From Aneurinibacillus uraniidurans (GTDB lineage Bacteria > Bacillota > Bacilli > Aneurinibacillales > Aneurinibacillaceae), in contig NZ_CP116902.1 of the NCBI RefSeq assembly GCF_028471905.1, positions 2,082,501 through 2,146,500 of the forward strand: a stretch of DNA of 64,000 bases. Direction: 5' to 3'. Shown piece by piece: positions 1 through 64,000 of this stretch (position 1 is the stretch's first letter; each line of letters opens with the position of its first letter). Both the position numbers and the translations under genes were made by a program. The notes below the pieces were generated by a model. That model had not been told where the DNA came from, did no database searches, and worked only from the letters and a program-made list of their open reading frames with translations.

Positions 1-1
1 A

Positions 2-2101
2 ATGCGTCAAATCGCACAAGAAGCCTATCTGTTTACGCTGCCTCTTGCTATTTTGTATTACGAGAACAGCGATTACACCCAAGCTTTACTACAGCTTGAG
101 GAAGGGCTTGAACACTTCCCTACATCCGTAGAGTTGCTTATTTACAAAACGATGGTTCTTCGGGAAATGAACAAACAGGCAGAAGCGAAGGAAGTGATAA
201 AACAAGCACTCCACATCGACGAACAGTCTCCCTATCCGTTCCGTGAATTTTCAATTATTGCGGCGCGGCTACATAGCGAAGGGAAAGTGGATCAATCCCT
301 GCAAATTCTTACAGACATAATTGAGTACACCGACTATGACTATGCGTATGAGCGACGGGCACATATTTTGCGAGAAAGTGGCGAAGACGAGCGGGCGCTG
401 GCTGATCTGAATGAGGCTATTCGTTTGAATCCAAAGCCATATATGTATTGGTATGCGCGCGCAATCATTTATAAGGATTTCGGTGATTTCGAACAAGCAG
501 TGGCAGATTTCAACGAGGTAATTAAGCGGGAGACTGAGGAAACCGTCATTTCTACGTACTATGAGTTAGCTCGTACATATGTACAAATGGAAGATTACCC
601 GGAAGCCATTCGTATTTTCAAAATGACGGTAGAGGACCCATCACGTGAGATTCCGATTTATTACTATTGGTTGTCTTACTCATTAGAACAAATAGGAGAA
701 GTGGAAGAAGCGATCCATTACTTGCAGAAAGGGAAAGAAAGCATTTCATTCTTTGAGTCTCAGCCCGATCACGGTATTTCACTTTATCAAGAACGTGCCG
801 GTTATTCGATGCCGGCCATTGATGCGGTGCGATCTTCTTTGCAAACGCATTGTTATTACACATTACCTTTGGCCAGACTTTATCTTACACAAGAAAACTA
901 TACGCAAGCACAGGAGCAACTTGACGAAGGGCTCTCTATATTTCCTCAATCACTCAGTCTTTTATTCTGCAAAAGTGAAATACTACAAAACATGGGACGA
1001 TGGAAAGAAGCTGAGACGCTTCTCCTTCAAGCTGTACACGATCATGAAGAGGAAGCACCTTGTTATGAGCTAGCCCGCCTGTATTGGGCACAAGATGAAG
1101 ACGAACAGGCCTTGCAAGTTTTACTTACCTTGCACGAAAAGCATCCTCCCTCTCCCACTTCGCTTTATCTGCTTGCCGATGCTTATTATCGACTCGAAAG
1201 ATATGAAGAAGCGTATGAGATAAACAAAAAACTTATTGAAATGGAAGATGATGACGTCCTTAATTTTGTTCAACAGGGGAATATTTTAGTAGGTATCGAA
1301 GATTTCGCACAGGCTAATGCCGCTTATTCACTTGCGATCAAACTGCACGATCGTGAAGATATACGCATGAAGCGAAGTTATGCTCGTTATCAAATACAGC
1401 AGCATGAAAATGCTCTTGAAGATCTTTATCAAGCAGCCGAATTAAATCCAGAGCTAAAAGAAGTTGAATATTACCATACAGCAATGGGACGCGTATTTTA
1501 CGGTATGGAATTGTGGGAGCTTGCGCTGACTGAGTTTACGGAAGGGCTACGCATAAATCCAGAGGCTGCCTGGATTTATGAACAATGTGCGAACTGTCAT
1601 ATTCAACTTGATAAACCGAAATTAGCAATTCGAGATTGTACCCGAGGACTTGCGATTGATCCTCTCTCTGGCTCGCTCTATTGGCTACGTGGCTATCTTC
1701 ATTATCAAAGCGGGAATTATGAAGAAGCGTTACTAGATACCCTCGAATATCGGACATTGCATCCAGAGCTCGATCACGCCCATTATAATCTAGGCGTTCT
1801 ATACAGACGGTTAAGGCGAATCGATGAAGCACTCGAAGTTTTTACGCAATGTCTTACGATTAACCCACAGCATGGGAGTAGTTATTTGGAACGTGCCCAT
1901 ATTTATTATGATCATCAGCTGGAGTTTGCGCTTGCGATTGATGATATCGTACTATGGTCTCTCTATGAAGATAAAGAATGGAGTTTAGACGAACGGATTG
2001 AGCAAATCAGTGAGCTAGATGGTTTTGATGATGAGATCATTTTAAAGGCGATCAATCAATTGCAGCAGTTATATAATCCATCCCCGCATCTGCTTCAATA
2101 A
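2..2101 (+). CDS. Large TPR-repeat protein (probably 5'-truncated by window)
   Basis: A 699-residue reading frame built almost entirely of tetratricopeptide repeats, recognisable by recurring W/Y-x-L-G/A-x2-Y and A-x4-A-I-x-L-x-P spacing (for example near residues 130-170 and 520-600). TPR arrays are helical scaffolds for protein-protein contacts; no catalytic domain, signal peptide or membrane segment is visible. Two stretches are recognisably similar: residues about 10-110 and about 277-380 share the order PLAxLY, YTQA, LxEGL, FPxS and a conserved Y/F-E-LAR-like segment, so the protein contains an internal duplication of roughly 270 residues. The first ATG lies at base 2 with no visible ribosome binding site, so the true start may be upstream of the window. 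It is followed closely by a hairpin terminator. Function unknown. Confidence 0.8.
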   Translation: MRQIAQEAYLFTLPLAILYYENSDYTQALLQLEEGLEHFPTSVELLIYKTMVLREMNKQAEAKEVIKQALHIDEQSPYPFREFSIIAARLHSEGKVDQSLQILTDIIEYTDYDYAYERRAHILRESGEDERALADLNEAIRLNPKPYMYWYARAIIYKDFGDFEQAVADFNEVIKRETEETVISTYYELARTYVQMEDYPEAIRIFKMTVEDPSREIPIYYYWLSYSLEQIGEVEEAIHYLQKGKESISFFESQPDHGISLYQERAGYSMPAIDAVRSSLQTHCYYTLPLARLYLTQENYTQAQEQLDEGLSIFPQSLSLLFCKSEILQNMGRWKEAETLLLQAVHDHEEEAPCYELARLYWAQDEDEQALQVLLTLHEKHPPSPTSLYLLADAYYRLERYEEAYEINKKLIEMEDDDVLNFVQQGNILVGIEDFAQANAAYSLAIKLHDREDIRMKRSYARYQIQQHENALEDLYQAAELNPELKEVEYYHTAMGRVFYGMELWELALTEFTEGLRINPEAAWIYEQCANCHIQLDKPKLAIRDCTRGLAIDPLSGSLYWLRGYLHYQSGNYEEALLDTLEYRTLHPELDHAHYNLGVLYRRLRRIDEALEVFTQCLTINPQHGSSYLERAHIYYDHQLEFALAIDDIVLWSLYEDKEWSLDERIEQISELDGFDDEIILKAINQLQQLYNPSPHLLQ

Positions 2102-2104
2102 GAA

Positions 2105-2151
2105 AAAAGCTGTCCCAAAAGAACTAGAACATGGCGGACGGGACAGCTTTT
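2105..2151 (+). terminator. Terminator after TPR gene
   Basis: Perfect 12-bp inverted repeat AAAAGCTGTCCC (2105-2116) / GGGACAGCTTTT (2140-2151), starting three bases after the TPR stop codon. The T-run is formed by the end of the stem itself. Confidence 0.75.
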
Positions 2152-2163
2152 GTTGTAGAATCG

Positions 2164-2392
2164 ACAACGTTTGGTGGTGAGGGAGAAGGAGCCGTTCGCT
2201 TCAGTACGCTTGCAGAGAAGTAGTAGCTGTCCGCTCCGGGAGCCCGACGAACTCGCCCGCAAAGAACAGCCTGCGATGCTCGTTCACTGAAGGATTGCGG
2301 GCAAAAGCCCGTTCGTCGTTCTCCCTCCGCTGAGTAGGTGCGTACAGGCGCTTGTGTTCCTCCCTTCTCCCACTCCCCGCACAACGTTTCGG
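2164..2392 (+). repeat. Structured intergenic element, copy A
   Basis: A GC-rich ~229-bp block with nested complementarity. The ends pair through AACGTT (2166-2171 / 2383-2388) and GGGAGAAGG / CCTTCTCCC (2181-2189 / 2363-2371). The core pairs through GACGAAC / GTTCGTC (2246-2252 / 2311-2317) and GCCCGCAA / TTGCGGGC (2255-2262 / 2295-2302). A homologous block lies at 2520-2750 in the opposite orientation. The shared core reads GTACGCTT, then CTGTCCGCT, then GACGAACTCGCCC, then GGGCAAAAGCCCGTTCGTC, then CGTACAGGCG. Preserved pairing with changed sequence argues for a functional RNA or DNA structure. I do not recognise the family; possibilities are a non-autonomous mobile element or a structured RNA. 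The open frames across it are GC-rich and lack homologous character. Confidence 0.7.
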
Positions 2393-2519
2393 TTTACAAA
2401 AAGACTCTCGTCGCTAGAATTGATTTGCTCGATAGACACTGACTTTTTGAAAGACGGTTTTCTTTATTTTTACCTGCATAGCAAAGCTCAGTATCTTGAT
2501 TATTCTTGATGATGTTTAA

Positions 2520-2750
2520 CCAAAGTGTGTTAGGAGCGGGATCGGGCGGGGCTGCGGAACGCCTGTACGTGCCTGCTTAGTGGAAGGGGGCAGACGAACG
2601 GGCTTTTGCCCACAATGCTTCACTGTAATCCATCGTGGGCATCTTTTGTGGGCGAGTTCGTCTGGCGCCTGAAGCGGACAGTTACAGCTTCTCCGTAAGC
2701 GTACCAAGTGACGAGGACCCGCCCGATCCCGCTCCTCCACCACACTTTGG
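2520..2750 (-). repeat. Structured intergenic element, copy B (inverted)
   Basis: Second copy of the element, reading on the minus strand. Its ends are longer stems: CCAAAGTGTG / CACACTTTGG (2520-2529 / 2741-2750) and a perfect 19-bp AGGAGCGGGATCGGGCGGG / complement (2532-2550 / 2718-2736). The core pairs through GACGAAC / GTTCGTC (2593-2599 / 2656-2662) and GCCCACAA / TTGTGGGC (2608-2615 / 2646-2653). Compared with copy A, one G:C pair in the core stem has become A:T on both sides, and the outer stem sequence differs completely but still pairs. The 127 bases between the copies show no gene or clear structure. Confidence 0.7.
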
Positions 2751-2770
2751 ATAAAAACCACCCTCAAGAA

Positions 2771-2825
2771 AAGAAAGAGGCTGCCTCAGTCGCTGTGTTA
2801 CAGCATTTGAAACAACCTCTTTCTT
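2771..2825 (-). terminator. Terminator of SMR operon
   Basis: 10-bp inverted repeat AAGAAAGAGG (2771-2780) / CCTCTTTCTT (2816-2825) just after the SMR stop codon on the minus strand, with a T-rich tail. Confidence 0.7.
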
Positions 2826-2833
2826 ATTGAATG

Positions 2834-3148
2834 TTATGATAGAGACTTTAATCCTGTAACACCAATTATGATCGCAACGAGACTAACAATCCGCGCAATA
2901 TTCTTTGATTCTCCAAAGAAAATCATATTCACCAAAACCGCACCAGCTGTTCCCATCCCAATCCATACGGAGTACGCTACACTTACTTGCAAATAATTGA
3001 AAGATGCATATAAACATGCAAAGGCTGCTCCAAGCCCACCAATATAGATCGCTCCGTTGCGTACTGTTTTATTTTGACTATACAGCTTAAGACCAATGAC
3101 ACCGACCATTTCACTTACTGCCGCCAAACATACAAATAACCAACCCAT
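2834..3148 (-). CDS. SMR-family efflux subunit (second of pair)
   Basis: Small multidrug resistance family protein of 104 residues with four predicted membrane helices, the usual length. It keeps the helix-1 glutamate (residue 13, in AAVSEMVGVIGLK), the proton/drug coupling residue of the family, and the YSVWIGMGTAGAVLVN helix-3 segment. It lies 2 bp after another SMR gene and both follow a TetR gene, so the two subunits probably form a heterodimeric exporter, as in YkkCD or the B. subtilis yvdTSR arrangement. The substrate could be a quaternary cation or guanidinium compound; nothing in the sequence decides this. No guanidine riboswitch is visible upstream. Family assignment is firm, substrate is not. 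Confidence 0.88.
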   Translation of the reverse strand: MGWLFVCLAAVSEMVGVIGLKLYSQNKTVRNGAIYIGGLGAAFACLYASFNYLQVSVAYSVWIGMGTAGAVLVNMIFFGESKNIARIVSLVAIIIGVTGLKSLS

Positions 3149-3150
3149 GA

Positions 3151-3498
3151 TTAAAACGTTCCTTCCATATTTTTATCGATTACTTTATTATCCGCGAGCT
3201 TTAACCCGATGATCCCCGCAATCAGCAGTGTCATAAACAGAACTTTTTCTACACTAAAATTTCCGTCAAACAAGAAAACATCCATAAGCGCCGTCCCTAT
3301 TGTGCCTACGCCTGCAAAAATGGCATACACCGTTCCGGTTGGAATCGTGTCACACGCTTTCGGAAGCGTATAGAAATCAAAGAGAATAAACACGATAACC
3401 AATCCCCACTGCCACCAGGTTTCAGCCGTATTAAAACCAAACACCCAAATTAATTCAAACAGACAAGTTAAGATCACATATATCCAAGATTTATTCAT
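3151..3498 (-). CDS. SMR-family efflux subunit (first of pair)
   Basis: SMR transporter of 115 residues from the chosen ATG at 3498, preceded by an AGGTGG ribosome binding site. A longer frame to 3531 exists, but its extra codons overlap the putative operator at 3514-3530 and lack a good ribosome binding site. Four hydrophobic helices; the helix-1 glutamate is present in LFELIWVFGF. Helix 3 has the GTVYAIFAGVGTIGTALMD segment typical of the YkkC-like partner of paired SMR pumps. A short hydrophilic tail follows the last helix. It is probably cotranscribed with the next SMR gene and repressed by the TetR protein encoded just upstream. Confidence 0.88.
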   Translation of the reverse strand: MNKSWIYVILTCLFELIWVFGFNTAETWWQWGLVIVFILFDFYTLPKACDTIPTGTVYAIFAGVGTIGTALMDVFLFDGNFSVEKVLFMTLLIAGIIGLKLADNKVIDKNMEGTF

Positions 3499-3513
3499 TA
3501 CTACCACCTCTAA

Positions 3514-3530
3514 TGACTGATTATCATTCA
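3514..3530. promoter_or_regulatory. Putative TetR operator, site 1
   Basis: TGACTGA-TTA-TCATTCA, an inverted repeat with one mismatch, directly upstream of the SMR ribosome binding site. The same 7-3-7 arrangement recurs at 4170-4186 upstream of tetR. Confidence 0.6.
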
Positions 3531-3540
3531 TTTTATTGCG

Positions 3541-3559
3541 TGGAATAATGAATATTCCA
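3541..3559. repeat. Short inverted repeat between tetR and SMR genes
   Basis: TGGAATA-N5-TATTCCA, perfect 7-bp arms. It could be a second regulatory site; the stem is too weak and lacks a T-run for a good terminator. Confidence 0.35.
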
Positions 3560-3564
3560 CTTTT

Positions 3565-4149
3565 CTATTCCTGAACCTCTCGAACATGCAGGGCATGCTT
3601 CAAAAATTCCAAAACCTCTGCTTTTTGAACGAGCACCTTATCTTCTTGCTTGAAGTCATATAAATAAATTTGTTCAGCTGCCGATTCAATAAGACCAATT
3701 ACCAACTTTGCCGTACGTTCCACATCAATCGAATCGCGGATGATGCCAGAAGTTTTAGCTTGTTGCAAAAAGTTGCGTACCCATGAACAGAAAGGCTCAT
3801 AGATCGTTTCCCATTCTTTTATATATTCTGTTGCGGCAAGACCGGCATAAATAAGAGACAACACTTCTCGATAATCGCGCGTGACGATGAAAATCGCATC
3901 AATCATCTGTTCTAATTTAGTAAGGAAAGACGCTTCTTCTTGCACATGCTCTTTGACCGCAGCAATCGTCTTCTCGATCATTACTTCTGCTATGGCTGGC
4001 ATAACAGCTAGCTTTGACGGAAAGTATAAGTAGAACGTACCTTGTGCAATTCCAGCTAATGTCACAATATCCGAAATTTTCGTTTTCTCAATTCCTTTAT
4101 CTCGAAAAGCCTCTATCGCGGCATGAATAATTTTTTCTCGTTTGTTCAT
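3565..4149 (-). CDS. TetR-family repressor of the SMR pair
   Basis: A 194-residue TetR/AcrR regulator. The N-terminal helix-turn-helix runs over about residues 1-50 (REKIIHAAIEAFRDKG, then TKISDIVTLAGIAQGTFYLYF), followed by an all-helical ligand-binding domain. ATG at 4149 was chosen because GGAG lies 7 bases upstream; the longer TTG start at 4155 would crowd the site. The gene heads the tetR-SMR-SMR cluster and both flanks carry the same 17-bp inverted repeat, so it likely represses itself and the pump genes. The inducer is unknown. Gene order resembles B. subtilis yvdT-yvdS-yvdR. Confidence 0.88.
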   Translation of the reverse strand: MNKREKIIHAAIEAFRDKGIEKTKISDIVTLAGIAQGTFYLYFPSKLAVMPAIAEVMIEKTIAAVKEHVQEEASFLTKLEQMIDAIFIVTRDYREVLSLIYAGLAATEYIKEWETIYEPFCSWVRNFLQQAKTSGIIRDSIDVERTAKLVIGLIESAAEQIYLYDFKQEDKVLVQKAEVLEFLKHALHVREVQE

Positions 4150-4169
4150 TATCAAACTCCTTACTTATA

Positions 4170-4186
4170 TGACTGACTCTCATTCA
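4170..4186. promoter_or_regulatory. Putative TetR operator, site 2
   Basis: TGACTGA-CTC-TCATTCA about 20 bp upstream of the tetR start; same arms and spacing as site 1 at 3514-3530. Confidence 0.6.
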
Positions 4187-4213
4187 TTTTACAACTTATT
4201 TGCTATTTTGTCA

Positions 4214-4250
4214 AAACAGGTGCCCCACTTATTATGTAGGGCACCTGTTT
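4214..4250 (-). terminator. Terminator of hydrolase gene
   Basis: 12-bp perfect arms AAACAGGTGCCC (4214-4225) / GGGCACCTGTTT (4239-4250), downstream of the hydrolase stop on the minus strand, with TTTTG following. Confidence 0.8.
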
Positions 4251-4258
4251 ATCGTCGT

Positions 4259-5023
4259 TTATTTATTCGTGAATGAAAACTCTTTTGGCTCACTTTGTTG
4301 GAAAAATTCCCGTATACGTGTGTAGTCACCCAGCAAATTCGGGTCATTGTGTCTTGCATGTTTCACAATGCGCAGCTGGACTGGAAGCTGGCTATTTAAG
4401 CTTAACTTTGTAAATACGAGAGCGTTATTTTGCCATCGTACTGCATGATCGCCATCTCCATGTGTGACTAGACAAGGACACGAGAACAACTCTTTATCCA
4501 ATATCGCATCATTTTCAAACCAAGCATCCACTTGATTGTACGGAATGTTGTAAGCTTCCGCAATTTCGTACCCGATCCGATCGATTCCTTCTTTTTTTGT
4601 GATGTATGATCGATGAGCGGATAAGTCAAGTACGGGATTAATGAGCATAGTTGACATAATAGGAATATCGTTACCTGCCAGAATGTTCAAGCATGTTATG
4701 CCTCCCATACTTATTCCTAACATATGAACATATGGATTGATGTTACACTGTTCCACTAAAACATGATGTAAGCCTTGCATATTTTTTATCGCTTCGGGGT
4801 TTCCCCAATGCTTTTGATTGGCATGGTTACAAATTCCAATCGTATACCCTTGTTCGACTAAGTGCTGCAACAGCCCTCGTTTTTCCTCATTTTCATGAAA
4901 ATCGCTCGAATTCTCCGACACATAGCTTGTACTACCACCTGCGATGATGATCCCATATCCATTGGGGACTTCCGGTCTCATAATCACACTATGATTTCCG
5001 TTTATCTTGCTAAATATTTGCAT
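4259..5023 (-). CDS. Alpha/beta hydrolase
   Basis: A 254-residue cytoplasmic alpha/beta-hydrolase. The nucleophile elbow is GISMGG (Ser near residue 105), the acid is probably Asp in HGDGDH (about residue 190), and the catalytic His is in KHARHND (about residue 224). No signal peptide. The start has an AGAGGTGG site a few bases upstream. It lies alone between its own terminator and a 140-bp upstream region with a 9-bp inverted repeat. Substrate cannot be told from the sequence; esterase or peptidase-like (dienelactone-hydrolase-type) activity is possible. Confidence 0.75.
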   Translation of the reverse strand: MQIFSKINGNHSVIMRPEVPNGYGIIIAGGSTSYVSENSSDFHENEEKRGLLQHLVEQGYTIGICNHANQKHWGNPEAIKNMQGLHHVLVEQCNINPYVHMLGISMGGITCLNILAGNDIPIMSTMLINPVLDLSAHRSYITKKEGIDRIGYEIAEAYNIPYNQVDAWFENDAILDKELFSCPCLVTHGDGDHAVRWQNNALVFTKLSLNSQLPVQLRIVKHARHNDPNLLGDYTRIREFFQQSEPKEFSFTNK

Positions 5024-5050
5024 GTCTTTACCACCTCTTCATTACAGCAG

Positions 5051-5110
5051 AAGGTATATCCTCCTTTTTCTATCTTGTTTTACTAGACTTAATTTTAAAG
5101 AATATACCTT
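5051..5110. repeat. Inverted repeat flanking hydrolase promoter region
   Basis: AAGGTATAT (5051-5059) and ATATACCTT (5102-5110), perfect 9-bp arms separated by 42 bp in the region upstream of the hydrolase gene. It might be a spaced operator; function unknown. Confidence 0.3.
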
Positions 5111-5161
5111 TTATTTGAGTTTGTAAACACAAGCACTGCCTCTTCTTTATTACTTTAACAA

Positions 5162-6448
5162 TCAAAAGGTCGTGCGCAGCAAACGATTGATTTCTAATAA
5201 TACAATGTTTACACTCAGCCATACGCCCCCAAAAACATACCCTGCTATGATATCGCTCGGATACTTTAATGCGAAATACAAATGGCTGACCCCGACAAGA
5301 ATCTCAATCAGAAAGAAGCTGGTTCCAATCATCATCCTTACGATTGGATTTTCAAGATGGCGAATCAATAAGAACGCCGCAAATCCGTAAACAACCGTCA
5401 CCATCAACGTATGTTCACTTGGAAAATTGTACGAAAGATGTTCCACATGCGATAAAGCGAGTGATAGATGATGAAAAATATGCTGTAGCCCTTCTTCAAA
5501 AAGTTTTGCACCGAAAAAAGTGAAGCAGAGAAAAAAAGCTTCCAGGCCTCGGTTTTTTTTCACAACGATAATCCATCCAAGCGAAAGAACAGCGACTGAA
5601 ATCAGAGCCGGCCACGATGCTGCATAAGCAAACAACCGCATCCAACCTGCCCAATCTGAGGTAAACACTAACGGAACAAGCGCGCTTACAACCTCGTCGA
5701 ACTGCTTAAACTCGTTCGCCAGAAAGTCTTCAATAAGACTGATCATGACAATGAAGAGAATGACCCCGATTGCGGCGACTGTCGTAACAAGAAACCGGAC
5801 ACGTCCTAGAGAATGAAACGTATGTACGATCCTTGTAAGTATCGTTGTCGTGATCGCTTTTAGCTGCGCTTTGTTATTTTTGTACAATAAGTAAAGAACA
5901 ATCGCCACCGCAATGACAATCCCCGCAATAATGAGATACTTTTTTATCGCAGGGTGGAAATGTTTCCATTGCGATCCCAGGATTTTGCCAAGTGAAATAA
6001 CAGTCCCTGCCCAAATAAAAGCACCCGTATATGCATAAAGCGCAAATTTCCGAAAAGGTAAGCGATTAATACCCGAGAAGTATCCAGTAAAATGCCGGAC
6101 ACCTGGAATAAAGTAAGCAATTATTAATAGCTTGTTTCCATATCGGCTGAACCATTGGGAAACTTTTTCGAGTCTCTCGGGTCCTAGATGAATATAGTGA
6201 CCATATTTATGAAAAAACGGAGCACCAAGCGCAAAACCTATCCAGTAAGCGAGTGTCATCCCTAATGCACTTCCACTGAAAGCTACCAGGATGCTCAGTC
6301 CCCAATTCATTTTTCCCTGAAAAACAAGAAATCCCACATAACTCATAAGGGGTTCCCCAGGAATCGGAAGGGCGATCAATTCCAGCAAAAGCGACAAAAA
6401 TAAAACGATATATCCATAATGATTCATCCAAGGTACTATATGTTCCAC
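5162..6448 (-). CDS. DedA / PAP2-like membrane fusion protein
   Basis: A 428-residue polytopic membrane protein. Residues about 1-190 are a DedA (SNARE-associated) domain with the conserved PIPGEPLM re-entrant segment and the FIPGVRHFTGYFSG motif; DedA proteins act in envelope lipid and undecaprenyl-phosphate trafficking. Residues about 220-428 resemble a PAP2 phosphatase by topology and by FPSEH and YPSDIIAGY. The canonical PAP2 signature is degraded: K-x6-RP reads K-x6-QH, PSGH reads PSEH, and SR-x5-H-x3-D reads SH-x5-K-x3-D, so the usual His nucleophile is Lys. Start is GTG with AAGGAAGAG upstream. Phosphatase activity is doubtful; a lipid-binding or transport role is possible. Confidence 0.82.
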   Translation of the reverse strand: MEHIVPWMNHYGYIVLFLSLLLELIALPIPGEPLMSYVGFLVFQGKMNWGLSILVAFSGSALGMTLAYWIGFALGAPFFHKYGHYIHLGPERLEKVSQWFSRYGNKLLIIAYFIPGVRHFTGYFSGINRLPFRKFALYAYTGAFIWAGTVISLGKILGSQWKHFHPAIKKYLIIAGIVIAVAIVLYLLYKNNKAQLKAITTTILTRIVHTFHSLGRVRFLVTTVAAIGVILFIVMISLIEDFLANEFKQFDEVVSALVPLVFTSDWAGWMRLFAYAASWPALISVAVLSLGWIIVVKKNRGLEAFFLCFTFFGAKLFEEGLQHIFHHLSLALSHVEHLSYNFPSEHTLMVTVVYGFAAFLLIRHLENPIVRMMIGTSFFLIEILVGVSHLYFALKYPSDIIAGYVFGGVWLSVNIVLLEINRLLRTTF

Positions 6449-6563
6449 CAGTTCTCTTCCTTCCCATTAATCCCGTAAAGTCTATCCCGGTACTATTCGT
6501 AAATCTCAAGTAAAAGGACGAGATATTTATTAAAAAAGTTCACTGCAATGAAAAAAACAGTAA

Positions 6564-6602
6564 AAGCCTTCCGATTCTATTAAGAATATCATCGGAAGGC
6601 TT
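6564..6602 (-). terminator. Terminator of chemoreceptor gene
   Basis: AAGCCTTCCGAT (6564-6575) / ATCGGAAGGCTT (6591-6602), perfect 12-bp stem followed by TTTT on the minus strand. Confidence 0.85.
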
Positions 6603-6639
6603 CTTTATTATATCTCAATTCCATGATTACTATTATATA

Positions 6640-8634
6640 CTACATTTTAAATTTTCCAGCTAGCGCTAATAACTGTTCAGACAACAATGCCAAATCATCC
6701 GCCATCTGCACCAGTCCTTGTGCCACATTCACTTGCTGACCAGCAATCTGGCTCATCTCTTCCGATGCGGCTGCGGATTCTTCTGTAATCGAAGTCGCGT
6801 GCTGCAAATCTTTTGTCATCCGCGCATTTTGTTCATTCAATTGGCCGACCGAGTGCATAATATTATGCGAGCGTGTCGAAATATGCTCTACGTCATGCGC
6901 AATCTCACTGAATGAATCATTCACATGTTTCATCATTTTCCCGCTATCGTCTACGATGGTATTTCCGACGGTAATAACTTCGATCGCTTTTCCAATTTGT
7001 TGACGGGTCTCCCCAACAATATCGGCAATACGTGTCGCGGCAGCATTAGATTGATCCGCTAACTTGCGCACTTCATCGGCTACAACAGAGAAACCGCGAC
7101 CGTTCTCACCCGCACGCGCTGCTTCAATAGCGGCATTAAGTGCTAACAAGTTCGTCTGCTCGGTAATCTCTCGGATGAGCACAACCATTTCCTCAATTCG
7201 CTGTGCATCTTCTCCTAATTGTACAATAACATCTGTTGATTCTTTCATTGTCTGCTGTAACGTATCCATCCGTTCAACAGCCCGTTCACCAAGCAAACGA
7301 CCATTATGCGCTGAACTTGCCGATTTGCTCGCTGATTCATTCATGACTTTACTATCGTCAACAAGCGAGTGAACATTCTGTGCCACACGGCCCATATACT
7401 GTGTGACATTGGAAATGAGTGCCGCAATCTCGTTCGAACCTACTGCAATCTCTTCAATCGCTGTTCCGATATCTTTAAGTCCCGCTTCTGATTCTGCACT
7501 GCGTTCATGCAATTCACGCGATGCCATGGTTACGTTGTCTGACGTCCGAGTAATTTCGTGAATCATTGTGCGTAAACTCTCGCGCATATGGTTCACTTGT
7601 ACACTCAGCTCACCAAGCTCATCTTTGGACAACACAGGTACTTCTTTTGTTAGGTCATTACCAGCAATCGATAGGACACTTTGTCGTAATCCAGCAATGG
7701 GACGTGTAACCCGAAATACAAGCACGAGTGTAATAATGATGGCTGCAGCTAATGCTACAAGAGAAATTAACATTGTCCAGTGCAGTGCTTGGCCAGTGAT
7801 TTCTGTGACAGCTTTCTCAGACACTTCTGATACAAATACCCAATTCGATCCTTTCACTCGCTGGAAAAATACAAAATGCGTACCATTTTCGTCTATGTAT
7901 TTTGCATTCCCCTTCTCTTGTTTCAGCGCCTGTTCTGTCAAAATCTTTTTCAAATCCGCGTTCTGTTCATCACGTGTTACATTACGTTTCAAGATGTACT
8001 CTTTTTTCGGATGCGTAATAACTGTGCCATCGGCCGTGAGCATATAATACATGCTATTCTCACCAAGCGGGGAATTCCCAACAAGCGAAAACATGTCTTT
8101 CAACAATACTGTACCACCAATCGACCCAATTACATGCTTATTCTCATCTAGTATCGGCTGTACGATGAGGACAATTTGTGTCGTACCGTCTCCACGTGCC
8201 ACAAGCGGATCAGAAATAACTGTTTCACCCGCCATGACTTTTGGGAAATATGCTCTGTCCGCGATGCTCACGATCTTGTTATTAAGCGTTGTCCAGGCAT
8301 TTCCTTTCGCATCTGCCACGAAAAAACCAAGCATCGTTCGCTGCCAGTTATCTTTCTGCCGTGCAATATAAGATCTCTGCGCGTCGATATTGCCCGTCTT
8401 AAGTGCAGTAATCAGTTCACTATTCGTACTGTATAAGCGAACATCCGACTTTCTTGCCTCCATCCACGTATCTAATGAGGTCACGACTCGGTTTTCTAAC
8501 TCTATCGAGATCGTCTGGAAGTTTTTCTCTAGAAGACTGGATGTAATACTGTAGCTTCCCCATGAGGTACCAAGCAACGCTATAATAAATAGCGGAATGA
8601 TAGCCCCCAATATTTTAGAACGAATAGACTGCAT
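6640..8634 (-). CDS. Methyl-accepting chemotaxis protein (dCache type)
   Basis: A 664-residue transmembrane chemoreceptor. Residues about 8-28 are the first membrane helix, 35-280 an extracellular double-Cache sensor (with [22 protein letters not shown] and a distal [11 protein letters not shown] strand), 283-306 the second helix, then a HAMP domain and a long cytoplasmic signalling coiled coil. The highly conserved hairpin tip ([18 protein letters not shown]) lies near residue 500 and binds CheA/CheW. The ligand is unknown; dCache sensors of this type often bind amino acids or small acids. The ribosome binding site is an uninterrupted run of nine G. The gene stands after the patatin-like gene on the same strand and ends at a strong terminator. 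Confidence 0.93.
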
Positions 8635-8639
8635 CTCAA

Positions 8640-8648
8640 CCCCCCCCC
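8640..8648 (-). repeat. Nine-base homopolymer in ribosome binding site
   Basis: The plus strand has nine C (8640-8648), giving AAAAGGGGGGGGGTTGAG before the chemoreceptor ATG. The tract is the Shine-Dalgarno element itself, so slippage would alter its length and its effective spacing. Confidence 0.8.
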
Positions 8649-8779
8649 TTTTATTTTGTCTATTTTTATAATATTACGACATTATACACACTATATCATT
8701 TTAGTATATTTTGAGCACATAAAATAAAGGCCTATTTTATAGTCAATATGCTATAAGATAAGCCTAATTCCCCTTATAT

Positions 8780-9775
8780 TTATACAATAGCTGTCGTGTT
8801 AAGAAACTCCTCCGCCTGCTCTTTTCCATTCGCAAAAAAGGTGGGCGTCTCTACAAAATAGTCGAAATATCCACGGTACTCATTCGGTTGAATCATCGAA
8901 ACTTGAATCGATTTATATTTTGAATCGACTAACTTCCCTTCCTTAATAAGTCGATTAATCAACTCAATACTGTTCAATTCCGCATAGATTGCATTTTTGA
9001 AAAGCATTTTTAGTTTGAAATCTTCCACATCAAAATAGCTCGTAATAGGCTTTAAAGATTTCTCAATCGTCTCGACTGTAATGAGGATAATATGATCCGC
9101 GACCGTAAGTGGACCCAACACTGGGTTATACTGGTATGCCCCGTCATACTCCCCGTTATATTCTCCATATTGTATAAGCTGTAAGCAGCTTTTAATGCCA
9201 TCAGCCGACATATCTTTTACGATATAATTGTCATCCTCGCCAATTGATAGCTCTGTTTTTTCACGTGCGGCATGATTCGTGTACAGTACCGCTTTGTCTT
9301 TAGCAAAATGATAGGCATTCGCAATAATTCCAATATCCGATGACGCAAACCGATTTGCAATCTCTTCAAAAAAAGAATCAGGGCGAATGGATTCATACGT
9401 TTTAGCAGGAAACCAGAACGATAACCAATCACTCCAGGTTAATAACGGAAAGCTTGTCATATATCGTTCCAGTGGTGAAATCGTACGAAATACATCCGGC
9501 ATTCCTGTAAGCGCGTACTGCATGAACTTTACTTCATCCGGTACCCCATCTTCACTCGTCTCTTGAAAATATTTCGTATAAAACTCTGCAAGTGCCTGGA
9601 GGTTTTGTTCATCTAAATAGTAATAGGCAGATAAAATCGCCCCGCTCGTTACTGACAAAATATCAGGACGTATCCCATGCTCACGAAATGTCTGCAACGC
9701 CCCGGCATTAAATGCATTCATTCCGCCAATCCCCTGTACCGCTACTGCCACCATATTTCCTGTACGATCTGTCAT
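8780..9775 (-). CDS. Patatin-like phospholipase-family protein
   Basis: A 331-residue protein with patatin topology: a glycine-rich oxyanion-hole segment near the N-terminus (VQGIGGMNAFNAGAL), a nucleophile-elbow region about residue 42, and a distal DGA motif (EYDGAYQYNP) near residue 212. The family's elbow is G-x-S-x-G-A. Here it reads S-V-T-S-G-A, so the Ser expected at the third position is Thr and a Ser sits one residue later. Catalysis may be altered or lost. No signal peptide is seen, so it is probably cytoplasmic. The start has an excellent AAGGAGGGAG site. It lies between the RND pump genes and the chemoreceptor on the same strand; no functional link is evident. Confidence 0.72.
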   Translation of the reverse strand: MTDRTGNMVAVAVQGIGGMNAFNAGALQTFREHGIRPDILSVTSGAILSAYYYLDEQNLQALAEFYTKYFQETSEDGVPDEVKFMQYALTGMPDVFRTISPLERYMTSFPLLTWSDWLSFWFPAKTYESIRPDSFFEEIANRFASSDIGIIANAYHFAKDKAVLYTNHAAREKTELSIGEDDNYIVKDMSADGIKSCLQLIQYGEYNGEYDGAYQYNPVLGPLTVADHIILITVETIEKSLKPITSYFDVEDFKLKMLFKNAIYAELNSIELINRLIKEGKLVDSKYKSIQVSMIQPNEYRGYFDYFVETPTFFANGKEQAEEFLNTTAIV

Positions 9776-9863
9776 GTTTCTCCCTCCTTATAAAGAACCT
9801 TACCTATTACACCATTGTAATACATGGATAGGATATTATTGTCATATACGTGTGCATAATTTG

Positions 9864-12800
9864 TTAAATTTTCCGCCACTTTATACTTCGCACACGAAAA
9901 CTTTCAAATAAGGAGTACAGAACAGGGACAAGTAATAACGTAATAATCGTATGAAACAACAGCCCGAAAATAACGACGGTCGCCAGCGGAGCTTCCATTC
10001 CGCTTCCCTCCCCGTATGCAAGTGCAAGCGGCAGCATCCCGAGAATGGCTGTTAATTTGGTCATAATAATCGGACGTACGCGATTTCGCACAGCTTCGAG
10101 AATCGCCGCTTGCAAATCCAGCTTATCCCGTGTACGAAGCAAGTTAATTCGATCAATGAGTAGAATCGCATTCGACACAACAATCCCAATGAGCATAATA
10201 GCACCGACAATTCCAAGCTCATTCAACGAACGCTGCGTTGAAACCATGCCAACAACGATTCCGACAATCGCCATCGGGATCGTAATCATAATAATAAACG
10301 GATGGCTTAATCGGTTGAATTGTGCCACCATAATTAAATAGATCAAACCAATTACCACCAGGAAAACAATCAAGCCCGTTGACAAGTTTTCTTCCTGCTG
10401 CTTGATATCCCCGACTGCCTCCACTGTATATCCGTTTGGAAGCGATAACTCCTTTATCTTTTTCATAACTTCTTTGCCTGCTGTCCCAATATCAGAGCCA
10501 ATTAGTTCAGCACTTATAGTAGCCACGCGATCCCCGTCTTTGTGTGTAATAGTTGTCAGTGATTTTCCATACTTCCAGTCAACAAGTGTAGACAGAGGTA
10601 CTTGTACTCCCTTCGGTGTCGTAATCATGATGGCACGTAATTGTTCAGGATGTGTTAATAAACTCTCCGGGTAGCGGGCGATTACATCGACATCGAGGTC
10701 TTCAACGACTACTTTTGTAATCGTTTGTTCATTCATCACGCTGCTGATTTGATTCATGACCATCTGCTGAGTAATGCCAAACTGCTCAAGCACATCCTGC
10801 TTTGGCAAAAGAATAACTTTTTCTGTTCCTTCATTTGTGTCATTACGCGGATTTTTTACCCCTGGAATAGTAACGAGTAATTGCTCCAGCTGTTTAGAAA
10901 GTTTAGTAATAACCTCCATGTCTCTACCTTTTATTTCAAGCTGAATCGGTGCCTTATTCTGATCTTTGCCGAAGCCGACCTGAACACGTTCCACCCCCGC
11001 AATCGCGGTAAGCCTCTGATTAATATCCAATAAAATTTCTTCTTTTGGCCGTTTCTTTTCCTGTTTTCCCTTAAGCATAATGTCAAATCTGACATTATCA
11101 TCATATGCATTCACATATAAGTTTTGAATTTCAGGAACTGTACGTAGTTTCTCTTCCGCTTCGATTGCTTTCGGTAACGTTTTCTCAAGCGTTGACCCTT
11201 TTGGCATCTTCAGCATACCCGCTGCATAGTTTTCATCGATACTCTGGTTGAATAACGAATCCATTTTTACAAATGGAGCAAGCAAAACCGCCCCTGCAAA
11301 TAAGCTAATTGCCAACAGTACCGTAAGCCATCTCCGGCGCAAAGCTATCAGCAGCATATTCGTAAACCATCGTACAATGCGGGATGGCTCCTTTCCGCTT
11401 TCCGCCCCTATATGCTTATCATTCTGTAAAAAACTATTTGAAAAAACAGGAACAAATACGAGAGCAGATATGGTAGAGGCAATAATCGCGGCTGTCACAG
11501 TAAAAGCAATCGTACCCATGATCGCCTTCATTTCCTCGCCACCCAAATTAGCAAGAATAAGCGGCAAAAACACAACGACAATGGTTAGTTGTGACGTTAG
11601 GACAGGGGTGATCACTTCATTCACACCAAGCTTAATAGCATCCTGTAATGGTATTCCTTTTTCTCTAAAATGATAAATACTCTCGAGTACAACAATCGCA
11701 GCGTCCACAATCAATCCCATCGCTAAACTTAAAGAAATCAGGGTCACCAAGTCGATGTTATAACCGGCTACTTTTAAACTGATAAAAGTCAGCATAATCG
11801 ATAGAGGCAGCGTAGTTGAAATAACAAGCGTTACCCGCCAGTTCTTGAGGAAAAAGAAGAGAATCACAACAGCAAGAATCGCACCGATGCTTACATCACG
11901 GCTCAAATTTGTAATGGAATTTTGTACAAAAGAAGCTACTTCTTGCTGAATCACAATTGCATACTGTCCATTGGCTTCTTTATTCAATTCATTGATTACC
12001 TGTTTTACTCTTTCCACTGTACGAATTACATCGCTGTTCGATGTTCTCATTACCATCAATTGAATATATTCCTTGCCGTTATAACGGTAAACAGCATCTT
12101 TTTTCTGCGCTCGTACATCCTCAATAACCGCTATACTTGATAACGGTACGTTACCTGAAGGCGTCGGAATCAGTACCGTATTCATCTGCTGGATTGTTTT
12201 AAAAGAATTGTCAACCTCAACAACAGTAGTAAATCCAGGATTTTTTAGCGTTCCAACCGCCTGTTTGATATTGGCTTGCTGAAGGGCAGCGATCGCTTCT
12301 TTCAGTGTTATGTGATAGGCATCTAGTTTTATCGGATCAAATGTAATTTGAATTTTATTTGCAATGTTTGCTTCATCTATTTCGACTTTTTTAACGCCTT
12401 CAACGGCTTCGAGCCGATCTTTTATCGCTGTTTTTGAAAGATTATAGAGCACAGAAATATCTTTGCCCGAAACAGCTACTGCCATCAAATATTCACTATC
12501 ACGATTTCCTTCCTGCTCTACTACTACATCTTTAATTCCAGAAGGGAACGTGCTGCGCAGCCGATTCACTGCATTTTGCACATCTTGCTTAACTTGTTCG
12601 CCCTTTCCTCCTAGAGCAATTACCATAATTTTCGTCGATCCCGTACTTGTATTGGATGTATAGGACTTAATATTTTCAATCGTTTCTAATTCTTTTTCAA
12701 TTGGATTCGTAACTTTGTCTTCCATCTCTTCAGGCGGAAGCGCTGCCCCTGAAACAGAGATCGAGATTTGTGGAAAATTCATTTTTGGGAGCGCCTCACG

Positions 12801-12902
12801 ATTAAAGGAAGCGATAGATACACTACCCGCTAGTAGAATGAATAACGTAAGCATATACATAATCAGTTTTTTCTGTAGGCAAAAATCAATAAATTTCCCC
12901 AT
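9864..12902 (-). CDS. RND-family efflux transporter
   Basis: A 1012-residue inner-membrane RND (AcrB/SwrC-type) pump. It has an N-terminal helix followed by a large periplasm-facing-type porter domain, six helices from about residue 330, a second porter domain, and six C-terminal helices. The helix-4 motif is GLIVDAAIVVLE: the first of the two proton-relay aspartates of AcrB is kept and the second is Ala. The helix-10 lysine position is Ser (GIVVSNAILLID), as is common in Gram-positive relatives. It begins a few bases after the adaptor's stop, so the two genes are one operon. Gram-positive homologues export lipopeptides and amphiphiles or act on envelope lipids; the substrate here is unknown. 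Confidence 0.92.
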   Translation of the reverse strand: MGKFIDFCLQKKLIMYMLTLFILLAGSVSIASFNREALPKMNFPQISISVSGAALPPEEMEDKVTNPIEKELETIENIKSYTSNTSTGSTKIMVIALGGKGEQVKQDVQNAVNRLRSTFPSGIKDVVVEQEGNRDSEYLMAVAVSGKDISVLYNLSKTAIKDRLEAVEGVKKVEIDEANIANKIQITFDPIKLDAYHITLKEAIAALQQANIKQAVGTLKNPGFTTVVEVDNSFKTIQQMNTVLIPTPSGNVPLSSIAVIEDVRAQKKDAVYRYNGKEYIQLMVMRTSNSDVIRTVERVKQVINELNKEANGQYAIVIQQEVASFVQNSITNLSRDVSIGAILAVVILFFFLKNWRVTLVISTTLPLSIMLTFISLKVAGYNIDLVTLISLSLAMGLIVDAAIVVLESIYHFREKGIPLQDAIKLGVNEVITPVLTSQLTIVVVFLPLILANLGGEEMKAIMGTIAFTVTAAIIASTISALVFVPVFSNSFLQNDKHIGAESGKEPSRIVRWFTNMLLIALRRRWLTVLLAISLFAGAVLLAPFVKMDSLFNQSIDENYAAGMLKMPKGSTLEKTLPKAIEAEEKLRTVPEIQNLYVNAYDDNVRFDIMLKGKQEKKRPKEEILLDINQRLTAIAGVERVQVGFGKDQNKAPIQLEIKGRDMEVITKLSKQLEQLLVTIPGVKNPRNDTNEGTEKVILLPKQDVLEQFGITQQMVMNQISSVMNEQTITKVVVEDLDVDVIARYPESLLTHPEQLRAIMITTPKGVQVPLSTLVDWKYGKSLTTITHKDGDRVATISAELIGSDIGTAGKEVMKKIKELSLPNGYTVEAVGDIKQQEENLSTGLIVFLVVIGLIYLIMVAQFNRLSHPFIIMITIPMAIVGIVVGMVSTQRSLNELGIVGAIMLIGIVVSNAILLIDRINLLRTRDKLDLQAAILEAVRNRVRPIIMTKLTAILGMLPLALAYGEGSGMEAPLATVVIFGLLFHTIITLLLVPVLYSLFESFRVRSIKWRKI

Positions 12903-12904
12903 TT

Positions 12905-14260
12905 TTACGCTCCTTTTGGCGTTACTTTTTCCCCTTCAACGAGGAAAGAAACACCAGAAGTAATCACAAGATCGCCAGGATTTACCCCTGAAAGAATCTC
13001 AATTTTATCCCCGATGATTTGTCCTGCTTCTACCTGTTGTTTTCGTACTACTCCATTGTCCACTAGTAATACATACCGCCCTTTTTCTCCAATCCCCATG
13101 CATTGAAGAGGCAGAACGATGCCCGTAGAAAGTTTGCGCGGCAGCTCGACTGTAGCAAGCATGCCTCCGCGCCATACTCCATTCGCATTAGGCACTGTAA
13201 TTTCTACGTTATATTTGCCTGTTTCTGCATGAGCGAGTGGAGGTACAAACGATACCATTCCCTCACTTCGGGTTCCGTTCTCCTGAACGACCGCTATCTT
13301 TTTGCCGGGAGCAAATTGCGAAATCAAAGCAGCTTCCACCTCGACTTTTATTTTCACCTGGGATAAATCAACCAGGGTAATAATGGGACTGCCCGAAGCA
13401 GCTATATCTCCCTGATGCGAGGAGACTTCTACAACCATCCCTGAGAAGGGAGCTGTAATTTGGGAATCTTGTATATTTTTATTGGCCTGTGTCAGTCCAT
13501 TTTTTGCATTGGCGATTTCCGTAGCTGTGCTCGCTAAGCGGTCAGCGTTGTTTTTATCTGCACGAATCGCATTTTGCCGCTGCTTTAGCGTGAGTTGTTT
13601 TTGCTCGATAAGCCGTTTTTTCTGTTCCTGTAAAGCAGTTAGCTGTGTCTGCTCGCTTTTTACCGTTAGTTCGCTTTGCTCCAGTTTTGTCTTTATCGTA
13701 TCGAGATCTACTTTTGATAGTGCTCCGTTCGCAAACAGTGCCTCTGTTCTTTGCAGCTCCGCTTTATACTGCGCTGCATTTTTCGCTTCATTTTCCAGTT
13801 TAATTTTTTGCTTCTTTATGGAGCTTTCTGTCTCTGCTATCGAATCATCCGTTTGTTTTACGTTGCTATCATATGCATCCGTTACTTTAGGATCGCCTTG
13901 CAAAATTTTAGCTCGCTTCGCCTCAGCTTCTTTAATCTGTGCACTCGATACAGCAAGAGCACTTTGATAATTCGCTGTATCTACTACACCCAAAACCTGC
14001 CCTTGTTTCACATACATTCCCTTTTTTACGGGTAGGCTAGTAATTTTCCCGGAAGTTCCGAAGGCAAGTTGTGTTTCTACATTCGCTTCGATGATTCCTG
14101 ACTTAGTCAGCAAGAGCGGTTGCTGCTGCGCTGTTACTTGTACTACATCTACTATTTTTGCTTTTTTTATTTCTTCCGGTTCCTTGGAAGCAACCGGCTG
14201 ACTACATCCTGAATGGATCATAATCATAGCGATGGCGGGTATAAGAAGCCACTTCTTCAC
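12905..14260 (-). CDS. RND efflux adaptor lipoprotein (HlyD/AcrA family)
   Basis: A 451-residue periplasmic-adaptor-type protein. The N-terminus is a lipoprotein signal with Cys near residue 19 (IHSGC). It has a split lipoyl (barrel-sandwich) domain (GKITSLPVKKGMYVKQGQVLG and ITAPFSGMVVEVSSHQGD) separated by a long alpha-helical coiled-coil hairpin, about residues 95-250, rich in Lys, Gln and Ala. Beta-barrel and membrane-proximal domains follow. The start is GTG after AGGAGGAG. The gene directly precedes the RND pump and overlaps its translation signals. In a Gram-positive cell it would link the pump to the wall side of the membrane. Confidence 0.92.
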   Translation of the reverse strand: MKKWLLIPAIAMIMIHSGCSQPVASKEPEEIKKAKIVDVVQVTAQQQPLLLTKSGIIEANVETQLAFGTSGKITSLPVKKGMYVKQGQVLGVVDTANYQSALAVSSAQIKEAEAKRAKILQGDPKVTDAYDSNVKQTDDSIAETESSIKKQKIKLENEAKNAAQYKAELQRTEALFANGALSKVDLDTIKTKLEQSELTVKSEQTQLTALQEQKKRLIEQKQLTLKQRQNAIRADKNNADRLASTATEIANAKNGLTQANKNIQDSQITAPFSGMVVEVSSHQGDIAASGSPIITLVDLSQVKIKVEVEAALISQFAPGKKIAVVQENGTRSEGMVSFVPPLAHAETGKYNVEITVPNANGVWRGGMLATVELPRKLSTGIVLPLQCMGIGEKGRYVLLVDNGVVRKQQVEAGQIIGDKIEILSGVNPGDLVITSGVSFLVEGEKVTPKGA

Positions 14261-14299
14261 ACTAACTCCTCCTACATTTTTTATTGTTCACCGTTTCAA

Positions 14300-15475
14300 C
14301 TACGGAAGTAACTGCCAATAGAAAAGTTTTTTATCAAAAATAATGGAAGCGATTTCATTATGAAATCCTACAACGTTAAAGTCCCCACTGAAGTTGGATA
14401 ATGTAATAATCGTAAGGTCATCATCGATAAACCGGTCGATACCTGCCCGTAAACCTGGAAGCGAGCCCCCATGAGAAAGATCACGATGGTAAAAAGAACT
14501 CTTTTTACTCGACTCATACCAGCCATATCCATACCCTCGTAAACCAAATCGATCTGCATCCACGTACCGGGTGTACATTTTATCCAGGGACGGTTGTGTT
14601 AACAGCCTGCCGGATTGTAACGCCTGGTCATACAAGGATAAATCTTCAACTGTTGTAATGAGACTTCCGCAAGCAAATAACAAAGAATCATCAATTGCCC
14701 CTACCGGCTGCCCATTCTCATATCCCTGTGCGATCGAAATATCGTTATTTCTGTGCAGATACGAATGCTTCATCCCTGCTTGATCGAGAATATTTTTTTG
14801 TACATAGTTTTCATAGTTCATACCAGACGCTTTTTCAATAATCGTGCCTAGCAATACATAGTTTGAATTGGAATAATCCCACTTCTCACCAGGTGTAAAC
14901 TGTACTGGTCTATTTTTAAAAAGTTCAATCACTTGATCACGTGTACGAGGCTTCGTCCAATCTCCTACGATTTCCGGCTCAAGGTAGTCAGGTATTCCAG
15001 ATGTTAGCGTTAGCAAATGATGAATTTTTATATTTTTCCCATTCGGATAGTCGGGAATATAGTGAGAAATAGGATCATTTACCGATAAGATCCCTTTCTC
15101 TTCTAATTGAAGAATACATACCGCAGTCAGCGACTTCGTAAGCGAGCCGGCAGCGAAGTGTGTTTCTGTTGTATTTGGAAGCTTTTCTTTTTGATTGGCC
15201 ATATCATATGCTTTTTTGAATACGATCTTATCTTTCTGCCGAACGAGAACAACACCACTAAACGGGTGATCTTTTGTATACTGATCCATGAATTGCTCTA
15301 GCTTTTGTTCGGTTGACCCTTGCAGGCTAGAATGGTTTTTACCGCCATACAATAATGTTACAGCAGCTAGCCCCATAACAAAGATAAGAGCTAGCCCGAT
15401 TCTCATTAACCAGCGTACGAAGCCTGATCGTGTGTGCCTGTGTCGTTCTTTTCGCGACACATGAGGAAGTCCCAT
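14300..15475 (-). CDS. Membrane-anchored serine hydrolase (beta-lactamase/PBP-like, class C fold)
   Basis: A 391-residue protein with one N-terminal membrane anchor (residues about 22-45) and an extracytoplasmic class C beta-lactamase-like domain. Active-site motifs are visible: S-x-x-K as GSLTKS (about residue 113), Y-x-N as YSN (about 200) and HGG as SHGGSLPG (about 335). Such proteins are D,D-peptidases, esterases or D-amino-acid-peptide hydrolases. It lies 21 bp downstream of an ABC-2 permease and belongs to the ABC transporter operon preceded by a two-component system, an arrangement typical of envelope-stress or antimicrobial-peptide defence. Exact substrate unknown. Confidence 0.85.
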   Translation of the reverse strand: MGLPHVSRKERHRHTRSGFVRWLMRIGLALIFVMGLAAVTLLYGGKNHSSLQGSTEQKLEQFMDQYTKDHPFSGVVLVRQKDKIVFKKAYDMANQKEKLPNTTETHFAAGSLTKSLTAVCILQLEEKGILSVNDPISHYIPDYPNGKNIKIHHLLTLTSGIPDYLEPEIVGDWTKPRTRDQVIELFKNRPVQFTPGEKWDYSNSNYVLLGTIIEKASGMNYENYVQKNILDQAGMKHSYLHRNNDISIAQGYENGQPVGAIDDSLLFACGSLITTVEDLSLYDQALQSGRLLTQPSLDKMYTRYVDADRFGLRGYGYGWYESSKKSSFYHRDLSHGGSLPGLRAGIDRFIDDDLTIITLSNFSGDFNVVGFHNEIASIIFDKKLFYWQLLP

Positions 15476-15496
15476 CCCCTCACCCTTTCTCCTGAA

Positions 15497-16192
15497 TTAT
15501 TCCGTAACATCAGCCTTTTCAACGTTTCGTATTGATAAGTAGGCCGTGAATATACCAATGACGGCAAGCGAAATACGTATAGAAGCAATCGAATCCACCA
15601 CAAAATTATTAATGGAAGAACTTAAAAATAGAACAATTACAACTGCTACTATAATGATTGTTGGAACCGATTTTTTTCGCATCCCGAAATAGAGCGGCAA
15701 TAAGCTTATACACGCAGACAATAAAGCATTTGTACATGTATGTACGAGATTGGTAACGATGATTTCATTAGTCAGTTTTGTGGGAACAAGATGAAAGAAA
15801 TAATCGACGACGTAAAAACCGAGTCCAATGAGTACACTAGATAGAAAAATCGTGACAAATGTAAAGCTCCCTACAATGAGTAACTTTGCGATCATTAGTT
15901 TTTTTCGCTTAATCGGATACATAAACATAAGTGCAATCGTTTTGGTTTTGTATTCGTCTATGATAAGCTTTGCTAGGAGAACAGCGGCAAAAATCATAAA
16001 TGTCGCTCTCGTCATTTTCGTAATAGAAGAAAACGCCATGTCGTAATTTACAAATGTAACGGTGCCATCACTTCTATCTGCAAACTGTATGAAGCATAGC
16101 AAAAGCAAGATGATTACATCAGCGATTACTACTTTTTTGATGTACTGGTGTAATGTAAACTTTCGAATTTCTAGCTTAATGAGATGAAACAA
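15497..16192 (-). CDS. ABC-2 type transporter permease
   Basis: A 231-residue membrane protein with about six helices, the usual size for permeases of BcrA/EpiF-like exporters and immunity transporters. The start is TTG at 16192, overlapping the ATPase gene by 17 bases, which suggests translational coupling. The sequence is hydrophobic with a cytoplasmic loop (KTKTIALMFMYPIKRKKLM) typical of ABC-2 permeases that contact the ATPase. With the adjacent ATPase it should form a homodimeric or simple exporter. The substrate may be a peptide antibiotic, inferred only from the two-component system and the serine hydrolase alongside. Confidence 0.85.
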   Translation of the reverse strand: MFHLIKLEIRKFTLHQYIKKVVIADVIILLLLCFIQFADRSDGTVTFVNYDMAFSSITKMTRATFMIFAAVLLAKLIIDEYKTKTIALMFMYPIKRKKLMIAKLLIVGSFTFVTIFLSSVLIGLGFYVVDYFFHLVPTKLTNEIIVTNLVHTCTNALLSACISLLPLYFGMRKKSVPTIIIVAVVIVLFLSSSINNFVVDSIASIRISLAVIGIFTAYLSIRNVEKADVTE

Positions 16193-17108
16193 TCAAACCA
16201 CCGCCGTTTATCAAGTTCAAAAAGTAGTCTTCTAATGAGGAACTTTTTTTCGTAATTCCTTCAATCATGACATCATGTACGAGTAAATCTTTGATCAAAT
16301 CGTTTACAACGAGCCCTGGCTCATAAATTCTTATTTTGGCATTGTCGATCACTTTAACATTCCTCAGTAAAAGCCTATACTCCAGTACATAAACAGCTTT
16401 TTGACAATCATCGGTTAGCAATTCGATGTATTCCGTATTGCTTTCACGGATCGAATCAAGAGAAACTTCTTTAATGAGCTGCCCTTCATGGATTACTCCG
16501 ATCGTATCAGCGACTTGTTCGATCTCCCCCAAAATATGACTCGACATTACAATTGCGATCCCGTATTCACGGCTCAGCGTGGTAAACAGACTCCGAAATT
16601 CGTTAATCCCGACCGGATCAAGCCCGTTAGTCGGTTCATCTAATAGAAGTAACTCTGGCTTGGTTATCATGGCTCTGGCTATTCCGAGCCGCTGTTTCAT
16701 GCCAAGTGAAAGGTCTTTAACAGCTTTATGGGCACTATTTTGTAAATGGACCATTTGTAATACCGTATCAATGACTTGCTTATCGTAATAGCCCATATAT
16801 TCACAATGAAGATCCAGGTTTTCTCGTGCTGTAAGCTTGTCATAAAATAACGGGTATTCAATGATACTGCCGATTCTTTTTCTTATTTCATGAGAAGTAG
16901 GGGTTAGCTTCTCTCCAAACAGCTCGATTTCTCCACTGGTCGGCTTGATCAAGTTCGTAATCATTTTTAGAATTGTTGTTTTTCCTGCCCCATTTGCCCC
17001 TAACAGTCCATAAATTTCCCCTTTTTTGATCGTCATCGTTACATTCGAAACAACTTCCTTTTCATGAAATGCTTTCGTGAGATGCTTCGTCTGAACAACA
17101 TAGCTCAT
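16176..17108 (-). CDS. ABC transporter ATP-binding protein (BcrA-like)
   Basis: A 310-residue ABC ATPase. Walker A is GANGAGKTT (about residues 37-45), the signature is LSLGMKQR, Walker B is LLLLDEPTNGLDP and the switch His is in SSHILGE. A C-terminal domain of about 90 residues follows, as in the bacitracin/lantibiotic immunity ATPases. It is the first gene of an operon with the permease and serine hydrolase. Its promoter, upstream, has a good -10 box, no good -35 box, and three evenly spaced direct repeats, which fits activation by the neighbouring OmpR-type regulator. Confidence 0.92.
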   Translation of the reverse strand: MSYVVQTKHLTKAFHEKEVVSNVTMTIKKGEIYGLLGANGAGKTTILKMITNLIKPTSGEIELFGEKLTPTSHEIRKRIGSIIEYPLFYDKLTARENLDLHCEYMGYYDKQVIDTVLQMVHLQNSAHKAVKDLSLGMKQRLGIARAMITKPELLLLDEPTNGLDPVGINEFRSLFTTLSREYGIAIVMSSHILGEIEQVADTIGVIHEGQLIKEVSLDSIRESNTEYIELLTDDCQKAVYVLEYRLLLRNVKVIDNAKIRIYEPGLVVNDLIKDLLVHDVMIEGITKKSSSLEDYFLNLINGGGLIVSSH

Positions 17109-17131
17109 AAGTAAAGCCCCTTTCCTTACAC

Positions 17132-17185
17132 ATTATAGCGATGGAAATTTTCTTTTTTCTTACCTGATTCTTACGAAAATCTTAC
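17132..17185 (-). promoter_or_regulatory. Promoter with three response-regulator direct repeats
   Basis: On the minus strand GTAAGA occurs three times, at exactly 11-bp intervals (plus-strand TCTTAC at 17158-17163, 17169-17174, 17180-17185). The proximal repeat covers the position of the missing -35 box of a promoter whose -10 is TATAAT (17132-17137). This is the classical layout for activation by an OmpR/PhoB-type regulator. Confidence 0.7.
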
Positions 17186-17212
17186 GCATTTTGCTATCAC
17201 ATAATGGAAGGC

Positions 17213-17237
17213 AAAAAAATAACCCGCATCAACGGGT
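17213..17237 (-). terminator. Short terminator overlapping the kinase stop codon
   Basis: ACCCG / CGGGT (17222-17226 / 17233-17237) with a T-run on the minus strand (17213-17219). It overlaps the histidine kinase stop codon and separates that transcript from the ABC promoter. Confidence 0.55.
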
Positions 17238-18170
17238 ATAGTTCATTTTGTTCAACTGAACAGTAAAGGTTGTTTTTTCATACGGCTTACTTACGAGCGA
17301 GATGGTTCCGCCTAATCGTTCAACAAGCCTTTTTGTAATCGTAAGACCAAGTCCACTGCCTTGATACAACTTGTTTCGTGAATCTTCAAGTGTATACATT
17401 CTTTCGAAAATCCGATCTTTATGCAGCTCATGAATCCCTTTCCCTTTATCCCACACATCAATATATACATGCTGCTCATCATGTCGTAACGTTAAGCCAA
17501 TGACCCTACCATCATTCCCGTAGCGAATCGCATTGGAAATTAAATTGGCAAGAATTCGCCCTAACGCTTCTTCGTTCCCCATCCCATATATATCTTGCTC
17601 AGGAATTTCAAGCGAAACATCAAATCCTTTTGCTGTTAAACTTTCATAAAAATCTAATATATTCTTTTTACAGATCTCACTTATATTAACGCGCGTTACT
17701 TGAATATCCTTATCTCCTGATTCCAACCTTGCCAAATCAAAAAATTTATTGATCATGTCGAGTACTTCGATTGCTTTGTCATGTACCGTTACGAGTAACT
17801 TTTGCCGTTCTTCTTCGGTTACATTGCTAGAGTGTACCATCACTTCGATACAGCCTAATACAACGGTAAGCGGTGTTTTTAGATCATGTGAAATATTCGA
17901 AAGCATTTTTCTAATCGATTGCTCTGTTTTATGATAGGCGGCAATATTCTTTTGATTGTTTTCTAGCAAGCGGTTGATTTCAACTAGCAGCAATTGAAGT
18001 TCTTTATCATCCGTCATAAGGAGAAGCTTTTCACCGGTATGATTTGTCACAATACTACTCAGCTTTTCTTGCATCCTAGCGAGGTTTCTTTTTTGCGCTT
18101 TACGAGATTGAAATTGGATGTAATTGATCGTGAGTAAAAGAATAATGATGATTGATAGTAAAACTACCAT
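17229..18170 (-). CDS. Sensor histidine kinase
   Basis: A 313-residue kinase with a single N-terminal membrane helix (about residues 1-18) and no extracellular sensor domain. The H-box is NISHDLKTPLTVVLG (His about residue 95), followed by N-box (LISNAIRYG), G1 (VWDKGKGIHE) and G2 (GSGLGLTITK). Lack of a sensor suggests the input comes through the membrane or a partner, as in kinases that work with ABC exporters in antibiotic sensing. It begins one base after the response regulator's stop codon. The neighbouring ABC operon is the likely target of the pair. Confidence 0.92.
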   Translation of the reverse strand: MVVLLSIIIILLLTINYIQFQSRKAQKRNLARMQEKLSSIVTNHTGEKLLLMTDDKELQLLLVEINRLLENNQKNIAAYHKTEQSIRKMLSNISHDLKTPLTVVLGCIEVMVHSSNVTEEERQKLLVTVHDKAIEVLDMINKFFDLARLESGDKDIQVTRVNISEICKKNILDFYESLTAKGFDVSLEIPEQDIYGMGNEEALGRILANLISNAIRYGNDGRVIGLTLRHDEQHVYIDVWDKGKGIHELHKDRIFERMYTLEDSRNKLYQGSGLGLTITKRLVERLGGTISLVSKPYEKTTFTVQLNKMNYTR

Positions 18171-18171
18171 T

Positions 18172-18870
18172 TTAAAATTCCCCTAGCTTATATCCAATTC
18201 CCCATAACGTTTTAATATAGTGGGGCTCAGAAGGATCATCTTCGATTTTCTCACGCAGCCTTCTCATATGAACATTAATGACATTCTCATCTCCAAAGTA
18301 GTCATCATTCCAGATCGCACTATAGATTTGTGCTCTCGTAAAAACACGGTTTGGATTCGTAACAAACAGCCTAAGAATATGAAACTCTTTAGAAGTAAGC
18401 CTCAACTCTTCCCCATTTTTATGGACCGAGAAATTATACAAATCAATGGTAAGCTCATTAATTTGGAGAATCCCCGGTTCTTCTTTTTGATCTGTCCGGG
18501 AATATAAGGTTGCTCGTCTTATAATTGCTTTTACTCTTGCTAGCAATTCAATCATCGAAAATGGCTTCGCAATATAATCATCCGCTCCAAAGCCAAGCCC
18601 TAACGCCTTATCTACATCCCCATCCTTTGCGGACATAATTAAGATCGGCACTAAACTTTTCTCACGGGTCACTTTCAAAAAATCCATGCCGTTCAGCTTC
18701 GGCAGCATTAAATCAAGTAAAATTAAATCGAATGATTCCCTTGCAAAAAGTCGAATGGCTTCTTCTCCGTCAAAAGCAGGTACAACATAAAAACCTTCTT
18801 TTACAAATTGATTCGTAACCATCTCGCTTATAGACCGATCATCTTCTACAAGCAGTATTTTATGCTGCAT
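18172..18870 (-). CDS. OmpR-family response regulator
   Basis: A 232-residue regulator. The receiver domain has acidic residues EDD (about 9-11), phospho-acceptor Asp in LILLDLMLP (about residue 53), and Lys in AKPFS (about 103). The C-terminal winged helix (RLTSKEFHILRLF, then VINVHMRRLREKIE) recognises direct repeats. ATG at 18870 was chosen because AAGGGG lies about 8 bases upstream; a TTG lies one codon earlier. It follows the HemD-like gene by 12 bases and precedes the kinase. Three 11-bp-spaced repeats in front of the ABC operon are its probable site. Confidence 0.93.
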   Translation of the reverse strand: MQHKILLVEDDRSISEMVTNQFVKEGFYVVPAFDGEEAIRLFARESFDLILLDLMLPKLNGMDFLKVTREKSLVPILIMSAKDGDVDKALGLGFGADDYIAKPFSMIELLARVKAIIRRATLYSRTDQKEEPGILQINELTIDLYNFSVHKNGEELRLTSKEFHILRLFVTNPNRVFTRAQIYSAIWNDDYFGDENVINVHMRRLREKIEDDPSEPHYIKTLWGIGYKLGEF

Positions 18871-18882
18871 CAATCATTCCCC

Positions 18883-19701
18883 TTATTCGATATGCAGCGC
18901 TTCATAGTAACGAACTAATTCAATTACCATTGCGCCCATTCGCTCAATCTCTGGCACAACAATACGTGTAATGCCTTCTTCTTCTAACGCCTCTGCCGTC
19001 AGTTTCCCCACGGCCACCGCAAGTGATAACTGTTCAAATACATGCTTGATCTGACCGACACGACCAGCTTGGCGGGCATATTCAAATAGAAAGCGCACCT
19101 GGACAGCAGATGTGAAGCATATCGCATCGATTTGTCCAGCATTCAATTCCTGGCATACTTGTTCGACCGATTCAGCTGGTGGTGCAATATGACGGTACGG
19201 AAGAAGATACGTGACTAATGCGCCTCTCTCTGCAAAAAAACGTGCCAGTGCCGGAGCTGTTTCCCCATGCAGTTGGACGACGACCCGCTGACCTGTAAAA
19301 TCAAACGATTCTAATGCCCGAACCAACCCTTTTGTCGTACCATCATCATCAACCGCGACAGGTTTGATGTCGAGCTTTTTTAAAGCGGCATATGTTTTAT
19401 ACCCGCGAGCCGCCACGTTTGCTTGTTGGAGCAAATGCATAAACGGTGCATGAAGATCACATTCTTCCGCAAGTCGAACGAGGGCATCAAGCCCCATACC
19501 TGTCGTAAAAATCGCCCAGTCTACGCCTTCTGCTATAAGATTTTTCAGTTCATTTTTGCTCTCTTCTTCTGCTAAAAACACCGTGCCCTGCAGGGAACGA
19601 ACAAGTGGAATGCCTCCTTGCTTCTCAATAAGTGCTCCCCATTCTTCTGTCTTGCGCGAAGCGCCTGTTGCAATCTTTTTTCCTGCCAATACTTTTTCCA
19701 T
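18883..19701 (-). CDS. Uroporphyrinogen-III synthase (HemD family), stand-alone
   Basis: A 272-residue HemD-type protein, the length usual for the family, with alternating two-domain alpha/beta architecture. Recognisable segments are DWAIFTTGMGLDALV (about residue 63), VAARGYKTYAALKK, a mid-protein VVVQLHGE segment, and the conserved IDAICFTSAVQVRFLFE (about residue 193). The family cyclises hydroxymethylbilane to uroporphyrinogen III in heme, siroheme and cobalamin synthesis. It is not in a hem operon here; the following genes are a two-component system only 12 bp away, so they are probably cotranscribed. Stand-alone copies are often tied to siroheme or nitrite/sulfite metabolism; that link is not shown. 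Confidence 0.85.
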   Translation of the reverse strand: MEKVLAGKKIATGASRKTEEWGALIEKQGGIPLVRSLQGTVFLAEEESKNELKNLIAEGVDWAIFTTGMGLDALVRLAEECDLHAPFMHLLQQANVAARGYKTYAALKKLDIKPVAVDDDGTTKGLVRALESFDFTGQRVVVQLHGETAPALARFFAERGALVTYLLPYRHIAPPAESVEQVCQELNAGQIDAICFTSAVQVRFLFEYARQAGRVGQIKHVFEQLSLAVAVGKLTAEALEEEGITRIVVPEIERMGAMVIELVRYYEALHIE

Positions 19702-19839
19702 CTGACTACTCCTCTCTGCTGATCAACTATGTATAATGGCTCGTTCTTATCATAAGCTTAGACTTTTAGTGTATTATTTTTGGCAATTTTAAGCAATAGA
19801 ACCATCTGTATTTTATGCCTGTCAAAGCTTATGAATGGG

Positions 19840-19869
19840 CACGTTTCTGCCTGGTACGCTCATAAGATG
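19840..19869 (+). promoter_or_regulatory. Candidate sigma-K promoter of tgl
   Basis: CACG (19840-19843), a 17-bp spacer, then CATAAGATG (19861-19869), close to the sigma-K pattern AC-N16/17-CATAnnnTA. The B. subtilis tgl gene is expressed in the mother cell under sigma K. Confidence 0.45.
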
Positions 19870-19902
19870 TGATTGTATACGGATATAAAAGGGAGGAGAA
19901 AT

Positions 19903-20733
19903 ATGATTCAAATTTTAGATTCATCAGTAACGAACAAAACAAGAAAACAGGAATGGCTGCTTGACTATGACCAGTTACGTATCATTGAGTGTCTGGCAAG
20001 AAGTCCGGATGTATATACGTATCCATCTCTTGACCAGTTAAAATTCGAAGGCAAGCTGCGGAGCCATATTGTCTCATCCGCCAAAAAGCTGTACCGGAGC
20101 GGCACGGAGTTTGCCGTATTTAAAGATTCCAGGTGTAATCCTCGCTACTGGACACTCACTGACAAGGGCGGATTTCGCTTGAACGAAGATGTGAAGCCAT
20201 CTGAGGGGATACGAGACATTTTCATCAATGGCCATATGTATGCATTTGAATGCGCAACCGCCGTTGTAATTGTTTATTACAAAGGGGTTCTCGAATCAAT
20301 CGGCAGCGAGAATTTTAATCGGCTGTTCCCCTCTATTCTCTTGTTTGATGGTGTTTATGACGAGAAACTAGGAATAACCTGGGGCAAACACGTGGAGTAT
20401 CTACCGGGAGATATCCAGTATTTCAAAAACCCTGAATATAATCCGAAAACCCCTGAATGGCAGGGGGAAAACGTTGTGCTGCTGGAAAATCATCTTTACT
20501 TCGCCTACGGAATTGGCATCACAACTAAAAAACAAGTAATCGCGCATTTAAATAAAGAACGCATACCAGGCGCAACAACATCTGCCTATCTTATCGATGA
20601 AGCAGCTCGCCCTGACTTTTCGTATTTGTCGCAGTATGATCAAAGTGAGAGTAATCCACTCGCAGGGCGCACGGCTTCTGAACGTTCTTTTACAATTGCA
20701 CACATTGGCACAACGCTCTTTGTCTGCAGATAA
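19903..20733 (+). CDS. tgl: Protein-glutamine gamma-glutamyltransferase (sporulation transglutaminase)
   Basis: A 276-residue homologue of the spore-coat transglutaminase Tgl, which forms epsilon-(gamma-glutamyl)lysine cross-links between coat proteins. The catalytic Cys is residue 117 in MYAFECATAVVIVYY, matching the position in B. subtilis Tgl (about 245 residues). The segments LRxxIVxSAKKLYRSG, GENVVLLENHLYFAYGIGI and TSAYLIDEAARP are also shared. ATG at 19903 was chosen because GGGAGGAG lies just upstream; the frame extends 10 codons further without a good site. The C-terminal extension beyond the conserved core is about 30 residues. Ends at a strong bidirectional terminator. Confidence 0.93.
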   Translation: MIQILDSSVTNKTRKQEWLLDYDQLRIIECLARSPDVYTYPSLDQLKFEGKLRSHIVSSAKKLYRSGTEFAVFKDSRCNPRYWTLTDKGGFRLNEDVKPSEGIRDIFINGHMYAFECATAVVIVYYKGVLESIGSENFNRLFPSILLFDGVYDEKLGITWGKHVEYLPGDIQYFKNPEYNPKTPEWQGENVVLLENHLYFAYGIGITTKKQVIAHLNKERIPGATTSAYLIDEAARPDFSYLSQYDQSESNPLAGRTASERSFTIAHIGTTLFVCR

Positions 20734-20780
20734 GGCCCTACACTTGGCAGAGAAATCTTGTCGTGTAAAACCTATATAAA

Positions 20781-20818
20781 AAAACTAAACCGTCTGAAAC
20801 AAGGCGGTTTAGTTTTTT
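20781..20818. terminator. Bidirectional terminator between tgl and yvdD
   Basis: AAAACTAAACCG (20781-20792) / CGGTTTAGTTTT, followed by TT (20805-20818). T-runs exist on both strands, and the genes converge here. Confidence 0.85.
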
Positions 20819-20853
20819 GAATTATATCCCTATATGTATTGAAGTCAGTATCA

Positions 20854-21429
20854 TTACTTACCTGTGGTATATGTCTTAACTGTCGGAGGTGTATAAGCCT
20901 TAAATTTCTCAAGTAAACGTTCTGGATTAGAATCAACCAGAGCCATTGAACGATACTTATCCTGGAGAAATTGCTGCTCATTCATATGATCGAAAAAGGA
21001 AATAATCAGATCGTAGTAGTGATTAATGTTTAAAATGCCACAAGGTTTTTGATGTAACCCTAATTGCGCCCACGTAAACACTTCGAAAAATTCTTCTAAC
21101 GTTCCCGGTCCCCCAGGTAGGGCAATAAATCCATCCGCTAAGTCTACCATTTTATGTTTTCGCTCGTGCATCGAATTTACAACAATGAGTTCTGTTAAAT
21201 TACGATGTGAAATTTCTCGCTCCTCTAGTAATGTTGGGATCACCCCAATAACCTGTCCCCCTGATTCTAAGACTGTATCTGCAAGTGTACCCATAATGCC
21301 TACACTTGCCCCGCCATATACAAGTGTGATACCTTGTTTTGCTAATTCTTTACCGAGTAGAATCGCTCCTTCTTTATACGCATCCGAAGCTCCGTTACTT
21401 GAACCGCAAAAAACAGCTAATCGTTTCAT
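20854..21429 (-). CDS. yvdD: LOG-family protein (cytokinin riboside 5'-monophosphate phosphoribohydrolase type)
   Basis: A 191-residue Rossmann-like protein, the same length as B. subtilis YvdD. Family motifs: FCGSSNGA (residues about 6-13), LVYGGASVGIMG (about 36-47) and PGGPGTLEEFFE (about 104-115), the last carrying the catalytic and phosphate-binding residues. LOG proteins remove ribose 5-phosphate from AMP or modified nucleotides. A yvdC-type MazG pyrophosphohydrolase starts 100 bp away on the other strand, the same pair found next to each other in B. subtilis, suggesting nucleotide housecleaning. Confidence 0.92.
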   Translation of the reverse strand: MKRLAVFCGSSNGASDAYKEGAILLGKELAKQGITLVYGGASVGIMGTLADTVLESGGQVIGVIPTLLEEREISHRNLTELIVVNSMHERKHKMVDLADGFIALPGGPGTLEEFFEVFTWAQLGLHQKPCGILNINHYYDLIISFFDHMNEQQFLQDKYRSMALVDSNPERLLEKFKAYTPPTVKTYTTGK

Positions 21430-21529
21430 AGTTATAGATGTCCCCTCGCTATAAACTTTATAGACCTGCCTTTACAAGTATAAAGAAAATTATGTTACAG
21501 TAAAAGAGAAAAGGTAGGAGGAATACATA

Positions 21530-21862
21530 ATGGATGTTAATGAATTTCAAAAATGGGTGAAAGAATATTACGAAATAAGAGGATGGTCAGAGCTTGATAT
21601 CTTTATTCGTATTGGATTTCTAGCTGAAGAAACCGGAGAAGTAGCCCGAGCAATTCGAGCATTAGAGATTGGACGAGATCGACCTGATGAACACACAGGC
21701 TCGCCCTCTGAGCTAAAACAGGAGCTTGTTGAAGAACTAGGAGATGTTTTAGGCAATATTATTGTAATTGCCAATAAATACGATATACATCTCGAAGACA
21801 TTTTTAAATCACATCAAATGAAATTGAATAAGCGTTATGCTTCGATAGAGTCTTCCCAGTAA
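21530..21862 (+). CDS. yvdC: MazG-like nucleotide pyrophosphohydrolase
   Basis: A 110-residue protein of the MazG/all-alpha NTP pyrophosphohydrolase superfamily, similar in size to B. subtilis YvdC. The metal-binding pattern is visible: AEETGEVARA (about residues 31-40) followed by QELVEELGDVLGNII (about 65-79), the E-x2-E...E-x2-D signature. The ribosome binding site AGGAGG is about 8 bases upstream of ATG. It is divergent from yvdD. The family hydrolyses nucleoside triphosphates to monophosphates, often aberrant ones; exact substrate unknown. Confidence 0.88.
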   Translation: MDVNEFQKWVKEYYEIRGWSELDIFIRIGFLAEETGEVARAIRALEIGRDRPDEHTGSPSELKQELVEELGDVLGNIIVIANKYDIHLEDIFKSHQMKLNKRYASIESSQ

Positions 21863-21954
21863 AATACAGAAAACATATGCTAAAGATAATCGGCTTAATT
21901 TTCTATTGAACAAGGGGGCGTACTATCAAAGTTATTTTCAGGGGGTAGCGTTAT

Positions 21955-22950
21955 ATGGAGCGGGAAAGCAAATGTATAAGATTTTATGAATTTGGAATTC
22001 CTAAAAATGTATTAAAGGTTGAAAATAAGAAAATTGAAAAACCTGAGCGTGGAGAAGTTCTTGTACGTATGAACGTTCGCCCTATCAACCCATCCGACCT
22101 GATCCCTATTACTGGAGCTTACTCTCATCGTATTACACTTCCGGCCATCCCTGGATATGAAGGAGTCGGTATTGTGGAAGAAGTTGGTCCGTTTGTTTCT
22201 CCACAACTTATTGGTAAACGTGTTTTGCCTTTACGTGGGGAAGGTACTTGGCAAGAATATGTTAAGGCACCAGCGGACTTAGTGATTCCTATTCCTAACT
22301 GCATTGATGATTACATAGCCGCTCAATTATATATAAACCCAATAACAGCGTGGCTTACTTGTACAGAAGTTTTACATTTAAGACCGGACGATGTTTTATT
22401 AGTCAATGCTTGTGGCTCTTCGATTGGTCGCTTATTTGCTCAACTATCTAAGGTTATCGGTTTTACGTTAATTGCCGTAACTAGGAATAACACTTATACA
22501 GAAGAACTGCTCCAACTTGGTGCTTCGTATGTAATAAACACAATGGAAACACCATTACATAAAACAGTTATGGAATTGACGAATGGACTTGGTGCAAATG
22601 CTGCTATTGATTCTGTCGGAGGGTCATCTGGAACAGAATTAGCATTTTGTATTCGTCCGAGTGGCACTTTTTTAACCATTGGTCTCTTATCGGGAACACC
22701 AGTAAATTGGGCAGATGTTACAAATAAAGCGAAAGTACATGTTAAGATGTTTCATCTGAGACATTGGAATCAACAGGTTTCTGTACAAACTTGGCAAAAA
22801 ACATTTAACCATTTGATGTCTTTAATAATTGATGGGAGATTGAAACTCATGATGCCTGTGTCGTATTATGACCTACAGGATGTACATGACGCAGTTTGTT
22901 TTGCTGAGGTTTCAAGGAGGAATCAAGGAAAAATTTTTTTAACAAATTAG
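21955..22950 (+). CDS. Zinc-independent MDR-family oxidoreductase (quinone reductase / enoyl reductase like)
   Basis: A 331-residue medium-chain dehydrogenase/reductase. The N-terminal GroES-like domain has RPINPSDLIPITG and PAIPGYEGVGIVEEVG; the catalytic and structural zinc Cys clusters are missing, which points to the quinone reductase/2-enoyl thioester reductase group. The Rossmann fold starts near residue 145 but its nucleotide motif is unusual (VNACGSSIGRLFAQLSK rather than G-x-G-x2-G). GANAAIDSVGG is typical. Probably an NADPH-dependent reductase of quinones or enoyl thioesters in the cytoplasm. It is monocistronic with a GGGGG-type site upstream and is slightly more AT-rich than its neighbours. 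Confidence 0.8.
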   Translation: MERESKCIRFYEFGIPKNVLKVENKKIEKPERGEVLVRMNVRPINPSDLIPITGAYSHRITLPAIPGYEGVGIVEEVGPFVSPQLIGKRVLPLRGEGTWQEYVKAPADLVIPIPNCIDDYIAAQLYINPITAWLTCTEVLHLRPDDVLLVNACGSSIGRLFAQLSKVIGFTLIAVTRNNTYTEELLQLGASYVINTMETPLHKTVMELTNGLGANAAIDSVGGSSGTELAFCIRPSGTFLTIGLLSGTPVNWADVTNKAKVHVKMFHLRHWNQQVSVQTWQKTFNHLMSLIIDGRLKLMMPVSYYDLQDVHDAVCFAEVSRRNQGKIFLTN

Positions 22951-23061
22951 AAACTACTACTTTCTTATTCCGCTAAACCGAGGGATGGAAGTTGATATTA
23001 TAGCAAATAAAAGCCGGTTTCCCTACACTAAGAAAGGAATTTCAATCGGAGGGTGAAGCAG

Positions 23062-23280
23062 ATGAAATTGCGTGGGATAATCGATCGTTTTGAATCCGAA
23101 TACGCAGTGATCGAAGTTGGAGAAAATACAATGGATATGAAACGCGCCCTACTTCCAGTTGAAGCCAAGCCCGGGGATACGATCATTATTGATGGAGAGA
23201 CAATCGCTATTGATAAACAAGATACCCAGAAGCGAAAAGAACGAATTGAACAATTAACGAATGACTTGTGGGAGGACTAA
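23062..23280 (+). CDS. DUF3006 small protein
   Basis: A 72-residue cytoplasmic protein matching the DUF3006 pattern: GIIDRFESEYAVIEVGE at the N-terminus, PVEAKPGD in the middle and a charged C-terminal helix (RKERIEQLTNDLW). ATG at 23062 was chosen because GGAGG lies 9 bases upstream; GTG at 23053 would abut the site. In many Bacillales DUF3006 genes are found next to ComEC-like metallo-beta-lactamase genes; one is present here at 24643-25518 but on the other strand. Molecular function unknown. The gene ends before a terminator shared with the convergent reductase gene. Confidence 0.82.
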   Translation: MKLRGIIDRFESEYAVIEVGENTMDMKRALLPVEAKPGDTIIIDGETIAIDKQDTQKRKERIEQLTNDLWED

Positions 23281-23309
23281 CATCCTTCCATATCGAAAAA
23301 GGTTGTCAA

Positions 23310-23363
23310 AAAAAAGAGTGCCTCCTTATGACTGCTAGCTGCAGAATAAAGACACTCTTTTTT
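23310..23363. terminator. Bidirectional terminator
   Basis: AAAAAAGAGTG (23310-23320) / CACTCTTTTTT (23353-23363) between the convergent DUF3006 and reductase genes, with A and T runs on either side. Confidence 0.75.
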
Positions 23364-23399
23364 AAAACAATTCGACAGTACCACTAACACCTATTCATT

Positions 23400-24560
23400 T
23401 TAATACACATCACGTTGGTAACGCCCTTGCTCCTGCATATCATTTAGATACGCTTCGGCCGCTTCACGGTTCATCGCACCTTCTTTTTCAATAATGCTAA
23501 CAAGCGTTTCATGGACATCTTTCGCCATATATTGCTTATCTCCACAAACGTAGAAGTATGCTCCGTTTTCTAGCCATGCAAACAACTCTTTGCTGTTTTC
23601 AAGCATTTTATGCTGTACATATACTTTTTGCGCCGTATCACGCGAGAACGCAGCATCTACTCTTGTCAGCGCTCCATCTTTTTGATAGTTTTCTAACTCG
23701 TTTTGATAAAGGAAATCCGACGCTGCATGCTGGTCTCCAAAAAATAGCCATGATTTACCTGGTGCTTTATTCACGGCACGTTCCTGGATAAAGGAACGGA
23801 ATGGTGCAATGCCTGTCCCTGGACCAACCATAATAATATCTTTATCTTGAGACTCTGGCAGATTAAAGTGTTTATTTTGTTGAATAAATACCGGGAGCGT
23901 ATCTCCTTCTTGAAGACGTTCCGCACATAAAACAGAACAAACCCCTTTTCGTTCGCGTCCATGAGTCGTGTAACGTACGGCACCGATGGTTAAATGTACT
24001 TCCTCAGGATTAGCAGTAATGCTGCTTGCAATGGAATATAGACGTGGTGGCATTTTTCTTAATAAAGAGACGATCTCTTGGGCAGAAGCTTTCCATGGAC
24101 CAAAATCGCGTAACAAATCAAGCAAGTCCCGCCCGTTCATATATTCTTTCAGTTGATCTATATTTTCATTCGATACAAGCTTTTGTAACTCTTCGTTTTC
24201 TGTTAATTCTGCTGCCTGCTGCATAATTTTTTTCGTTAATAACGTAATTTCAAAGTGTGTTGTTAGCGCTTCTTTTAATGGGAGTGTATCACCTTGCTTA
24301 TTAATTATAACATCGATTTTTGTATCCCATTTCATTTCCTCAAGCAGAGAAGCCACTAGTTCCGGATCATTTTCCGGGATCATACCAAGGCAATCACCTG
24401 GGACATAGGAAAGGTCAGATCCTTTTAACGATAACTCGATATGTCTTGTTTCTTTACTAGAGCCAGCTCCATTTAAATTTACATTTTTGATAACTTTTGC
24501 TTGAAATGGATTCGTCCTAGAAAATGTTGTTGGCGCATTTTTGACTACAGTAGGTTGCAT
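23400..24560 (-). CDS. CysJ-type FAD/NADPH reductase lacking the flavodoxin domain
   Basis: A 386-residue protein equivalent to the C-terminal two thirds of sulfite reductase flavoprotein (CysJ) and of P450 reductases. It has the FAD-binding domain with RLYSIASS (about residue 195) and GVCSVLC, then the NADPH-binding domain with GPGTGIAPFRSF (about 266), FFGDQH and YVCGDKQYMAKDV, and ends in the typical RYQRDVY tail with the aromatic stacking residue. The N-terminal flavodoxin (FMN) domain of full-length CysJ (about 600 residues) is absent and no separate flavodoxin gene lies nearby. It may work with a free flavodoxin or ferredoxin. Monocistronic, cytoplasmic. Confidence 0.88.
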   Translation of the reverse strand: MQPTVVKNAPTTFSRTNPFQAKVIKNVNLNGAGSSKETRHIELSLKGSDLSYVPGDCLGMIPENDPELVASLLEEMKWDTKIDVIINKQGDTLPLKEALTTHFEITLLTKKIMQQAAELTENEELQKLVSNENIDQLKEYMNGRDLLDLLRDFGPWKASAQEIVSLLRKMPPRLYSIASSITANPEEVHLTIGAVRYTTHGRERKGVCSVLCAERLQEGDTLPVFIQQNKHFNLPESQDKDIIMVGPGTGIAPFRSFIQERAVNKAPGKSWLFFGDQHAASDFLYQNELENYQKDGALTRVDAAFSRDTAQKVYVQHKMLENSKELFAWLENGAYFYVCGDKQYMAKDVHETLVSIIEKEGAMNREAAEAYLNDMQEQGRYQRDVY

Positions 24561-24642
24561 AATATCTTCACCTCAAAAAGTTATATAAACCTAGGGTAAC
24601 ACAGGAAGAGAAAATCAGATATGTTTTTTTCACGATCTTCCC

Positions 24643-25518
24643 TTATTGTGGTGCAAGAGATGGCACTTTAGTAAACATAATATTTTTACCGTCACTTGTA
24701 GAAAGGATCGTTCCTAGTTCATCCGTTCGGTAAATCTTAATGCCATTTGCTTGTAATCGCTTGATAATTTCAGCTGTCGGATGTCCATATTTATTTCCCT
24801 TCCCAGCCGAAATGACCGCATACTCTGGTTGAACAGCCGATAAAAATGCCTGGCTAGTAGAAGTATTGGCTCCGTGGTGCCCGACCTTCAGAACATTGGA
24901 GCGGATATTTTGACCAGCAGCAATCATATCTTTTTCTGATTTAACCGGTGCATCTCCGGTAAACAAAAAGGAATTTTCCCCATACGTGACTTTTACTACG
25001 GCACTCCATGCATTCAGATCGTCGCCGTATGATTTAACAGGAGCGACAAATACAGCATCCGCTCCACTTAGACCAAGGGACACTCCTGCCTTCGCTTCTT
25101 TCAACTTCAATCCTTTTCGTTTGACTGCTTTCACAAAATCCTCGTATGTAATAGTCGTATGCGTAACTTTTGGTGTATAAACAGCTTGTACCTTCATGTT
25201 ATCGATCACCGTATCCAATCCACCTATGTGATCGGCATCAGGATGAGTGCCAATGACGGCATCAAGCGTATCGATATGTAACGCTTGAAGATAACGAACC
25301 ACTTGCTTCCCTTTGTCGTTATTTCCTCCGTCGATCAAAACATTTTCGCCTTTATTTGTTCGGATGAGGATACTATCTCCCTGACCTACATCAAAATAGT
25401 AAACACTCAAGTTCCCGGTAGTTGAAACTTCTGGCGACTTTTGCTTCGCTCCCTCACATCCTACTAGCCCCAAAATAAGTAGCAAAGTTAAACTAAGCTT
25501 TATGAGTCTATTTTTCAT
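24643..25518 (-). CDS. ComEC/Rec2-like metallo-beta-lactamase-fold lipoprotein
   Basis: A 291-residue secreted protein. The signal peptide ends in a lipobox (GLVGC, Cys about residue 21). The domain is the ComEC C-terminal type metallo-beta-lactamase: YYFDVGQGDSILIRT, then the metal site GTHPDADHIGG (about residue 95), DAVFVAP, FTGDAP, and LKVGHHGANTSTS. The C-terminus has YGHPTAEIIKRLQ followed by a short strand. Such proteins are thought to be extracellular phosphodiesterases or nucleases; ComEC itself degrades the non-transported DNA strand. It is anchored outside the membrane and could act on nucleic acids or other phosphodiesters. No competence genes are adjacent. Confidence 0.88.
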   Translation of the reverse strand: MKNRLIKLSLTLLLILGLVGCEGAKQKSPEVSTTGNLSVYYFDVGQGDSILIRTNKGENVLIDGGNNDKGKQVVRYLQALHIDTLDAVIGTHPDADHIGGLDTVIDNMKVQAVYTPKVTHTTITYEDFVKAVKRKGLKLKEAKAGVSLGLSGADAVFVAPVKSYGDDLNAWSAVVKVTYGENSFLFTGDAPVKSEKDMIAAGQNIRSNVLKVGHHGANTSTSQAFLSAVQPEYAVISAGKGNKYGHPTAEIIKRLQANGIKIYRTDELGTILSTSDGKNIMFTKVPSLAPQ

Positions 25519-25597
25519 CTGCTATTCTTCCCCTATGTTGTTTTATGTATCAGATTGCTTCTTCCCCATAATCTTACCTCATTTTCCTGGAAAAAGT

Positions 25598-25630
25598 GAA
25601 AAAACCAGGCTACATGTTATCGTAACCTGG
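25598..25630 (-). terminator. Terminator of symporter gene
   Basis: CCAGGCTAC (25605-25613) / GTAACCTGG (25622-25630), pairing with one G-U in RNA, followed by a T-run on the minus strand. Confidence 0.7.
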
Positions 25631-25640
25631 CTTTCCCCTG

Positions 25641-27014
25641 TTAGCTTGCTATTCTTTTCTCAGAAGCAGCTTCTTTCTCATCCTGTAGAAAACGTCTTGT
25701 TTCCATGACAATGACCCCACTTAGTCCAACCAATCCGATTAAGTTCGGAATCGCCATCAATCCATTCGCAATATCAGCGAATGTCCATACCAGTCCCAGT
25801 TTTAAATTCGCGCCCACCGCAATCATAACCACAAAAACATAGCGGTAGTAACGAACGGCTTTTGGACCGAACAAATACTGAATGCACTTCTCTCCATAAT
25901 ACGACCAGCCTAACATCGTAGAATACGCAAACAACACAATCGCAATGCCAAGAATCATACCGCCTGCACTGCCGAATACAGATTGAAACGCAAGTGTTGT
26001 TGCTTCTACTCCTGTTTTACCCGAATCCCAGGCACCGGTGGTAATTAATACGAGAGATGTAATCGTACATATAACAAACGTATCAAGAAACGTTCCGGTC
26101 ATCGATACAAGTGCTTGCTTGGCTGGCACATTCGTTCTTGCGGCGGCGGCTGCAATTGGTGCACTTCCGAGTCCGGCCTCGTTCGCAAATACGCCACGCG
26201 CCACCCCAATTTGAATCGCTGCGGCTACACCTGACCCAACAAATCCACCGACAGCTGCTGTACCATTAAAAGCCCCGGAGAAAATAAGCGAAAATGCCGT
26301 TGGAATTTGATCGATATGATAAAAAATAATAATCAGCCCGGCAATTACATAAAAAAGCGCTTTTACCGGAACGAAATAGCCAGTTACTCTCCCGATTTTC
26401 TTAACCCCGCCCAGAATAACGAGCGCTGTAAATATAGACATTAAGATGCCACTTGCAAGTGGAGGAATCGAAAAGTTAACGCGCATCGCCTCTGCAACCG
26501 AGTTACTTTGTACCATGTTCCCAATTCCGAAAGAAGCAGTAGCACCAAAAATTGCGAATAAAACAGCCAGCCATTTTTTCTTGAGGCCGTACTCCAAATA
26601 ATACATCGGACCGCCAGAGTATTCCCCATTTTCCCCTTTAACTCGATATTTCACCGCAAGAATGGCCTCGGAATATTTCGTCGCCATCCCAAACAAAGCC
26701 GTCATCCACATCCAAAATACCGCACCAGGACCACCAATTGATACGGCGGTAGCAACCCCGGCGATGTTCCCCGTCCCAATCGTTGCAGCCATGGCGGTCA
26801 TCAACGCCTGAAAGTGACTAATGTCCCCAGCCGAGGCTCCGTCCTGTGATTTCCCAAACGCCAGCTTATGGGCATCCCACAGCTTGAAGAACTGTAGTCC
26901 GCGCAAGCGCACAGTAAGCAGGATTCCTGTTCCTACCAGGAGTACCAGTGTAGGCAATCCCCAGACATAATGATTAATGAGTTCTAATACTTGACTTACC
27001 TTCTCCATCTCCAT
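25641..27014 (-). CDS. Amino acid:cation symporter, AGCS family (glycine/alanine)
   Basis: A 457-residue sodium/alanine-glycine symporter with about eleven membrane helices. Family signatures are visible: FQALMTAMAATIGTGNIAGVATA (about residues 63-85), GGPGAVFWMWMTALFGMATKYSEA and the GVARGVFANEAGLGSAPIA loop (about 265). A tandem glycine riboswitch lies upstream on the same strand, so glycine is the likely substrate or signal, and expression is expected to respond to glycine. Closest described B. subtilis relatives are AlsT and GlyT-type symporters. Cytoplasmic-membrane protein, monocistronic, with terminators on both sides. Confidence 0.93.
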   Translation of the reverse strand: MEMEKVSQVLELINHYVWGLPTLVLLVGTGILLTVRLRGLQFFKLWDAHKLAFGKSQDGASAGDISHFQALMTAMAATIGTGNIAGVATAVSIGGPGAVFWMWMTALFGMATKYSEAILAVKYRVKGENGEYSGGPMYYLEYGLKKKWLAVLFAIFGATASFGIGNMVQSNSVAEAMRVNFSIPPLASGILMSIFTALVILGGVKKIGRVTGYFVPVKALFYVIAGLIIIFYHIDQIPTAFSLIFSGAFNGTAAVGGFVGSGVAAAIQIGVARGVFANEAGLGSAPIAAAAARTNVPAKQALVSMTGTFLDTFVICTITSLVLITTGAWDSGKTGVEATTLAFQSVFGSAGGMILGIAIVLFAYSTMLGWSYYGEKCIQYLFGPKAVRYYRYVFVVMIAVGANLKLGLVWTFADIANGLMAIPNLIGLVGLSGVIVMETRRFLQDEKEAASEKRIAS

Positions 27015-27023
27015 TCCCCTTTA

Positions 27024-27062
27024 CAGAAAAAATAAAAAACCATTTCATTCATATGAAATGGT
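27024..27062 (-). terminator. Leader terminator of symporter (expression platform)
   Basis: ACCATTTCAT (27039-27048) / ATGAAATGGT (27053-27062), a perfect 10-bp stem with ATGA loop, followed on the minus strand by TTTTTTATTTTTT. It lies between the glycine riboswitch and the symporter start codon. Confidence 0.75.
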
Positions 27063-27082
27063 CTCTGGAGATACAAGGGATA

Positions 27083-27110
27083 GAAAAATAAACCGATTCG
27101 GCATCGGTTT
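27083..27110 (-). terminator. Second leader hairpin with T-run
   Basis: AAACCGAT (27090-27097) / ATCGGTTT (27103-27110) followed by ATTTTTC on the minus strand, just 3' of the glycine aptamers. With the hairpin at 27024-27062 this leader has two consecutive terminator-like stems. Confidence 0.6.
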
Positions 27111-27122
27111 TTCCTGTCGCTT

Positions 27123-27321
27123 GTCTCTGTCCTTTTACCTGAGAGATTATCTGCTGTGCAGATTTGCTCCTTCGGTGCTCTGTATCCTCCATGCCACTGG
27201 CAGGAGGGAGTCTCTCCAGAGATTCGTCCCCATGCAGTTCTACTTGTTATCCAAGACCTGAGAGTTTCAAAGCTGTCCGACCAGCTTCTTGCCCCATCGG
27301 TAGATCGGTTGATCTTCTCCT
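27123..27321 (-). ncRNA. Tandem glycine riboswitch
   Basis: On the minus strand two aptamers follow each other. Each has the conserved 3' signature: CTCTCAGG with GGAT near 27255-27266 in the first, and CTCTCAGGTAAAAGGACAGAG region in the second (27124-27144). The internal conserved parts GATGGGGCAA (first) and CACCGAAGGAGCAA (second), together with the GGAGAG start of the second, match the gcvT-type motif. It precedes the AGCS symporter gene by about 110 bases and terminator-like hairpins. Glycine binding normally permits read-through in Bacillus gcvT; the direction of control for this transporter is not shown here. Confidence 0.92.
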
Positions 27322-27405
27322 GTATGGTTCATCCGAATGCTATATGATTAACAAATAATAGTATAGACATTGATAAACAAATAAATCAAGATGTATTTTA
27401 TATTC

Positions 27406-27434
27406 TTGCTCGATTTTATTAAAAATGATAAAAT
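27406..27434 (+). promoter_or_regulatory. Sigma-A-type promoter of antiporter leader
   Basis: TTGCTC (27406-27411), 17-bp spacer, TAAAAT (27429-27434). Transcription would start about 27441 and give a leader of about 135 bases. Confidence 0.55.
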
Positions 27435-27465
27435 AATTACATAATTTCATGCATGGACCTTGGAG

Positions 27466-27528
27466 GAGCCTGTCAAACACGGGATTGTTCTATTCTTTTT
27501 TAGAGCCTGTGTTTCACAGGCTCTTTTT
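27466..27528 (+). promoter_or_regulatory. Attenuator-like leader of CPA2 antiporter
   Basis: A terminator AGAGCCTGTG / CACAGGCTCT (27502-27511 / 27515-27524) followed by TTTTT precedes the coding region. Two competing pairings exist upstream. GAGCCTGT occurs already at 27466-27473 and could pair with the same right arm. AAACACGGG (27475-27483) can pair with CCTGTGTTT (27506-27514) over 9 bp with one G-U. This is the geometry of a transcription attenuator. The sensing domain would be under 70 bases; I do not recognise the class. Confidence 0.65.
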
Positions 27529-27577
27529 ATGTTTTTTGGTCTACTTTCACAAACTACAACAGAAAGGTGGAAAAAGA

Positions 27578-28732
27578 ATGCTTGTTCTAACATTAGCACT
27601 TATTTTAATCGCTTCTAAAATTGCTGGAGATGTGAGCGTACGGCTTGGTCAGCCGTCTGTGTTAGGAAAGTTAGTCATTGGAATTGTATTAGGGCCCGCT
27701 ATGCTAGGCTGGATCCACGATACGGAAATACTGCATGAGATAAGCCAGATCGGGGTAATCTTATTGATGTTTATCGCTGGATTGGAAACCGATGTAGATG
27801 AATTCAAGCGATCTGGCAAAGCATCGACGTATGTCGGAATGGCAGGAATTCTGCTGCCGCTTGGGGCCGGTTATCTTGCAGGGCTATTTATGAACTATTC
27901 TTCTTTACAAGCGCTGTTTCTTGGATTATTATTATCTGCTACTAGTGTAAGCATCTCCGTTCAGGCACTGAAGGAAATGGGAAGTTTGAACACCAAAGAA
28001 GGGGTAACAATTCTCGGCGCAGCTGTAATTGATGATATTGTCGTAATTATTGCACTGGCTTTCCTGATGAGCATGGCAGGTGGCGAAGTCAGTCTAAGTA
28101 TGGTTATTGGCAAAAAGGTCGCATTCTTTGCTATTGCGATTCTCGTAGGATGGAAGATCGTGCCGTGGGTGCTGAAGAAGTTTGCTCCGCTGCGCGTAAC
28201 AGAATCAGTTGTGTCAGCAGGATTAATCATTTGCTTTACGTTTGCGTATATGGCGGAGTATGCAGGTATTGCAGCCATTATCGGGGCTTATATTGCCGGG
28301 GTTGCCATTAGTGTAACAGACTATAAGCATGAAGTTTTTGAGAAAGTGGAGACAATTAGTTATTCGATTTTTGTACCGGTGTTTTTCACATCGATTGGCA
28401 TTGCAGTAGAATTTAGTGGCCTTGGAGACCAGATTGGTCTGATCGTAGGGTTAAGTGTACTGGCAATCGTGACGAAGCTATTCGGTGGAGCGCTTGGAGC
28501 TAAGTTGGCTGGTTTTCAATGGCGAAGTTCAATGGGGATCGGATCGGCGATGGTATCGCGTGGTGAGGTAGCATTAATTATTGCAGGGATTGGACTGGAA
28601 GCGAACCTGTTGAGTACGGAGTTGTTTTCGATTCTTGTAGTCGTTGTATTGGTTACAACAATTGTGACTCCTCCAATGATGAAGTTGTTTTTCATGAATA
28701 AAATGGGGCAGGAACAGAAGTCTTTTGACTAG
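27578..28732 (+). CDS. CPA2-family cation:proton antiporter (KefB-like membrane domain)
   Basis: A 384-residue membrane protein with about twelve helices, of the monovalent cation:proton antiporter-2 family. Conserved parts: IASKIAGDVSVRLGQPSVLGKLVIGIVLGP near the N-terminus, GVILLMFIAGLETD (about residue 64), the ATSVSISVQALKEMG segment (about 127) and GAAVIDDIVVI with the transport acidic pair (about 150). It has no C-terminal TrkA-N or TrkA-C domain. ATG at 27578 was chosen because AAAGGTGG precedes it; the frame opens upstream through the leader terminator, which cannot be coding. Na+/H+ or K+/H+ exchange is likely. The attenuator-like leader suggests ion- or metabolite-dependent control. 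Confidence 0.88.
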   Translation: MLVLTLALILIASKIAGDVSVRLGQPSVLGKLVIGIVLGPAMLGWIHDTEILHEISQIGVILLMFIAGLETDVDEFKRSGKASTYVGMAGILLPLGAGYLAGLFMNYSSLQALFLGLLLSATSVSISVQALKEMGSLNTKEGVTILGAAVIDDIVVIIALAFLMSMAGGEVSLSMVIGKKVAFFAIAILVGWKIVPWVLKKFAPLRVTESVVSAGLIICFTFAYMAEYAGIAAIIGAYIAGVAISVTDYKHEVFEKVETISYSIFVPVFFTSIGIAVEFSGLGDQIGLIVGLSVLAIVTKLFGGALGAKLAGFQWRSSMGIGSAMVSRGEVALIIAGIGLEANLLSTELFSILVVVVLVTTIVTPPMMKLFFMNKMGQEQKSFD

Positions 28733-28747
28733 TTCTACACCAATAAC

Positions 28748-28772
28748 AAAGGACGGCATATAGCCGTCCTTT
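28748..28772. terminator. Bidirectional terminator
   Basis: AAAGGACGGC (28748-28757) / GCCGTCCTTT (28763-28772), perfect 10-bp stem with a 5-base loop between convergent genes. Confidence 0.8.
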
Positions 28773-28807
28773 GATTCGTTAATTTTCCCCTTATCGTACA
28801 TCAAGTT

Positions 28808-29170
28808 TTATATAAAACTTAAGCCTACTCCAATAAGATAAGGAACAAGCCAGATCCCCCAGACTGATAAGCTAAAGGTATGAAACCGGGTGACACGTTC
28901 TTTGTTTTTTGTAAAGTAAACAACCGTAGCCCACAAAGCGTGAATTAGCATAAGGACAAGGGCCGTTATTCCGGTCACTGCATGCAAGTTCAAAGAGTGA
29001 GCCGTGCTTAACTTTTCCATAAACGTTGTGCCAAGTGTATCGAATAATAACCCACCCCAGAAAAACAGAAGATGTTTTCCTTTTAACTGTCCGGCTCTCC
29101 GTTCACTCCACACACCAATTGTATACAAAACTAATGCTACATTAATAAAAACAACCGCAAATGTTAACAT
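28808..29170 (-). CDS. HsmA-family membrane protein
   Basis: A 120-residue protein with four predicted helices. The pattern VALVLYTIGVWSERRAGxLKGKHLLFFWGGLLFDTLGTTFMEKL, conserved His residues in helices 2-4 (NLHAVTG, LIHALWA, RFHTFSLSVWGIWLVPYLIG) and overall length match the HsmA family (TIGR03987). The buried His residues are consistent with heme or metal binding, but this is inference. Function in the cell is unknown. Monocistronic; a ribosome binding site GGAGAG is just upstream. Confidence 0.8.
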   Translation of the reverse strand: MLTFAVVFINVALVLYTIGVWSERRAGQLKGKHLLFFWGGLLFDTLGTTFMEKLSTAHSLNLHAVTGITALVLMLIHALWATVVYFTKNKERVTRFHTFSLSVWGIWLVPYLIGVGLSFI

Positions 29171-29268
29171 GTTTTCCTCTCCTGTTCATCTCTTTGTTGA
29201 TAAAGGATATCTGATTGAGATCATTATAAGCTCTCAATATGAATAGAAGATGAACAGCATATTGTGAT

Positions 29269-29326
29269 ACGGGTATTTTTTTTGTTTGGGTTGTGGTTGG
29301 GAGATTGTGTGGTTTTGTTTTTGTAC
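29269..29326 (+). other. G/T-rich, nearly C-free stretch in a 347-bp gap
   Basis: The gap 29171-29517 contains no ORF I can support. Within it a 58-base G/T-rich run has GGG, GGG, GG and GGG clusters separated by T-rich spacers, a weak quadruplex-like pattern. The rest is AT-rich, with TTGACT at 29466 as a possible -35 element for the downstream gene. Confidence 0.3.
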
Positions 29327-29517
29327 GCAGTATTTTAAAACTTTACCTGCTCTTCAAGATGTGTTTTTTGTTCATTTATAGTTTTTTACTAATCTAACCG
29401 TTAGCGTACTAACATTTTTCATAAAATAATCTTTTTATTTTAATTATTATCTATATATAATATAGTTGACTGATCATTCGCTCATAATTGTGTATTTATT
29501 GATTTAAGGAGGTACTT

Positions 29518-30486
29518 ATGCAAAAGTCCCGTATCATTTTCTTTGAGAGAGAATTCCCAAGTGCAAACATGATTCTTATTCAGGATCAGCTCCCGATCCT
29601 TATTGATACCGGTTTTGGGAGTGATGCGAAAGATACAGAGCAATTAATTAAGGAAGCGGGCACTTCACCAGAGGAATTACACCTTATTGTGAACACGCAT
29701 TATCATAGTGATCATGTAGGAGGCAATTTTCATCTTCAAAAAAATTATGGTGTTATGATTGCTGCTCATAAATGGGAAGCCGATTTAATTAATTCTTGTG
29801 ACCCTGAAGCTTGTAGTGCAGAGTGGTTAGATCAGCCTGTAGAACCTTATCGAGTCGATATAAATCTCTCAGATAACGATGAGATCATTACAGGAAGTCG
29901 AACCTTGAAGGTCCTGCACACACCGGGACATACGTTAGGCCATATATCTTTATATGAACCTGATGAAGGGATATTAATTTGTGGAGATCTCTTTTACAAA
30001 AATGATATCGGATGGATCAATATCTTTCGAGAAGGCGTTGCATCCGTCCAACGATCGATAGAAAGTTTAGACCGGTTATCAGTGCTCCCGATTCAACAGG
30101 CTTATCCAGGACATGGTCCTCAAATAGAGAATCCTCTGGCTGCGATTGATGCCGCAAGGGAACGGTTTGAAAAGTGGCTTAGAACGCCAGAAAAAATTTC
30201 ATGGCATGCCTGTAAAAGAATTTTTGCATACGCATTAATCATTAAAAACGGTTTGGCAAAAGAAGAAATCAATAACTACCTATTAAAATGTGGTTGGTTC
30301 CAAGATTTTGCCCGCTACTCTTTCCAGCTTCAGCCTGAAGAATTTGTTCATATCCTGCTCGATGAAATGGTTCGTTCCGGAGCAGCAAGCTGGCACAATA
30401 ATCATTTAATCGCAACCACCCCATACCAAGTACCACCAAAGGAATGGATGAATAAAAATATAAAGCCGAAAGATTGGAGAACCTAA
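29518..30486 (+). CDS. Metallo-beta-lactamase-fold hydrolase
   Basis: A 322-residue cytoplasmic MBL-fold protein. Metal-binding motifs in order: NTHYHSDHVGG (about residues 59-69), HTPGHTLGHIS (about 137), CGDLFYKND (about 157) and a late PGHGP (about 197). The extra C-terminal region of about 100 residues after the core (KISWHACKRIFAYALI...) is a helical substrate-side domain like that of lactonases and glyoxalase-II-like enzymes. Start ATG follows AGGAGG. It probably hydrolyses a thioester or lactone; substrate unknown. Monocistronic. Confidence 0.85.
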   Translation: MQKSRIIFFEREFPSANMILIQDQLPILIDTGFGSDAKDTEQLIKEAGTSPEELHLIVNTHYHSDHVGGNFHLQKNYGVMIAAHKWEADLINSCDPEACSAEWLDQPVEPYRVDINLSDNDEIITGSRTLKVLHTPGHTLGHISLYEPDEGILICGDLFYKNDIGWINIFREGVASVQRSIESLDRLSVLPIQQAYPGHGPQIENPLAAIDAARERFEKWLRTPEKISWHACKRIFAYALIIKNGLAKEEINNYLLKCGWFQDFARYSFQLQPEEFVHILLDEMVRSGAASWHNNHLIATTPYQVPPKEWMNKNIKPKDWRT

Positions 30487-30544
30487 GATTATCTCACTTA
30501 ACTAAAAGAGGAAAATAAATTCACTTCCCCTTCTACTTACGAAA

Positions 30545-30596
30545 AACGAGCGGCTTATCACCTGCTGAGGTATCAGCAGGTGATAAGCCGCTCGTT
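30545..30596 (-). terminator. Very long perfect hairpin, terminator of NADAR gene
   Basis: 24-bp perfect arms (30545-30568 / 30573-30596) with a GGTA loop. On the minus strand it is followed by TTTTTC, so it can serve the minus-strand genes. On the plus strand it is followed by AAAA only. A perfect stem of this length is unusual for a terminator. Confidence 0.75.
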
Positions 30597-30618
30597 AAAA
30601 GCGTAGGAAAAATCGTTT

Positions 30619-31110
30619 TTATTCTTTTTCCTCCATTAAATCTTCCCGTACTTTTGTTAAAATTTCACCTAACCAGTTAGTTCCTAGCCATTTCGTCCGA
30701 TCCAATATTCTTGGATCATCTTCACTTAATCCCACACCCCAAATTCGATCAACCGGACTTGCCTCTACAATGGTTGTTCCTGCCGTAGCCAATAATTTTT
30801 TCTTTAGCTCTACGTTTTGCGAAAACTTTGCGTAACTTCCATCATAGACAATTTGCTTGCAAGCTTGTTCCCACTTTTTTTGATCAAAATTCTTTACTTT
30901 ACGACCGAGCTTCTTTTGTTCGTTAGGCGATTTCGTTTGTAATATTTTTTGAGCAATGGTTTCATCATTAAATAATTTTGCTTTTTGATACATCATATAC
31001 TGCTCAGCACAATTAAACACAATATTATTCACACAAAATGTGCCTGGATACCATTGAGAAAAAGGTGATTTAGATCGCCAAAAAAATGTGAACTTCTCCA
31101 TATAACTCAT
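30619..31110 (-). CDS. NADAR-family protein (YbiA-like N-glycosidase)
   Basis: A 163-residue NADAR (DUF1768) protein. Visible features: FFWRSKSPFSQWYPGTF at the N-terminus, FNCAEQYMMYQKAKLF (about residue 31), KVKNFDQKKWEQ, then WGVGLSEDDPRI (about 124) and GTNWLGEILTKVRE (about 142), covering the whole fold. Members cleave glycosidic bonds of riboflavin-pathway intermediates or of ADP-ribosylated substrates. It follows the SprT-like gene by 16 bp on the same strand and is probably cotranscribed. No ADP-ribosyltransferase (DarT-like) gene is beside it, so a toxin-antitoxin role is not supported. Confidence 0.9.
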   Translation of the reverse strand: MSYMEKFTFFWRSKSPFSQWYPGTFCVNNIVFNCAEQYMMYQKAKLFNDETIAQKILQTKSPNEQKKLGRKVKNFDQKKWEQACKQIVYDGSYAKFSQNVELKKKLLATAGTTIVEASPVDRIWGVGLSEDDPRILDRTKWLGTNWLGEILTKVREDLMEEKE

Positions 31111-31126
31111 ATCTCTCCTCTACAAA

Positions 31127-31780
31127 TTATTTTTGCACTTCTACCCGCAGCCCATTTGGAAAAATAAGCACATACGAGCCAAAATCAAGCGCCTGCTTAC
31201 AGCAACGGCTCATCAGCTTCTTGCGATTTTTCTTTTCAAGCCCGGTGAATGTCCCACAAACCGAGCAGTGCGTTTCATAGCCTTCCTGCATCGCCAATGC
31301 GTATAACGGAGCACCAATCCGCCTGCATTCTTCTTTAAAAGCAGCGTCTTCATCCCGGAATGGTTTGCCTTCGATAAACAAATGATAATGAGCCAGCTCA
31401 TGTTTCAATGTAGCAATCACGTGCCGAGCACCAAACTGGTTGTACTGCCACATGCTCTGAATAATGCGCAGCGGTTTATGGGCTCGCGGATCAAACATGA
31501 AATAACCGGCCGCATTTTTCAGTGACTTATCCCACTCAATCGGAATTTTGCATGGACGTCCGTAGTAGGTAAGACTAAGCTGATTGCCGATCTGGGCCAG
31601 TTCTTTGTGATCGCTTGTATCAATCGTCTGTCTTGTGACAAGTCGTTTGAGACGATTGATATGTTCAAGAGCTTCCTCATACGAAAGCTGAACTAATAAA
31701 GAATCAGGCTTCTCCCCTGCTTCTAACACAAGAGAGTATAAGTATTTCATCATTAGGGCAGTAGGTTTTATATCATTCAT
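31127..31780 (-). CDS. SprT-like zinc metalloprotein
   Basis: A 217-residue protein with the SprT-like domain: the zinc site HELAHYH (about residue 125) with a downstream acidic/His region, and a C-terminal Cys cluster (HCSVCGTFTG and SRCCKQ, about 170-195) typical of the SprT zinc ribbon. It resembles the SprT family of putative metalloproteases related to DNA-protein-crosslink protease Spartan. It has no signal peptide. It precedes the NADAR gene in a two-gene unit and has its own ribosome binding site. Substrate unknown. Confidence 0.85.
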   Translation of the reverse strand: MNDIKPTALMMKYLYSLVLEAGEKPDSLLVQLSYEEALEHINRLKRLVTRQTIDTSDHKELAQIGNQLSLTYYGRPCKIPIEWDKSLKNAAGYFMFDPRAHKPLRIIQSMWQYNQFGARHVIATLKHELAHYHLFIEGKPFRDEDAAFKEECRRIGAPLYALAMQEGYETHCSVCGTFTGLEKKNRKKLMSRCCKQALDFGSYVLIFPNGLRVEVQK

Positions 31781-31883
31781 ACCTATTATTGTAAGAGAGC
31801 GATCTCATTCTCGCAACACATTCAACGCCTATGGTATAATCGAAACGCACAAAGAATCTAACTGAACTGAAATGGAGATGTCC

Positions 31884-32348
31884 ATGTTACCATTTGAAGA
31901 AAAGCTCGCAGTTATTGAATCATTCCCTGAATTGCAGCGGAAAAACGTCTCGCTTGGACGAGTAAATTTTCACTATGATGAAAGCATATTTGACAAAAAA
32001 ATCGTCGTGTATCATCTGCATCCGAACGGAAATGGCTTTGTTTACACCGGACAGCTGCCGGGCTATGAATCAGATGATCGAGGTTTAACAAATATTCGCG
32101 ACTATTCCGCAGCGGATCTTCGCTCTTTAATCAAGTCGTCCATTGATTCCTTATCATCTCACCATACATCGGCTGTTACAGAAGATGGACAGGAAGAACG
32201 TTGGGCAGGGCCGGATCAACATATACTTGTACTTATGTATGAAAACGAGCTATGGAATGTATATACCGGATTGAATCTGGAAGCTTCTTTTGAGTCGTAT
32301 GACGAAGCAGAACAATATCTACGTGAAGAAGGCTTTCATCGCCTGTAG
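31884..32348 (+). CDS. Conserved hypothetical protein
   Basis: A 154-residue soluble protein of mixed composition with no signal peptide or membrane segment. I do not recognise its family. It has an aromatic- and acidic-rich C-terminal half (DQHILVLMYENELWNVYTG, then EQYLREEGFHRL). ATG at 31884 was chosen because GGAG lies 6 bases upstream; an in-frame ATG at 31872 has a poorer site. It is read divergently from the SprT-like gene and ends before a long hairpin terminator. Confidence 0.7.
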   Translation: MLPFEEKLAVIESFPELQRKNVSLGRVNFHYDESIFDKKIVVYHLHPNGNGFVYTGQLPGYESDDRGLTNIRDYSAADLRSLIKSSIDSLSSHHTSAVTEDGQEERWAGPDQHILVLMYENELWNVYTGLNLEASFESYDEAEQYLREEGFHRL

Positions 32349-32354
32349 ATAATA

Positions 32355-32420
32355 AAAGATCCACCTGTTAGGAAAATGGTGTAGGCTGTATCAGCCCCAT
32401 TTCTAGGCAGGTGGATTTTT
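32355..32420. terminator. Long hairpin terminator
   Basis: CCACCTG...GAAAATGG / CCATTTC...CAGGTGG, with CCACCTG at 32361-32367 and CAGGTGG at 32408-32414, followed by ATTTTTG. Serves the upstream gene and possibly the convergent pseudogene. Confidence 0.65.
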
Positions 32421-32430
32421 GTTGTCATCA

Positions 32431-33261
32431 TTATACGGTTTTCTGCACGAGCTGTAGCAACTTATCGGACGTATGCGAAATTGTATCAAAAGTTGCTTTC
32501 ATTTCTTCCGATGTTGCCGCATTTTCTCGCGCATGAGCAGCAATTCGCTGAATGGATTCATTTATGTACGTGATGGAAGCAATAATATTCTCCAGCTGGT
32601 TTGCGATGTCGTCCGTTGAAGATCGACTTTGTTCTGACATTGTTTGAATTTCTTTCGCCACTACTGAGAAGCCTCGTCCTTGCTCTCCGGCCCGCGCCGC
32701 TTCAATGGACGCATTAAGCCCAAGAATTTTAGATTGTGTTTAAATTTTCTGAATAAACGAAAGCACATTATTTATTTCTTGAATGTCACTCTTTACGGAT
32801 AACGAGCGATTCGATAATTCTTCTACATGAACGGCTACATCATGAGAAGCATGTGCAATATGATCGGTTGTTGAGGTCAAATCGGTAATCGCGATCACTA
32901 AGTCGCTCGAAGCTAAACGGATCGTATCCAGTTTTTCGTTGGAAACGACCGCACTAAAAATCGCAATGAGTTCCCCATTATCAAATATAGGAATAGCGGT
33001 AGATATGTAGGAAAACCCGTATTTTTCTACCCCTCGTTCTTCGCGTAATGGATGGGTAACTTTTGTACGCCATACTTTTTCCACAACTGTTCCTTTTATA
33101 TTTTCGATACGTGTTCCGAGTGGGAGTTTAAAATCTAACTTTTCTCCTGGCAAATACCCGATTAGTTTTTCATGGTCATACAGCAAAAGGCACGTATCTT
33201 CCGGGTAACCGGCCTGATAAATTTTCATAACATCTATGATGCTTTGGAGTAGTGGGTTCAC
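32431..33261 (-). pseudogene. Soluble chemoreceptor (YfmS-like) interrupted by an in-frame stop
   Basis: One continuous frame from GTG at 33261 (AAAGG 8 bases upstream) to 32431 except for a single TAA at 32740-32742. N-terminal part: a cytoplasmic sensor (CLLLYDHEKLIGYLPGEK..., with PLGTRIENIKGTVVEKVWRT), followed by a helical linker (NNVLSFIQKI). Immediately after the stop, in the same frame, comes the signalling tip [19 protein letters not shown] and then [16 protein letters not shown]. Without the stop it would be about 276 residues, the size of B. subtilis YfmS, a soluble chemoreceptor. The downstream part is as well conserved as the upstream part, so the stop is recent or is read through. 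No membrane segment. Confidence 0.85.
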
Positions 33262-33370
33262 ATTCGTCACCTTTCTATCTTTTTAAAAGTATTTAGATCA
33301 TTATGCTATGATTTAATTGGTAAAGTGTAGTAATAAATTAAAAAACTAGGTATGTGGGTCTATTTACATA

Positions 33371-33454
33371 TTGTAGTTCAAGGAAAAGTTTGTATAATAT
33401 TCGAAGTAAACTTATAGTTTGATAAAAATAAACTTTCTTGACCGCAAGTTTACT
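33371..33454 (+). promoter_or_regulatory. Promoter and candidate operators of the polyamine operon
   Basis: TTGTAG (33371-33376), 16-bp spacer, TATAAT (33393-33398). Just downstream lie AGTAAACTT (33405-33413) and its inverted partner AAGTTTACT (33446-33454), with further related AAACTT/AGTTTG half-sites between. This cluster between -10 and the start is a probable binding region for the cupin regulator. Confidence 0.55.
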
Positions 33455-33482
33455 CCAGGTGAACAAAGTGAAGGAGAATACC

Positions 33483-34025
33483 ATGCAGATCGGGAAAAAA
33501 ATAAAAAATTTACGCTTAAAAAAAGGACTAACGCAGGAAGAGCTAGGAGAACGGACTGATTTAAGTAAAGGATACATCTCCCAACTCGAACGGGATTTAA
33601 GCTCCCCCTCTCTCGAAACGTTTTTTCATATTCTTGAAGTGCTCGGCTGTACTCCGAATTCGTTCTTTAATGAAGAAGAACGGGAACAAAAAGTCGTGTA
33701 TAGCGAAGAAGAACAAACCGGTTTCACGGATGAGGAGCGCGGCTATCATATTCAATGGCTCGTGCCAGAGTCTAATGAAAAAGAAATGGAGCCGATTCAT
33801 CTGCTGCTTCAGGAAAAAGGAGAATTTAAAAAGTTTGAACCATCACTTTCCGAGACGTTCGCGTATGTACTGCGCGGGCGCATTGCCGTTCGGCTTGGTA
33901 AGCACGTATATCATGCCAAGGCCGGGGAAGCGATCTATTTCCATGCATCCGATGAACATCAGATTGTAAACGATGACACGGGCCCATCCGAACTCCTTCT
34001 CGTTGCGACCGAATCATATTTGTAA
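33483..34025 (+). CDS. XRE-cupin transcriptional regulator of polyamine uptake
   Basis: A 180-residue regulator. The N-terminal HTH_3 domain (IGKKIKNLRLKKGLTQEELGERTDLSKGYISQLERD, about residues 4-40) is followed by a linker and a C-terminal cupin (about residues 105-178, ending in HASDEHQIVNDDTGPSELLLV). The architecture is that of PuuR-like and related regulators that sense small ligands. ATG at 33483 was chosen for the GAAGGAG site. It lies 36 bp before potA in the same direction and probably controls the operon, likely sensing polyamines. The repeated AAGTTT-type sites upstream are candidate binding sites. Confidence 0.88.
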   Translation: MQIGKKIKNLRLKKGLTQEELGERTDLSKGYISQLERDLSSPSLETFFHILEVLGCTPNSFFNEEEREQKVVYSEEEQTGFTDEERGYHIQWLVPESNEKEMEPIHLLLQEKGEFKKFEPSLSETFAYVLRGRIAVRLGKHVYHAKAGEAIYFHASDEHQIVNDDTGPSELLLVATESYL

Positions 34026-34061
34026 GCACAACTCTACTAATTTGAACAAGGAGTCATAGCT

Positions 34062-35171
34062 ATGAACACAACGAACACGATTATTCGCTTTGAACATGTT
34101 ACAAAGCAATATGATGAAGATGCGCCTGTGCTTGATAATGTCAGCTTTGAAATTGAGCGCGGGAAATTCTACACCCTCCTCGGCCCATCCGGCTGTGGAA
34201 AAACGACGATTCTCCGCCTTATTGCCGGCTTTACTGAGCCATCTCATGGAAACATTTATTTTAACGGCACAGTGATCAATCACGTTCCAGCGAATGAACG
34301 TCAAGTAAATACAGTATTCCAGGATTATGCCCTTTTCCCCCACCTCAACGTCTTTGAAAATGTAGCGTTTGGCCTGCGCATTAAAAAAATGAAAGAAGCT
34401 GCGATTCAGGCGAAAGTAAAAGAAGCCCTTCGCTTCGTTAACCTGGACGGTTATGAAAAACGGGAAATTAGTGAAATGTCCGGCGGGCAGCGACAACGGG
34501 TTGCAATTGCTCGGGCGATCGTGAATGAGCCGGAAGTCATCTTGCTTGATGAGCCGCTGTCCGCACTTGATCTGAAGCTTCGAACAGAGATGCAGTATGA
34601 GCTGCGTGAGCTGCAGCAGCGTCTGGGCATTACATTTATTTTTGTTACGCACGATCAGGAAGAGGCGCTGGCGATGTCCGATGAGATTTTTGTGCTCAAT
34701 GAAGGTAAAATCCAGCAAAGCGGCACCCCGACAGACATTTATGATGAGCCGATCAACCGCTTTGTCGCAGATTTTATCGGAGAATCGAATATCGTGTCGG
34801 GGAAAATGATTGATGATTTCCGCGTGGAATTCGCCGGGAAGCAGTTTGAGTGTGTCGATCAGGGCTTCAACCGAGATGAACCGATTGAAATCGTGATTCG
34901 ACCGGAAGACCTGGAAGTAACAACACGTGAAAATGGAAAACTTCAGGTACGAGTTGACTCCCAGCTATTCCGGGGCGTCCATTATGAGATTTGCTGCTAT
35001 GATGAAGGCGGAAATGAATGGCTCGTCCACTCTACCCGCCAGGCAGTTGTCGGCGAAACGGTAGGTCTCTATTTCGATCCAGAAGCGATCCATGTTATGC
35101 GCTTCGGCGAAACAGAAGAAGAATTCGATAAGCGGCTCGAATCGTACGATGAGGTTCACCATGCAAAATAG
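34062..35171 (+). CDS. potA: Spermidine/putrescine ABC transporter ATP-binding protein
   Basis: A 369-residue ABC ATPase. Walker A is GPSGCGKTT, the signature is [14 protein letters not shown], Walker B is [12 protein letters not shown] and the switch is in THDQEEA. It has the C-terminal TOBE-type regulatory domain (about residues 260-350). All regions match the PotA group of the CUT1/MalK-like subfamily. It is the first transport gene of the operon, 36 bp after the cupin regulator, and its stop overlaps the start of potB. PotA energises uptake of spermidine/putrescine. Confidence 0.95.
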
Positions 35172-35952
35172 AATTCGTAACGTATATCTCGCTCCTTATT
35201 TGCTCTGGATTGTGCTGTTTGTGATTGCCCCTCTTTTACTTGTCCTCTACTATTCGTTTTTTGACATTGAGGGGCACTTTACGCTAGCGAATTATGAGAA
35301 GTTTTTTACGCCCGTTTATTTAAAAATGACGCTGAGCTCATTCTGGTATGCCTTTCTTATTACGGCATTCTCGCTGTTGATTGCGTATCCGACCGCATAT
35401 TTCTTGACCAAGACAAAGCATAAGCAATTATGGCTGCTGCTCATTATTTTACCAACATGGATCAACCTGCTGCTGAAAGCTTATGCGTTTCTGGGGATTT
35501 TCGGTACATACGGAACAGCAAACGCCCTGTTAGAAGTGCTCGGTATCGGCAAAAAACAAATCTTATTTACCGATTTTAGTTTTTTGTTTGTATCGGTCTA
35601 TATTTTTATTCCGTTTATGATTTTACCGATTTTCAATGCGCTTGAGAAATTGAATCCATCGTTTATCGATGCAGCCCGCGACCTGGGAGCATCTTCATGG
35701 ACGACATTTCGCCGTGTGATTTTCCCGCTGACACTTGATGGCGTAAAATCAGGCTGCCAAGCGGTATTTATTCCAGCTCTGTCATTGTTTATGATCACCC
35801 GTCTCGTTGCCGGTAACCGGGTCATTACGCTTGGGACTGCGATCGAACAGCACTTCCTCGTAACACAAGATTGGGGAATGGGCGCAACCATTGCCGTCTT
35901 CCTCATCCTTGCCATGGTGATCATTATGATCGTAACAGGAAAGCGGAAGTGA
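35161..35952 (+). CDS. potB: Spermidine/putrescine ABC transporter permease PotB
   Basis: A 263-residue permease with six membrane helices and the cytoplasmic EAA loop ([22 protein letters not shown], about residue 180) that contacts PotA. ATG at 35161 overlaps the potA stop (CACC-ATG-CAAAATAG) and has GAGG 6 bases upstream, so translation is coupled; the frame opens 69 bases earlier within potA and is not used. It is followed by potC. Substrate range is expected to be spermidine and putrescine by operon context. Confidence 0.94.
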
Positions 35953-35962
35953 GGGTGGGTCG

Positions 35963-36772
35963 ATGATGAAGCTAAAACGAAATCTATCAAATGTATATTT
36001 ATGTGTTGTATTTGTCATTTTGTATGCACCGATCTTTTATTTGACATATTACTCGTTCAACAGCGGCGGGTCCATGCATGAATTTGAAGGCTTTACACTG
36101 AAATGGTACGAGGAAGTGTTTCATGATACGCGTTTGCTCATTATTGTGCTAAATACGCTTGTGATCGCCCTTCTATCCGCAGCGCTCTCGACAATACTTG
36201 GCGTAGCCGGGGCATTGGCTATTCACCATGTTAGACGGCATCAAGCAAAGAACATGCTGCTTTCGTTGAACAATGTATTGATTGTAAGCCCGGATATTAT
36301 TATTGGTGCGTCTTTTCTCATCCTATTTACCATTGCGGGTATTAAGCTTGGCTTTACATCGGTATTATTGTCGCATATCGCCTTTAGTGTACCAATTGTG
36401 GTCATTATGGTGCTGCCGAAGCTGCAGGATATGAGCCCAACGCTGATCGATGCGGCTCGTGATTTAGGAGCAAGTCAGTGGGATGTACTGACGAAAGTGG
36501 TCCTGCCGGTTATTACACCCGGAATTTTCGCAGGATTTTTTATGGCATTGACGTATTCCCTTGATGATTTTGCGGTTACATTCTTTGTGACAGGGAACGG
36601 ATTCTCAACGTTATCCGTTGAAATCTATTCACGCGCTCGCCAAGGTATCGCCCTTAACATTAACGCACTGTCCACGCTTATTTTCCTGTTTACGATTGTA
36701 CTGGTCATCGGCTATTACTTCATTAATAAGCGCAGCAACGGTCGAGCGAAAGGAGCTGGATTACGTCCATGA
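35963..36772 (+). CDS. potC: Spermidine/putrescine ABC transporter permease PotC
   Basis: A 269-residue permease with six helices. The family EAA loop ([22 protein letters not shown], about residue 165) is present, as is NSGGSMHEFEGFTLKWYEEVF near the N-terminus, typical of PotC. It starts 10 bp after potB with a GAGGGTGGG site, and its stop overlaps the potD start by 4 bp (ATGA). Partners PotB in the membrane channel. Confidence 0.95.
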   Translation: MMKLKRNLSNVYLCVVFVILYAPIFYLTYYSFNSGGSMHEFEGFTLKWYEEVFHDTRLLIIVLNTLVIALLSAALSTILGVAGALAIHHVRRHQAKNMLLSLNNVLIVSPDIIIGASFLILFTIAGIKLGFTSVLLSHIAFSVPIVVIMVLPKLQDMSPTLIDAARDLGASQWDVLTKVVLPVITPGIFAGFFMALTYSLDDFAVTFFVTGNGFSTLSVEIYSRARQGIALNINALSTLIFLFTIVLVIGYYFINKRSNGRAKGAGLRP

Positions 36773-37842
36773 AGCAGCTAACACGTATGTTTATCCTTTT
36801 GTTTGCCGTCGCGTTTGCCTTGATGTTTGTAACATCCCGCCTTAATTCAACACAGGGCTATACTGGTGCTAATACGCTGACGGTGTATAACTGGGGTGAT
36901 TATATCGATCCAGAACTCATAACAGAATTTGAAAAAGAAACCGGAATTAAAGTCATCTATCAAACCTTTGATTCAAATGAAGCCATGATCACGAAAATCG
37001 CGCAAGGTGGAACAACATTCGATGTCGCTGTTCCGTCTGAATATACGATCAGCAAGATGAAGGAAGAGAATCTCCTTCTGCCGATTGATCATGCTAAAAT
37101 TCCGAACTTGAAAAACATTAACCCGCGCTTTCTTAATTTATCGTTCGATCCAAATAATACATACTCCGTCCCCTACTTCTGGGGAACGGTTGGGATTGTA
37201 TACAACCCTGAAATGCTCGGGGGTAAAAAGATTACGAAGTGGAATGACTTGTGGAGCCCGGATTTACGCAATCAGATTTTACTCGTAGACGGTGCGCGTG
37301 AAGTGATGGGCATGGGGCTGAACAGTCTGCACTACTCGTTAAATGATACGAATGAAGCGCATCTTCAGGAAGCAAAGCAAAAGCTGACGACTCTAATGCC
37401 GAACGTAAAAGCTATTGTCGGGGATGAAATTAAAATGCTGCTTGCCAATGAAGAAGCTGCTGTCGGTGTGGTCTGGTCGGGAGATGCAAGTGAAATTATG
37501 GGCCAGAACGAAAAGCTTGATTATGTTGTACCGGAGGAAGGCTCAAACTTATGGTTTGATAACATGGTCATTCCGAAAACAGCTAAAAACATCGAAGGTG
37601 CTCATAAATTTATTAACTTCATGCTCGATCCGAAGCATGCCGCACAAAATGCTGAATATGTAGGCTACTCGACACCGAATGAAAAAGCGTTGGCCTTCTT
37701 ACCAAAAGATATCGCAGAAGATGAACGATTTTACCCAAGTCCAGACGTAACAGGAAAACTTGAAGTATATGAAAACCTTGGCAAGCGTATGCTCGCCCAT
37801 TATAATGAACTGTTCCTGGAGTTCAAAATGCATACAAAATAA
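36769..37842 (+). CDS. potD: Spermidine/putrescine-binding protein PotD
   Basis: A 357-residue extracytoplasmic binding protein of the PotD type. The N-terminus has a hydrophobic segment (about residues 7-22) but no lipobox Cys, unlike many Gram-positive solute-binding proteins, so it may remain anchored by the uncleaved helix. The mature part has TVYNWGDYIDPELI (about 42), the ligand-site acidic residues in FDSNEAM and WSGDASEIM, and SYSVPYFWGT-like YFWGTVGI. It overlaps potC by 4 bp and is the last gene before a strong terminator. Confidence 0.93.
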   Translation: MKQLTRMFILLFAVAFALMFVTSRLNSTQGYTGANTLTVYNWGDYIDPELITEFEKETGIKVIYQTFDSNEAMITKIAQGGTTFDVAVPSEYTISKMKEENLLLPIDHAKIPNLKNINPRFLNLSFDPNNTYSVPYFWGTVGIVYNPEMLGGKKITKWNDLWSPDLRNQILLVDGAREVMGMGLNSLHYSLNDTNEAHLQEAKQKLTTLMPNVKAIVGDEIKMLLANEEAAVGVVWSGDASEIMGQNEKLDYVVPEEGSNLWFDNMVIPKTAKNIEGAHKFINFMLDPKHAAQNAEYVGYSTPNEKALAFLPKDIAEDERFYPSPDVTGKLEVYENLGKRMLAHYNELFLEFKMHTK

Positions 37843-37844
37843 GT

Positions 37845-37882
37845 AAAAGCCTGACGAATCTATCAGATTTCGTCAGGCTTTT
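37845..37882 (+). terminator. Terminator of pot operon
   Basis: AAAAGCCTGACGAA (37845-37858) / TTCGTCAGGCTTTT (37869-37882), 14-bp perfect stem followed by further T. It starts three bases after the potD stop. Confidence 0.9.
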
Positions 37883-37897
37883 TTGGTCATATACTCT

Positions 37898-37996
37898 TTA
37901 TCGAATATCGTTTTTATCTAAATATTTCAAGAGAAAATGGACAAGATACGCTACGATCCCGAATGAAAGCACAAGATAAATCGCTACCTTTAACAA
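37898..37996 (-). CDS. Candidate 32-residue small membrane protein
   Basis: A minus-strand frame from TTG at 37996 to TAA at 37898. The first 24 residues (MLKVAIYLVLSFGIVAYLV and onward) form one membrane helix, followed by a charged tail KYLDKNDIR. GGAG lies about 13 bases upstream of the TTG, further than usual. It is too short for normal gene calling and lies between the potD terminator and clpE. Function unknown; comparable short membrane peptides exist in this region at 40460-40534. Low certainty because of the poor start. Confidence 0.4.
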   Translation of the reverse strand: MLKVAIYLVLSFGIVAYLVHFLLKYLDKNDIR

Positions 37997-38142
37997 GTTG
38001 CCAGATCACTCCTATAATAAAAAATCATGTTTGTTCCGCTTATTCTTTTCCAACATTTTAATATGGGCTTGTTTATCTCGCAAGCCTTTTGACAGAATGC
38101 TTGCAACGTTTAAACATGATTTCTTAGGCATGATCCCCGGAT

Positions 38143-40284
38143 TTATGATTTTTTTACAGCTTTGCATTCATGATCTTCTACGATAATCTCGATCTGCTTC
38201 ACGTCGCCTTCTTCAATCAACAGGTCAGCAATACGGTCTTCAATCTCCTGCTGGATGACCCGACGCAATGGACGAGCGCCAAAGGCAGGGTGATAGCCGC
38301 GATCTGCCAGCATCTCTTTCACCTCTGCTGTAACTGTGACAGCAATCCCCTGTTCGTACAATTCACTCAGGCTATCAGCAAGCATTACGTCGACAATTTG
38401 TACGAGATCTTGTTTTGCCAACTGATTAAACGAGATCACGGCATCAAAACGATTCAGGAATTCTGGTTTAAAGTAAGCTGTAAGCGAATCAGTAACGGTT
38501 GCAGGCTCCACCTTGCTTTCAGCCTCAAATCCGACTGTGATTTTCCGCTCCGCTACTCCTGCGTTGCTCGTCGCAATTACGACCGTATCTTTAAAGTTCA
38601 CTGTGCGGCCCTGGCTGTCTGTCAGACGTCCGTCTTCGAGAATTTGCAGGAACATGTTCAACACATCCGGATGCGCTTTTTCAATCTCATCCAGCAGAAT
38701 AATGCTGTATGGATTGCGGCGTACGCGTTCAGTCAGCTGGCCCGCTTCTTCATGGCCGACATAGCCTGGTGGTGAGCCGATCAGTTTAGAGACAGAATGT
38801 TTCTCCATGTATTCACTCATATCAAGGCGAATCATTGATTCTTTCGTGCCAAATAGCTCCTCGGCAAGCACACGGGTCAGCTCGGTTTTACCGACACCAG
38901 TCGGACCGACAAACAGGAACGAAGCAATTGGTCGATTTTTCGGCTTCAGTCCGGTGCGGCTGCGACGGATCGCTTTTGTTACCTGCTTAACGGCATCTGG
39001 CTGACCAATTACTCGTGCTGCAAGCTGTGCTTCCAGGTTCTGCATTTTTGTCTGTTCTGCGCTTTGCAATTTTCTAACCGGGATCCCCGTTTTTCGTTCA
39101 ATAATGTCTTGAATATCTTCTACGGTTACATCCGTGCGTGCCACCTCGCCTTTATGACGATCAAGCTGTTCGAGAATGTGCATTTCTTCATCGCGAAGTT
39201 TGGCAGCACGTTCATATTCCTCTTTCACAGTAGCCGCTTGTTTCTCCTCGACAATCTCACGTAACCGTGCATGCTGCGCTTCTGTGTCATGCCCGGCTGT
39301 GCGCAAGTTCACTTTGGAACCTGCTTCATCAAGCAGGTCAATCGCTTTATCTGGCAGGAAACGATCCTGGATGTAACGATGTGACAGCTCAACGCAGGCA
39401 CGAATCACTTCATCCGAATACGCCACTTCATGATACGCTTCGTATTTCGGACGCAGACCTTGCAGAATTTTGATCGCTTCTGGGACAGTTGGTTCTTTGA
39501 CCATGACCGGCTGGAAGCGACGTTCGAGGGCAGCGTCTTTTTCAATCTGACGGTATTCTTTCAGTGTCGTTGCTCCGATTACTTGCAGCTCGCCCCTTGC
39601 AAGCGCTGGTTTCAGAATGTTGCCTGCATCCATTGAGCCTTCTGCTGAACCAGCACCGACGAGTAGATGAATTTCGTCAATGAACAAAATGACATTTTTA
39701 CGTGCCTGTAGTTCGGTAATAATTTGCTTCATTTTTTCCTCGAATTGTCCTCGGATGCCCGTGCCTGCGACAAGTGAAGCGACATCGAGTGTATACACAA
39801 CTTTATTGCGAAGTTTGGTTGGAACGTCTCCGTCAGAAATTCTGACAGCTAATCCTTCAGCGATCGCGGTCTTTCCGACGCCTGGTTCACCGAGTAAGAC
39901 CGGATTGTTTTTCGTGCGACGGTTTAAAATTTCAATAATGCGCTCAATCTCATGATCGCGGCCAATTACCGGATCAATCAACCCGGCTTTTGCTGCTTCG
40001 CTCAAATTGCGTCCTGCGCTATCAAGAATGCCACCTTGCTGCGGTACAGCCATTGGTGAATGTTCAGCTCCCATCCCTTCGTTGGCAGGCGGCATTGAGA
40101 ATCCTTTAAAAAGTGCATCCATGCCCGAGAAATTCGGGAATGACCCAGCTCCTGCTGGCATGCCCATTTTATTTGCAAATGTTGTATAGCAGTCACGGCA
40201 GAGATGCACCTTCTGCGTGTGATTTTGACGCTGCATCGTAACAAATACATGCGCCTGTTTTTGATTGCAGTTTTGACAAAGCAT
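38143..40284 (-). CDS. clpE: ATP-dependent Clp protease ATP-binding subunit ClpE
   Basis: A 713-residue AAA+ unfoldase. The N-terminal zinc finger has two Cys pairs (CQNC about residues 3-6 and CRDC about 29-32), the mark of ClpE rather than ClpC. Walker A of domain 1 is [13 protein letters not shown] and Walker [15 protein letters not shown]; a UVR/coiled-coil middle region ([28 protein letters not shown]) follows. Domain 2 has [13 protein letters not shown] and [13 protein letters not shown], and the C-terminus has [16 protein letters not shown]. It works with ClpP in heat-stress proteolysis. The promoter carries two CtsR heptad pairs, so CtsR control is expected. B. subtilis ClpE is 699 residues. 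Confidence 0.97.
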
Positions 40285-40320
40285 ATGTCTGCCTCCTTTA
40301 TTGTATCTGTTTTATCTGAC

Positions 40321-40376
40321 ATTGACTTTCTTTGACCTTATAGTTTGATTATATACTGACCTTTCCTGACTTTCAA
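40321..40376 (-). promoter_or_regulatory. clpE promoter with two CtsR boxes
   Basis: Minus-strand TTGAAA (plus 40371-40376), 17-bp spacer, TATAAT (40348-40353). Box 1 on the plus strand is ATTGACT-TTC-TTTGACC (40321-40337), in RNA sense GGTCAAA-GAA-AGTCAAT, close to the CtsR consensus. Box 2 is ACTGACC-TTT-CCTGACT (40355-40371), occupying the spacer and touching the -35 box. Both fit repression of clpE by CtsR. Confidence 0.85.
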
Positions 40377-40408
40377 GAGGTGCTGCAAAAATTGTTTATA
40401 ATGAAAAA

Positions 40409-40453
40409 CGGAGTTAGCTCCATCGTAGATACGATGTATAAGCCAACTCCGCT
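40409..40453 (-). terminator. Bulged hairpin downstream of 24-residue ORF
   Basis: GGAGTT (40410-40415 region) pairs with AACTCC (about 40444-40449), with an inner perfect palindrome CATCGTA-GA-TACGATG. On the minus strand it is followed by GTTTTTC. It ends the small ORF at 40460. Confidence 0.55.
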
Positions 40454-40459
40454 GCAAGT

Positions 40460-40534
40460 TTAAAAACGTTTTACGATCTGGAACAGAATTGTCGTAACAA
40501 TAAGTGCCCCAACGGCTACAATCACAAACGTCAT
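40460..40534 (-). CDS. Candidate 24-residue small membrane peptide
   Basis: ATG at 40534 preceded by GGAAGAAGGG about 6 bases upstream, ending with TAA at 40460. The peptide is one hydrophobic helix (MTFVIVAVGALIVTTILF) followed by QIVKRF. It is closely followed by a hairpin with a T-run, so start, stop, ribosome binding site and terminator all fit a real gene between clpE and an MFS gene. Such peptides can be toxins of type I systems, subunits of larger complexes or regulators; nothing here distinguishes these, and no antisense RNA is evident. Confidence 0.55.
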   Translation of the reverse strand: MTFVIVAVGALIVTTILFQIVKRF

Positions 40535-40719
40535 ATATGTCCCTTCTTCCTGATAATGCTGTATTCTGCTCTTATCTTACCATATAAACATTTTATATGT
40601 TAGATTCACAGTGTAAACCGTGCCAATCCTGACAAACATATGGTTTTTCTTGCAATCAATCATATATTATCTTACTATTCTATATAATAATGAGAGAATT
40701 GGTGAGGAGGAAAGCACTT

Positions 40720-42018
40720 TTGAATAGGTTCAGCAAGCGATCGGTTCATTATGGTTGGATCATTCTTATCCTAATGACGCTTACCATCCTGGCAAGCATG
40801 GGGCTCGGACGCTTTTCTTTTGGTATTATGATTCCATTTATTCGCAATGATATGCAATTGTCTTACGCTTTAGTTGGCTATTTAACCACTGCACTTTTCT
40901 CTGGCTATCTTGTTGGCTCACTACTGGCGGGATCGTTTATTCATCGTTATCAGCATCGCCGGACGATTGTTTGCGGATTGTTCATCTTTTCCTCTGTACT
41001 ATTTATTTTTTCACGTATAACCAGCTTTGCCGCGATGATTGTACTTGTGTTTCTACTCGGCTTCCTCATTGGTATCCTGAACATTTCAGCGCTTGGTCTT
41101 TTATTTAACTGGTTTGCAGACCGTAAAAAAGGGATGGCCCTTGGCATTGCTAATGCCGGTGGCGGTGGCGGCATGGTATTTAGCGGGATGTTTGTCCCGT
41201 ATATGGTAAGCTACTCGCAGGCAGACAACGGGTGGCGGAACGCAACCTTGTTGTTTTTCGGCTTTTCGGCTGCCATCTGGCTCTTCTGTATGTTGTTTTT
41301 ACGGAATAATCCTACTGAAGTGAAGCTGAGCAAAATCGGGGCAACAGATCCTTGCATACATACGGAGTCAAGTACGCCAGAACATAGCGGCGAACAGGAG
41401 GAGACTACCTTCCGCGCTTTGTTTCGCAATCCTGTATTTATGATGCTTGGGGGCAGCTATTTTTTATGGGGATTTAGCTATTTGATCTTTACTACTTTTC
41501 TAGTGGATTATTTAATGGAAGGGCTGAATTATTCCAAAATAGAAGCAGGCGGATTATTCTCCCTTGCTGGCATCTCTAGCATTGTAAGCGGATTCATTTG
41601 TGGTGCCTTATCCGATCGATTCGGGCGAGTGCGAGTTCTGACCTGGATATACAGTGTACAAAGTACGCTACTTCTACTTCTCCTACTCCCCCATCCAGTT
41701 ACAATAACAGGATCTATATTTTTGTATGCGCTTACGTTATGGGGTGTTCCGACCTTAATGATGGCAAGTGTAGGCGACTTTCTCCCACCACGGGCTGTCC
41801 CGACCGGAATGGGGTTTCTGACTTTGTTTTTCAGCATCGGGCAGGCACTTTCTCCGCTTTGCACTGGCTGGGTCGTATCTGTTACCCATTCCTATACGAC
41901 CTCCTTCTTCATCTCAGCTATTTGCTGCGCAGTCGGTGCATTATTGTTGATGGGGTTGGCGCGAAAACAGTACCTTGTAGCCAAAAATGATGCTCTATCT
42001 GTTTCTAAATCACTTTAA
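40720..42018 (+). CDS. MFS transporter
   Basis: A major facilitator superfamily protein, about 432 residues from TTG at 40720 (GGAGG about 9 bases upstream), with an in-frame ATG 30 bases earlier. Twelve membrane helices are predicted. The N-terminal motif GRFSFGIMIPFIRNDMQLSYALVGYLTTA (about residue 25) and the loop 2-3 and 8-9 GxLSDRFGRVRVL (near residue 290) are typical. It resembles the OFA/YbfB-like transporters of organic anions or sugars, but the substrate is not assignable. It is followed 6 bp after its stop by a lipoprotein gene in the same direction. Confidence 0.85.
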   Translation: MNRFSKRSVHYGWIILILMTLTILASMGLGRFSFGIMIPFIRNDMQLSYALVGYLTTALFSGYLVGSLLAGSFIHRYQHRRTIVCGLFIFSSVLFIFSRITSFAAMIVLVFLLGFLIGILNISALGLLFNWFADRKKGMALGIANAGGGGGMVFSGMFVPYMVSYSQADNGWRNATLLFFGFSAAIWLFCMLFLRNNPTEVKLSKIGATDPCIHTESSTPEHSGEQEETTFRALFRNPVFMMLGGSYFLWGFSYLIFTTFLVDYLMEGLNYSKIEAGGLFSLAGISSIVSGFICGALSDRFGRVRVLTWIYSVQSTLLLLLLLPHPVTITGSIFLYALTLWGVPTLMMASVGDFLPPRAVPTGMGFLTLFFSIGQALSPLCTGWVVSVTHSYTTSFFISAICCAVGALLLMGLARKQYLVAKNDALSVSKSL

Positions 42019-42044
42019 AACTCATGCAAAAAGGGGAAGCTAAT

Positions 42045-42674
42045 TTGAAACGAATAGTTCCAATCATGTTATCGAGTGTTTTTTTACTAACAACTGGGTG
42101 TACTCCAGTTAATAAAACGAATGACAAAGAGATAAAAAGCGAAACTAAAGACAGTCAAAAGAAAAGCGATAAAAACAGTTCAGTAAATACCTCTGTCGAT
42201 CGAAAACATGATTTTACCTATCTTGAACAATTACCAAAAGATAAACTAGAGACGTACAACCAATTTCTAGAGGATGGTAATCTCGATCATTTAACAGATT
42301 TCACACCAGAACAGATTGTCTTACTCTATATGAACTTAGTATTGAAACATGAAACTGATAAAATATATGCGCTAACTTACAATAATGGTCAACTTCCTTC
42401 TCTTGATAGATTCAAAGATGAATACGACCATTACTTATCTGAATATTTAAACGAAGATTATTTAGCATATCGATTTTATGACTCCATTTCAGTAGATGAG
42501 GAAACAAGAAAAAAGGACAGCCTTGTGGTCCAAATTAAAATTACGTATGGGACTACAACACGGGTTGTAAATTACGGATTAAAAAGGGAACAAAATGTTT
42601 GGAAACTGGACTTATACCATTTAGTAAAAGACTCAAAGAAAAGGGCAAAAAAATGTGAAGAAGCAGGAAGCTGA
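42045..42674 (+). CDS. Lipoprotein of unknown function
   Basis: A 209-residue protein from TTG at 42045, with AAGGGG about 9 bases upstream. The signal peptide ends in LLTTGC (Cys about residue 18), a lipobox. After a Lys/Ser-rich low-complexity linker (residues about 22-55) comes a globular region with charged and aromatic residues, including FTPEQIVLLYMNLVLKHETDKIYALTY and TTRVVNYGLKREQNVWKL. I do not recognise the family. It follows the MFS gene closely and may be cotranscribed. It would be anchored on the outer face of the membrane. Confidence 0.75.
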   Translation: MKRIVPIMLSSVFLLTTGCTPVNKTNDKEIKSETKDSQKKSDKNSSVNTSVDRKHDFTYLEQLPKDKLETYNQFLEDGNLDHLTDFTPEQIVLLYMNLVLKHETDKIYALTYNNGQLPSLDRFKDEYDHYLSEYLNEDYLAYRFYDSISVDEETRKKDSLVVQIKITYGTTTRVVNYGLKREQNVWKLDLYHLVKDSKKRAKKCEEAGS

Positions 42675-42695
42675 TTGGTCGCTCCCTGCTTTTTC
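42660..42695 (+). terminator. Terminator overlapping lipoprotein stop
   Basis: AAGCAGG (42661-42667) / CCTGCTT (42685-42691) followed by TTTTC. The stem begins inside the last codons of the lipoprotein gene. Confidence 0.7.
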
Positions 42696-42730
42696 CCACT
42701 TGTATTCATCTGTTTCTAAGTTGTTTTCAA

Positions 42731-45700
42731 TTATGAATGGTTTACAATTCGAACCGTAACAAGCTTACTTCCTACTTTTACTTGTTCCCCTGTCACTAGC
42801 TCATTACATACACGTAACGAATTCATAAGCAGGTTTTCCTGCAAGAGACTCTCGTAGCGTACCACGACTTGCTTCATTTCCTCATCCATGCTCATCTCGA
42901 TATCAATCCGTAAGTTAACCGGTAACTGTAATTTCTTGCGGTATTCTTGAATCGCACGAAGTAATTCACGAACCAGTCCTTCCTGAACAAGTTCTTCTGT
43001 TAGCATCGTATCAAGAATAACGGTATATGGTCCGCTTGATGCGACAGCAAATCCTTTGTGTGGAACTTTTTCAATCTGTACATCTTCTGCGGTGATTGTA
43101 AGTGTCGTACCAGCAGGCGTTTGAAAATTAGCTTCTCCCCTATCCACAAACGATTTAGCTTGTGTATTCGTTAGACTTTGCAGCCACTGATTCACCTGAT
43201 TGGTCTCCGCTCCAAACTTCGGACCTGCTTTTTTGAAATCCAATTTTAGCTTATACGACACGAAGTTCTCATCGTTTTGGATAACATGAAATGCTTTTAC
43301 GTTTAATTCTTCTTTTATAATGTCACCATAAGCATCCCACTGAATGTCCTGGTTGTGCGTTACGATTAGTGACAGACTCGCTAATGGCTGCTTAACTTTT
43401 AAGGAAGCGGTATTTCGGATACTGCGCCCGACTTCCACAACCTGCAATACCGCATTCATCTCTTCTTCAAGCTTCGCATTAATTTTTGCTTCATTATAAT
43501 CCGGATAGTCAGTTAGATGAACACTTCCGCCTTCGAGATTGGTATACATATCTTCAGCTATGAAAGGTGTAAAAGGCGCTAACAACTGACTTGTTTTTAC
43601 GAGTACCTCATGCAACGTTGCATACGCCGCCGCTTTTTCCTCGCTCATCCCTTGCGACCAGAAACGGTCCCGTGAACGACGAACATACCAGTTACTCAGC
43701 TCCTCTACGAATGTGGCGATTTCCCGTGCTGCACTCGTAAATTGATAATCCTCCAGGCTTTCTCTAACTCGTTTGATCGTGCTGTGTAAACGGGACAAAA
43801 TCCATTCATCCAGTTTAGTCCGAGCTTGCTTATATTTCTTATCTGGTTGATACTCGTCTAGGTTTGCATATAACACATAAAACCCGTATACATTTACAAT
43901 CGTATCAATGACTTTGGACTTTGCTTCCTGTACGACGCGTTCAGAAAACCGTTTCGGATTCCACGGTGCGCTATCTGCTAGCAGCGCCCACCGTAATGCG
44001 TCTGCGCCAAACTTCCGGATTAAGTCAGCTGGTTCCAAGGCATTTCCTTTACTCTTGGACATTTTCTGGCCGTTCTCATCTAATATGTGACCAAGTGATA
44101 GCACACGCTTATACGGCGCTTTTCCGGTAAAGAGTGTAGATACAGCCAGCAGGCTATAAAACCAGCCGCGTGTCTGGTCAATCCCTTCGATCACAACATC
44201 AGCCGGAAATTGTTTCTCGAATTGCGCTTTGTTTGCAAATGGATAGTGATACTGTGCAAACGGCATTGATCCACTATCAAACCACACGTCAATCACTTCC
44301 GGGGTACGCGTCATCGCAGCACCGCACTTCGTACAGCACAGTTTGATTTCATCGACGTATGGCTTGTGCAATTCAATGGACTCTGTAACCGGATGAGTCG
44401 CATGATCTTGCAGCTCCTGTATGCTTTTCGGGGCGTATTGATGATCACACGCCTGGCATTGCCACACATTGAGCGGTGTTCCCCAGTATCTGTTTCGACT
44501 AATGTTCCAGTCGACCATGTTTTCCAGGAAGTTTCCGAATCGCCCGTGCTTAATATGATCGGGATACCATGTTACGCCTTCGTTATTCTGGATGAATTGC
44601 TCTTTTACAGCGGTTGTTTGAATGAACCAGCTCTCATTTGCATAGTACAGCAATGGTGCATCACAGCGCCAGCAATGTGGGTAGCTGTGCTCGTGTTTTT
44701 CTTTATGGTACAGCAGACCTTTATCTGCTAAATAACGAATGATATCGACATCACAGTCTTTTACAAACCGGCCCTGGAATAAAGGGACTTCGCTCGTGTA
44801 TCTTCCCTTTCCATCCACTACATTTACGAAAGAAAAGCCATTCTCGCGAATCACTTTGTAGTCATCTTCTCCGTACGCTGGCGCAATATGAACGATGCCA
44901 GTACCGCTTTGTTCTGTGACATAATCAGCCGTTACTACTTGATGTCCTTTTTCCACATTAACAAAGTCAAATGGCGGTACATAAGCAAGACCTGCTAGTT
45001 CCTTTCCTTTGTGCTCGGATAATACCGTATATTCCTGCTGTAAAACTTGTTCAGCTCGTGCCTTCGCAACAATATAAATGCAGTCTCCTTCTTTGACTCG
45101 TACGTACTCCAGATCAGGATGAACAGCTAGCGCTACATTTGCCGGAAGTGTCCATGGTGTTGTCGTCCAGCCTAAAAAATACTCATTCTTGCGGTCTTTC
45201 ACTCTAAATTTAGCAGTAGCCGTTAAATCTTTGACGTTCTTATAGCCTTGTGCCACTTCATGCGAGCTAAGAGACGTTTGGCAGCTTGGGCAATACGGAG
45301 ATACTCGGTGCCCTTTATATAATAAGCCTCGCTCATGCAAGGTTCCAAGAATGTTCCAAACGCTTTCGATATACGCATTATCCAGCGTGATATATGGGTT
45401 ATCCATATCTACCCAGTATCCGATTTGCTCGGTAAAATCACGCCATTGCTTCTCGTACGTGAATACACTCTCCTTGCATTTCTCAATAAACGCTTCGACT
45501 CCATAGTTCTCGATTTCATGCTTACCCGAGATGCCGAGCTGCTTTTCTACACCAAGCTCAACCGGTAATCCATGCGTATCCCAGCCAGCTTTGCGGATGA
45601 CTTGATGACCTGTCATCGTTTTGTAGCGCGCCACTACATCTTTAATGGTTCGCCCTAATGCATGCCCGACATGAGGAAGCCCGTTTGCTGTTGGCGGCCC

Positions 45701-45832
45701 TTCATAAAATACGAAGGATGGTTTCCCTTCCCGATTTTGAATCGATTGTTGAAAGGTGTTTTGTTCTTTCCATTGCTCATGAATCCGCTGTTCTCGCCCT
45801 GTGGCTGACTCTTTTACATTGACCTCTTTCAT
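42731..45832 (-). CDS. ileS: Isoleucyl-tRNA synthetase
   Basis: A 1033-residue class I synthetase. The HIGH motif reads HVGH (in [11 protein letters not shown], about residue 50) and the KMSKS motif is [10 protein letters not shown] (about residue 590). The CP1 editing domain lies between, with a zinc-ribbon-like segment, and the C-terminus is the long helical anticodon-binding type. The length and HVGH form resemble the IleS2 (eukaryote-like) group, which is often less sensitive to mupirocin, but this needs a tree. ATG at 45832 was chosen since AAGGAG lies about 10 bases upstream; the frame continues to 45865. A T-box leader precedes it. Confidence 0.95.
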
Positions 45833-45867
45833 GTGATACCACTCCTTTTTGGGATTACAAAGCACAC

Positions 45868-46143
45868 AAAAAACCCGCCCCTATGACTAGGGACGGGTTC
45901 ACCCGCGGTACCACCCTGGCTTCTATCGATGACAAACCGTTCATCAATAGCACTCAGCAACGTACAATCATACGCGTTCTTTTTAACGGTAGAATCCCGT
46001 TCAAGCTTACTCGTATTCAGCTTGACTTCTCGGAGAGGATATTCGGCTGTGAACTGAACACCGGCTTTCAGCAACGACCGGCTCTCTGGGGAACAGACTC
46101 ACAACGTACTTGTTCTCGTCATCGAATTTGTGTGCTTTTGTTA
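45868..46143 (-). ncRNA. T-box leader of ileS
   Basis: On the minus strand the antiterminator sequence AGGGTGGTACCGCG with the UGGN-type T-box core (TGGTACC region, plus 45907-45913) precedes a terminator AACCCGTCCC / GGGGCGGGTT (plus 45870-45899) with TTTTT. Upstream, Stem I elements are present, including AGTTCACAGCCGAATATCC, in which ATC (plus 46038-46040) can serve as an isoleucine specifier codon, and the conserved GAGAGCCGGTCGTTGCTGAAAGCC-like region. Uncharged tRNA-Ile would permit ileS transcription. Leader length about 275 bases. Confidence 0.9.
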
Positions 46144-46149
46144 CAGAAC

Positions 46150-46178
46150 ATTCTATTCAGTATCGAGCGACTTGTCAA
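46150..46178 (-). promoter_or_regulatory. Promoter of ileS T-box leader
   Basis: Minus-strand TTGACA (plus 46173-46178), 17-bp spacer, TAGAAT (plus 46150-46155). Start near 46143. Confidence 0.75.
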
Positions 46179-46329
46179 ATCCCAAATAAAAAACAATCAC
46201 AAAATTGATCCAACTATAATTCACAAGTATAATCATTATGTATAAAGTAAGTTAATAATCATAAAAAATCCTGAAAATACCTTTCTAATTTGGTCATATC
46301 ACGTGTTGAATCAAAATGGAGGCTTACTT

Positions 46330-47103
46330 ATGGACTTAAAGTTATCTGGAAAAAAAGCACTTATTACAGGAGGAAGCCGTGGAATTGGTAAAGCTATTGC
46401 CCGTCAGCTGGCTCTGGAAGGTGTAGATTGTACGATTTGTTCTAGAAACGAATCCTCGCTAAAGATCACTGCAGAGGAATTAGCTCAGGAAACAAAAAGA
46501 AATATCTATCCGATCGTGGCAGATACTTCGAATCCTGACTCTATCCTAAACTTAGTTGAAAAATCAGCAGCAGCGATGGGTAGTATTGATATTCTGATCA
46601 ACAGCGGCGCCCGTGTTGGTGGCGGAGAGCCCGAAGATTTTAACCACATTAAAGATGAACTTATTTTGAAAGATTTTGAAGAAAAGTATATGGGCTATTT
46701 TCGTTGTATGCGAGCAGTTGCTCCTTATATGATAGAAAATAATTGGGGGCGTATCATCAATATAAGTGGTCTGGCTGCTAGAATAGGCGGCAATTATTTT
46801 AGTTCCGGTCCGCGTAATGCATCTGTTGTCCATTTAACAAAATCCGCATCATTAGAATTAGGAAAGCATGGCATTAACGTCAATGCTATTTACCCAGGGA
46901 TTGTCGATACGGAAACGAATAGGGAACGATTCACTAATGAGGAGGCTTTACGCAGGGCAGCAGAAATGAGTCCGCTCAACCGCTTGATTACAGCGGAGGA
47001 AATTGCTTATGTCGTTACCTTCCTAGCTTCACCTTTGTCGGCAGCGATTACTGGTGATGTCATTTCGGTAACCGGTGGTATAGGGAATACCGTTTATTAT
47101 TAA
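46330..47103 (+). CDS. Short-chain dehydrogenase/reductase with altered active site
   Basis: A 257-residue Rossmann-fold SDR. TGGSRGIGKAIA binds NAD(P) (about residues 13-24), and INSGARV replaces the usual NNAG. The catalytic Ser is in NISGLAA (about 142). The usual Y-x3-K is not present: the region reads NYFSSGPRNASVVHLTKSASLEL, so a Tyr is available but Lys at +4 is Gly. GPRN-type variants are known in some SDR subgroups. ATG at 46330 was chosen because GGAGG is 7 bases upstream. Monocistronic, ends before a terminator. Substrate unknown. Confidence 0.82.
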   Translation: MDLKLSGKKALITGGSRGIGKAIARQLALEGVDCTICSRNESSLKITAEELAQETKRNIYPIVADTSNPDSILNLVEKSAAAMGSIDILINSGARVGGGEPEDFNHIKDELILKDFEEKYMGYFRCMRAVAPYMIENNWGRIINISGLAARIGGNYFSSGPRNASVVHLTKSASLELGKHGINVNAIYPGIVDTETNRERFTNEEALRRAAEMSPLNRLITAEEIAYVVTFLASPLSAAITGDVISVTGGIGNTVYY

Positions 47104-47165
47104 AAACCTAGGACAAGTTAAATACGAAAGCTATGCTTGAGTTGGAAAATAACCGCAATTGGATT

Positions 47166-47194
47166 AGTCCCTATTCTTTCATAAGATAGGGACT
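47166..47194 (+). terminator. Terminator of SDR gene
   Basis: AGTCCCTAT (47166-47174) / ATAGGGACT (47186-47194), followed by ATTTTGCTTCTTTT. Confidence 0.7.
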
Positions 47195-47280
47195 ATTTTG
47201 CTTCTTTTCCCAGCTTCACATGGTAGAAAGAACTTTTTATCCGAACTACTCAGTTTTTCAAAAACCATATAATTGTACGT

Positions 47281-47907
47281 CTATGATTTTATTGTCGACA
47301 CAACGATAACAACTGCAAAATAAAGTAAAATACTACCTAAGCATCGATCAAACCAATAATTGTATCGATCGTAAAACTCTCTAAACTTTCGATAGGAAAT
47401 GATAACAGATAAAAGCACAAACCATGATCCAACAGCTACGATAATTTCCGACCCATACACCCAACGAACCCAGTTTCCCGTATCGGCTGAAATAAATTGC
47501 GAAAAAACGCTCAGAAAAAATAGCGCCGCTTTTGGATTCAAAACATTACAGAAAAATCCTTCACGAAATCCTTGCATAAATGTTTTATTGTCGTTTACTT
47601 TTTGATGATTTGCTTGGTCGTGTCCATGCTGCGGCACAGACCGGATCGCTTGCCATCCAAGCCATGCTAAATAAAGCGAACCGACAAGTTTTATCGCGGT
47701 AAATAGACTTGGAACTTTTTCCATGATATACGTAAAACCTAAAACCGTATACGTAATATGAATAACCAAAGCAAAAGCAACGCCAAGTGCAGTAGCAATC
47801 CCTATACGACAGCCAAATCCCAGGCTATTTTTCATGACGATAAAAAAGTCAGGGCCTGGTGATAAAGCAGCTAGAATTCCAATGATAAACACCTCAACAA
47901 ACAACAC
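47281..47907 (-). CDS. LysE/RhtB-family exporter
   Basis: A 208-residue membrane protein with six helices. The N-terminal GILAALSPGPDFFIVMKNSLGFGCRIGIATALGV is the LysE/RhtB signature. GFREGFFCNVLNPKAALFFLSVFSQF (about residue 110) is the second conserved segment. Start is GTG at 47907 with GGAGGCGG upstream. It is 14 bp downstream of a TrmB-type regulator gene and likely its target. Family members export amino acids or their derivatives; the substrate is not known. Confidence 0.9.
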   Translation of the reverse strand: MLFVEVFIIGILAALSPGPDFFIVMKNSLGFGCRIGIATALGVAFALVIHITYTVLGFTYIMEKVPSLFTAIKLVGSLYLAWLGWQAIRSVPQHGHDQANHQKVNDNKTFMQGFREGFFCNVLNPKAALFFLSVFSQFISADTGNWVRWVYGSEIIVAVGSWFVLLSVIISYRKFREFYDRYNYWFDRCLGSILLYFAVVIVVSTIKS

Positions 47908-47921
47908 AACCGCCTCCTACT

Positions 47922-48740
47922 TTACTCTCTATTCAACATCTGGTTCGTGACAATGTACAAAAGATCAGGGTTGCCCTTCCAAATCCGCTCTATATGTTCT
48001 ATCCCCCACTTCTCTGCCATCACTTTCATCATAATATCGTGCCGAATGTATTCTTTCGCAAGCAATACTAACATCGGGTCCTCCGTATGTAAGGCAACCG
48101 GCATCATTTCTTTAGAAAACCCGGCTATCATCACTTCTTCATTATCACAAACAGCAACCGTTAATCTCTGTCCCATACGCTGCTCCTCGATCGCAGCTGT
48201 TGAAGGATGATGATAAAATGTCGTACCAAAATGACTGGCAGATTCACAATTAAACAAAAGCGAATATAGCTGTACGCCCGAATCTACTGCTTTTTTCGCA
48301 AATGGTTGAATTTCATCTACTTCAGACTCCCATAAGGAAAGCCAAACTTCATGCCGAGCTTTTGAAAGTAAGGCGTTTATTTTATCGATGACAGGGCCTC
48401 TTTCTTTAATATGACGAATGACGTGCGCATCAGGAGGATGTTCAAGCGTCTGTAAGTTTTCCTCCAGGTAACTGAATGTTCGATCTTTTTCATCTCGTAA
48501 ACGTCCAAGGAATTCTTTGGGTGGTACAGGCGTGTATGTTACCGGATCAGAACGCAGCTCGTTAATCGCACCATGAGAAATAAGCTTATTAATAGTTTGG
48601 TAAATCATGGATCTAGGAACCCCACTTTGTTTGCTTAATTCATAACCAGTGCTAGGTGATTGCCTCAGAAGTGCCAAGTATGCTTGACTTTCATATTTTG
48701 AAAATCCAATTTTCATTAAGTAGTCAATCAGTCTATCCAT
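47922..48740 (-). CDS. TrmB-type transcriptional regulator
   Basis: A 272-residue regulator with an N-terminal winged helix (IGFSKYESQAYLALLRQSPSTGYELSKQSGVPRSMIYQTINKL, about residues 9-52), a coiled-coil linker near residue 85-95, and a C-terminal effector domain (about 100-270). The TrmB family usually senses sugars, but some members regulate amino-acid exporters. ATG at 48740 has the best spacing to GGAGG (5 bases). An 11-bp inverted repeat overlaps its upstream region, consistent with autorepression. It precedes the LysE exporter gene with 14 bp between them. Confidence 0.85.
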   Translation of the reverse strand: MDRLIDYLMKIGFSKYESQAYLALLRQSPSTGYELSKQSGVPRSMIYQTINKLISHGAINELRSDPVTYTPVPPKEFLGRLRDEKDRTFSYLEENLQTLEHPPDAHVIRHIKERGPVIDKINALLSKARHEVWLSLWESEVDEIQPFAKKAVDSGVQLYSLLFNCESASHFGTTFYHHPSTAAIEEQRMGQRLTVAVCDNEEVMIAGFSKEMMPVALHTEDPMLVLLAKEYIRHDIMMKVMAEKWGIEHIERIWKGNPDLLYIVTNQMLNRE

Positions 48741-48750
48741 CATACCCTCC

Positions 48751-48782
48751 ATTATAGTAGTTATATATATGACTACTATAAT
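48751..48782. promoter_or_regulatory. Putative operator of TrmB-type regulator
   Basis: ATTATAGTAGT (48751-48761) / ACTACTATAAT (48772-48782), perfect 11-bp arms with a 10-bp AT-rich spacer. It lies just upstream of the regulator's ribosome binding site. Confidence 0.65.
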
Positions 48783-48825
48783 GGGATGTGGAGATTATTT
48801 CAAGTCTGATTCAAGATACGCGATA

Positions 48826-48877
48826 TTGACAATTTATTTTTTCCACACTATAATTTCCAAAAAACCGACTAGTCGGT
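48826..48877 (+). promoter_or_regulatory. Promoter and operator of tetR-ebrAB
   Basis: TTGACA (48826-48831), 17-bp spacer, TATAAT (48849-48854): exact sigma-A consensus. The perfect 14-bp palindrome ACCGACTAGTCGGT (48864-48877) covers the start site, as expected for TetR-type autorepression. Confidence 0.85.
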
Positions 48878-48889
48878 ACAGTAGGAAGG

Positions 48890-49444
48890 ATGAGTGAATT
48901 GACCGCATTTAAACGAGAAGAACTTTTAGAAGCCGCCTCCCGGGTTATTGCCTTAAAAGGATTAGATAAATTGACGCTTGATGCTGTCGCTGCAGAAGCA
49001 GGTGTAAGCAAAGGGGGATTGATGTACCACTTCCCGAATAAACAAGCGCTTATTACCGCTATGAATCATCAAGTGATCACCCGTTTTCAGCAAGAAATCG
49101 AGCGGGAGCAAGACAAGGCCCCAGCAGGCAGAGGAGCGTTTATTCGTGCCTATGCTTCGGCTACTCTCACCGATCTTTCGGATTGTAATTATTTAGATAC
49201 GAACACCGGCATTTTAGCTGCGATGGCTACGAATCATGAATTGTTATCCGCATGGAGAGACGTGTATGAAGAATGGGGACGCGCACTACGCCAAGAAGAT
49301 GTAAAGCCCGAGCTGGCTCTCATTGTGCGTCTTGTATGTGACGGACTTTGGTTTTCCAAAATGTTTGCGCTCGATCCATTAACACCAGAAGAGCAACAAA
49401 GTGTGATGCAGTACCTCTTTGAAAAAATAGAGAAAGGCGAATAA
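48890..49444 (+). CDS. TetR-family repressor of ebrAB
   Basis: A 184-residue TetR protein. The HTH is about residues 8-52 (REELLEAASRVIALKG, then LTLDAVAAEAGVSKGGLMYHF). The ligand-binding half is all-helical with DLSDCNYLDTNTGILAAMATN near residue 98-118. It heads an operon with two SMR genes; its stop overlaps the ebrA start (TAATG). The perfect palindrome at the promoter is the likely operator. It probably releases DNA in response to cationic dyes or detergents exported by EbrAB. Confidence 0.9.
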   Translation: MSELTAFKREELLEAASRVIALKGLDKLTLDAVAAEAGVSKGGLMYHFPNKQALITAMNHQVITRFQQEIEREQDKAPAGRGAFIRAYASATLTDLSDCNYLDTNTGILAAMATNHELLSAWRDVYEEWGRALRQEDVKPELALIVRLVCDGLWFSKMFALDPLTPEEQQSVMQYLFEKIEKGE

Positions 49445-49764
49445 TGCAGATGGTCTATTTTTTGTTAGGAATCGCGATTATTTCTGAAGTTTTCGGATCA
49501 ACTATGTTAAAGATGTCACATGGCTTTACTCGCTTTTTCCCTGTTGTAGGAGTTATTGCCGGATATGCTCTCGCCTTTTATTTCCTTTCCATCACGCTGC
49601 AGGGTCTTCCTTTAGGTTTTGTGTATGCGGTTTGGAGTGGTGTCGGGACGATTTTGACTGTACTTGTAGGAATCCGGTTCTTTCAAGAAAAAATAAGCAA
49701 GCAGGGGTTTATCGGAATCGGGGTCTTAGTGCTTGGTCTCGTCTTATTAAACCTAGCAAAATAA
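49444..49764 (+). CDS. ebrA: SMR multidrug efflux subunit EbrA
   Basis: A 106-residue SMR protein with four helices; B. subtilis EbrA is 105 residues. The conserved Glu in helix 1 (IAIISEVFGSTMLKMS) and the helix-3 YAVWSGVGTILTVLVG are present. The start ATG overlaps the tetR stop, indicating coupling. EbrA pairs with EbrB to export cationic dyes such as ethidium. Confidence 0.9.
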   Translation: MQMVYFLLGIAIISEVFGSTMLKMSHGFTRFFPVVGVIAGYALAFYFLSITLQGLPLGFVYAVWSGVGTILTVLVGIRFFQEKISKQGFIGIGVLVLGLVLLNLAK

Positions 49765-49781
49765 TGCAGAGGAGAACGATC

Positions 49782-50135
49782 ATGCGAGGAATCTTATATT
49801 TAGCACTTGCTATCGTATGCGAAGCTTTCGGATCAACCATGCTCAAATTATCACAGGGCTTTTCCTTACTAGGACCGAGTATAGGCGTACTCATTGGTCT
49901 GGTCGCCTCATTCTTGTTCTTAAGCTTATCGCTCAAAAGCATTGCTTTATCATCCGCCTATGCGACCTGGTCCGGTGTCGGAACCGCGTTAACGGCTATC
50001 ATCGGGGTCATCCTATTTCACGAGAATGTAAGTGTATTAAAAATTGTGGCCCTCTGTTTGATTATCATCGGGATTATTATGATTAACAAATCCAAAGTCG
50101 AAGTAGAGTCCCAACCTCTACAAGACCCATCGTAA
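49782..50135 (+). CDS. ebrB: SMR multidrug efflux subunit EbrB
   Basis: A 117-residue SMR protein, the same length as B. subtilis EbrB. Conserved Glu in IVCEAFGSTMLKLS, helix 3 YATWSGVGTALTAIIG, and a short hydrophilic C-terminal tail. ATG at 49782 has GAGG 10 bases upstream; the longer frame runs back into ebrA and is not used. It forms the partner subunit of EbrA. Confidence 0.9.
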   Translation: MRGILYLALAIVCEAFGSTMLKLSQGFSLLGPSIGVLIGLVASFLFLSLSLKSIALSSAYATWSGVGTALTAIIGVILFHENVSVLKIVALCLIIIGIIMINKSKVEVESQPLQDPS

Positions 50136-50197
50136 CGTAAATGGAGCCATCTCTACTCGTCGTACTATGACGGATAGGGATAGCTCCTATTATGATG

Positions 50198-51520
50198 CTA
50201 CGATTCGTTTCGTTTTGCTTTATCTATAGTTGTCGGCAAAAGTACAGTAAACGTACTCCCGACACCCACCGTACTTTGCAGGTGAATGGTCCCGCCATGT
50301 GCCTGTACAATCCACTCTGCAATCGCAAGCCCGAGCCCGGTGCCGCCCATCTGCCGCGAACGTCCTTTATCTACCCGATAAAAACGGTCAAAAATACGAG
50401 CTTGCTGCTCAGGGGGAATGCCAATGCCTGTATCCTGTACCGCAAGTCGGATATGCTCTTCTTTCCCTTTCCGTTCCATACCAACTTCCAGCGTAATACG
50501 TCCGCCGTTCGGTGTATACTTGCCCGCATTCTCAAGCAGAATGTAGAGCAACTGCTTAATGCGCTCCGCATCTGCATACACCGGCAATGTTTCCGGGACA
50601 TGCAGCGTAAAGGTTTGATTACGCCGAGCCAGTACAGGCTGGAACGTACGAGCAAGCTGATTAGACATGTCAACTAAATCAAAAGACTGTCGATTCACTT
50701 CCAGAACGCCCGAATCAGCTCGGGCGAGTGTAAGCAGATCACCGACAAGGCTAGTCATCATTCGTACCTCATCCTTTGCATCATGCAAAATCTGCCGGGA
50801 AAACTCAGACATTCGCGCATCTTCCTCCGATTCGACTACTTCAATCGAGGAATGAAGCACACTAAGCGGCGTGCGCAGCTCATGAGAGGCGTCGGCCACG
50901 AACTCACGCTGCCGAGCAAAGGAACGCATAATAGGGCGCATGGCCCGGTTTGCCATGTAATAAGCAAGCAACGACGATAAGGCAAGGAAAACGACAGCTG
51001 CCGCGACTTGAGTCACGATAATACGCTCAAGTGCGTCATGCTGCTGCGTAATATCAATGCCTGCATAAATCACCTGGAGATTCGGCTTTTTCCCATCAAA
51101 CATTTGCCCGGCAAGCATCAGACGCACAGGTTTGTGATTTTGGACATAAAATATTTCCGTTCGCGTTTCTCCAGGCCGCGGCTTCCATCCTTTTACGCGC
51201 TCGAGAATGGCCGCATGCAGCTCTGGAAATGACTCATGCTCATCTATTACTTGGCCGTTCCGATCCACAATGTAATAAAAAGCTTCATCATGCTGATTAT
51301 GCTCGGTTTCCTTTTCAGCTTGCTCATGTCGTGGCGGACGCTTTATGTCATCCCGATGATCTTCCCACTCATGTGCGATTACATTCTGTACCATCGTTTT
51401 GCTATCTTGATATACGCCTAGCGATAGCAAAAAATAGCTGCTGATGATAAACAGAAGTAAAAATAGCATCATACATATGCTAAACAATAGCGTCAAACGG
51501 TTGCGGATTTTCGTAAACAT
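50198..51520 (-). CDS. Sensor histidine kinase of the redox operon
   Basis: A 440-residue kinase. Two membrane helices (about residues 10-33 and 160-180) flank an extracytoplasmic sensor (about 35-160) that is His/Glu/Asp rich near DDIKRPPRHEQAEKETEHNQHDE. The H-box is DASHELRTPLSVLHSS (about residue 220), then N-box (LLENAGKYTPNGGRI), G1 (QDTGIGIPPEQ) and G2 (GGTGLGLAIAEWIV). ATG at 51520 follows GAGG by 6 bases and lies one base after the response regulator stop. It forms a two-component system with the preceding regulator and is last in a five-gene operon; the His-rich loop may bind metal. Confidence 0.9.
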   Translation of the reverse strand: MFTKIRNRLTLLFSICMMLFLLLFIISSYFLLSLGVYQDSKTMVQNVIAHEWEDHRDDIKRPPRHEQAEKETEHNQHDEAFYYIVDRNGQVIDEHESFPELHAAILERVKGWKPRPGETRTEIFYVQNHKPVRLMLAGQMFDGKKPNLQVIYAGIDITQQHDALERIIVTQVAAAVVFLALSSLLAYYMANRAMRPIMRSFARQREFVADASHELRTPLSVLHSSIEVVESEEDARMSEFSRQILHDAKDEVRMMTSLVGDLLTLARADSGVLEVNRQSFDLVDMSNQLARTFQPVLARRNQTFTLHVPETLPVYADAERIKQLLYILLENAGKYTPNGGRITLEVGMERKGKEEHIRLAVQDTGIGIPPEQQARIFDRFYRVDKGRSRQMGGTGLGLAIAEWIVQAHGGTIHLQSTVGVGSTFTVLLPTTIDKAKRNES

Positions 51521-51521
51521 G

Positions 51522-52193
51522 TTATACCTCGAGCCGATAGCCAATGCCGCGTACGTTCTGAATCAACTTGTGACTACCGGATGTGTCAATTTTTTTGCGC
51601 AGCAGGCGAACAAATGCATCGAGCGTATTGCTGCTAATATCCGCGTCATATCCCCATATGCGCTCCAGAATCACATCACGCGGTACAACCTGTCCCCGGT
51701 TGCGCAGCAAAAGTTCCATCAATTGAAATTCACGTGGCGTAAGCTGAATGACCGTGTCGTTTTGTCGCAGCGTATGCTCCGTGCAGTGAAGCACGAGTCC
51801 CCCCGCCTCAATTGTATCAGCTACCAGTGGTGTGCGCGTACGACGGGCCAGCGCCCGAACGCGGGCAAGAAGCTCCGCAAATTCAAACGGCTTTACCAAA
51901 TAGTCGTCTGCCCCGGCATCAAGTCCGCACACCCGATCATCAAGTTCATCCCGTGCGGTTAACAGTAAAATCCCACCTGTATAGCCAGCCGCCCGCAGGC
52001 GGCGGCAGATGCTGACACCATCCTCACCCGGCATCATCCAGTCGAGAATAACCGCATCGTATGCGGAAGCTTGGACACTCTCCACTACATCGTGACCAGA
52101 ATCGAACCAATCGACCGTATGCGCTTCTTTTTTTAACATATGTGTAATCAGTTTGCCTAACTTCTGATCATCTTCGGCAACAAGTACGTACAT
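51522..52193 (-). CDS. OmpR-family response regulator of the redox operon
   Basis: A 223-residue regulator with receiver residues EDD (about 7-9), Asp in AVILDWMMPG (about residue 51), Thr/Lys in LTAR and VKPFE, and the C-terminal winged helix with LTPREFQLMELLLRNRG and DAFVRLLRKKID. It starts 2 bp after the ferric-reductase-like gene and is followed by its kinase. The operon structure makes the ApbE/membrane redox genes its likely target by autoregulation. Confidence 0.93.
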   Translation of the reverse strand: MYVLVAEDDQKLGKLITHMLKKEAHTVDWFDSGHDVVESVQASAYDAVILDWMMPGEDGVSICRRLRAAGYTGGILLLTARDELDDRVCGLDAGADDYLVKPFEFAELLARVRALARRTRTPLVADTIEAGGLVLHCTEHTLRQNDTVIQLTPREFQLMELLLRNRGQVVPRDVILERIWGYDADISSNTLDAFVRLLRKKIDTSGSHKLIQNVRGIGYRLEV

Positions 52194-52195
52194 TC

Positions 52196-52807
52196 TTACC
52201 CTTCTTTCATTCCATGCGGTTTCTTTCTATTGTCCACCACGGGACGAGAAAAAGAAAGGGGGCGGATCGAAACTACCAGGCGAATGATGAAAAGTGCAAT
52301 CGCAATCACACTTGTACATACATACAGCAATCGAATGGATGCCAGCTGCGTATCTGTTCCTAGTACAAGCCCATGGTACAAGGCCAGCAGATACGCCGGG
52401 TACGCCATCATGTGAAGCAAGCGCCAAATTTTGCGGTTAACATACTTCCGCCAATCTGAGCTGGCCATGATGATGAGCATTACATAAAACCCGATGATTC
52501 CAGCTGATGTCGCAATGGATTTATGCGCAGACGAGAATGGGATAAAAATATCGGCCCAGCTGTATCCAATATAGTTATCAAATCGCAGCACAAGTCCGTG
52601 TACAAGCCCAAACAACAATCCAAGCCACCCGGCTGTCGTGTGGGTAGCCATAAGAAAAGGTCGGATGCGCGGTGGTGTAACAGGCAGGCTTTGAACAAGC
52701 CCGACACTGACAGCGAGAAACAGTAGAATATAAGCAGTCAGCCCCGCCCCCCGTACTGTATGCCAGACAGAGAAAAAAGCTTGAATCGAATCTAGTAAAG
52801 TTGTCAT
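52196..52807 (-). CDS. Ferric-reductase-like transmembrane protein
   Basis: A 203-residue polytopic membrane protein with about six helices. Two His pairs are spaced as heme b ligands: THTTAGWLGLLFGLVHG (about residues 55-70) and LHMMAYPAYLLALYHG (about 130-145). This is the ferric reductase-like (MsrQ/YedZ-type) transmembrane domain. No cytoplasmic FAD/NAD domain is fused. ATG at 52807 overlaps the ApbE stop by 4 bp (ATGA), and GGAGG is about 10 bases upstream. With the flavin transferase it suggests electron transfer across the membrane. Confidence 0.85.
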   Translation of the reverse strand: MTTLLDSIQAFFSVWHTVRGAGLTAYILLFLAVSVGLVQSLPVTPPRIRPFLMATHTTAGWLGLLFGLVHGLVLRFDNYIGYSWADIFIPFSSAHKSIATSAGIIGFYVMLIIMASSDWRKYVNRKIWRLLHMMAYPAYLLALYHGLVLGTDTQLASIRLLYVCTSVIAIALFIIRLVVSIRPLSFSRPVVDNRKKPHGMKEG

Positions 52808-53739
52808 TCTTTCACTTCCTCCCATTCGGTGCAATAATCAGCCAGATTCCCTCCGAATATGATCGTTTCGCTTTGCGTTACAAAGATATAACCAAGCTCT
52901 GGTTTGTTCTCCCGCATCCAACGCTCTCCTTCTTTTGATCCGCGAATCAGCAAGGTTTTGGCATATACATCTGCGGTTACCGTATCAGGTGCGAGAACTG
53001 TAACTTGTACAAGATCAGATGTGGCAGGCATGCACCTGCGCGGGTCAATAATATGGTGCGCGCGTGTGCCATCAGTCAGCTGCCAGCTGCGTTTTATGGA
53101 ACTGCTTGTCGCAATCCCTGCATCTCGATGAAACCACAACACCGCTACATCCTCATCCACATGGAACGGATTTGCGATGCTGATGCCCCATGGCTCCCCC
53201 TCATTTGTGCCCCATACCGCAATATCACCACCAGCATCAATCAGACCGGATGAAATGCCGGATGCCAGTAATCTGCGTTGTACTTCATCCGCACTCCATC
53301 CTTTAGCGATGCCGCCAAGATCAACCTGTACCCCTGCCCGTAGAAAAGCGGTCTGCTCGGACGCATCAAGCACAAGCGGCGATTTATGTAGGCAAGCAGG
53401 CTGCTGCGATTGCGGGAACGAGAATGATTGCGAATAAGTAGAAAGTGTTTCAAAGCTCTTATCGTATCCAAGTGCGCACAAAACATCTCCTAGATAAGGA
53501 TTAAATAGTCCGTCGGTTTCCCAGTGGTACGTATGTGCAAGGCTGAGAAGCCCATACAGTAAGGGCGACACACGATGCGGCTGACCCGCAGCCTGATTTA
53601 ACGCTGTAAGCTCACTGGTCGACTGAAAGCGACTGAGTTTCTTTTCAAGTGTATAGATAAGCTGTTCTGTTTTCTCATGGGAAGCCAGATCAAGTCCAAC
53701 CGTACCAAAAGTCGTGTTCATCGCCCGAAATGTGTACAT
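52804..53739 (-). CDS. FAD:protein FMN transferase (ApbE family)
   Basis: A 311-residue ApbE protein that attaches FMN to Thr or Ser of target proteins outside the membrane. Family parts: FRAMNTTFGTVG at the start, LSRFQSTSELTALNQAAG (about residue 35), VQVDLGGIAKGWSADEV (about residue 140), GLIDAGGDIAVWG, and HHIIDPRRCMPATSDLVQVTVLAPDTVTADVYAKTL (about 228-263). No signal peptide is obvious, unlike periplasmic ApbE. A potential target with the D-x2-T/S-G-A-T motif is not visible in the neighbouring genes. It lies between a secreted charged protein and the ferric-reductase-like gene. Confidence 0.92.
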   Translation of the reverse strand: MYTFRAMNTTFGTVGLDLASHEKTEQLIYTLEKKLSRFQSTSELTALNQAAGQPHRVSPLLYGLLSLAHTYHWETDGLFNPYLGDVLCALGYDKSFETLSTYSQSFSFPQSQQPACLHKSPLVLDASEQTAFLRAGVQVDLGGIAKGWSADEVQRRLLASGISSGLIDAGGDIAVWGTNEGEPWGISIANPFHVDEDVAVLWFHRDAGIATSSSIKRSWQLTDGTRAHHIIDPRRCMPATSDLVQVTVLAPDTVTADVYAKTLLIRGSKEGERWMRENKPELGYIFVTQSETIIFGGNLADYCTEWEEVKE

Positions 53740-53754
53740 ATTCAGCCCTCCTAC

Positions 53755-54156
53755 TTAAGAAGCACGGGAACGAGCTGCTGGTTTTTTCGCTGTTTCCTGT
53801 TCAGCATACGATGAACGTTGTGCAGTTGAGCGGTGTTTCGTGGACTTTTGTACAACTGTTTTTTCCTCATGGTCCCCATCGTCATACGCTTTATCGTCGT
53901 CCTCGTTATGCTGTTCATATTTTCGTTTATGATGCTTCTCTTCTTTATTCGCTTGGCTATCTGTCTTTACGGTCTCAGGTTGGACTAGTTTGGAAACAGG
54001 CTGCTGTGCAGCTGGTGTGATCGGCTGCATCTGAACTTCAGCAGATTGCGTGGCTGCTTTCGTCGCATCTGCTTGTTTGGAAAGGCCAACAAAGCCGGTA
54101 AATGCTACCACGCTGGAGAGACTGATTACCCATTTCGTCAACGTATGTTTTGCCAT
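53755..54156 (-). CDS. Small secreted low-complexity protein
   Basis: A 133-residue protein with an N-terminal signal peptide (WVISLSSVVAFTGFVGL, cleavage near QADA at about residue 31). The mature part is rich in Ala, Gln, Lys, Glu, Asp and His, with a charged block KEEKHHKRKYEQHNEDDD near residue 72-88 and Arg/Ser near the end. It has no fold I recognise and no clear flavinylation motif. It opens the five-gene redox operon, 15 bp before the ApbE gene. Possibly a metal-binding or surface protein; it could be the target of the flavin transferase only if the motif is degenerate. Confidence 0.7.
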   Translation of the reverse strand: MAKHTLTKWVISLSSVVAFTGFVGLSKQADATKAATQSAEVQMQPITPAAQQPVSKLVQPETVKTDSQANKEEKHHKRKYEQHNEDDDKAYDDGDHEEKTVVQKSTKHRSTAQRSSYAEQETAKKPAARSRAS

Positions 54157-54224
54157 ATTTTTGTTTTCCCCTCCGTTTGTTTTTCACTAGTAGCTATCAT
54201 AACGTGCTTTCCTGAAAACAAAAT

Positions 54225-54253
54225 GAAAAAAGAGGCGATCTAAATTCGCCCCT
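54225..54253 (-). terminator. Terminator of pha operon
   Basis: Minus strand: GGCGA / TCGCC (plus 54234-54238 / 54246-54250) followed by CTCTTTTTT. It stands below the 34-residue ORF at the end of the pha transcript. Confidence 0.6.
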
Positions 54254-54269
54254 TACGTTTTATCACGCA

Positions 54270-54374
54270 TTACTTTGGTATAAAAAAACTTCGGTATACA
54301 ATCACGGCCATGCCTGCATACGCCATCCACGACTCCTCATACGGAGATGAAGTTGTTTGCTGTCCTTGCGTCAT
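54270..54374 (-). CDS. 34-residue ORF coupled to phaC
   Basis: ATG at 54374 overlaps the phaC stop (ATGA) and has a GGAGGGG site 4-5 bases upstream inside phaC. The product starts MTQGQQTTSSPYEESWMAYA and continues through a short hydrophobic stretch GMAVIVYRSFFIPK. It is too short for standard gene finders. The ATGA junction, strong ribosome binding site and terminator below suggest it is real and translated with phaC. No function known; a link to polyester granules is only inference. Confidence 0.6.
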   Translation of the reverse strand: MTQGQQTTSSPYEESWMAYAGMAVIVYRSFFIPK

Positions 54375-55420
54375 CTTTTCCCCTCCGATCTTACTGGCTT
54401 CGACCGCTCCGGTAACCATTCTGCCAGATCTTCTGGCAACCCACCATTCGCCGTAAACATGACATGACCACCTGTATTAACCCGGAATGTTTTATCGAGG
54501 CTTGCGGCCATGTCCATAATCGGGCGACTTTGCTCAGGCGGCACAAGACGGTCATTGCTGCTGGTGATGACCAACAGATTCGCGCGAATCGATGCAAGAT
54601 GAACCGGTTTTCCCCCTATGACCAATCCGCCGTTGATCAACTTATTGTCGCGCCCGAAATCCTGTATTGTTTGCAGGAGAGCAGCTCCAGCAAATGGAAT
54701 ATGATCTTTCGTCCATTGATTAAAACGGCGCCAGCGTGCCACATAAGCATCATCATATCCACGAGCTAAGAGCGACAAGTATGGACTAACATATACCGGC
54801 GAGGTCACCACGCGCATGGATGCTTCCATCATCCGAGCCGGCAAAATACCATACAGCTCAAGAAATTCTTTGATCGGAGCGTCCTCTTCCTTAAGTGCAG
54901 CTACCCAGTTGTCTAGCACAGGTACAATGCTAAAGTCTAGCGGCGTCACGGATAAAATCAGATTGCGAATTGGCTCTTCGGCAATCGCGGTGTAGATAGC
55001 AGCCAATGTACCACCAAGACAATACCCAATCACTGTCATTTCTTCTGCCCCGGAGTGACGCAGTGCGCGACGTACCCCTTTTTGAATATAGCCGATAATA
55101 TAATCGGTAAGTGTAATGTCTTTGTCTTCATAGCCTGGAATACCAAAGTCCAGCAAGTACACATCAAAGCCGTTTTGTACATACGATTCAATCATGCTTG
55201 AGCCCGGAGCTAGATCAAGAATATACGGCTGGTTCACAAGTGAATATACAAGAAACAGTGGAACAGCATACTTGCGCTTTACAGCTGGATAATGCCACAA
55301 AGTTGCTTTGTTTTTCTTCCAGATCGCTGCGCGCGGTGTTCCGCCAATCTCTGGCACAGGAGTATGCCAGATACTAACGAAATTAGACCAACGGCGCAGC
55401 TCTTGCTCCTGACTCATCAT
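54371..55420 (-). CDS. phaC: Class IV poly(3-hydroxyalkanoate) synthase subunit PhaC
   Basis: A 349-residue PHA synthase catalytic subunit, similar in size to Bacillus class IV PhaC. The lipase-box-like motif is GYCLGG (Cys nucleophile about residue 135), the catalytic Asp is in SSNDRLVPP (about 290) and the His in NTGGHVMF (about 320). The N-terminal LYSLVNQPYILDLAPG-like segment is typical. ATG at 55420 overlaps the phaR stop (ATGA). It polymerises 3-hydroxyacyl-CoA on granule surfaces together with PhaR. It is followed by a coupled 34-residue ORF. Confidence 0.95.
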   Translation of the reverse strand: MMSQEQELRRWSNFVSIWHTPVPEIGGTPRAAIWKKNKATLWHYPAVKRKYAVPLFLVYSLVNQPYILDLAPGSSMIESYVQNGFDVYLLDFGIPGYEDKDITLTDYIIGYIQKGVRRALRHSGAEEMTVIGYCLGGTLAAIYTAIAEEPIRNLILSVTPLDFSIVPVLDNWVAALKEEDAPIKEFLELYGILPARMMEASMRVVTSPVYVSPYLSLLARGYDDAYVARWRRFNQWTKDHIPFAGAALLQTIQDFGRDNKLINGGLVIGGKPVHLASIRANLLVITSSNDRLVPPEQSRPIMDMAASLDKTFRVNTGGHVMFTANGGLPEDLAEWLPERSKPVRSEGKR

Positions 55421-55932
55421 TTATTTACTCCCAAAAAACGCATCCGCTTGGCCGCAGTTGGCTTTGCGTCGAATGTGCCCATTTCCATTATTTTAGCAAG
55501 CATAGATGTGGCAGTCGGTGAAGCTGTTTTCTCTGTTTTCTCAGTCGATATCGGCTGCTGTCTTTGACGTGTCCGACGCGAGGTGGTTCGGCGTGAGGTC
55601 ATTCGAGCATGTGGTTTGGCTGTGGACGTACGCAGGGCCAATTGATCTTCGATAGCGTCCAGCTTCTCCTCCAACTGGATAACAAGGTTCGCGATTCGAG
55701 CCACATCATCTTTTGTCGGAATATTTAACAGCGCCGTAATGGTTTCGATCGATTCGCGCAGCGGCTTCATCATTTGAATAAAAGATTCGGTATAGTCGCG
55801 TCCCTGCTGAACCGCAGCTGGGCTGTTCAGTTGACTGTGAATCAGATGGTTGACCATTTGTTCCCAGATAACTCCAGTTTTCTTTAAATCGTTATATAGA
55901 CGATTTATGTTCTTCCAATATTCATTTTCCAT
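55417..55932 (-). CDS. phaR: PHA synthase subunit PhaR (class IV)
   Basis: A 171-residue subunit required by class IV PhaC. It is helical and charged, with a middle region (YWKNINRLYNDLKKTGVIWEQMVNHLIHSQLNSPAAVQQG, about residues 5-44, typical of PhaR), a coiled-coil part (about 68-95) and a basic Thr/Arg/Gln-rich tail (about 105-130). It starts with a good site 20-25 bp after the SDR gene and overlaps phaC. The tail probably interacts with the granule or DNA; that is inference. Confidence 0.9.
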   Translation of the reverse strand: MENEYWKNINRLYNDLKKTGVIWEQMVNHLIHSQLNSPAAVQQGRDYTESFIQMMKPLRESIETITALLNIPTKDDVARIANLVIQLEEKLDAIEDQLALRTSTAKPHARMTSRRTTSRRTRQRQQPISTEKTEKTASPTATSMLAKIMEMGTFDAKPTAAKRMRFLGVNK

Positions 55933-55956
55933 GATGGTTTATCCTTTCTATATGGT

Positions 55957-56727
55957 TTATACAAGAGCAGACATGCCGCCATCTACGACTAGTACATGCC
56001 CAGTCACATAATCGGAGGCAGAAGATGCTAGGAAAATAACAGATCCACCCAAGTCATTTTCCCCACCGAACCGCCTAGCTGGAATGTGTACGAGTAATTT
56101 CTCACTAATGTTCTCTTGCAGCTTTTGTGTAATTTTCGTTGGGAAAAAGCCGGGAGCGATCGCATTGATCTGAATATTATAGGAAGCAAGCTTAACAGCC
56201 AGATCTTTCGTCAATGTCATAACCGCTCCCTTACTTGTGTTGTAGGCAATCGTATCCATTAATGCTGGATGCGTACCGCCAAACCCGGATACGGATGCGA
56301 TGTTGATGATCTTGCCACCACCATTCTGCATCATGATAGGAGCGACCGCCTGCGCAAATAAAAAGACGGCCCGAACATTCACGTTCATCACCTTATCCCA
56401 CTTATCAACAGGCATGGCAAGCATCGGGGCAGCCCAGGAGATGCCGCTGTTGTTAACCAAAATATCGATTCGACCAAAATGTTCTACAGCTTTATCAACG
56501 ACTTGTCGGATCATCGCTGGGTCAGATGCATCGCAGGCAAGTGCTAGTGCCTGTGTGCCTCGCGCAGTCAGCCGGTCCACCACCGCCTGGCAAGCTTCCA
56601 GATTGCGCGAGCAGATCACAATATTAGCACCTGCTTCTGCCAACGCCTGCACCATCTGCTCTCCTAGGCCCCTACCACCACCTGTCACAAGGGCCGTTTT
56701 CCCAGTTAAATTGAATAACTCTTTCAC
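55957..56727 (-). CDS. SDR oxidoreductase of the pha operon (PhaB-like)
   Basis: A 256-residue SDR with TGGGRGLGEQMVQA for cofactor, NNSGIS, catalytic Ser in NIASVSG and Y-x3-K as YNTSK (Tyr about residue 160). The C-terminus is YVTGHVLVVDGGMSALV. It resembles the gluconate 5-dehydrogenase / 3-oxoacyl reductase type. Because phaR and phaC follow directly on the same strand, acetoacetyl-CoA reduction (PhaB function) is likely, but not proved by sequence alone. It is the first gene of the unit. Confidence 0.85.
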   Translation of the reverse strand: MKELFNLTGKTALVTGGGRGLGEQMVQALAEAGANIVICSRNLEACQAVVDRLTARGTQALALACDASDPAMIRQVVDKAVEHFGRIDILVNNSGISWAAPMLAMPVDKWDKVMNVNVRAVFLFAQAVAPIMMQNGGGKIINIASVSGFGGTHPALMDTIAYNTSKGAVMTLTKDLAVKLASYNIQINAIAPGFFPTKITQKLQENISEKLLVHIPARRFGGENDLGGSVIFLASSASDYVTGHVLVVDGGMSALV

Positions 56728-56911
56728 TATGGTACACGTCCTTTATCTATCATTTTTTACGAGACTTCGATACAGTATAGATAAACAGCACTTGATACGT
56801 GCACGTAATCCTGTCCCAAATGTGTCAAGGTACGTGGAAATTACATCTACTGCCCTCATCGTGGTACAATATAAAAAACGAAGTAGGACATACATACAAA
56901 GGAGATTTCAG

Positions 56912-57400
56912 ATGCGATACGTCACAGCTCTACTTATCATAATCTGCTTGTTTGTCAGACCGCTCCCTGCGTTTGCCCTGACAGAGCTACAAACATCAGA
57001 TCCAGCCAATGGCAGTCTAGTTCAACAAGACCGGCAAGACATTCGGCTCACTTTTACATCCCCGATTAAAGAAGGAAGTTATTTCAAAATCCAAGATGAG
57101 GCCGGCAATCAAATCAACGTGCAGAACCTGAAAATAAACGGAACCGAAATGACCGGACATACAGCAACTCCGCTGCCGAATGGGCTAATTATCATAACGT
57201 GGGCCGTTATCGACAAAGCCAATAATCATAATCAAGGTGGGGTTACCTTTCACGTGAAGACAAGCCACCCTTCTGCGCCAGATGCATTACAACCTCAACA
57301 AACATCAAGCTCAATTGCCTACATTCCGCTCGTACTCGGTGGAATTGGCATCTTTTTACTTGCAAGTATACTCTGGCTGGTGAAAAAACGAACAACCTGA
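56912..57400 (+). CDS. CopC-domain protein, membrane anchored
   Basis: A 162-residue extracytoplasmic protein. The signal peptide covers residues about 1-22. The CopC-like beta-sandwich runs about 25-115, with TSDPANGSLVQQDRQDIRLTFTSPIKEG at its N-terminus and IITWAVIDKANNHNQGGVTFHV near its end. The His that binds copper at the usual mature N-terminus (HA...) is absent. A C-terminal helix (about residues 132-155) anchors it. ATG at 56912 follows AAAGGAG; the longer upstream frame is a shadow of the SDR gene. It is followed by the crcB genes 27 bp downstream. Confidence 0.8.
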   Translation: MRYVTALLIIICLFVRPLPAFALTELQTSDPANGSLVQQDRQDIRLTFTSPIKEGSYFKIQDEAGNQINVQNLKINGTEMTGHTATPLPNGLIIITWAVIDKANNHNQGGVTFHVKTSHPSAPDALQPQQTSSSIAYIPLVLGGIGIFLLASILWLVKKRTT

Positions 57401-57426
57401 ATGCGAGATGACATAAGGGGGATAAA

Positions 57427-57825
57427 ATGAGCTACATCTGGGTAGGAATTGCCGGAATAGCCGGGGCTCTTTCCCGTTATCTAGTGGGAATGTGGATACA
57501 GGGAAGCGTCGCAAGTTTTCCACTGGCGACGCTTCTCATTAATCTTACAGGTTCGTTTCTGCTTGCCTTCTTTTATACATGGACAGCCCGACGCTTCCCT
57601 GTACATCCGCATGTACGAACGGCTATCGGAACCGGATTTATCGGGTCATTTACAACGTTTTCGACGTTTAGCTACGAAACGCTTCATCTAATGCATAGCG
57701 GGCAGATGGCTGCTGCGCTTAGTTATGTGATTGCCAGTCTAATCGGTGGCTACGGGACAGCTGTACTCGGCATTCGACTTGCTGCACGCTCACAAGAAAC
57801 AAGGCCACACGAGAGGCAGGGATAG
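57427..57825 (+). CDS. crcB: CrcB-family fluoride channel subunit 1
   Basis: A 132-residue protein with four membrane helices. The Fluc signature GTGFIGSFTTFSTFSYE (about residues 67-83) and the N-terminal GIAGIAGALSRYLVG and LINLTGSFLLAFFY (with conserved Asn) are all present. It directly precedes a second CrcB gene, so the two form a heterodimeric fluoride channel. ATG follows GGGGGAT. No fluoride riboswitch is visible upstream. Confidence 0.93.
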   Translation: MSYIWVGIAGIAGALSRYLVGMWIQGSVASFPLATLLINLTGSFLLAFFYTWTARRFPVHPHVRTAIGTGFIGSFTTFSTFSYETLHLMHSGQMAAALSYVIASLIGGYGTAVLGIRLAARSQETRPHERQG

Positions 57826-57827
57826 GT

Positions 57828-58187
57828 ATGGAAATCGTCTGGATCGCAGTGGGCAGTTTTATCGGAGCCATTAGCCGCTTTGCGCTTACTTCTTTCATCA
57901 GCCGGGTTGTGTCCTCTCCGCTGCCATACGGAACAGTAGTCGTGAATTTGCTTGGCTCATTTCTGCTTGGACTTTTGTACGGTATGGAAGCAAGCCTGCC
58001 TCTGCTTCTATTTGCGGGTGTCGGATTTCTTGGATCGTTTACGACATTTTCGACGTTTCAATTCGACATTACAGAACTTCGTAGCAGGCAACGAAACAAG
58101 ATAGCATTCTATTACATAGCACTTAGCATTCTGGGCGGCATTATACTAGCCGCGCTCGGATTCGAGCTTGGTCGCCGATTTATCTGA
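57828..58187 (+). CDS. crcB: CrcB-family fluoride channel subunit 2
   Basis: A 119-residue Fluc protein with four helices. GVGFLGSFTTFSTFQFD (about residue 64) and VVNLLGSFLLGLLYG with the conserved Asn match. It starts 2 bp after the first crcB stop. The paired subunits give dual-topology heterodimers in Bacillales. Confidence 0.93.
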   Translation: MEIVWIAVGSFIGAISRFALTSFISRVVSSPLPYGTVVVNLLGSFLLGLLYGMEASLPLLLFAGVGFLGSFTTFSTFQFDITELRSRQRNKIAFYYIALSILGGIILAALGFELGRRFI

Positions 58188-58193
58188 AACAGC

Positions 58194-58236
58194 AAAAAGC
58201 TCCTCGTGCCATTCCAGCAACGGGGAGCTTTTTTTG
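58194..58236 (+). terminator. Terminator of crcB genes
   Basis: AAAAAGCTCC (58194-58203) / GGAGCTTTTT (58223-58232), followed by TT. It starts six bases after the last crcB stop and is symmetric for the convergent gene. Confidence 0.85.
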
Positions 58237-58241
58237 GTATG

Positions 58242-58589
58242 TTACGATCGTACATAATACATAAAGACTGTAAAGAGTGGCATCAGAACTGTCGTAATAA
58301 GAGCTGGACAAGACAGAACAAGTCCGAACGTAGCGAACTTCTTATTCTGTAACGTGTAGCGAGCCCGAAGCCCAAGTATGAAGCCGAACAAAGCCAACAG
58401 AACCGACAGCATCAGCCACAACATTGCCATCTGAGCTGCAACGACCCCATTTCCATCCGCACGGATAATCATACTAGAAAAAAATAAAAGCAAAAGAATA
58501 AAGCTACCCGTGCCAAATATAAAGGAAAGCAAGGCTTGGATCGGTTTATTAACCGGCTGCTCCTGTGCGCTGTCATGTGTTTGTGTCAT
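58242..58589 (-). CDS. Small membrane protein of unknown function
   Basis: A 115-residue protein with three predicted helices (about residues 20-42, 52-74, 86-110) after a polar N-terminal region of about 15 residues rich in Gln. AAAGGG lies about 8 bases upstream of ATG. I do not recognise the family. It stands convergent to the crcB genes and sits between them and luxS on the minus strand; no operon evidence. Confidence 0.65.
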   Translation of the reverse strand: MTQTHDSAQEQPVNKPIQALLSFIFGTGSFILLLLFFSSMIIRADGNGVVAAQMAMLWLMLSVLLALFGFILGLRARYTLQNKKFATFGLVLSCPALITTVLMPLFTVFMYYVRS

Positions 58590-58719
58590 ACGAACAACCC
58601 TTTCCGTATTTTACATACACGTAAGGATGTATGCTTACGTATAACTGTAGACGAAAACAGTGTAAGATTCAAGACAACAGCTTCAATCCTCTGCGTCAAA
58701 TGTGAAGGAATTCTGACAT

Positions 58720-59208
58720 TTATGTGATGCGAATAAAGGTCTGTAAAAATTCCTTAGAATGACTAAGAAAACGTATCGCTTCCTTCTTCGCAGCTTCCAG
58801 GTCGTGATCACGATAATTTCCGCATTGGACTTCATTGCATGCCGGAACTTCCTTCGCTTCCACTACATCTCGAAGTGTTGTCGTCAACAGTTCATATACT
58901 TCTTCTACCGTATATGCTCCCTGCAAAATGACATAAAATCCTGTTCGGCATCCCATCGGTGAAACATCTATTACATGATCCGAGTAGGTACGGATATTTT
59001 CCGCTAGTAGATGTTCAAGCGAATGAATAGTAGCCGTTGCTAGAAACTCTACATTTGGCTGAGTAAACCGGATGTCGAACTTGCTAACCACGAATTCTGA
59101 ACGAACCTCTCCTTCCTGTACGAAGTGTTTTTGATCTGCTACGCGAATGTACGGGGCTTCTACCTGTGTGTGGTCAAGCTGAAATGACTCTACTTTATAT
59201 GTTTTCAT
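58720..59208 (-). CDS. luxS: S-ribosylhomocysteine lyase LuxS
   Basis: A 162-residue LuxS. The metal-binding HSLEH motif (about residues 62-66), the R-x-H-like DHVIDVSPMGCRTGFY (about 76-92) and CNEVQCGNYRDHDLE (about 120-135) with the metal Cys are present. It splits S-ribosylhomocysteine to homocysteine and the AI-2 precursor. The RBS is AAAGGG upstream of ATG. A nearby MetY gene also belongs to homocysteine metabolism, though these two genes are not in one operon. Confidence 0.96.
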   Translation of the reverse strand: MKTYKVESFQLDHTQVEAPYIRVADQKHFVQEGEVRSEFVVSKFDIRFTQPNVEFLATATIHSLEHLLAENIRTYSDHVIDVSPMGCRTGFYVILQGAYTVEEVYELLTTTLRDVVEAKEVPACNEVQCGNYRDHDLEAAKKEAIRFLSHSKEFLQTFIRIT

Positions 59209-59239
59209 CGTATAACCCTTTCCTTATTTATTTGTATGG

Positions 59240-60007
59240 CTAGGCAAAATGCAAGCTGTGCAGAAGCTGAGAGCGATAGGCAACAAATGCTGCCTCATCC
59301 CGCTGTCTCGGTCTTGGAAGATCAATCGCAATCACTTCCTTGATTTGCCCGGGACGTGCTGACATCACGACGACCCGATCACTAACATAAATCGCCTCAT
59401 CAATATCATGGGTGACAAATAACATGGTTGTATTTCGTTCTTTCCAAATCCGCAAAATCTCATCCTGCATATTCATCCGGGTAAAAGCGTCGAGTGCACC
59501 AAGCGGCTCATCAAGCAGCAACACTTTCGGATGATTCACCAATGCCCGTGCCAATGCGGCCCGCTGTGCCATCCCACCCGATAACTGGTGTGGATATGAA
59601 TTGACGAAATTCTCAAGTCCAACAAGCTGTAAAAATTCGTCGACATCAGCTCTTTTCTCATGCAAAATCCCCCGCGCCTCAAGTCCGGTTGCTACATTAC
59701 TCCACACGTTTTTCCATGGAAACAACGTTGGGTCCTGAAACATAAATCCCCGGGAGTGATGTGGTCCGTCAATTTCTTCCCCATCAACAAGTAAACTTCC
59801 TCTATCGGGATGTTCAAGTCCAGCAATCAACCGCAACAGTGTCGATTTGCCGCACCCGCTTGGACCGATTAAACTAACAAATTCACCTTCCCTTATGTCA
59901 AGACTAACCTGACTTAGCGCAACGAAAGTTTCTCCCGTAGCATTATAAAACGTTTTGGTAATCCCCTGAATAGAGATCGCTCCACCTTGATGTACAGTTG
60001 CTACCAT
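59240..60007 (-). CDS. ABC transporter ATP-binding protein (SsuB/TauB type)
   Basis: A 255-residue ATPase. Walker A is GPSGCGKSTLLRLIAG, the signature LSGGMAQRAALARA, Walker B VLLLDEPLGALDA and switch TTMLFVTHDIDEA. The short size without a C-terminal regulatory domain and the FMFQDPTLFPWKNVWSNV segment suggest the nitrate/sulfonate/taurine group. Its start overlaps the permease end by 7 bp. Last gene of metY-substrate binding-permease-ATPase, with sulfur source uptake likely. Confidence 0.92.
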   Translation of the reverse strand: MVATVHQGGAISIQGITKTFYNATGETFVALSQVSLDIREGEFVSLIGPSGCGKSTLLRLIAGLEHPDRGSLLVDGEEIDGPHHSRGFMFQDPTLFPWKNVWSNVATGLEARGILHEKRADVDEFLQLVGLENFVNSYPHQLSGGMAQRAALARALVNHPKVLLLDEPLGALDAFTRMNMQDEILRIWKERNTTMLFVTHDIDEAIYVSDRVVVMSARPGQIKEVIAIDLPRPRQRDEAAFVAYRSQLLHSLHFA

Positions 60008-60999
60008 TTCATCAGCCCTTTCTGCCAGATTAGAACGCGATCTTTCACCTTAAAGAGAATGGTAATAATCACCGAGAACAACAGAGCCATAATGAGCAAG
60101 GCAGCATACAACTTGTAATACTCCCCCCACCCCTGCGCCCACTGAATGTACCAGCCAAGCCCTGCTTTTACACCGAGCATTTCCGCTACAATTAACGTGA
60201 CGAATGATGTACCCAATCCCATAAACAGGCCCGTAAATACGTGAGGAAGTGCAGCCGGAAGCGCAACTTTCCAGATCAAGTACCGCTCATTCGCGCCTAA
60301 TGTTCGAGCTACCTCAAAAAACGATCTATTTATACCGGAGATCCCCGACCATGTCATAACGGTAACAGGAAACCACGTGGCAAGAGCAAGTAAAAAGATG
60401 CTGGCCGTAAAACTACTTGGAAATACAACGAGCACAATGGGAATCCAGGCCGTAGACGGAATCGGGCCGATTAAGCGGAAGAATGGATTAATCCAGTACT
60501 CAAATCGCTGATACCATCCCATTAGAATTCCAGTTGCCACACCAGCCAGTGCCCCAATGCCGAATCCGACCACAAGTAAGCGAGCTGAGTAAGCGGCACT
60601 AATGCCTATAACGGCCCCATCTGTTACAAACGCATCCAGTATCTTGACCGGAGACGGAAAGTAAGGAAGCGGAAGAATATTGAACTTTAGGGTAAGCACT
60701 TCCCATACTAGAAATATGACAATAAATAATGCTGAGATTGGCGCCTGATGCAATAAGATTTTTTGGATGTTTGATGATTGAATCGATAGAACAAACCAGC
60801 CGCTATACACAAGTAACACGGCTGTAAGCAGGACTGTATAGGCACCTGTTGACCCTACCATTTGCTTATTTGGTAGACCGATATGAACAAGCAATGTCCC
60901 AACCAAAAACAGAACTGGCAACAGGGATTGCACTAACATAGCGGCACTTTGCTTATAAATTCGTTTGACTGGCAGCGTGATGCTTTCTACTTTTGACAT
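60001..60999 (-). CDS. ABC transporter permease (SsuC/TauC type) with N-terminal extension
   Basis: A 332-residue permease. The core of about 250 residues has six helices and the EAA-type loop (FFEVARTLGANERYLIWKVALPAALPHVF, about residue 230). The N-terminus has about 80 extra residues with two to three further hydrophobic segments (SLLPVLFLVGTLLVHI, TVLLTAVLLVYSGWFVLS), which is unusual for SsuC (about 260-275 residues). It partners the ATPase below and the binding protein above. Confidence 0.9.
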   Translation of the reverse strand: MSKVESITLPVKRIYKQSAAMLVQSLLPVLFLVGTLLVHIGLPNKQMVGSTGAYTVLLTAVLLVYSGWFVLSIQSSNIQKILLHQAPISALFIVIFLVWEVLTLKFNILPLPYFPSPVKILDAFVTDGAVIGISAAYSARLLVVGFGIGALAGVATGILMGWYQRFEYWINPFFRLIGPIPSTAWIPIVLVVFPSSFTASIFLLALATWFPVTVMTWSGISGINRSFFEVARTLGANERYLIWKVALPAALPHVFTGLFMGLGTSFVTLIVAEMLGVKAGLGWYIQWAQGWGEYYKLYAALLIMALLFSVIITILFKVKDRVLIWQKGLMKW

Positions 61000-61017
61000 A
61001 GCTCCCTTCCCCCTGGT

Positions 61018-61145
61018 TATGATTTTCTTGCTAGAAGATACGAGTTTAGCAATGTGATGCTTATACCGAGTATCGATAATCCAGTCGCAAGTAACGAGCC
61101 GGTGACATGCGAATTCTCCCCTCTCTTTTTGGATGATAGTATAGA
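61018..61145 (-). other. Open in-frame extension after the binding-protein stop
   Basis: The 128-bp gap after the binding-protein stop stays open in the same frame for 42 codons and would encode a hydrophobic helix (GSLLATGLSILGISITLL) with a basic end. No usable start codon precedes the helix in that frame, so it would need read-through or a frame change. A GGGGAG site with an ATG in another frame (MSPARYLRL...) lies here but gives only 15 codons. Confidence 0.3.
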
Positions 61146-62153
61146 TTAATTGCCTTTATAATCCGGGATTACTTCCGCAAAAATTTTCGTGAACAGTTCA
61201 TTCTCATCTGTAGATGCTTCGAGAATCCCTTGTGATTTTTGTTCATGAATGAAAAACTTCACACTTTCTTCTGCCCGCTTCACACTTGGTTTCCATGTGT
61301 AATCTTTTAATAACTTGGCGTTTAACTCTACGTCTGCTCCGACATATTTTTTATCTACTTCAAGCTGGGCGGTTTCTTGTGGATGCTCGCCAACCCACTC
61401 CGCTCCTCTTAAGATAGCCCGCGTGAAGGCTGCTGCTTTTTTCGGATCTTGCTCCACAAGCTTGGCGCTTACCACCGAATAGCAGCAATAACCAGAGTGA
61501 TAGGGTTCATCATGGGCAATGTTTAACAGGCGATTGTACTGGTTTCCATCAAGCGCCTTTTGTCCATGTGGGTCCCAGACGATAAAAGCATCGATCTCTT
61601 TCTTGTCAGCAGCACTTGCCAGCTGCGGCGGTGGGTATGCTTTCCATGATACATCCTTCTTCGGATCAATCCCGTGCTTCTGCAGCTCAATGGACATCGT
61701 GATCATCGGACCGCCACCAATCGTATCGACGCCGATGGTTTTGCCCTTCAGATCTTTAATCGAGGCAATCCCGGAACTTTTTGGCGTAACGGCCTGGATA
61801 CAACCTGCGTGTACACCAGCTGTCAGCTTCACGCCAAGCCCTTGCTCAATCGGTTTAAACCAGGCGAAGTTTCCGACAGTTGCATCTACTTTGTCGGATG
61901 AAATACCGGATTTCAATTGTTCAAAATCCATTTTCACCAAGTTAACGTCGAGGCCCTCATCCTTAAAGAAACCTTTCTCATATGCTATATAAAGCGGAGC
62001 TTCGCATGTGCCGCCAGAATATGCAATCGTAAACGGATGAGTAGAACCCTTGCTTCCCTCAGATGTTGATGCAGTTTTCTCATTTCCGCACGCCGTCATA
62101 AGCCCCATGGCGAGCAGAATCGATAGTGCCCCTATTTTCTTTGCTTTCCTCAT
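61146..62153 (-). CDS. ABC transporter substrate-binding lipoprotein (SsuA/TauA type)
   Basis: A 335-residue binding protein. Signal peptide with lipobox Cys about residue 22 (GLMTACG). The mature part has YSGGTCEAPLYIAYEKGFFKDEGLDVNLV (about 45-72) and KGKTIGVDTIGGGPMITM, as in the SsuA/nitrate-type NMT1 fold. It is the second gene after metY, with 22 bp between, so it probably binds a sulfur compound such as a sulfonate or a sulfur amino acid derivative. It could bind other small molecules. Confidence 0.88.
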   Translation of the reverse strand: MRKAKKIGALSILLAMGLMTACGNEKTASTSEGSKGSTHPFTIAYSGGTCEAPLYIAYEKGFFKDEGLDVNLVKMDFEQLKSGISSDKVDATVGNFAWFKPIEQGLGVKLTAGVHAGCIQAVTPKSSGIASIKDLKGKTIGVDTIGGGPMITMSIELQKHGIDPKKDVSWKAYPPPQLASAADKKEIDAFIVWDPHGQKALDGNQYNRLLNIAHDEPYHSGYCCYSVVSAKLVEQDPKKAAAFTRAILRGAEWVGEHPQETAQLEVDKKYVGADVELNAKLLKDYTWKPSVKRAEESVKFFIHEQKSQGILEASTDENELFTKIFAEVIPDYKGN

Positions 62154-62175
62154 CGTTTTCCTCTCCTGCCCCTCT

Positions 62176-63483
62176 TTAATTTGTTACGTGATTTTGTACT
62201 GCCACTTTTTGGAGTGCTTGCTCGAGATCGGCAATCAAATCATCTGGATCTTCAATGCCAATGGACAGTCGAATTAAATCAGGTGTAACCCCTGCCTCTG
62301 TTAATTCTGCTTCCGAAAGCTGTGCATGTGTCGTGCTGGCCGGATGAATTACGAGAGATTTTGCATCCCCTACATTAGCTAAAAGAGAGAAAAGCTCCAG
62401 GTTATTGATGAAGGCTTTTCCTGCTTCAAGACCACCTACAATGCCGAATGTAAAGATTGCACCCGGTCCTTTCGGGAAGTATTTCTTTGATAGCTCGTAA
62501 TATTCGTTATTTTTTAACCCTGGATAGTTAACCCACGCTACTTGCGGATGATTTTGTAAGAACTCGACAACTTTTTTCGTATTAGCTACGTGCTTTTCTA
62601 CGCGGAGCGATAACGTTTCAATCCCCTGTAGGAACAAAAAGGAGTTAAACGGACTAATCGCTGCTCCTGTATCTCGTAAATACTGCACGCGTGCCTTTAC
62701 CGCATACGCGGCCGGTGCAAAGCTTTCTTCAAAACGAAGGCCACCGTAATTGGCATTCGGTTCAACAAATTCCGGGAACTTTCCGCTGGCAGCCCAGTCG
62801 AATTTCCCACTATCGACCAGTAGTCCACCAATGGATGTACCGTGACCGCCAATAAATTTCGTAGCGGAATGAACGACGATATCTGCCCCATGTTCAATTG
62901 GTTTCAGCAGATACGGGGTAGCAAATGTATTGTCGACGATGAGTGGAATACCATTCTCATGTGCAATATCCGCTACTGCCTGAATGTCGATGATATTAAT
63001 ACCTGGATTCCCGATACTCTCGATGTAGATGGCTTTTGTCCGATCTGTAATGGTAGCACGGAAGTTTTCCGGATCGTCTGGATCAACAAATGTGGTATGA
63101 ATCCCGAGTTTTGGAAGCGTAACGGAAAACAGATTGTACGTACCGCCATACAATGTGCCAGCTGATACGATCTCGTCTCCCGCACTCGCTACATTGAGGA
63201 TCGAATATGTAATTGCTGCGGCGCCGGAAGCGACGGCCAGTGCTGCAACGCCTCCTTCAAGAGCGGCAATACGTTGTTCTAATACTTCATTCGTTGGATT
63301 ACCAGTACGCGTGTAAAGATGCCCTGCTTCCTTGAGTGAAAATAAAGAGATCGCCTGCTCTATGTTCTCAAAGGAAAAAGATGTTGTCTGATAAATCGGC
63401 ACCGCACGTGCACCCGTTGTTGCATCCGGCTTTTGTCCAGCATGAACTTGCAATGTGTCAAACTTCAAGTTTTTGTCTCCCAT
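62176..63483 (-). CDS. metY: O-acetylhomoserine aminocarboxypropyltransferase (MetY/Cys-Met PLP enzyme)
   Basis: A 435-residue PLP enzyme of the Cys/Met metabolism family. The PLP Lys lies in [11 protein letters not shown] (about residue 210). [25 protein letters not shown] (about 55) and the conserved [35 protein letters not shown] follow. The length and [27 protein letters not shown] region match MetY rather than MetB. It makes homocysteine from O-acetylhomoserine and sulfide. ATG at 63483 was chosen because GGAGG is 7 bases upstream; the frame extends 30 codons further through the leader. A terminator-like hairpin precedes it, and the ABC transporter genes follow. Confidence 0.94.
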
Positions 63484-63515
63484 ATCTCTTCCTCCTGTTA
63501 CATGTGTCAACCAAC

Positions 63516-63566
63516 AAAAAAAGACCAAATTTATTGTCGAAATAAATTTGGTCTCCAGACGTCTGG
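63516..63566 (-). promoter_or_regulatory. Attenuator-like leader of metY
   Basis: On the minus strand the palindrome CCAGACGTCTGG (63555-63566) is followed by AGACCAAATTTAT (63542-63554 complement) pairing with its 13-base partner (63522-63534) and then TTTTTTT. The stem is a strong terminator upstream of metY. The sequence AACCAACAAATTTAATAA at the 5' end of the leader (about 63590-63610) resembles the left arm and could compete for the right arm. No SAM-I, SAM-II, T-box or other known leader is recognisable. Confidence 0.65.
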
Positions 63567-63613
63567 TCAACACGCACTAATAATAAAGTATTCTTATTAA
63601 ATTTGTTGGTTTA

Positions 63614-63642
63614 ATAATATAGTGCTTAGTTGTTTCTGTCAA
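63614..63642 (-). promoter_or_regulatory. Promoter of metY leader
   Basis: Minus-strand TTGACA (plus 63637-63642), 17-bp spacer, TATTAT (plus 63614-63619). Leader about 120 bases to the metY start. Confidence 0.65.
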
Positions 63643-63715
63643 CAATGATTTTGAATGTAGAGTATGTACCAAAATCAGGCTCGAAAAGCGGCCTTTGTCC
63701 ACAGATGTTTGTCCA

Positions 63716-63744
63716 TACGTCTGTAACTGTACTCTCATATGATG
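63716..63744 (+). promoter_or_regulatory. Candidate sigma-K promoter of coat-like gene
   Basis: TACG (63716-63719), 16-bp spacer, CATATGATG (63736-63744). Same pattern as in front of tgl. Confidence 0.4.
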
Positions 63745-63777
63745 GAAATATACCAGAGCAAAGGAAGTGTTAGAGTA

Positions 63778-63990
63778 ATGTGTAACCGTGGATTCGATTC
63801 CTTCTTCAACGATATCGATTTTGGATTCCCATCATTTGACCGCTGCGATGACTTCTTTGATGGCTGCGATCGTGATTGTGACTGCGATTGCTGCTGTCGC
63901 CGAGTAATCCGCCGCCGTCGTCGCCGTGTAATTCGCCGCCGCATAGTCCGTCGTCGTGTACGTCGCGTAATTCGTCGCCGTGTATTTTAA
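63778..63990 (+). CDS. Small Cys-rich, Arg-rich protein (probable spore coat protein)
   Basis: A 70-residue protein with strongly segregated charge. Residues about 1-40 are acidic and Cys-rich (FFNDIDFGFPSFDRCDDFF, then six Cys within DGCDRDCDCDCCC). Residues about 41-70 are nearly all Arg, Val and Ile as repeated RRVIRRR units. ATG at 63778 follows AAAGGAAGTG; the frame also opens at an ATG at 63739 with no good ribosome binding site. The codon repeat CGCCGCCGT/GTAATTCGC is visible in the DNA. I know no family with certainty; short Cys/Arg-rich proteins of this kind occur in spore coats, and a sigma-K-like promoter fits. Confidence 0.6.
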   Translation: MCNRGFDSFFNDIDFGFPSFDRCDDFFDGCDRDCDCDCCCRRVIRRRRRRVIRRRIVRRRVRRVIRRRVF

Positions 63991-64000
63991 ATAAACAAAA

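What the first reader, a model, noticed from the sequence alone, without database searches (positions are those of the whole stretch)
2164..2750. Inverted pair of ~230-bp structured elements with compensatory changes
Two homologous GC-rich blocks (2164-2392 and 2520-2750) lie in opposite orientation in an otherwise non-coding gap. In each, the ends pair (19 bp + 10 bp perfect in copy B) and the core pairs through GACGAAC/GTTCGTC. Between the copies a core pair changed from GCCCGCAA/TTGCGGGC to GCCCACAA/TTGTGGGC, and the outer stem sequence changed completely while pairing was kept. This is what selection on structure would leave. A non-autonomous mobile element, a structured RNA or an RNA relative of transposon-linked guide scaffolds are all possible.
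Basis: partly seen in the sequence, partly recalled or inferred. Interest (0 to 1): 0.78.

Follow-up and report, generated by a model that had tools for sequence, protein, structure and literature searches.

The report
Transposon-linked structured RNA repeats in Bacilli
The two blocks are copies of an apparently undescribed, strongly folded RNA-like repeat that is scattered in many copies through the genomes of several families of Bacilli, tends to sit near gene ends, and in some relatives rides inside a jumping gene, so it may reveal an RNA that a common kind of transposon depends on.

Summary
Observation confirmed. Two homologous ~235-bp units (A 2162-2398, minus; B 2520-2752, plus) face outward around a 121-bp spacer. 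They belong to a large family: 96 covariance-model matches in this 3.85-Mb genome and hits in 68 of 398 sampled genomes of the class, 30 of 145 genera; of 398 genomes drawn across the phylum only the own one matched. No Rfam family matches the unit. Covariation is very strong, with G-U above A-C on one strand: selection appears to act on a single-stranded fold. Copies are intergenic without a shared neighbour gene. In the family of Melghirimyces the unit is the body of 256-363-bp elements with 13-bp inverted ends, one abutting an IS1182-like gene with the same end. Best reading: RNA-fold-bearing, non-autonomous elements linked to IS1182-type transposons. What the RNA does, and whether it is transcribed, is unproven.

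The parts
2162..2398 (-). Unit A (one RNA-type hairpin rod, sense strand minus); covariance-model core 2192-2353
   Evidence: G000:C1:2084692-2084853, 150.8 bits
2520..2752 (+). Unit B (second hairpin rod, sense strand plus); covariance-model core 2557-2715
   Evidence: G000:C1:2085057-2085215, 120.2 bits
2399..2519 (.). Conserved spacer between the 5' ends of A and B (116-124 bp in 18 of 22 full pairs of this genome)
   Evidence: one promoter-like match at 2393-2420 reading towards B (10 of 12; 0.5 expected in shuffles)
2532..2550 (+). Left arm of the 19-bp perfect outer stem of B (right arm 2718-2736)
   Evidence: I5
2520..2529 (+). Left arm of the 10-bp terminal stem of B, CCAAAGTGTG (right arm 2741-2750)
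2109..2147 (.). Left flanking hairpin GCTGTCCC...GGGACAGC between A and T runs; terminator-like by eye, but not called by the terminator scan, whose loop limit is 8
   Evidence: one search found no terminator-like site in 2060-2860
2771..2831 (.). Right flanking hairpin, related to the left one; same caveat
   Evidence: (I3, I4)
2..2101 (+). TPR-repeat protein gene, converging on the element
2834..3148 (-). Small multidrug resistance protein gene, converging on the element; its orthologue in G005 has no element beside it

Best explanation
A and B are two copies of one ~160-nt structured core closed by a long outer stem (units of ~200-250 bp), a repeat family not in Rfam. Shown: the fold is conserved by compensatory change across genera, with a bias to one strand; the units are dispersed and intergenic; in some genomes the unit lies inside an IS1182-type DDE transposon, whose five insertions with both ends lie in hairpins and have 4-6-bp target duplications, and in others it is the body of a short element with terminal inverted repeats (MITE). 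Inferred: most dispersed copies are, or descend from, non-autonomous elements moved by such transposases; they settle near gene ends because the transposase targets terminator hairpins; the outward A-spacer-B pair is a composite that multiplied in this genus and is now mostly inherited and eroding. Also inferred: the fold is kept because it helps the element in cis, as RNA (folding of the outward transcript, control of transposase expression, or recognition by the transposition complex).
For: Covariation: 60 copies from two species, 17 of 34 pairs with both-side changes; 28 matches in other genomes, 94.4% of cells paired, 0 of 500 shuffles as high; 75 diverse sequences, 33 of 34 pairs with both-side changes, 758 double-change cells against 222 shuffled and 101-144 slid. 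Strand: G-U 148 versus A-C 35 cells. Copies: 96 matches in this genome, 29 and 39 in two others. Transposon: the unit is inside the IS at 7 of 7 places where the best piece of the transposase matched at 93% or more; in L312 the match runs from one terminal repeat to the other, in L320 likewise with an internal gap, and L313 and L321 are truncated on the right. At 5 of 5 insertions with both ends, removing the IS and one duplication leaves a hairpin (z -2.3 to -5.8 against simple shuffles); the duplication overlaps the loop in four and lies in the stem in L333. Units of 256, 312 and 363 bp bounded by inverted repeats, one abutting an IS1182-like gene with the same 21-bp end. Position: flanking genes convergent or tandem at 44 of 45 scored sites in G000 and 46 of 47 in G005. 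IS1272, of the IS1182 family, is reported to target hairpins, several of them terminators (PMC4923244, passages).
Against: No match to this transposase (E <= 1e-20, one query) in the own genome, G005, G007, G036, G050, G054, G107 and others that carry units, so it is not shown who moved those copies. The composite in this genus has no clear transposase-type ends: one of four unit ends resembles the 13-bp repeat (shuffle fraction 0.04 in four tests). Outer stems differ between copies of one genome (G107), unlike normal terminal repeats. Only 1 of 21 loci with more distant IS1182-like genes has a unit, and there beside the gene, so the unit is not a general part of that family and may be a passenger. 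The right end of that IS was not found, and the 312-bp element shows no target duplication. 17 of 20 sites with a mapped flank are shared with G005 (biased sample): little recent movement. The terminator scan found none at the window copy.
Confidence: 0.55

Rival explanations
1. A resident multi-copy small-RNA family with a host function (regulation, RNA binding), spread by duplication and occasionally carried off by an IS that landed beside it at a terminator.
For: Conserved unpaired motifs (CCAGCGGA ... GGAGCGGACAGU..CUUC); paired positions change about half as fast as unpaired ones between orthologous copies (about 9.1% versus 16.8% per site, computed); 17 of 20 mapped sites shared between two species (biased); in solo units with an upstream gene within 400 bp it is co-directional in 29 of 43; one promoter-like match in the spacer reads towards B.
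Against: Very different copy numbers between related genomes (no match in G002 and G004; 96 in G000); no Pfam family in more than 2 of 69 flanking proteins; units inside inverted-repeat-bounded elements and a transposon.
Confidence: 0.25
2. DNA-level palindromes, like BIMEs: cruciforms or bidirectional insulators between convergent genes that act as DNA or as terminators.
For: Long stems, flanking hairpins, near absence between divergent genes, a terminator-rich setting.
Against: G-U exceeds A-C on one strand (148:35; 226:109 and 141:84 on pairs predicted on both strands), and internal loops are conserved; a double-stranded palindrome predicts neither. Caveat: unpaired columns also show more C>T than G>A.
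Confidence: 0.1
3. Apparent compensatory change made by quasi-palindrome correction (template switching in hairpins) or gene conversion, without selection on the fold.
For: Very long outer stems, some replaced almost wholesale between copies of one genome (G107); orthologous copies were less alike than the best paralogue in 15 of 19 comparisons (the maximum over many paralogues leans that way).
Against: Correction would also homogenise bulges and internal loops, yet the asymmetric core with conserved unpaired motifs persists across genera.
Confidence: 0.05
4. A guide or bridge RNA: the unit is the RNA partner of the transposon and helps to choose the target, in the manner of IS110 bridge RNAs or OMEGA RNAs.
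For: It sits in the noncoding 5' end of the transposon at 7 of 7 close places, and short elements keep it with strong covariation.
Against: The enzyme is a DDE transposase; 20 of 21 loci with more distant relatives lack the unit, and IS1272 is reported to target hairpins without such an RNA being mentioned in the passages seen. No variable stretch matching targets was sought. No Rfam family matches.
Confidence: 0.05

Closest known systems
IS1182-family insertion sequences (IS1272, TnSha1; PMC4923244, passages)
   Same: DDE transposase; integration into hairpins, terminators among them, as at the five sites here
   Different: These carry a ~200-bp structured unit between the left end and the transposase gene, and have 4-6-bp duplications instead of blunt deletion of part of the hairpin
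MITE-like repeats of Bacillus cereus (bcr1-bcr3; PMC3446304, passages)
   Same: Short, intergenic, multi-copy, no protein; some units here are bounded by terminal inverted repeats
   Different: A conserved RNA-type core shared across families, with strand-biased covariation; outer stems that differ between copies
REP doublets / BIMEs / REPINs with RAYT (recalled)
   Same: Paired inverted palindromes between genes
   Different: Units far longer; no Y1 transposase found in eight unit-bearing genomes (G035, G054, G069, G096, G107, G204, G212, G240)
HEARO / OMEGA RNAs and IS110 bridge RNAs (recalled)
   Same: Structured RNA in the noncoding part of a transposon
   Different: No Rfam match; the partner is a DDE transposase of the IS1182 type
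MRSC-65-2 repeat motif (PMC11109978, passages)
   Same: Multi-copy structured repeat with strong covariation
   Different: A single long stem with a UYCCGG repeat, diverse phyla

Membership tests
Any Rfam 15 family | Score at or near a family's threshold at the unit | tested here: not met
   (window copies and 20 loci from other genomes)
Structured RNA family | Compensatory base-pair changes beyond shuffles and slid controls | tested here: met
   alignments in 46 and 74 are fitted to the model
Structured RNA family | Transcript exists | not testable with these tools
   no RNA data; one promoter-like match in the spacer, 0.5 expected
MITE | Short, multi-copy, without coding capacity | tested here: met
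MITE | Terminal inverted repeats matching an autonomous element | tested here: inconclusive
   found in three genomes of family f30 (only the left end of the IS seen); not shown for the window's own element
MITE | Target duplication or empty site | tested here: inconclusive
   met for the unit-bearing IS; of two single-hairpin sites in G000 one can be an empty site or a deletion, the other looks like a deletion
IS1182-type transposon carrying the unit | Unit within the transposon at every close copy | tested here: met
   7 of 7 places
IS1182 family at large | Unit as a general feature of the family | tested here: not met
   1 of 21 loci with more distant relatives, and there beside the gene
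REPIN / RAYT system | Y1 (IS200-like) transposase in the genome | tested here: not met
   no match in G035, G054, G069, G096, G107, G204, G212, G240; present in 16 of 25 genomes searched, G000 among them
Group II intron derivative / retroelement | Reverse transcriptase available in the genome | tested here: not met
   no RVT_1 match in G000, G005, G107, G096; present in 16 of 20 genomes searched
HEARO / OMEGA guide scaffold | Match to a described RNA family | tested here: not met
IS110 bridge RNA | DEDD transposase and loops matching target and donor | not tested
   the partner found here is DDE/DUF772; loops were not compared with targets

The most novel reading that the evidence does not exclude
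A DDE (IS1182-type) transposon group has an RNA partner: a conserved ~160-nt structured RNA encoded in its noncoding end is required in cis for mobilisation or for target choice at terminator hairpins, and short derivatives keep the RNA because they move by it. Dispersed copies in several families of Bacilli, this window included, are the traces of such RNA-dependent elements.
Probability: 0.18. Interest if true: 0.92.

Novelty: new variant of a known kind. Interest (0 to 1): 0.74.

Why it matters
A strongly covarying RNA-type family with 29, 39 and 96 model matches in the three genomes counted, absent from Rfam 15, is a sizeable gap in the annotation of Bacilli. Because the unit is found inside a transposon that inserts in hairpins, it offers a direct test of whether a DDE transposon uses a structured RNA, something I know of (recalled) only for IS110 and TnpB/IscB systems. 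If it is only a passenger, it is still a new dispersed structured repeat near the ends of many genes.

Tried and rejected
Rfam at loose thresholds: only chance matches at the unit, plus a T-box and a c-di-AMP riboswitch elsewhere in two loci. Phages and plasmids (blastn with the window element and one other unit) and viral contigs (one exact pattern): no match. Shared neighbour gene: 69 of 82 flanking protein references scanned, no Pfam family in more than 2. Y1 transposase and reverse transcriptase as common movers: absent from several unit-bearing genomes, present in others. Empty sites by comparing G000 with G005: mostly shared sites and deletions. Terminator proximity by a home-made scan: 18 of 70 upstream flanks against 3.1 expected in shuffles, but other flanks and strands score similarly (13, 14 and 21 of 70), so it shows a terminator-rich setting, not a fixed side. 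Paper library: no description of this repeat found; subscription papers and bioRxiv are not held. PMC8632094, PMC11109978, PMC2267715, PMC3446304 and PMC4923244 were seen as passages only; the others as listings.

Limits: models R1 and R2 were built from few lineages and their E-values are rough; one search scored at most 7 candidates per genome, so counts there are minima; A2, A4 and A5 are fitted to the model, which favours its pairs; the shuffles keep base composition only. The pattern hit in Brevibacillus daliensis (L191) was not confirmed by R1 (22 of 23 loci were). The shared-site sample is biased, since most G005 stretches were fetched because they hold an element.

Full report
WHAT IS THERE. 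The two blocks are inverted, homologous units in the gap between two converging genes (TPR protein, small multidrug resistance protein). B is a near-perfect rod: 19-bp and 10-bp outer stems, z -7.6 and -8.4 against shuffles. A, read on the minus strand, has the same core but a damaged outer stem in this copy (z -2.4 and -2.2). The ORFs over the blocks have no Pfam match.

COPIES IN THE GENOME. Two DNA searches gave 66 and 48 matches, short self-matches included. After merging, 49 sites in G000 and 55 in the stretches held of a second species of the genus, G005, were catalogued: 22 and 32 with both A and B nearly complete, the rest truncated or single. At every catalogued site with both, A is inverted relative to B; the one flagged exception (G000:2550991) has only A pieces. 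The spacer is 116-124 bp in 18 of the 22 full pairs of G000. Model R2 finds 96 matches in G000. Of the 89 listed, 56 form 28 outward pairs within 500 bp; none are inward or direct.

A FAMILY, NOT A LOCAL REPEAT. A model (R1) from 60 A and B cores matched 16 of 121 related genomes. Two genomes of another genus hold 29 and 39 matches. A DNA pattern scan of named genomes hit 23 stretches, in Aneurinibacillus tyrosinisolvens, Brevibacillus reuszeri, B. migulae, B. daliensis, B. panacihumi, an uncultured Brevibacillus and two Melghirimyces species; R1 confirmed 22, not the one in B. daliensis. Outward pairs also occur in other genera (L195, L196, L202, L211, L252, L260, L307, L308), as do direct tandems (L188, L231, L309, L310); no inward pair was seen in the 17 sources.

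STRUCTURE AND SELECTION. In the 75-sequence alignment 94.0% of cells pair; 33 of 34 pairs show changes on both sides; 758 double-change cells against 222 in shuffles and 101-144 when slid. That alignment is fitted to the model, which favours it, but the contrast is large, and the MAFFT alignment of 60 copies gives 17 of 34 pairs with both-side changes. Conserved unpaired motifs are CCAGCGGA and GGAGCGGACAGU-n5-CUUC. G-U exceeds A-C 148:35 and, on pairs predicted from both strands, 226:109 (B) and 141:84 (A); unpaired columns also show more C>T than G>A, so part of this can be a base-change bias. Between orthologous copies of G000 and G005, paired positions differ at about 9.1% and unpaired at 16.8% (computed); 20 of 195 changed pairs are double changes that keep a Watson-Crick pair. 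Orthologous copies were less alike than the best paralogue in 15 of 19 comparisons, tied in 1, more alike in 3.

SETTING. Composite sites lie between convergent (19) or tandem (25) genes in G000 and 25 and 21 in G005; divergent 1 in each; 4 of 49 and 8 of 55 sites were not scored. Many copies in this genus are flanked on both sides by related hairpins of the type GCTGTCYC...GRGACAGC, some by other terminator-like sequences (by eye). This pattern occurs at 19 places in G000, 9 of them away from catalogued units. A consensus scan with a loop limit of 8 found no terminator-like site at the window copy and one promoter-like site reading towards B. At two of the single-hairpin places G005 has a full element: the first fits either an empty target or loss by recombination between hairpins; at the second the remaining bases look like a deletion. 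Of 20 G000 sites with a flank mapped in G005, 17 have an element or remnant there (biased sample). So in this genus the elements look mostly old and eroding.

THE LINK TO A TRANSPOSON. Genome G097 has one detected unit, on a 10.6-kb contig. It lies between perfect 15-bp inverted repeats that also enclose a 507-aa DDE transposase (DUF772, DDE_Tnp_1). Plasmid relatives at about 40% identity are annotated 'IS1182 family transposase' in four of eight records. With a best piece at 93% or more, this transposase occurs at 7 places (G097 1, G035 2, G176 4), some of them broken or truncated, and all 7 carry the unit upstream of the gene, antisense to it. Of 21 loci with more distant relatives only one has a unit (L323, G354). 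There the unit is the body of a 363-bp element with ends AGAAGCGTTGTGA...TCACAACGCTTCT that abuts an IS1182-like gene preceded by the same 21-bp end (its right end was not found); Melghirimyces thermohalophilus (L157, 256 bp) and G185 (L274, 312 bp, one mismatch) have units bounded by the same ends. Five insertions of the unit-bearing IS have both ends: removing the IS and one 4-6-bp duplication leaves a hairpin at each (z -2.3 to -5.8); the duplication overlaps the loop in four and lies in the stem in L333. IS1272, of the IS1182 family, is reported to integrate in hairpins, several of them terminators (PMC4923244, passages).

WHAT IS NOT SHOWN. The own genome and several unit-rich genomes have no match to this transposase at E <= 1e-20; Y1 transposases and reverse transcriptases are also missing from several. 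The ends of the A-B composite are not clear transposase ends. Outer stems vary strongly between copies of one genome (G107), unlike ordinary terminal repeats. Transcription could not be tested. The unit could be a passenger picked up by an IS that lands at terminators.

VERDICT. The family is real and, by Rfam 15 and the paper searches listed, undescribed. Its link with IS1182-type transposons is seen in six genomes (G035, G097, G176, G354, G094, G185) and inferred elsewhere. Whether the RNA serves the transposon is the open and testable question.

Noticed in passing
window 45886-46131 (-) and 27117-27229 (-): T-box leader and glycine riboswitch (Rfam).
   Followed up: no
G000, 19 places: Palindromic hairpins GCTGTCYC...GRGACAGC, many with a related loop, 9 of 19 away from catalogued units; possibly target sites, remnants or a dispersed terminator.
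   Followed up: partly
L303 (G097 contig, 10.6 kb): Dense cluster of mobile genes: an IS110-type and two DDE transposases, and by eye an IS256-like transposase in pieces and a reverse-transcriptase fragment.
   Followed up: partly
L335 (G176:C1, about 102.9 kb): Internally deleted copy of the unit-bearing IS that keeps the unit and both ends: an intermediate between transposon and short element.
   Followed up: partly
G000:2550991-2551241 and G005:3025474-3025707: Orthologous site that keeps only A in one species and only B in the other.
   Followed up: partly
G000:3045903-3046011 (L118): About 110-bp remnant that joins the outer end of A to the outer end of B, apparently through a short direct repeat.
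   Followed up: no
G107 copies L251-L267: Outer stems of about 20 bp that in some copies differ almost completely from the others yet pair well.
   Followed up: partly
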